From the NCBI GenBank assembly GCA_021799715.1, contig JAJYZY010000046.1, positions 1 to 17,173 of the forward strand: 17,173 nucleotides of DNA, given 5' to 3'. Below are positions 1 through 17,173 of this stretch, piece after piece. This DNA is from Planctomycetota bacterium. Its GTDB lineage: Bacteria; Planctomycetota; Phycisphaerae; WQYP01. Under the pieces are notes generated by a model. That model was not told the DNA's origin. It ran no database searches and saw nothing but the letters and a program-made list of their open reading frames with translations. Numbering within the stretch: the first letter of the stretch is position 1; the number at the start of each line of letters is the position of its first letter. Made by a program: the position numbers and the translations under genes.

Positions 1-50
1 CGCTGCGCTCGCCGCCCCTACGCTGCGCGGGCTTGACTTCGCCCCAAGGG

Positions 51-96
51 GTGACACTTCTATTGAAACGAGTACCCGTGACATTTCTATTGAAAC
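51..96. repeat. Two direct repeats, probable insertion-sequence end (IS21-like)
   Basis: Two 19-bp direct copies lie at 51-69 and 78-96, with a 27-bp period. They read GTGACACTTCTATTGAAAC and GTGACATTTCTATTGAAAC and differ at one base. They are preceded by the perfect palindrome CCCCAAGGGG (42-51) and by GC-rich sequence with CGCTGCGC twice (1-8, 21-28). Multiple short repeats at each end are typical of IS21-family elements, so this is probably the outer edge of such an element lying to the left of the window. No transposase is visible here, so the family is an inference. Confidence 0.5.
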
Positions 97-171
97 AGTA
101 CAGGTGCATTTGGCGGATCGGTCAATTCTGTGTAAACTACCGAACGTTATAGTTGCTGTGAGGAAAATATT

Positions 172-2043
172 ATGACACAAACACTGGCCGCTACCGCTAA
201 CGTTTCCATTGATTCACTGAAATCTTTGGCTGCCCAACTGCGCATAGATTCCATCCGCTGCACCACCGCCGCGGGTTCGGGCCATCCGACTTCATCAATG
301 TCCGCTGCCGATCTCATGGCGGTGTTGATGGTGGAACACCTGCGTTATGACTGGAATATGCCGCATTGCCCGAACAATGATCGACTGATTTTTTCCAAGG
401 GCCATGCGTGCCCGTTGCTGTATTCCATGTACAAAGCGGCCGGTGTGATCAGTGATGCGGAATTGCTGCGTTTGCGCAAAATTGACAGCAATTTGCAGGG
501 GCATCCCAATCCGCATGTATTAAAATGGGTGGATGTAGCCACCGGATCGCTGGGGCAGGGAATTGCCAACGGTGTAGGCATGGCGTTGAATGGCAAATAT
601 GTTGATAAGCTGCCGTATCGCGTATGGGTACTTCTGGGTGACAGCGAAATGGCGGAAGGATCAGTGTGGGAAGCGTTTGATAAAGCCTCTTACTACAAAC
701 TCAACAATCTCATTGCCGTCGTTGATATGAACCGTCTGGGCCAGCGCGGTGAAACCGATCTGGGTTGGAACAGCGCGGAATATGCGGCCCGCGCGCGGGC
801 GTTTGGCTGGCACGCCATTGAACTCAATGGCCATGACATTCCCGCGATTCAAGCCGCCTACAAGGAAGCCCTGGCGCAAACCGACAAGCCCACGTGTCTG
901 ATTGCCAAAACGGAAAAAGGAGAGGGTGTCTCCTTCCTGGCCAACAAAGACGGCTGGCACGGCAAAGCACTTTCCGCCGATGAAGAGAAAAAAGCCCTGT
1001 CGGAATTGGGACAGCCCACAAATTTGGTATTCAATGTTGCGAAACCCGCGGATACCAAGCCCGCCCGCGATGGCCAGTCCATGCCCCTTAAACTTCCAAG
1101 TTATCCCCTGGGCAGCAAAGAAGCGGCCCGCAAAGCGTATGGCGATGCCATAGCTGCCATCGGCAATCATGATCTGGATGTTGTTGTCGTGGATGCGGAA
1201 GTATCCAACTCAACGCATGCCGATGAATTCAAAAAAGCCCATCCGCACCGGTTCTTTGAAATGTTCATCTCCGAACAACTTATGGTATCGGTGGCCACGG
1301 GTTTCGGCGTGTTGGGTAAAAAAGCGTTTGCCTCAACCTTTGCCGCGTTTTTCACCCGTGCGTTTGATCAAATCCGCATGGGGGCCATCTCCAATTCAAC
1401 CATCCGGCTTGTGGGTTCACATGCCGGCGTAAGCATCGGGCAGGACGGCCCCTCGCAAATGGCTCTGGAAGATTTAGCCATGATGCGGGCGGTTTTTGAA
1501 AGCACCGTGTTGTACCCCAGTGATGCCAATCAAACCGCAAAACTCACAGCTTTAATGTGCAAACAATCCGGCATTTCCTACATGCGCACCACGCGCGAAA
1601 AATTGCCGGTGATATATTCTCCGGATGAAGAATTCAAAATCGGCTCCAGCCGCGTGGTCCGAAAATCTTCCCAGGATAAGTTAACCATCGTCGCCGCGGG
1701 CATTACCCTTCATGAATCCATTAAAGCCTGTGATGCTTTGGCTAAAGACGGTATCAACGCGCGTCTGATTGATCTTTACTCGGTCAAGCCGGTGGATGTG
1801 CAGACACTCCATCAGGCTGCCGATGAAGCCGGCAATAAAATCATTGTGGTGGAAGATCACTGGATTGAAGGCGGCTTGGGAGACGCCGTACTGGAAGCAT
1901 TTGCCCAGTCCCGCGCATCACACCCCACGGTTGTCAAGCTGGCGGTGCGGCACATGCCCGGATCGGGCACGCCCGCTGAACTGCTTGCCGCCGCGGGCAT
2001 TGATGCCGCCGCCATTATTGCCGCGGCTAAGAAACTCGTATGA
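172..2043 (+). CDS. tkt: Transketolase (animal-size form)
   Basis: Thiamine-diphosphate enzyme of the non-oxidative pentose phosphate pathway. It moves two-carbon ketol units between sugar phosphates in the cytoplasm. Visible motifs: GSGHP (35-39), KGHA (76-79), GHP (110-112), GSLGQG (125-130), the cofactor block GDSEMAEG (156-163) ending in DMNRLGQ (185-191), and in the pyrimidine domain the acidic residue before NMVS-like EQLMVS, STFAAFFTRAFDQIRM and GSHAGVSIGQDGPSQMALEDLA. At 623 aa it has the length and motif spelling of metazoan transketolases rather than the roughly 660-aa E. coli type. GDS replaces the usual GDG in the thiamine motif. The start is supported by GAGGA at 160-164, seven bases before ATG. 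It stands alone between an IS-like end and a convergent glycosyltransferase gene. A weak -10 (TATAGT, 148-153) lies upstream. Confidence 0.96.
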   Translation: MTQTLAATANVSIDSLKSLAAQLRIDSIRCTTAAGSGHPTSSMSAADLMAVLMVEHLRYDWNMPHCPNNDRLIFSKGHACPLLYSMYKAAGVISDAELLRLRKIDSNLQGHPNPHVLKWVDVATGSLGQGIANGVGMALNGKYVDKLPYRVWVLLGDSEMAEGSVWEAFDKASYYKLNNLIAVVDMNRLGQRGETDLGWNSAEYAARARAFGWHAIELNGHDIPAIQAAYKEALAQTDKPTCLIAKTEKGEGVSFLANKDGWHGKALSADEEKKALSELGQPTNLVFNVAKPADTKPARDGQSMPLKLPSYPLGSKEAARKAYGDAIAAIGNHDLDVVVVDAEVSNSTHADEFKKAHPHRFFEMFISEQLMVSVATGFGVLGKKAFASTFAAFFTRAFDQIRMGAISNSTIRLVGSHAGVSIGQDGPSQMALEDLAMMRAVFESTVLYPSDANQTAKLTALMCKQSGISYMRTTREKLPVIYSPDEEFKIGSSRVVRKSSQDKLTIVAAGITLHESIKACDALAKDGINARLIDLYSVKPVDVQTLHQAADEAGNKIIVVEDHWIEGGLGDAVLEAFAQSRASHPTVVKLAVRHMPGSGTPAELLAAAGIDAAAIIAAAKKLV

Positions 2044-2162
2044 TGTGCCCTTTTTTAGCGGTATCAGCGGATCATGTGCCCGGAATATGAACTGTTATAT
2101 TCAACTCCGGACAGCCTGGCCTGAGCCGGCTATTTTACCGGTTGACATTCCGATCAGGTTGG

Positions 2163-3248
2163 TCACGTCCCACGCCGATCGTGATGCAGCATTTTGCGCA
2201 TCGCGTAGCGAACCAGTATAACAACAGCCACAGCGCCAAGAACGGCGGTAAATGGCCCGATATGCGGCCTTGCGGTCCAGCCGGCGGCCAGGCCGGCCGC
2301 GAGTTCCAGGATGCTGATAATGCCAAATTCCGCCAAACGGCGGCGCATGGAAAGATAAGCTTTTTGCGTGCGGACATAGCGGATAAAAAATAGCAGTGTC
2401 ACGACAATCATGGCGATTAATCCAACGGCCAACGCCGGAAGAAAGGCCAGCCCGCCGACCGCCGACGATAATACATATATTCCGATGCACGCCGCCGCCG
2501 AGCAGCAGGCGGCAATTAAAAATTTTATGCGGGGAGAAGCTTTGGGAAACTTGTAATCATAAAGCCGGGATAAATGCTCCAGATATCGGAACTGTTCCTT
2601 CAAGCTTAATTTGCTCTCGCCGTGCAATCTGTTGCGAAACACAATCGGAACTTCCACAATTTTACCCACGCGGCATTTGACCATCAGTTCCAGGGCGATT
2701 TTATAGCCAATGGGATTCAGTGTATCCGCGGAGCGGTAAACGCTGCGCGGCAAAGCAAAAAAACCCGCCATGGGATCCCGCACGGAGCCGGTAAATGGGC
2801 GGCTTAAAATTGTGGCCACGGCACTGTTGATCCAGCGGAAGCGGCCCCAGTCCTCGGTTTTCCCGCCGGCCACATAACGGGACCCGATGGTGAAATCAGC
2901 CGCATTATTCAACAGCGGATCAATCAGGGCGGGAATGGATTCCGGCGGGTGGCTTAAGTCCGCATCCATGACCAGCAGGTAGTCATATTGCGCCATGGCC
3001 AGACCGGCGAGAACTGCCGATGACAGGCCGCGGTCATTTTCCCTGATCAAATATCGCACCTGCGGCCACTGCTTGACCAACCCGTCAAGCACAGCACGGG
3101 TTGAATCCGGCGAATTGTCGTCAACAACTATTATTTCCCAATTCCATCCGCGGGCATCCAGCGCGGCGGCGGCCTGCGGAATAAGCCGCGGCAGATTTTC
3201 CGCTTCGCGGTATGTCGGTACAACGACGCTTACGCCAACTTCCGGCAT
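2163..3248 (-). CDS. Family 2 glycosyltransferase, DPM1-like, with GtrA-like membrane tail
   Basis: Likely transfers a sugar from a nucleotide sugar to a polyprenyl phosphate at the inner membrane, the role of dolichol/undecaprenyl-phosphate glycosyltransferases. The N-terminal GT-A domain shows VVVPTYREAENL (8-19), VVDDNSPDST (41-50) and the metal/nucleotide site DADLSHPP (95-102), then GSRYV and the family-typical HGESKL. After about residue 240 there are about four hydrophobic segments, as in GtrA-type flippase domains. ATG at 3248 is preferred over GTG at 3254 because GGAG lies five bases before it; this gives 361 aa. It follows ptsI by 54 bp in the same direction, so the two are probably cotranscribed. 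The 119 bp between it and the convergent tkt hold only a weak hairpin (2083-2102). The substrate cannot be told from sequence. Confidence 0.88.
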   Translation of the reverse strand: MPEVGVSVVVPTYREAENLPRLIPQAAAALDARGWNWEIIVVDDNSPDSTRAVLDGLVKQWPQVRYLIRENDRGLSSAVLAGLAMAQYDYLLVMDADLSHPPESIPALIDPLLNNAADFTIGSRYVAGGKTEDWGRFRWINSAVATILSRPFTGSVRDPMAGFFALPRSVYRSADTLNPIGYKIALELMVKCRVGKIVEVPIVFRNRLHGESKLSLKEQFRYLEHLSRLYDYKFPKASPRIKFLIAACCSAAACIGIYVLSSAVGGLAFLPALAVGLIAMIVVTLLFFIRYVRTQKAYLSMRRRLAEFGIISILELAAGLAAGWTARPHIGPFTAVLGAVAVVILVRYAMRKMLHHDRRGT

Positions 3249-3306
3249 ATACACTCCATGCGGTGCGATGTGGTATTAACGGGCGATCAATCATGTCACT
3301 GACGGA

Positions 3307-5052
3307 TCAATCGCGGAAAAGATCGGGCAATACCTTCCGTGTTTCATCGCGCAGAAAATTCAGAATCTGCTGTGGTGTTTCAAAACTCAATACGCGCCGG
3401 GCCACCCGTTGGGCGTCCCTGGAATCAATGCTGCGGATCATTTGCTTGATCTGGGGAATATTGTGCGGCGTAATGGAAAAATTACGCAGCCCCAGGCCCA
3501 CCAGCAGCAGGGTAAATTCCGGGTCTCCGCCCATTTCGCCGCACAGGCTCACGGTCGTCTCGGCGCGTTTGGCCGCCCGCATCACATTCTGGATCAGTTT
3601 GATAACCGCGGGATGTGCGGCGGTAAACAGGGAGGCCACGCGCTGATTGCCGCGATCCACCGCCAGGGTGTATTGAATAAGGTCATTGCTGCCGATGGAA
3701 AGAAAATCCGATTCATCGACATAGCTGTGGGGCAGCAGCGCCGCCGAAGGCACCTCCACCATCATGCCCACGCGGATGTGGCGGTTGTATGTGATGTTAT
3801 GCTCATCCAGATCATCCATCACTTCGTTTAAAACAAACCTGGCCTGCCGCAGTTCGCGCGGGGTGGAGATCATCGGAAACATCAGGCTCACATCGCCCAG
3901 CACGCTGGCACGCAGGATCGCCCGCAACTGCGTTTTGAACATTTCAATATTCTGCAGGCACAAACGAATGGATCGACACCCCAGAAATGGATTGGCCTCC
4001 GGAGACTGATCCAGAAACGGCGAATATTTATCCGCGCCCAGATCCAGCGTGCGGATGATAATGGGCCGGTTTCCCAAGCGGCGGATCGTCTCCGCATACG
4101 CCGCGTAATGATCATCTTCCGTCGGTTCGCGTTCCGCCGCCAGATACAGAAATTCAGTGCGGTATAAGCCGATGCCCACCGCGCCTTTTTCCAGGGCGTT
4201 TTCCACTTCATGGGGAAATTCAATATTTCCCATGAGCTTAATATCCACGCCATCGAGTGTTTTGGCGGGCAAATTGCGGATGCCCTCAAGCTTGGATTCG
4301 TGGCTCTGCACCCGCTTTTCGTATCGTTTATGTTCCTCTATTGTCACATCGTCAGGATTGACAATCACCACGCCGCTATAACCATTTACCACCACCAAAT
4401 CGCCGGATACGGTTTCATGCGTGATGTTTTCCAGGCCCACCACCGCCGGTATTCCCATGGAATTGGCGATAATGGCCGTGTGGCTGGTTTGACCACCGGC
4501 TTCGATGGCCAGACCTTTAACCAACTTGCGGTCCAAAGCGGCGGTCTGTGAAGGGGTCAAATCTTTGGCGACAATAATCACCGGTCCGTCAAGGTCCGTC
4601 AGACGGATGCGATCATTACCGGCCAGTTTATGCAGCAACCGCCGTTCAATGTCATAGATATCCTTGATGCGCTCGCGGAAATATTTATCCGGATGTTCCA
4701 GAAAATGCTTGCCATATTCCCGCAGCGCTTTGTGCACGGTGTATTCGGCGGTGTAACGATGTTCCTCAATTCCGTTGATGAAGGCTTTCAGCAGTTCCGG
4801 GTCATTAAGCAGTCCGAGATGAAAGTAGAAAATGGCCCCGGTTTCTTTGCCCAAATTTCGCGTGGTGGTATCCCGCAATTCGCGGATGTCATCGCTGCTT
4901 AAGCTGATGGCTGTCCGCAGCCGTTGCTTCTCAGTATCCGTTTCAGCGATCTTGATTGATCGCCTGCCTATGCGGATTTCATCTTCCGTCAGGAGAAATG
5001 CCGGGCATATCACCACGCCGGAAGATACACCGATGCCTTTGATTATTTCCAT
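3307..5052 (-). CDS. ptsI: PTS enzyme I (phosphoenolpyruvate-protein phosphotransferase)
   Basis: Takes phosphate from phosphoenolpyruvate and passes it to HPr, the first step of the phosphotransferase system, in the cytoplasm. From the ATG at 5052 the protein is 581 aa, close to the 575 aa of E. coli EI. The phospho-histidine motif AGGQTSHTAIIA has its His near residue 191 (E. coli His189). The PEP domain shows GLYRTEFLY (Arg near 298), DLGADK, NPFLGCRSIRL, GMMVEVPSA, SIGSNDLIQYTLAVDRGN and CGEMGGDP with the catalytic Cys near 504. The frame is open upstream to a TTG at 5100. The added 16 residues (positively charged, Ser/Thr-rich) are not typical, and EI proteins normally begin with a MxxIKGIGxSxG-like sequence, so ATG 5052 is preferred. 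No ptsH flanks it; it is followed by a glycosyltransferase gene. Confidence 0.95.
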   Translation of the reverse strand: MEIIKGIGVSSGVVICPAFLLTEDEIRIGRRSIKIAETDTEKQRLRTAISLSSDDIRELRDTTTRNLGKETGAIFYFHLGLLNDPELLKAFINGIEEHRYTAEYTVHKALREYGKHFLEHPDKYFRERIKDIYDIERRLLHKLAGNDRIRLTDLDGPVIIVAKDLTPSQTAALDRKLVKGLAIEAGGQTSHTAIIANSMGIPAVVGLENITHETVSGDLVVVNGYSGVVIVNPDDVTIEEHKRYEKRVQSHESKLEGIRNLPAKTLDGVDIKLMGNIEFPHEVENALEKGAVGIGLYRTEFLYLAAEREPTEDDHYAAYAETIRRLGNRPIIIRTLDLGADKYSPFLDQSPEANPFLGCRSIRLCLQNIEMFKTQLRAILRASVLGDVSLMFPMISTPRELRQARFVLNEVMDDLDEHNITYNRHIRVGMMVEVPSAALLPHSYVDESDFLSIGSNDLIQYTLAVDRGNQRVASLFTAAHPAVIKLIQNVMRAAKRAETTVSLCGEMGGDPEFTLLLVGLGLRNFSITPHNIPQIKQMIRSIDSRDAQRVARRVLSFETPQQILNFLRDETRKVLPDLFRD

Positions 5053-5144
5053 GACCTGCTTCACCGGCTGCGAGGTCCGCCGCGTCGTTGCACTTGCCAA
5101 CGCGCAGGGGGCTTCGGAGCTATGCAGCGCCTGTTAGAACGCTA

Positions 5145-5150
5145 ATTATA
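5145..5150 (-). promoter_or_regulatory. Candidate -10 box upstream of ptsI
   Basis: Minus-strand TATAAT, in the block GTATAATTAGC, lies about 95 bases before the ATG of ptsI. No good -35 is seen at 16-18 bp. The identical 11-bp block occurs in the divergent purF promoter. Confidence 0.45.
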
Positions 5151-5359
5151 CCGCTTCCCAACCAGTTGGGCGTTTGCGGCTAAAATCTCAGGTGATAACA
5201 ATAACGCCCTTTAAAGAGTTTATCCAGTGCCCCGATTGGATCGCGCCGGTGCCCTGAAATGCCTCCGGACTGCGTTTAAACCGCCCGTTTATGCCGCTAT
5301 TTTCAAATTTCGACCCGTGCCGGTGTGCCTCGGCAATCCGGATTCCTGATTTCCAGAGT

Positions 5360-5386
5360 TTGCATGGCGGACTGAACGTGTATAAT
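5360..5386 (+). promoter_or_regulatory. Candidate promoter for purF
   Basis: TTGCAT (5360-5365) and a perfect TATAAT (5381-5386) are separated by 15 bp; shifting the -35 by one base (TTTGCA) gives 16 bp. Transcription would start near 5393, about 48 bases before the chosen purF start. The -10 sits in GTATAATTAGC. Confidence 0.55.
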
Positions 5387-5440
5387 TAGCTCTACATCGC
5401 AGGTTGCGATGGTTTTACCCGGAAGTTGGAGATTCCCCTC

Positions 5441-6982
5441 ATGGGCGGTATTGAGTCGGATTCCCCAGAGCGTCAAAAAAAAAGTATGTCCCGAAGTGTA
5501 TCGCTGCCCTGTCTGAATCAGCAGCCGCTGCCCCTTGATGGCCTGCGACAAGTGCTTGGTGACTATGAGAAAAAGGAAAAGTGCGGCGTATTTGGCGTGG
5601 CCGGACCGCGCGATGCCGTCGAACGCTGCTACTACGGGTTATATGCCCTGCAACATCGTGGACAGGAATCCGCGGGTATTGCCACCACCGACGGCCAGGC
5701 TATAGCCGCCCATACCGGCCTGGGTCTGGTCGCTGATGTTTTCAATAAAGGCGTGCTGCGGGAACTCAATGGCATCGCCGCCATCGGCCATGTGCGCTAT
5801 TCCACCGCCGGGTCAAACCGCAAATGCAATGCCCAGCCGCTGCTGGAGGAATACAGTGAAGGCCAGGTGGCCGTTGCGCACAACGGAAATTTAATCAATG
5901 CCGCGCGCTTGCGGGCGGAATATCAGAAATATGGCCATATTTTTTATTCCACCAGCGATACGGAAATCGTCATTCACATGCTGGCCAAACCCACCCATCA
6001 GGAAAAAAGCGATCCGCTGGCGCATGTCCTGCGGCATTTACAGGGCGCTTTCAGTTTTCTGTTTTTATTCAAAGACCGTATTGAGGCGTGTCGTGATCCA
6101 TGGGGCTTCCGTCCGCTGGTGATCGGTAAAACCCGCGACGGCTTTTATTGCGTAGCCTCGGAAACCTGCGCGTTGGCCAGCATTCAGGCCACGTTTATCC
6201 GTGAAGTGCACCCCGGTGAAATTATCACCATCGACATTGGCGGTACTCAACTCACCAGCCGCTACTTCATTGAAACCCCCGAAACCCCGGCCCATTGCGC
6301 CTTTGAACACGTTTATTTCGCCAGTCCCTCCAGCACGATTTTTGGTGATACGGTTCTAACCGTGCGCCAGAAGATGGGCCGGCAATTGGCCATTGAAGCC
6401 CCGGTTGACGCTGATATTGTCATACCGATTCCCGACAGCGGGCGCTCGGCGGCGCTGGGTTACAGCAAGCAGAGCGGCATTGCGTTTGAAGAGGGAATTG
6501 TGCCCAACCGGTACGTGGGGCGTTCATTTATCCAGCCATCCCAACAGATGCGCGATCTAGCGGTCCAGATGAAATTAATTGTGATTCCCGAAGTTGTCCG
6601 GGGCAAGCGTGTTGTGGTGGTGGAAGATTCGATTGTCCGCGGGACAACCACACGCGGAAAAATTCTGGCTCTGCGGCGGGCCGGGGCAAGGGAGATACAC
6701 ATGCGGGTAAGCTGCCCGCCGATTCGCCATCCCTGTTTCTATGGCATTGATTTTCCCACGCCCACCGAATTAATCGCCAATGGGCGAACCGTGGAACAAA
6801 TCCGTGATTTTATTGAAGTGGATTCTCTGCATTATCTGTCGCTTGATGGCATGTTGTCCTGCCTGGGGCAGCCGGAAACGCACTATTGCACGGCCTGCTG
6901 GTCCGGGCGCTATCCCATTCCGGTTGATAACACCGTCAGCAAATTCGGCTTGGAACGCCATCAGATGAAAATGTTTGAGTAG
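5441..6982 (+). CDS. purF: Amidophosphoribosyltransferase, Fe-S type
   Basis: First committed enzyme of de novo purine synthesis: PRPP plus glutamine gives 5-phosphoribosylamine. The N-terminal Ntn glutaminase domain begins at the catalytic Cys of KEKCGVFGV (residue 48 from this start), followed by QHRGQESAGI, GHVRYSTAG and AHNGNL. The phosphoribosyltransferase domain carries VVVVEDSIVRGTTTRGKI. The four cysteines expected for the B. subtilis-type [4Fe-4S] cluster are present: in PAHCAFEHVYFA, HPCFYGID and HYCTACWSGRYP. ATG 5441 has GGAG nine bases upstream; TTG 5426 and ATG 5486 are in-frame alternatives, the latter lacking a ribosome site. In each case the pre-cysteine peptide, which must be cleaved, is long (32-52 residues). 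A run of nine A (5475-5483) lies inside this propeptide. The gene is monocistronic. Confidence 0.95.
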   Translation: MGGIESDSPERQKKSMSRSVSLPCLNQQPLPLDGLRQVLGDYEKKEKCGVFGVAGPRDAVERCYYGLYALQHRGQESAGIATTDGQAIAAHTGLGLVADVFNKGVLRELNGIAAIGHVRYSTAGSNRKCNAQPLLEEYSEGQVAVAHNGNLINAARLRAEYQKYGHIFYSTSDTEIVIHMLAKPTHQEKSDPLAHVLRHLQGAFSFLFLFKDRIEACRDPWGFRPLVIGKTRDGFYCVASETCALASIQATFIREVHPGEIITIDIGGTQLTSRYFIETPETPAHCAFEHVYFASPSSTIFGDTVLTVRQKMGRQLAIEAPVDADIVIPIPDSGRSAALGYSKQSGIAFEEGIVPNRYVGRSFIQPSQQMRDLAVQMKLIVIPEVVRGKRVVVVEDSIVRGTTTRGKILALRRAGAREIHMRVSCPPIRHPCFYGIDFPTPTELIANGRTVEQIRDFIEVDSLHYLSLDGMLSCLGQPETHYCTACWSGRYPIPVDNTVSKFGLERHQMKMFE

Positions 6983-7027
6983 ACGGGTTGTTACGCGGTA
7001 CGTATGGCCATTGCCCGGCCTGTGAGG

Positions 7028-7421
7028 TGAGGTACTCCCTGTAAGCTGGACGCGAAACAGGCCTTGCTGAAAGAGAGTCTTCTTCCTGCAATCCCGACCG
7101 CCATCGGGACTCATACAACAGCGCCGCTAACGCCGGCGACAAATGGTCCAAACCTTGGCCGGAAGATTCCTCAAACGCCATCGCGGAATATTCAAAGAGA
7201 TGTTTTTTCCACGCGGCAATCCGCGACGGATGAACCTGGTATAGCCCCTCCAACTCCTCGATGGTCCACTGTCCCTTCACCGCCTCCATCGCCAGCTTCG
7301 CTTTGAACTGTGCTGTAAACCGCTCCCGATACTCATCGGGACTTCGCTGACATAACACTACTCCAAAAAGCCGGGTCAAAAGCTACCGTAGCATCGCGCC
7401 CAGTTTTTGGGGAGTATTACA
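7028..7421 (-). mobile_element. Internally deleted IS3-family element (relic, both ends present)
   Basis: On the minus strand the left end begins at 7421 with TGTAATACTCCCC and the right end finishes at 7028 with GGGAGTACCTCA. When inverted, the two 26-bp ends match at about 18 of 26 positions and keep the TG...CA termini usual for IS3 elements. Between them lies only the beginning of an IS3-type orfA; orfB, with the DDE catalytic domain, is missing. The total is 394 bp, far short of a complete IS3 element (about 1.2-1.5 kb). No target-site duplication is evident (AGG before, CCC after). It lies 45 bp beyond purF and 76 bp from tRNA-Asp. Confidence 0.65.
7140..7353 (-). pseudogene. IS3-family transposase OrfA, N-terminal fragment, frameshifted
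   Basis: The reading frame contains YRERFTAQFKAKLAMEAVKGQWTIEELEGLYQVHPSRIAAWKKHLFE, matching the N-terminal helix-turn-helix of IS3-family OrfA (FKAKVALEA..., VHP..I..WKK). The likely original start is ATG 7353, with GGAG seven bases upstream. It reads MSAKSR and then meets TGA; the homologous frame resumes at once one frame over (DEYRERF), which points to a one-base deletion or similar indel near 7336. After about residue 80 the family similarity ends, with no leucine-zipper region. The protein would have bound the element's ends; it cannot be functional now. Confidence 0.7.
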
Positions 7422-7497
7422 CCCGCCGCCAGACCGAAAACACCGATCAAGACGGAATCAACTGCCCAATTCTGAATCTACTGGTCGAGGGAGGCAA

Positions 7498-7571
7498 CGG
7501 GGACGACGGGGCTCGAACCCGCAACCACCGGATCGACAATCCGGTGCTCTAACCAATTGAGCTACGTCCCC
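7498..7571 (-). tRNA. tRNA-Asp (anticodon GUC)
   Basis: A full cloverleaf can be drawn on the minus strand: acceptor GGGGACG/CGTCCCC, D arm GCTC...GAGC, anticodon stem CCGGA/TCCGG with loop TTGTCGA (anticodon GTC), five-base variable region, T stem GCGGG/CCCGT and loop TTCGAGC. The base after the acceptor (complement of 7498) is G73, an aspartate identity element. CCA is not encoded. A good promoter lies just upstream. Confidence 0.97.
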
Positions 7572-7591
7572 TGGAACTTCCAGAGTCCAGT

Positions 7592-7621
7592 ATGTTACGG
7601 ACAAGCGCACCAGACTGTCAA
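7592..7621 (-). promoter_or_regulatory. Promoter of tRNA-Asp
   Basis: On the minus strand there is a perfect TTGACA (7616-7621), 18 bp, then TAACAT (7592-7597, four of six consensus bases). Transcription would begin near 7584, about 13 bases before the mature tRNA 5' end. Confidence 0.6.
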
Positions 7622-7843
7622 GGAACGCCGCTAAATAAAAGCAGATTCACTGAATCGTTTGTGCCCGCCGGACTTGCGCAAGTGTGTTTCCAGCAAGGCA
7701 CCCAACAGCGCTTCACCCGCTGTTCTCCGGGCGGTGACAACCACATGATGGCATTATGCCGAAAACAAACTTTAAACCACAGATTACCGTGCTGGTGAAC
7801 TGCACGGTGGAACGGAACCGGTCAGCGATTATGGAGGAAATCA

Positions 7844-7892
7844 AAAGAACACGGGCTGGTCTTTCAACCAGCCCGTTTGCCTGTGGTTCTTT
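7844..7892 (-). terminator. Strong hairpin, probable terminator of the zinc-ribbon transcript
   Basis: Perfect 10-bp stem ACGGGCTGGT (7851-7860) / ACCAGCCCGT (7867-7876) with a 6-base loop. In the minus direction it is followed by GTTCTTTTGATTT. An outer 7-bp complement, AAAGAAC (7844-7850) / GTTCTTT (7886-7892), could extend it across a 9-base bulge. It sits between the end of the zinc-ribbon gene and the tRNA-Asp promoter, both on the minus strand, which fits termination. The T-tract is short, so some doubt remains about strand. Confidence 0.65.
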
Positions 7893-8026
7893 AGCGTAAT
7901 CCACCACGTTACATGGCAGGATCATGCGCTCATCGTTGGCGAAAACACTTCGCCGTTAAATTAAGGCCGCATAACAATTAAGTCATACGGCAACCAAGCG
8001 CCCAAATAAAGCAGCGCTCGGAGAAA

Positions 8027-8046
8027 GTGATCGTTTCAGCGACCAC
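8027..8046 (-). other. Hairpin overlapping the stop of the zinc-ribbon gene
   Basis: Minus-strand GTGGTCG-CTGAAA-CGATCAC forms a 7-bp stem with one G-T pair, followed by CTTTCTCC. It contains the TGA stop. It could be a weak terminator or a 3' stabilising hairpin. Confidence 0.3.
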
Positions 8047-8401
8047 TCTTCTGCGCTTGGAAACAGTCACGGCAATAAACCGGACGATTCCCTGATGGTT
8101 TGAAAGGGACTTCCGTCGGCTGTCCGCAGGACGCGCAGGTCGCTGGGAACATTTGACGGGGACCGGAGGAAAAGCCACCGCGGCCACCGCCGCCGCCACC
8201 ACCGGATCGAGAAGAGAAACTACGACTTCCACCACGACCGCCCGAATCGCCTTGTTGGGCTTTCCGTGCATCGCGGCAGGTTTTGCAGCGTTTGGGTTCA
8301 TTTGTAAATCCACGTTCGGCGAACCGCTGTTGTTCATCCGCAGTGAACGTGAATTCCGCGCCACAATCGACGCATGCGATAACTTTGTCTTCATAGGACA
8401 T
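8036..8401 (-). CDS. Small protein with two zinc ribbons joined by a Gly-rich linker
   Basis: 121 aa from ATG 8401, which has AGGGAG seven bases upstream; the frame stays open further upstream but without a better start. The N-terminal ribbon has CVDC (10-13) and CKTC-like RCKTC (39-42), the form of the probable zinc-ribbon domain found in many bacterial hypothetical proteins. A linker (about 50-80) rich in Gly, Arg and Ser follows, including seven glycines in a row. The C-terminal ribbon reads CASC (89-92), EVPFKPSGNRPVYC and CRDC (110-113), a recurrent CxxC...CxxC bacterial module. The RGG-like linker suggests nucleic-acid contact, but this is inference and no function is established. It is transcribed alone, divergent from the EIIA gene, from a candidate promoter about 115 bases upstream. 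Confidence 0.88.
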   Translation of the reverse strand: MSYEDKVIACVDCGAEFTFTADEQQRFAERGFTNEPKRCKTCRDARKAQQGDSGGRGGSRSFSSRSGGGGGGGRGGFSSGPRQMFPATCASCGQPTEVPFKPSGNRPVYCRDCFQAQKSGR

Positions 8402-8516
8402 ACGAGTGCTCCCTGGGTATACCAGAAATGAGGGAATTGAGAGAAAAGCGATGGGCGGTGCGGGAATGGCTTCGGCCAACCTCGAACTCGGGCGCTACTG
8501 CCCACAGGCGAAAGGA

Positions 8517-8544
8517 ATAATAGCATATCAATTTGGAAAAGCAA
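8517..8544 (-). promoter_or_regulatory. Candidate promoter of the zinc-ribbon gene
   Basis: Minus-strand TTGCTT (8539-8544), 16 bp, TATTAT (8517-8522), inside an AT-rich patch (8525-8580). It implies a leader of about 110 bases before the start codon at 8401. Confidence 0.5.
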
Positions 8545-8797
8545 GTTAATTCTTTTATTTTTTTAATAAACGTTTTTTTCCACCGTTGGCCTGCCAGCCG
8601 TGGCCTTCATTTCAATCCGTTCTTTATTCGTATAAGTAAAAAGCATGATTGCAGCAACTCTCGCCCATCACCGTATGTTTAATCAACCGGATCAGCATGG
8701 GTATATCACCGATATTCCGATACTATTTCCCGCCCGGATTTACCGTTGTCACGATATACAGATCGCAATCCGCCTTTGCCGCCACACAGCGGATGTC

Positions 8798-8826
8798 TTG
8801 AACATCAACCCCAACCGGCGTAGAGT
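8798..8826 (+). promoter_or_regulatory. Possible promoter of the EIIA gene
   Basis: TTGAAC (8798-8803), 17 bp, TAGAGT (8821-8826). The spacing is ideal, but the -10 is poor. It lies about 50 bases before the ATG. Confidence 0.35.
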
Positions 8827-8877
8827 ACCACCTTAAGGAATCGTTTTGGCGATCTGAATTTTGGATACGGAAAGCTC

Positions 8878-9351
8878 ATGCAATTAAAAGACATACTCAA
8901 GCGGGAAAACATCAAAGCGCCTCTGGCCGCGAAAGATAAAAAGGACGCCATTAAGGAACTTGTTGAATTGCTGGCTCTCAATAAAGATGTTAAAAATCCG
9001 GACCTCGTTCTGGCCAGCGTGCTGGAACGGGAGTCCATCCGTACCACCGGCGTGGGTTATGGATTGGCCATACCGCACAGCAAGTGCGGCGGCGTGAACA
9101 AGCTTACCATTGCCATCGGAAAGCCCGAACAGCCGCTGGATTTTCAATCCCTTGACGGCCAACCTGTTTACCTCATTATTCTTCTGGTAAGCCCGCCGGA
9201 ACAAACCGGTGCCCATATCCAGAGTCTGGCAAGCATCAGTCGGCTTATGACCATCGATGCCTTCCGATCAAAACTGAAAGCCGCTAAAACCGCCGACGAT
9301 ATTTTTGAGGCCATCTCGGCCCAGGAAAAAGCCATGGTGCCTGAAGCGTGA
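8878..9351 (+). CDS. PTS EIIA domain protein, PtsN/fructose type
   Basis: 157-aa single-domain EIIA of the fructose/mannitol/nitrogen class. It accepts phosphate from HPr on a histidine, either to pass on to an EIIB or to act as a regulator. The phosphorylation site is GYGLAIPHSKC (His67), preceded by the family sequence SVLERESIRTTGVG; LIILLVSPPEQTGAHIQSLASISRLM follows as in PtsN-like proteins. The whole length matches a free-standing EIIA, and no EIIB or EIIC is attached or adjacent, which favours a regulatory PTS-Ntr-like role over sugar import; this is inference. GGAAAG precedes the ATG closely. The gene is monocistronic and convergent with rph, 82 bp apart. Confidence 0.92.
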   Translation: MQLKDILKRENIKAPLAAKDKKDAIKELVELLALNKDVKNPDLVLASVLERESIRTTGVGYGLAIPHSKCGGVNKLTIAIGKPEQPLDFQSLDGQPVYLIILLVSPPEQTGAHIQSLASISRLMTIDAFRSKLKAAKTADDIFEAISAQEKAMVPEA

Positions 9352-9433
9352 TGGCGCGGCTGTCCAACGAGAAATCCTTGGCGAATCGACTTTCAGCCAT
9401 GCGCCGCCCGCCCCGTTGCTCGCCAGGCGAGGA

Positions 9434-10153
9434 TCAGGTGGCCTTCTTTTTCAATGCTTTTGCTTGCAACGCATGCAATTCATGAATGCCTTTTACCGCC
9501 AGTTTCAGCATGGAGTTGAACTGACGGGGAGTAAATGACGCATGTTCACCCGTGGCCTGAAGTTCCACAAATGTGCCATCTTCTAACATGGCGACATTCA
9601 TATCCACATCGGCGGTGGAATCCTCTTGATAATCCAAATCCAGAACGGGTTTGCCCCGGACTATTCCCACGCTGATCGCCGCCACCTGCCCGTTGACCGG
9701 ATTTTCGGCAAGGATGGAATCTTTCATGGCTTTTCGCGCCGCGTCGCACAGCGCTACATACGCTCCGGTTATCGCCGCCGTTCGCGTTCCGCCATCCGCC
9801 TGTATGACATCGCAATCCAGCCACAGCGTATTTTCGCCAAGCTTTGACATGTCGATGACACGGCGCAGCACGCGGCCGATAAGGCGTTGAATTTCAACAC
9901 TACGTCCATCGGGCTTGCCGCTGTCGCGTTTTTTGCGTGTATTGGTGGAGGACGGGAGCATGGAATATTCAGCCGTAAGCCAACCTTGTCCTTTACCGGC
10001 CAACCATGGCGGCACGCCTTTCTCAATCATCGCGGTGCAAAGTACCCGCGTATTGCCAAAACTTATCAGTACCGAACCGCCGGCATGTCGGGTGAAATGC
10101 CGCTGAATACCGACATTTCGGAGTTGATCCGCCTTTCGTGAGTCCGCTCGCAT
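9434..10153 (-). CDS. rph: Ribonuclease PH
   Basis: Phosphorolytic 3'-5' exoribonuclease that trims tRNA precursor 3' ends, normally a hexameric ring. Diagnostic sequences: [20 protein letters not shown] (23-42), [11 protein letters not shown] (58-67), the phosphate-binding [13 protein letters not shown] (82-94), [20 protein letters not shown] (113-132) and [19 protein letters not shown] (171-189). The length, 239 aa, is standard. The ATG at 10153 has AAAGGA four to five bases upstream. It is the third gene of a minus-strand cluster, 45 bp after the proteasome-like Ntn hydrolase gene, and probably shares its transcript. Neither tRNA gene in the window encodes CCA, consistent with a need for 3' processing. 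Confidence 0.96.
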
Positions 10154-10198
10154 AAAGTCCTTTCAAATGTGCCGCATGGCGCACCCACGGGCGGGGGA

Positions 10199-10927
10199 TT
10201 ATCCCAATGTATCAACCGAGTTGTCCATGACGTTACCGACCCTGCTGATTGTAATAAGAAGCGGGGTGCCACCGATCGATCGCATGAGGCCGGCGCAGTG
10301 GTGTAGATCGGAGATAAATCCGATCCATGCGACCAGAAGGTCGGCTCTGGATCGCAATGAATCCGCGGGTACCGGATTGCTGATCGAATCGGCTTGCAGG
10401 CGTTCGAGAAAATCGGGGGTTGCGGCCAACCGGTAGTACGTCGTGTCGCCGTCCGCAGTGGACCACGGTTTATGATCCAAATTGGAAAAGCGTGTCTGCC
10501 GGGAAACCTCGAATTCCGGCAGGGCACCGCCATGCAAGTCATAATTGGATATTTTGTAAGAAACCGGCATGGGCCGGCCCCCCCTTGATTCGTACCCGCT
10601 GACGCGGAAACCTAATTCCGGCGCTCCCGCGGCACCGTGAAGCTTTTGAACCGTGCTTCGCAGGGTGTACGCGGCTTTCTCCAGAGACGCGATGTGCCCA
10701 TGCCGGGTGATGAAATCTTCCATCCAGAGGTCTGTGGGAGTATGCCCAATTTTTCCGATTCCCCATGTGGCCACCATCCCGGGCAAATTCAAAAAGCGCT
10801 GCAGCTTTTTCATCCCGAAAGATACCCGCAATTTACGTCCGCTTTCGGTGTCAGCTTCAATCGATTCCGCCGTATCCGCCGCCATGACAACGCCGTGATT
10901 GGAAATATCTGTCAAAATCAGGGTCAT
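10199..10927 (-). CDS. Proteasome-fold Ntn hydrolase-like protein
   Basis: 242 aa, related to the proteasome beta/HslV/Anbu fold. Counting the Thr after the initiator Met as 1, the protein has Thr1, Asp17 (in HGVVMAADT) and a KKL at 39-41, aligning with the catalytic Lys33 region (GKKLFQI in the Thermoplasma beta subunit) after a short insertion. Next come GMVATWGIGKIG, like GMTIAGLVGDA in beta subunits, then a long helix region (68-95), FRVSGYESRGGRPMPVSYKI, like the VGGxD...xxxSID strand pair, and SIGGTPLLITIS near the end, like the terminal GGxIDVAVI strand. Thr directly after Met would be exposed by methionine aminopeptidase without a propeptide. It overlaps the upstream 84-aa gene by 4 bp (ATGA) and precedes rph. 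No AAA+ unfoldase is in the window. Peptidase activity is inferred; a non-proteolytic Ntn amidase is possible. Confidence 0.7.
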   Translation of the reverse strand: MTLILTDISNHGVVMAADTAESIEADTESGRKLRVSFGMKKLQRFLNLPGMVATWGIGKIGHTPTDLWMEDFITRHGHIASLEKAAYTLRSTVQKLHGAAGAPELGFRVSGYESRGGRPMPVSYKISNYDLHGGALPEFEVSRQTRFSNLDHKPWSTADGDTTYYRLAATPDFLERLQADSISNPVPADSLRSRADLLVAWIGFISDLHHCAGLMRSIGGTPLLITISRVGNVMDNSVDTLG

Positions 10928-11178
10928 GCGCGCACAGGACTCCGGAAGGTCTTCCAGCCGCCGGCTATTTCGCGCACTTGTTTATCTGCGGCCAGTTCGA
11001 CCTCCCGCACGTAGTCCGTGCCGAAACAGGTTTGCATATCAAACCGCGCGTCCAGCGGCACTTCCACCTTGACTGTGGCCAACACACGGCCGGCGGGATT
11101 AATAGCGTGCGCTGTATAGGTGTGGCCGGAGCTTCCTTTGAGCCACTGCCCGCGGACTTTGATCTTTTTGCTTACCAT
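10924..11178 (-). CDS. Unknown 84-aa protein, translationally coupled to the Ntn hydrolase
   Basis: I recognise no family. The protein is small, basic at the N-terminus (MVSKKIKVRG) and beta-rich in appearance (GHTYTAHAINPAGRVLATVKVEVPLDARFDM); it lacks a signal peptide, membrane segment or zinc motif, and has one Cys in TCFGTDY. The ATG at 11178 has AAAAGGA about ten bases upstream. Its TGA overlaps the ATG of the Ntn hydrolase gene (ATGA at 10924-10927), so the two are almost certainly translated together and may act together as substrate, adaptor or subunit; that role is inference. A candidate extended -10 promoter lies just upstream. Confidence 0.7.
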   Translation of the reverse strand: MVSKKIKVRGQWLKGSSGHTYTAHAINPAGRVLATVKVEVPLDARFDMQTCFGTDYVREVELAADKQVREIAGGWKTFRSPVRA

Positions 11179-11207
11179 AACGGCCCGTCCTTTTAGTCTA
11201 TCCCCAG

Positions 11208-11216
11208 ATTATAACA
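11208..11216 (-). promoter_or_regulatory. Extended -10 promoter for the 84-aa/Ntn hydrolase/rph cluster
   Basis: Minus-strand TGTTATAAT fits the extended -10 pattern TGnTATAAT. It lies about 30 bases before the ATG at 11178. A TTGACG at 11225-11230 is too close (11 bp) to be its -35. The 144-bp gap after the upstream reductase gene also favours a separate transcript. Confidence 0.5.
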
Positions 11217-11322
11217 CAATCGTCCGTCAATACAGCCATGACGCATTTTCACGCCATGGAACGAGTTTTGCCCGTTTGGCCTACCCGTCGCTCCGAGGCT
11301 GATCACCGGAAATAATTGTCGC

Positions 11323-12102
11323 TTACAGCGTTCGCAAATGAAAGCCGCCGTCAACATCAATCACCTGCCCGGTTGAAAACGGCAGCAGTCCATCGGCAAT
11401 TGCGAGAACCGCTTTGGCGACATCGGTGGGTTGTCCCCAGCGGCGGATTGGTGTCAGCCCGTTGGCGATCAGGGAGTCATATTTTTCTTTCACACCGGCG
11501 GTCATGTCCGTGGCGATGATCCCCGGTCGAATTTCAAATACCCCGATATTCAATTCCGCCAGCCGGGCCGCAAAAAGTTTGGTCATCATGGCCAGGCCGG
11601 CCTTGGCCACGCAATAATCGCCGCGATTAACGCTCGCGGTGTACGCACTGATGCTGGAAATGGTGACGACATTGCCCGCTCTTCCATCGGCCCCGACGGG
11701 GTTTGATTTCATCGCATTGGCGGCCAGTTGCGACAGAAAATACGGCCCCTTCAAATTCACGTTGATCAGTCTATCAAAGCTTGCTTCCGTGGCTTCAAGA
11801 ATATCCATGCGCTGGTCGGGAGCAATGCCTGCGTTGTTCACCAGCAGATCCAGTCTGCCGAAATGTTCCACTGTTTCTGTAATCAATAATTGCCGATCCA
11901 GACTGCTGCCGATATCGGCGCGTATGCCATGCGCCCGCCCGCCGCGTCCGTTGATCTGCTCGACCGTTTCTTGTGCCGCTGCCTGGCTTGAGGCGTAGTT
12001 TACCACCACATTCCAGCCCGCCGATCCCAAAGCCGTCGCAATGGCCTTTCCTATTCCGCGTGATCCGCCGGTAACCAATGCTGTGCGGTTTTCAGGTGTC
12101 AT
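11323..12102 (-). CDS. Short-chain dehydrogenase/reductase, FabG-like
   Basis: Classical SDR, 259 aa, probably NADP(H)-dependent (basic Arg in TGGSRGIG, residues 11-18, as in FabG). It also shows NNAG (89-92), structural Asn115 in INVNLKG, the catalytic Ser150, Tyr163 and Lys167 (YCVAK), RPGIIATDM and the C-terminal [15 protein letters not shown]. Database entries for such proteins are often called 3-oxoacyl-ACP reductase; the insertion [11 protein letters not shown] (134-144) and the TASVNRGDY segment recall uncharacterised ketoacyl-reductase paralogs, so the substrate is open. It starts 32 bp after the lpxD stop on the same strand, suggesting an operon and possibly a link to the hydroxyacyl supply for lipid A. 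The ribosome site is weak (GGAG about 12 bases upstream). Confidence 0.88.
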
Positions 12103-12134
12103 AACGTCAAAGTACTCCGCGTGATGCGATCTCT

Positions 12135-13208
12135 TTATGCCTGGGGTTTGTTTTTTAATTCTTCCAGCGTCGCTTCCACTTCACGCAGTCGTTTTACAAA
12201 ATCCGGAAGTTGCATGAAATGCAGATACACCCTTCGCGCATGTTTTAAATCCATGGAAGGCGTGCCGCCGATATCTTTATTTGGTTCAATATCCTGGGCA
12301 ATGCCGGATTGTGCCGCCGCCCGCACCATATCTCCAATGTGTAAATGCCCGGCCACGCCAACTTGTCCGGCCAGCACCACATGGTGCCCCGTGCTTGCCG
12401 AACCGGCAATGCCCACCTGGCTGACAAGCAAGTTGTGCTCCCCGATCCGGCAGTTATGGCCGATAACAACACTGTTTCCAAGCTTCGTGCCGGCGCGGAT
12501 CAGCGTGCTTTCCATCGCCGCACGCTCGATAACTGTATTGCTGCCAACCTCCACGTCATCTTCCAGTACGACATTGCCGATCTGCGGAATTTTGTTATGA
12601 ATGCCTTTGTGCGTGGCAAAACCATAACCATCGCAACCCACTACCGCGCCGGATTGTAAAATAACCCGATCTCCCAGCACACATTGATCGTAAATGACCG
12701 CCGACGGATAAATAATGCAATCGCGCCCGATCCGGGTTCCCGGCATAATGGTCACATGTGGATATATGTTCGTGTTGTCCCCGATTTCAGCATGTTCCCC
12801 GATTACCGCGAAGGGGTGGATATTAACCCCTTTTCCAATGCGGGCTGATTTGGCCACCACCGCCAGCGGCGATATGCCGATCTGCGGATGGTTTCGAAAG
12901 CCGTGCAGCAAAACCAGTATCTGCCGAAAGCTGTAATAGGGGTCCTCCGTCTGAATCAGCGCCGGTTCCCAGGTATCCGCGCGCTGTGTGGATGATGTAT
13001 CTTTTCCCACTACCACGCAGCCGGCCCGCGTGGTATTCAATAGACCGGCATATTTATGATTGGATAGAAAACTTATGTCTTCATTACCCGCGGAGGATAA
13101 GCCATTGCAGCGGGCAATGCGGCGGGTTTTGTCGCCAATGACGGTTCCGCCAACATGGTCGGCTAATTCTTCAACGGTACGGGAAAGCGTGTTAGCGTCT
13201 GTCATCAT
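12135..13208 (-). CDS. lpxD: UDP-3-O-acylglucosamine N-acyltransferase
   Basis: Third step of lipid A synthesis: transfers a 3-hydroxyacyl chain from acyl carrier protein to the amine of UDP-3-O-acylglucosamine. The N-terminal uridine-binding domain (about 1-100) ends in [22 protein letters not shown]. Then come left-handed beta-helix hexapeptide repeats (about 115-310), including [20 protein letters not shown], and family-typical DGYGFA (193-198), KIPQIGNV and [12 protein letters not shown] with the catalytic His near 251. A C-terminal helix ([18 protein letters not shown]) closes the protein. The frame is open to 13307, but the upstream 33 residues are not family-like. ATG 13208 (357 aa) has AGGA five bases before it; ATG 13205 directly follows. 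It shows the bacterium makes lipid A. Confidence 0.95.
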
Positions 13209-13234
13209 CCATTCCTGTTTTCCAAGAGTTGCAG

Positions 13235-13264
13235 AGCCTACGGCCAAGACAACCAGATTGTCAA
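13235..13264 (-). promoter_or_regulatory. Candidate promoter of lpxD
   Basis: Perfect minus-strand TTGACA (13259-13264), 18 bp, TAGGCT (13235-13240). The -35 overlaps one arm of an inverted repeat, GACAA-N5-TTGTC (13248-13262). Just upstream is the perfect palindrome GACAATTGTC (13276-13285), with the same half-sites. Confidence 0.45.
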
Positions 13265-13285
13265 ACCCGCCGCGCGACAATTGTC
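13248..13285. promoter_or_regulatory. Possible operator: two inverted repeats with shared half-site
   Basis: GACAA-CCAGA-TTGTC at 13248-13262 and GACAATTGTC at 13276-13285 use the same GACAA/TTGTC half-sites with different spacing, 13 bp apart. They flank and overlap the candidate lpxD -35. A regulator binding both is a guess. Confidence 0.3.
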
Positions 13286-13491
13286 GGCATACGCGCCGCA
13301 ATTGCAAAATATCCGCCGTTTAACGTCGGACTTGCCTCGTAACGTACCGCGCGAAGGATTATATACTCCACACGGCCATCGACCGGACATGCTGATCCCG
13401 TATTATTGCCGCGAAATCAGAACATATCCACGCTTTTCATTTTTCAGTGACGTTTCACCAGGAGCCGCACGGGGCATTTATGTGAAGATAC

Positions 13492-13562
13492 TGGAGACGA
13501 GGGGAATCGAACCCCCATCTGCGCATTGCGAACGCGCCGTCCTCCCATTGAACGACGTCCCC
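13492..13562 (-). tRNA. tRNA-Ala (anticodon CGC)
   Basis: Minus strand, 71 bases. Acceptor GGGGACG/CGTCTCC contains the G3-U70 pair, the main alanine identity element, and the discriminator is A73. D arm GTTC/GGAC with a 7-base loop, anticodon stem GCGCG/TGCGC with loop TTCGCAA (CGC, reading GCG), 4-base variable region, T stem GGGGG/CCCCT with loop TTCGATT. CCA is not encoded. The GTTCAATGGGAGGAC D arm resembles that of many tRNA-Gly, but identity elements and anticodon say Ala. It starts 33 bp after the ruvX stop and may be processed from the ruvX transcript. Confidence 0.93.
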
Positions 13563-13595
13563 GGTACTGACTCTAAATTAACGGATGCGCGCATT

Positions 13596-14036
13596 TTAAG
13601 CAACTGTGTCGCCGTCTTTGCGCCGGCGGTCCATGGCCAGATAGTCCGTAAGTATTTGGGCCGCCGCAATCGCGTCTATACGCCGCCGCTTTTGCATGCG
13701 AGTGTACTGCCCGGCAATGCGCGATTCCGCCTCATACGTGCTAAGTCGCTCATCCACGCGCACAATCTTTTTACCGGTGGCCGCTTCGAGAAGCGCAACG
13801 ATTTTCTCCGTGAGTTTAACGCGCGGGCCCGCGGTGCCATCCATATTCAACGGCAATCCGCAAATTAGAATATCAATGCGTTCCTGCTCCACGATGCGCT
13901 TTATTTCCGCCACGAGTTGCATCTCTTTGAGATTTTCCAACACCTCAAACGGCGTCGCCAGGCGGGTATCGGTGTCGGCAATGGCCAGACCGGTCCGCTT
14001 ATCCCCAAAATCAATGGCCATGATTCGCTGTGACAT
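13596..14036 (-). CDS. ruvX: Putative pre-16S rRNA nuclease / Holliday junction resolvase, YqgF/RuvX family
   Basis: 146-aa RNase H-fold nuclease. In E. coli the ortholog YqgF takes part in 16S rRNA 5' end maturation; a resolvase role has also been proposed. Visible catalytic acids: Asp9 in MAIDFGDKRTGLA, Glu96 in VDERLSTYEAE and Asp121 in RIDAIAAAQILTDYL. The central CGLPLNMDGTAGP (59-71) is the usual GLPLxMDGxxG signature. ATG 14036 has AGGGG about eight bases upstream. It follows manC by 27 bp on the same strand and precedes tRNA-Ala by 33 bp, so manC-ruvX-tRNA is probably one transcript. Confidence 0.94.
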   Translation of the reverse strand: MSQRIMAIDFGDKRTGLAIADTDTRLATPFEVLENLKEMQLVAEIKRIVEQERIDILICGLPLNMDGTAGPRVKLTEKIVALLEAATGKKIVRVDERLSTYEAESRIAGQYTRMQKRRRIDAIAAAQILTDYLAMDRRRKDGDTVA

Positions 14037-14063
14037 GCCGCATCCCCTGCGATTTGAATCGCC

Positions 14064-15140
14064 TCACGTGTATTGGTCCGGATATTGCTTTTGAATCCGG
14101 GCGACGAGTTCCTTGATCTGCTCGGTCTTGTTGGCCGGGCAAATCAGTGTGGCGTGGGGTGTGTGAATAATGACCATATCTCTTAGTCCGATCGTTGCCA
14201 CCAGATGCTTGTTTTCCGAAACGGCCAGGACATCGGAAGATTCCAGCGATGCCAGTTCGCAGCCAATGGATCGATTTCCCGATGCGTCCGGCGGCATCGT
14301 CGCGGCCACCGAGTTCCAATTTCCCACATCCAGCCAATTCACCGGCATGGGCACCATGGCCACATGCGGTGCTTTTTCCATCACCGCGTAATCAATGCTG
14401 ATTTTTGGCAGCGTGGGATAAATGTCACCCAATACACGGGTAAAGTCAGGTGTGCCCCATGCCGCGGCAATGGTTGTCACCCCAAGATAAGACTCCGGCA
14501 GTTGCAATTGCAATTGCTTCAGGATGGTCCGGGTTTTCCAGACAAACATGCCGCTGTTCCAGAAAAAATTGCCGGATTGCACATATTCCCTGGCCACCGC
14601 TTCCGCGGGTTTTTCCTTAAACGCGGTAACTTGAAATGCCGATACGTCCGGCCCCAGCGCTGCGCCTTGCTGCACATATCCATATCCCGTTGCGGGAAAT
14701 GTCGGCTTAATACCGAACGTAACCAGATGTTCCGGATATTTTTCAACCGTTTCAAAGCCGGCACGCAGGCAATTCTGGAAAACGTCCAATGGTTCAATGA
14801 TGTGATCCGCTGTGAGAACGGCCATCGATGAATCGGGATCAACGCGGGCCAGTACCGCCGCTGATAGTGCCACCGCGTTGGCGGTGTCACGACCCATGGG
14901 TTCACCAATAAGTTGTTTGGCCGGCAACATCGCCAGATCAGAGAGGACCTGATCCGCATAACCGGCCGAGGTGCACACATAAACGCCGGCAGGTTCAATA
15001 AGTCCGCGCAGGCGGCTTACAGCGATGGATAAAAGCGATTGACCCCCGATAAAGCGCAGCAATTGTTTGGGACGCAACCGTGTTGACATGGGCCAAAGCC
15101 GCGTTCCCGACCCACCCGCCATAATCACCGCAAAACGCAT
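14064..15140 (-). CDS. manC: Mannose-1-phosphate guanylyltransferase
   Basis: Makes GDP-mannose from mannose 1-phosphate and GTP, for surface polysaccharides or polyprenyl-mannose. The 358-aa protein is the single-domain type, without the C-terminal mannose-6-phosphate isomerase part of bifunctional ManC. It shows the nucleotidyltransferase start VIMAGGSGTRLWPMSTRLRPKQ (5-26), with Lys25 in PKQ, then ADHII (111-115), TGYGY (151-155), FKEKPAE (174-180), WNSGMF (194-199), IDYAVMEKA and WLDVGNWNSV. ATG 15140 has AGGAAGGA eight bases upstream, the clearest ribosome site in the window. The same genome segment carries a DPM1-like glycosyltransferase that might use its product, but that link is speculative. 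Confidence 0.93.
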   Translation of the reverse strand: MRFAVIMAGGSGTRLWPMSTRLRPKQLLRFIGGQSLLSIAVSRLRGLIEPAGVYVCTSAGYADQVLSDLAMLPAKQLIGEPMGRDTANAVALSAAVLARVDPDSSMAVLTADHIIEPLDVFQNCLRAGFETVEKYPEHLVTFGIKPTFPATGYGYVQQGAALGPDVSAFQVTAFKEKPAEAVAREYVQSGNFFWNSGMFVWKTRTILKQLQLQLPESYLGVTTIAAAWGTPDFTRVLGDIYPTLPKISIDYAVMEKAPHVAMVPMPVNWLDVGNWNSVAATMPPDASGNRSIGCELASLESSDVLAVSENKHLVATIGLRDMVIIHTPHATLICPANKTEQIKELVARIQKQYPDQYT

Positions 15141-15245
15141 TTAAAAATCCTTCCTGTCAATTTGCCCGAGCCATGAGCCGCCCGTCGATACACTTTTTTC
15201 GCGAATCGGGCCGCGCATCATCCGCAGCTTTTCGCCGCCACAGGT

Positions 15246-15251
15246 TATAAT
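15246..15251 (+). promoter_or_regulatory. Candidate -10 box for the YdjY-like gene
   Basis: Perfect TATAAT about 53 bases before the ATG at 15305. No good -35 is seen at 16-18 bp. The region 15141-15304 separates manC and this gene, which diverge. Confidence 0.35.
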
Positions 15252-15304
15252 CGATTTTGATCGGGGCATAAATCCTGATCCGGACGGATAAACGGGAATT
15301 TCCC

Positions 15305-16912
15305 ATGGGCAGTTATTTTAGATTTGTTATCGCTGCTGTATTCATTGCCGCGTTTGGCGGCGTGGCGGCATTGCTTTCCGCGAAACCTCCGGGGGGCGCG
15401 GTTAATAATACTGTGCTGCTGGCGGCACCGAAAATCAACAAACAAAAGCATGAATTTACAATACCCGCGGCATTCTGGAATGAACATCTGACGGATTGGC
15501 TGGATGTGGCGATATGTGGCCGGCCCAGCAATTTTCTTCATGAAACGGTACTAAGCGTTCAGACCACCCGCCACATTCTCAAACGTGCCTTCCGCGCTAT
15601 TGGTTACCATTCCGCGACGCGGTGGTCGCCGGATCTTGCGGATTTTGGTTTCATCCGCGGGCAGCCGGTGCTGATTCTGGTGCGGTTCAAATGGCACGGC
15701 AAGAGCCAGACATTTCTATTGGATGAATTAATCGAATTTCGCGCCTGGCATGTTTCCGTCGGCCCTTTCGGCTGGTTATATCTCGGAACACATGATCCAT
15801 ATCATGTCGCCGCGGCGGCGGGGCCGGTGCCAAAGGCAGGGCAGCGCGTTGATCCGGCGGATATCCTGGCTGATGATCCGCAGGCAGCCATGCAATTTCG
15901 CGGCATCCAGCACGCTTCGCAATCACTGTTGGATTTTCCGCTCTGTTTTGATAATTGGATATACCCCAATATTCGTTATCATCGCAATTCTGCGGTGCTG
16001 TCAATGAACGTATTCAACAGCAATGGAAAAGTTCCAGCCACATTAACGGTTCGCCGCGTTTCCGAGGTGCAATATCTGCAAGCGGTTGAAAAATATTGGC
16101 ACAATCCAGGCTTTGCCGCTTACGCGGCCGGACAATTGCCGGTGGCCCGCAGTATTGATTCCGCGCGGCGACGGTTGTGGCAACTGGTAAATGTGAAGCA
16201 TCTGGGGTGGACCAATTGGCGTACGGAACGCTGTGTGGCGCAACTGCAAGCCGACTATGCCGGGCTTCAAGCGGCATGGGTCGCCTGGGATGTGGCCCAC
16301 GCGCGGTTTCGCGCTGCGGATAATTTAACCGCCGCACAGGTGCGGGGGCAGGCAAAATTATTTTTGTCGCACCTGCGGCAAACCGCGGCTAGCGACCACC
16401 ATCTGTGGTTGGCCACCAAGGCCTTTGACCAACTGCATAAACTGGATCAGAAACGCACGGCCTCCGATGCGGTGAAGATTCAACAATTGCGAGCGGAAGA
16501 ACTCGCGGAGCGTTCGCGGGCGCTGCTGGATTCCAATGCACAAGACCTGCAATTCTGGCAGCGAAAGCTGCGCCGCCTGAAACCCGATGATCCGCGCAAA
16601 ATCTGGGTTCGCGATGTCCATATGCAATATCAACTCGCGGAGGCACAGCAGGCCATGGGAACGTCCGGTTTAGCGTATGCCGCCGCAATGAAGGCCGGCA
16701 ATTCAGAAAAGCCCCAACATCAGTATCTTGCCGCAATACTGCGAGTGGCATTGGCCAGGCAAAATGTGCAACTCGTCAATGTTGAATTCCATATAACCAA
16801 TGATGAGGGTTTCGCCAGCGCCAAACATATTGCGGCGTTGAAATTACGGGAGCACGAAATTCAAAAACAGATTCAGCGGATCAAGTCGCAAATAAAAAGC
16901 ATAAACAATTAA
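15305..16912 (+). CDS. Secreted or membrane-anchored YdjY-like protein with long helical C-terminus
   Basis: 535 aa. Residues 5-25 are hydrophobic after a short N-terminus with one Arg, fitting a signal peptide or anchor. Residues about 45-170 resemble the YdjY domain seen in many planctomycete exported proteins: a strand region with EFTIPAAF, then AICGRPSNFLHETVLSVQTTRHILKRAFRAIG and further strands (QPVLILVRFKWHGK, GWLYLGTH). The function of that domain is not known to me. The C-terminal half (about 250-535) is rich in Ala, Gln, Leu and Arg, looks alpha-helical with probable coiled-coil segments (QIQRIKSQIKSINN at the end), and I cannot assign it. The ATG follows the palindrome GGGAATTTCCC (15294-15304), and no standard ribosome site is obvious. 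It is divergent from manC. The domain match is from memory of the family, so moderate. Confidence 0.75.
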   Translation: MGSYFRFVIAAVFIAAFGGVAALLSAKPPGGAVNNTVLLAAPKINKQKHEFTIPAAFWNEHLTDWLDVAICGRPSNFLHETVLSVQTTRHILKRAFRAIGYHSATRWSPDLADFGFIRGQPVLILVRFKWHGKSQTFLLDELIEFRAWHVSVGPFGWLYLGTHDPYHVAAAAGPVPKAGQRVDPADILADDPQAAMQFRGIQHASQSLLDFPLCFDNWIYPNIRYHRNSAVLSMNVFNSNGKVPATLTVRRVSEVQYLQAVEKYWHNPGFAAYAAGQLPVARSIDSARRRLWQLVNVKHLGWTNWRTERCVAQLQADYAGLQAAWVAWDVAHARFRAADNLTAAQVRGQAKLFLSHLRQTAASDHHLWLATKAFDQLHKLDQKRTASDAVKIQQLRAEELAERSRALLDSNAQDLQFWQRKLRRLKPDDPRKIWVRDVHMQYQLAEAQQAMGTSGLAYAAAMKAGNSEKPQHQYLAAILRVALARQNVQLVNVEFHITNDEGFASAKHIAALKLREHEIQKQIQRIKSQIKSINN

Positions 16913-17173
16913 TCTGCGGGGCACCGCCTCCGGCAAAATAAATTCAATTGCCTGGAAATTGTTTTTCAGATGGCGTGGTGGTGGGACAACAGTTCAATGC
17001 ACGGCCATGAATTCGGTGCCGATGTTGCCGGCAATGATTCTCTTGCCGGGAGCCGGCATTTGGAACTTGCGCAAAAACAGTTTCGCCAGCGGTGGCAAAT
17101 GAAACCACGGAGTGACCGTGTTAAAAGTCAAGTCAAAACGGGCAATTTTTCGGGTTGAGTTTTTTGTAAAAAC
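16913..17173. other. Non-coding tail with competing hairpins
   Basis: 261 bases to the window edge. After the weak terminator, three GCCGG-containing segments at 17026-17058 can form mutually exclusive stems. A 62-codon open frame at 16970-17158 (MAWWWDNSSMHGHEF...) has no recognisable family, no clear ribosome site, and runs through these hairpins, so I do not call it a gene. Confidence 0.4.
16945..16966 (+). terminator. Weak intrinsic terminator after the YdjY-like gene
   Basis: CAATT (16945-16949), 7-base loop, AATTG (16957-16961), then TTTTT (16962-16966). The stem is short and AT-rich, but the position, 33 bases after the stop, and the T-run fit. Confidence 0.35.

Follow-up and report, generated by a model that had tools for sequence, protein, structure and literature searches.

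A survey of proteasome-like proteins (Fuchs, Alva and Lupas, 2021; PMC8665760) named 22 new homologues and judged many more to be likely; it found no genomic context pointing to a specific function for the new homologues. Connectase is described there as a monomeric ligase built on the proteasome fold. Among the PMI clusters, the PMI-1 representative is listed by its RefSeq accession and carries a KEGG cluster number, and PMI-4 is the sole cluster marked in phages in Table 1.

Here we analyse a bacterial stretch of 17,173 nucleotides (the window) carrying a gene for a proteasome-like Ntn hydrolase that overlaps a gene for an 84-residue protein. The hydrolase family appears to add a new branch to an established superfamily, and no description of the family or of such a partner was found among the literature matches listed. 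We consider it probable that the gene product is a stand-alone Ntn hydrolase with catalytic competence, working without a specialised AAA+ motor and, in this lineage, translated in a coupled manner with the 84-residue protein.

Sequence of the hydrolase

The hydrolase gene (242 amino acids, ATG start) occupies positions 10199..10927 of the minus strand and is defined by its open reading frame (ORF), its predicted fold and a family of 48 sequences; the plus-strand translation of the same interval is interrupted by stops. The initial annotation had recognised a proteasome-type Ntn hydrolase from a Thr directly after the Met, an Asp 16 residues later, a KKL motif aligned with catalytic Lys33, and three strand motifs. 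This observation is borne out: the translation has Thr2 and Asp18, KKL at residues 40-42, GMVATWGIGKIG at residues 50-61 and, on the C-terminal side, FRVSGYESRGGRP at 107-119 and SIGGTPLLITIS at 217-228, and the key residues are invariant in homologues. In the 48-row alignment, counting rows with a letter, Thr2 is conserved in 46/46, Asp18 in 47/47, and Lys41, Gly56 and Trp68 each in 48/48.

We extended the counts to 59 sequences by adding eight from loci L004-L011 and the boundary members L034, L055 and L058; some genes occur twice among the 59, having been found in two sources, and the hydrolases of L001-L003 were excluded here and from the clustering below, as their clade was already present in the database set. 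Thr2 (codon 10922..10924, minus strand), the proposed N-terminal nucleophile that would become Thr1 after Met removal, is found in all 57 rows with a letter, two of the 59 having a gap. Asp18 (10874..10876, minus strand), the Asp17 equivalent, is found in 58/58, with a gap in one row. Two residues are present in 59/59: Lys41 (10805..10807, minus strand), the Lys33 equivalent, which is in register with HslV in the wider-group profile alignment, and Gly56 (10760..10762, minus strand), which the alignment suggests is the probable equivalent of the oxyanion-hole Gly47. The residue before the Thr is Met in 55 of the 59 sequences, Val in one, Leu in one and a gap in two, which fits the absence of a propeptide noted in the annotation.

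The Thr-to-Asp spacing is 16 in 56 of 57 sequences. From Asp18 to Lys41 the hydrolase has 23 residues as compared with 16 between Asp17 and Lys33 of proteasomes, in agreement with the annotated seven-residue insertion before the Lys. Across the 59 sequences this spacing is 24 in 27, 22 in 12, 23 in six, 16 in five and 21 in three, with one sequence each at 14, 15, 19, 25 and 28. The segment is therefore a length-variable loop, and the members with canonical spacing set the same Lys at the place of Lys33.

An N/D-G-D stretch of the family lies where we presume proteasome Ser129 to be, and so the secondary active-site residues seem to differ from those of the proteasome. This difference, which depends on our placement of Ser129, might be expected if the protein had retained the fold without activity, as a binding protein or a scaffold of the alpha-subunit kind. 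We regard such a role as very improbable, because scaffolds should tend to lose the Thr, Asp, Lys and Gly residues that are invariant here in all rows with letters, with the Thr following the start residue.

Predicted structure of the hydrolase

Structure prediction and structural comparison gave a proteasome beta-type Ntn fold, which, together with the invariant Thr, Asp and Lys, supports the annotated reading of a divergent proteasome-like protein. In the 50 structural alignments listed, which include Anbu, sequence identity is 10-19%. Two phage-encoded proteasome-like proteins, A0A8S5LJV3 and A0A142KAQ6, superimpose onto the hydrolase model with TM-scores of 0.68 and 0.64 (normalised to query length; predicted structures) at 15-16% identity.

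The model contains helices at residues 65-75 and 82-97 and a second pair at 171-179 and 191-211, separated by an 11-residue loop; with two such pairs, oligomerisation is plausible. PMI-2 to PMI-6 are described as having an insertion between H3 and H4 (PMC8665760; the assignment of H3 and H4 in our model is our own). The last strand (233-235) is followed by just seven residues without a helix; the model thus lacks the C-terminal helix H5, which in Anbu is associated with a coiled coil. The protein differs from Anbu in the missing H5 and in the lack of a PF00227 match.

Our main alternative is that the protein works as connectase does: as a monomer with sequence-specific transpeptidase or protein ligase activity towards the 84-residue partner or another protein, in which an amine, in place of water, resolves the acyl-enzyme formed by Thr1. 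Connectase belongs to the same family, uses a Thr nucleophile and, according to PMC8665760, carries a helical insertion between strands S3 and S4; the hydrolase segment in that part is poorly ordered and seven residues longer than in proteasomes, and the co-translated protein, with its low-confidence C-terminal tail, could be a substrate. However, the same source describes connectase as lacking H1 and H2, whereas our model has helices 65-75 and 82-97, and residues 20-41 are modelled without a helix (the Asp-Lys segment by the active site is of low confidence, pLDDT 61-62). Nor was a copy of the partner recognised in the DNA covered at any of the eight other family loci, L004-L011. We therefore think a ligase rather unlikely.

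Relation to known families

The 242-residue protein has no Pfam match (PF00227 included) and no NCBIfam match (HslV equivalog included) at E≤1. At the profile level, the proposed relationship to proteasomes stands as a weak HMM-HMM alignment with HslV and beta subunits. A wider profile of 67 sequences, comprising the family together with Roseomonas-type and boundary proteins, aligned to pooled HslV and 20S beta with E 1.4e-4 and an hhalign probability of 53%, the N-terminal half being in register; three unrelated control profiles gave E 0.035, 0.31 and 0.45. The 48-row family alone gave E 0.037 for HslV and 0.011 for beta, compared with 0.10-0.39 for the same controls, and E 0.0015 for the pooled HslV and beta set. 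The hydrolase shares the fold and catalytic residues of 20S beta and HslV, and five family members also share the spacing, but it has neither a propeptide nor a match to the profile libraries. A reading of the ORFs, as opposed to a family search of each one, found no alpha subunit, HslU or other unfoldase beside it in the window, as the annotation had said.

A sequence search with the hydrolase returned six proteins at E≤0.001, the window protein included, and a profile of those six retrieved 48 proteins at E≤10, the weakest with E 0.0016 and all without precomputed Pfam domains. We clustered 97 sequences by BLAST single linkage, with the search space set to imitate the 2021 survey; the result describes linkage and is not a tree. 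At E 1e-10 there were seven groups, one of which, with 59 members, was the window family. Another, with 25 members, contained the 446- and 439-residue relatives and the Roseomonas-type proteins, and 20S (six sequences), HslV (four) and three singletons stood separately. The groups of 59 and 25 merged at E 1e-5.

The 446-residue relative, L035, matches phrog_5990 (E 7e-107) and 13 phage records. Since PMI-4 alone among the PMI clusters is marked in phages in the survey, L035 is probably PMI-4. The family shares with the PMI homologues (group II of the survey) the Thr-Asp-Lys set and a MAADSAVT-type motif, and its profile matches L035 and L036 with E about 1e-10 over 96 columns in the N-terminal part; the lengths differ, with 439-446 residues in these relatives and mostly 240-285 in the family. 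The window protein itself had no match in the phage collection (tblastn, E≤1). Identity of the family with PMI-1 is argued against, without being settled, by the predominance of metagenome-assembled genomes (MAGs) among its close loci (see below) as opposed to the RefSeq and KEGG entries of the PMI-1 representative.

Distribution

A pattern scan of genome contigs from 84,980 species matched 68 stretches, of which 18 loci were confirmed. Eleven are close-family loci, 10 of them labelled MAG, from Phycisphaerales/Planctomycetota, Deltaproteobacteria, Terriglobia, Methanoperedenaceae, Bathyarchaeota, Dehalococcoidia and Chloroflexales. The other seven are weak matches, with E from 3e-5 to 4e-4, in bacteria of the Roseomonas type and in a further alphaproteobacterial MAG. 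In four phylum samples the family profile matched 6/294, 11/301, 1/300 and 6/297 genomes, with the centre genome included each time; outside the centre genomes the matches were weaker and fell on boundary members or on other proteasome-like proteins. The family is thus rare, and its occurrence is patchy. Other unnamed proteasome-like proteins (L034, L050, L055, L058-L071) with weak matches to the family profile were seen in genomes of three phyla. The related genomes G001-G003 have no PF00227 match, like 60 of 101 relatives (these three included), and the same three MAGs have no HslU match above the cut-off.

The 84-residue partner

The annotated pairing with a small protein is confirmed. The partner gene (84 amino acids; 10924..11178, minus strand) lies directly upstream of the hydrolase, and its stop codon overlaps the hydrolase start codon as ATGA (10924..10927, minus strand). 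The overlap is present in the window, in L001, L002 and L003, and at the distant locus L074. Copies of the protein are 81-92% identical to that of the window over seven other aligned rows, two of which are mutually identical. A database search with the 84-residue protein found four proteins, two of them source-named Phycisphaerae and one with exactly the sequence of the L003 copy. The partner gene occurs in three of 101 genomes related to G002 and adjoins the family gene in 3/3; the family profile matched four of the 101, namely these three and the distant G349. No recognisable gene of this type was seen in the DNA covered at the eight loci L004-L011.

The predicted partner structure has three strands followed by a helix (pLDDT 80.6, with residues 75-84 under pLDDT 50), and a structure search found no significant match for it. 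Values of dN/dS were 0.056, 0.085 and 0.081 for three hydrolase pairs, with synonymous sites approximately saturated in two window pairs, and 0.050-0.177 for six partner pairs, those with the window being high at synonymous sites. Purifying selection seems to act on both genes. At L003 (2870-3234) the hydrolase is interrupted after about residue 88, its C-terminal end lying in another frame, while the partner is intact; the break is either a deletion within the gene or an error of assembly.

At L074 (in G349), the hydrolase relative is preceded by a 118-residue gene with the same ATGA overlap. The 118-residue protein aligns to the 84-residue profile in one register, at a low level of similarity (best BLAST E 0.013; HMM score 5.5 bits; hhalign E 0.021, probability 2.3%). 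Of 2000 shuffles made, 1548 were scored and one reached 5.5 bits; in an all-loci search with a similar 84-residue profile, unrelated ORFs reached up to 9.9 bits. Relatedness of the two small proteins is marginal, and gene order and overlap carry most weight. With the partner recognised only in one lineage and this marginal case, the chemistry of the family should not need it.

Genomic neighbourhoods

Several neighbourhoods would suit an effector or accessory in defence or mobile-element conflict, perhaps a protease triggered by stress or infection, and so would the patchy distribution. At L004 the type I restriction operon HsdM-HsdS-(weak PDDEXK)-HsdR precedes the hydrolase gene, with 76 bp between them, and a gene with a weak HEPN match lies beyond. 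Within 10 kb there are HEPN_Swt1 at L005, a transposase at L006, HD-CE and Cas1 at L007, and Schlafen AlbA_2 and a terminase at L010. A relative of L035 is near the record end, a typical place for cargo genes, in eight of nine Streptococcus phage or satellite records (e.g. MK448317.1, 9274-10434 of 10653; the exception is MK448488.1); in four other phage records it is not at the very end. Against this, the neighbour scan covered 30 of 87 ORFs of at least 100 residues, picked by eye, and L008 and L011 had no such genes among the neighbours scanned. A control with another library (PADLOC) used 98 ORFs of at least 150 residues from eight arbitrary windows in four of these genomes; they matched 62 PADLOC families at E≤1e-10, with SoFic in two ORFs among the matches listed. 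We therefore claim no defence enrichment or association. The window-lineage pair, moreover, sits in a stable housekeeping context, next to genes that we take to encode RNase PH, FabG/SDR, LpxD, PtsI and PurF. A role in such conflicts thus appears improbable.

At 6936-7379 of the window (minus strand), an ORF resembling what we take to be an IS3-type transposase orfA adjoins the purF-like gene. A DUF4352 or DUF4352-like gene adjoins the proteasome-like gene at three Chloroflexota-type loci: L010 (7434-8498; Pfam match), L008 (2-475) and L073 (10543-11052), the last two judged by eye.

Proposed mechanism

For the stand-alone hydrolase that we favour, the chemistry may follow that established for proteasome-like enzymes. 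Methionine aminopeptidase would remove the initiator Met to expose Thr1, which would be activated by Lys41 and Asp18. The Thr hydroxyl would then attack a peptide bond, the oxyanion hole including Gly56, to form an acyl-enzyme from which water would free the product. Most likely, the hydrolase assembles via its flanking helices and acts, without a specialised AAA+ motor, on unfolded proteins or on one dedicated substrate. From the gene overlap and its conservation, we take the 84-residue protein to be a putative stoichiometric adaptor, regulator or substrate. More tentatively, the overlapping pair could be a two-component, unfoldase-free system, in which the small protein is made one-to-one as a dedicated adaptor, gate or substrate for ligation or degradation; we consider this possible but doubtful. 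If true, the pair would represent a new kind of partner for the superfamily, and an evolutionarily old one, because the distant L074 retains the same overlap.

Motorless proteasome-like proteins bear on the origin of the proteasome and on the roles of its fold beyond the degradation of tagged proteins. The conserved overlapping partner offers a concrete, easily expressed pair for questions of regulation, substrate choice or ligation.
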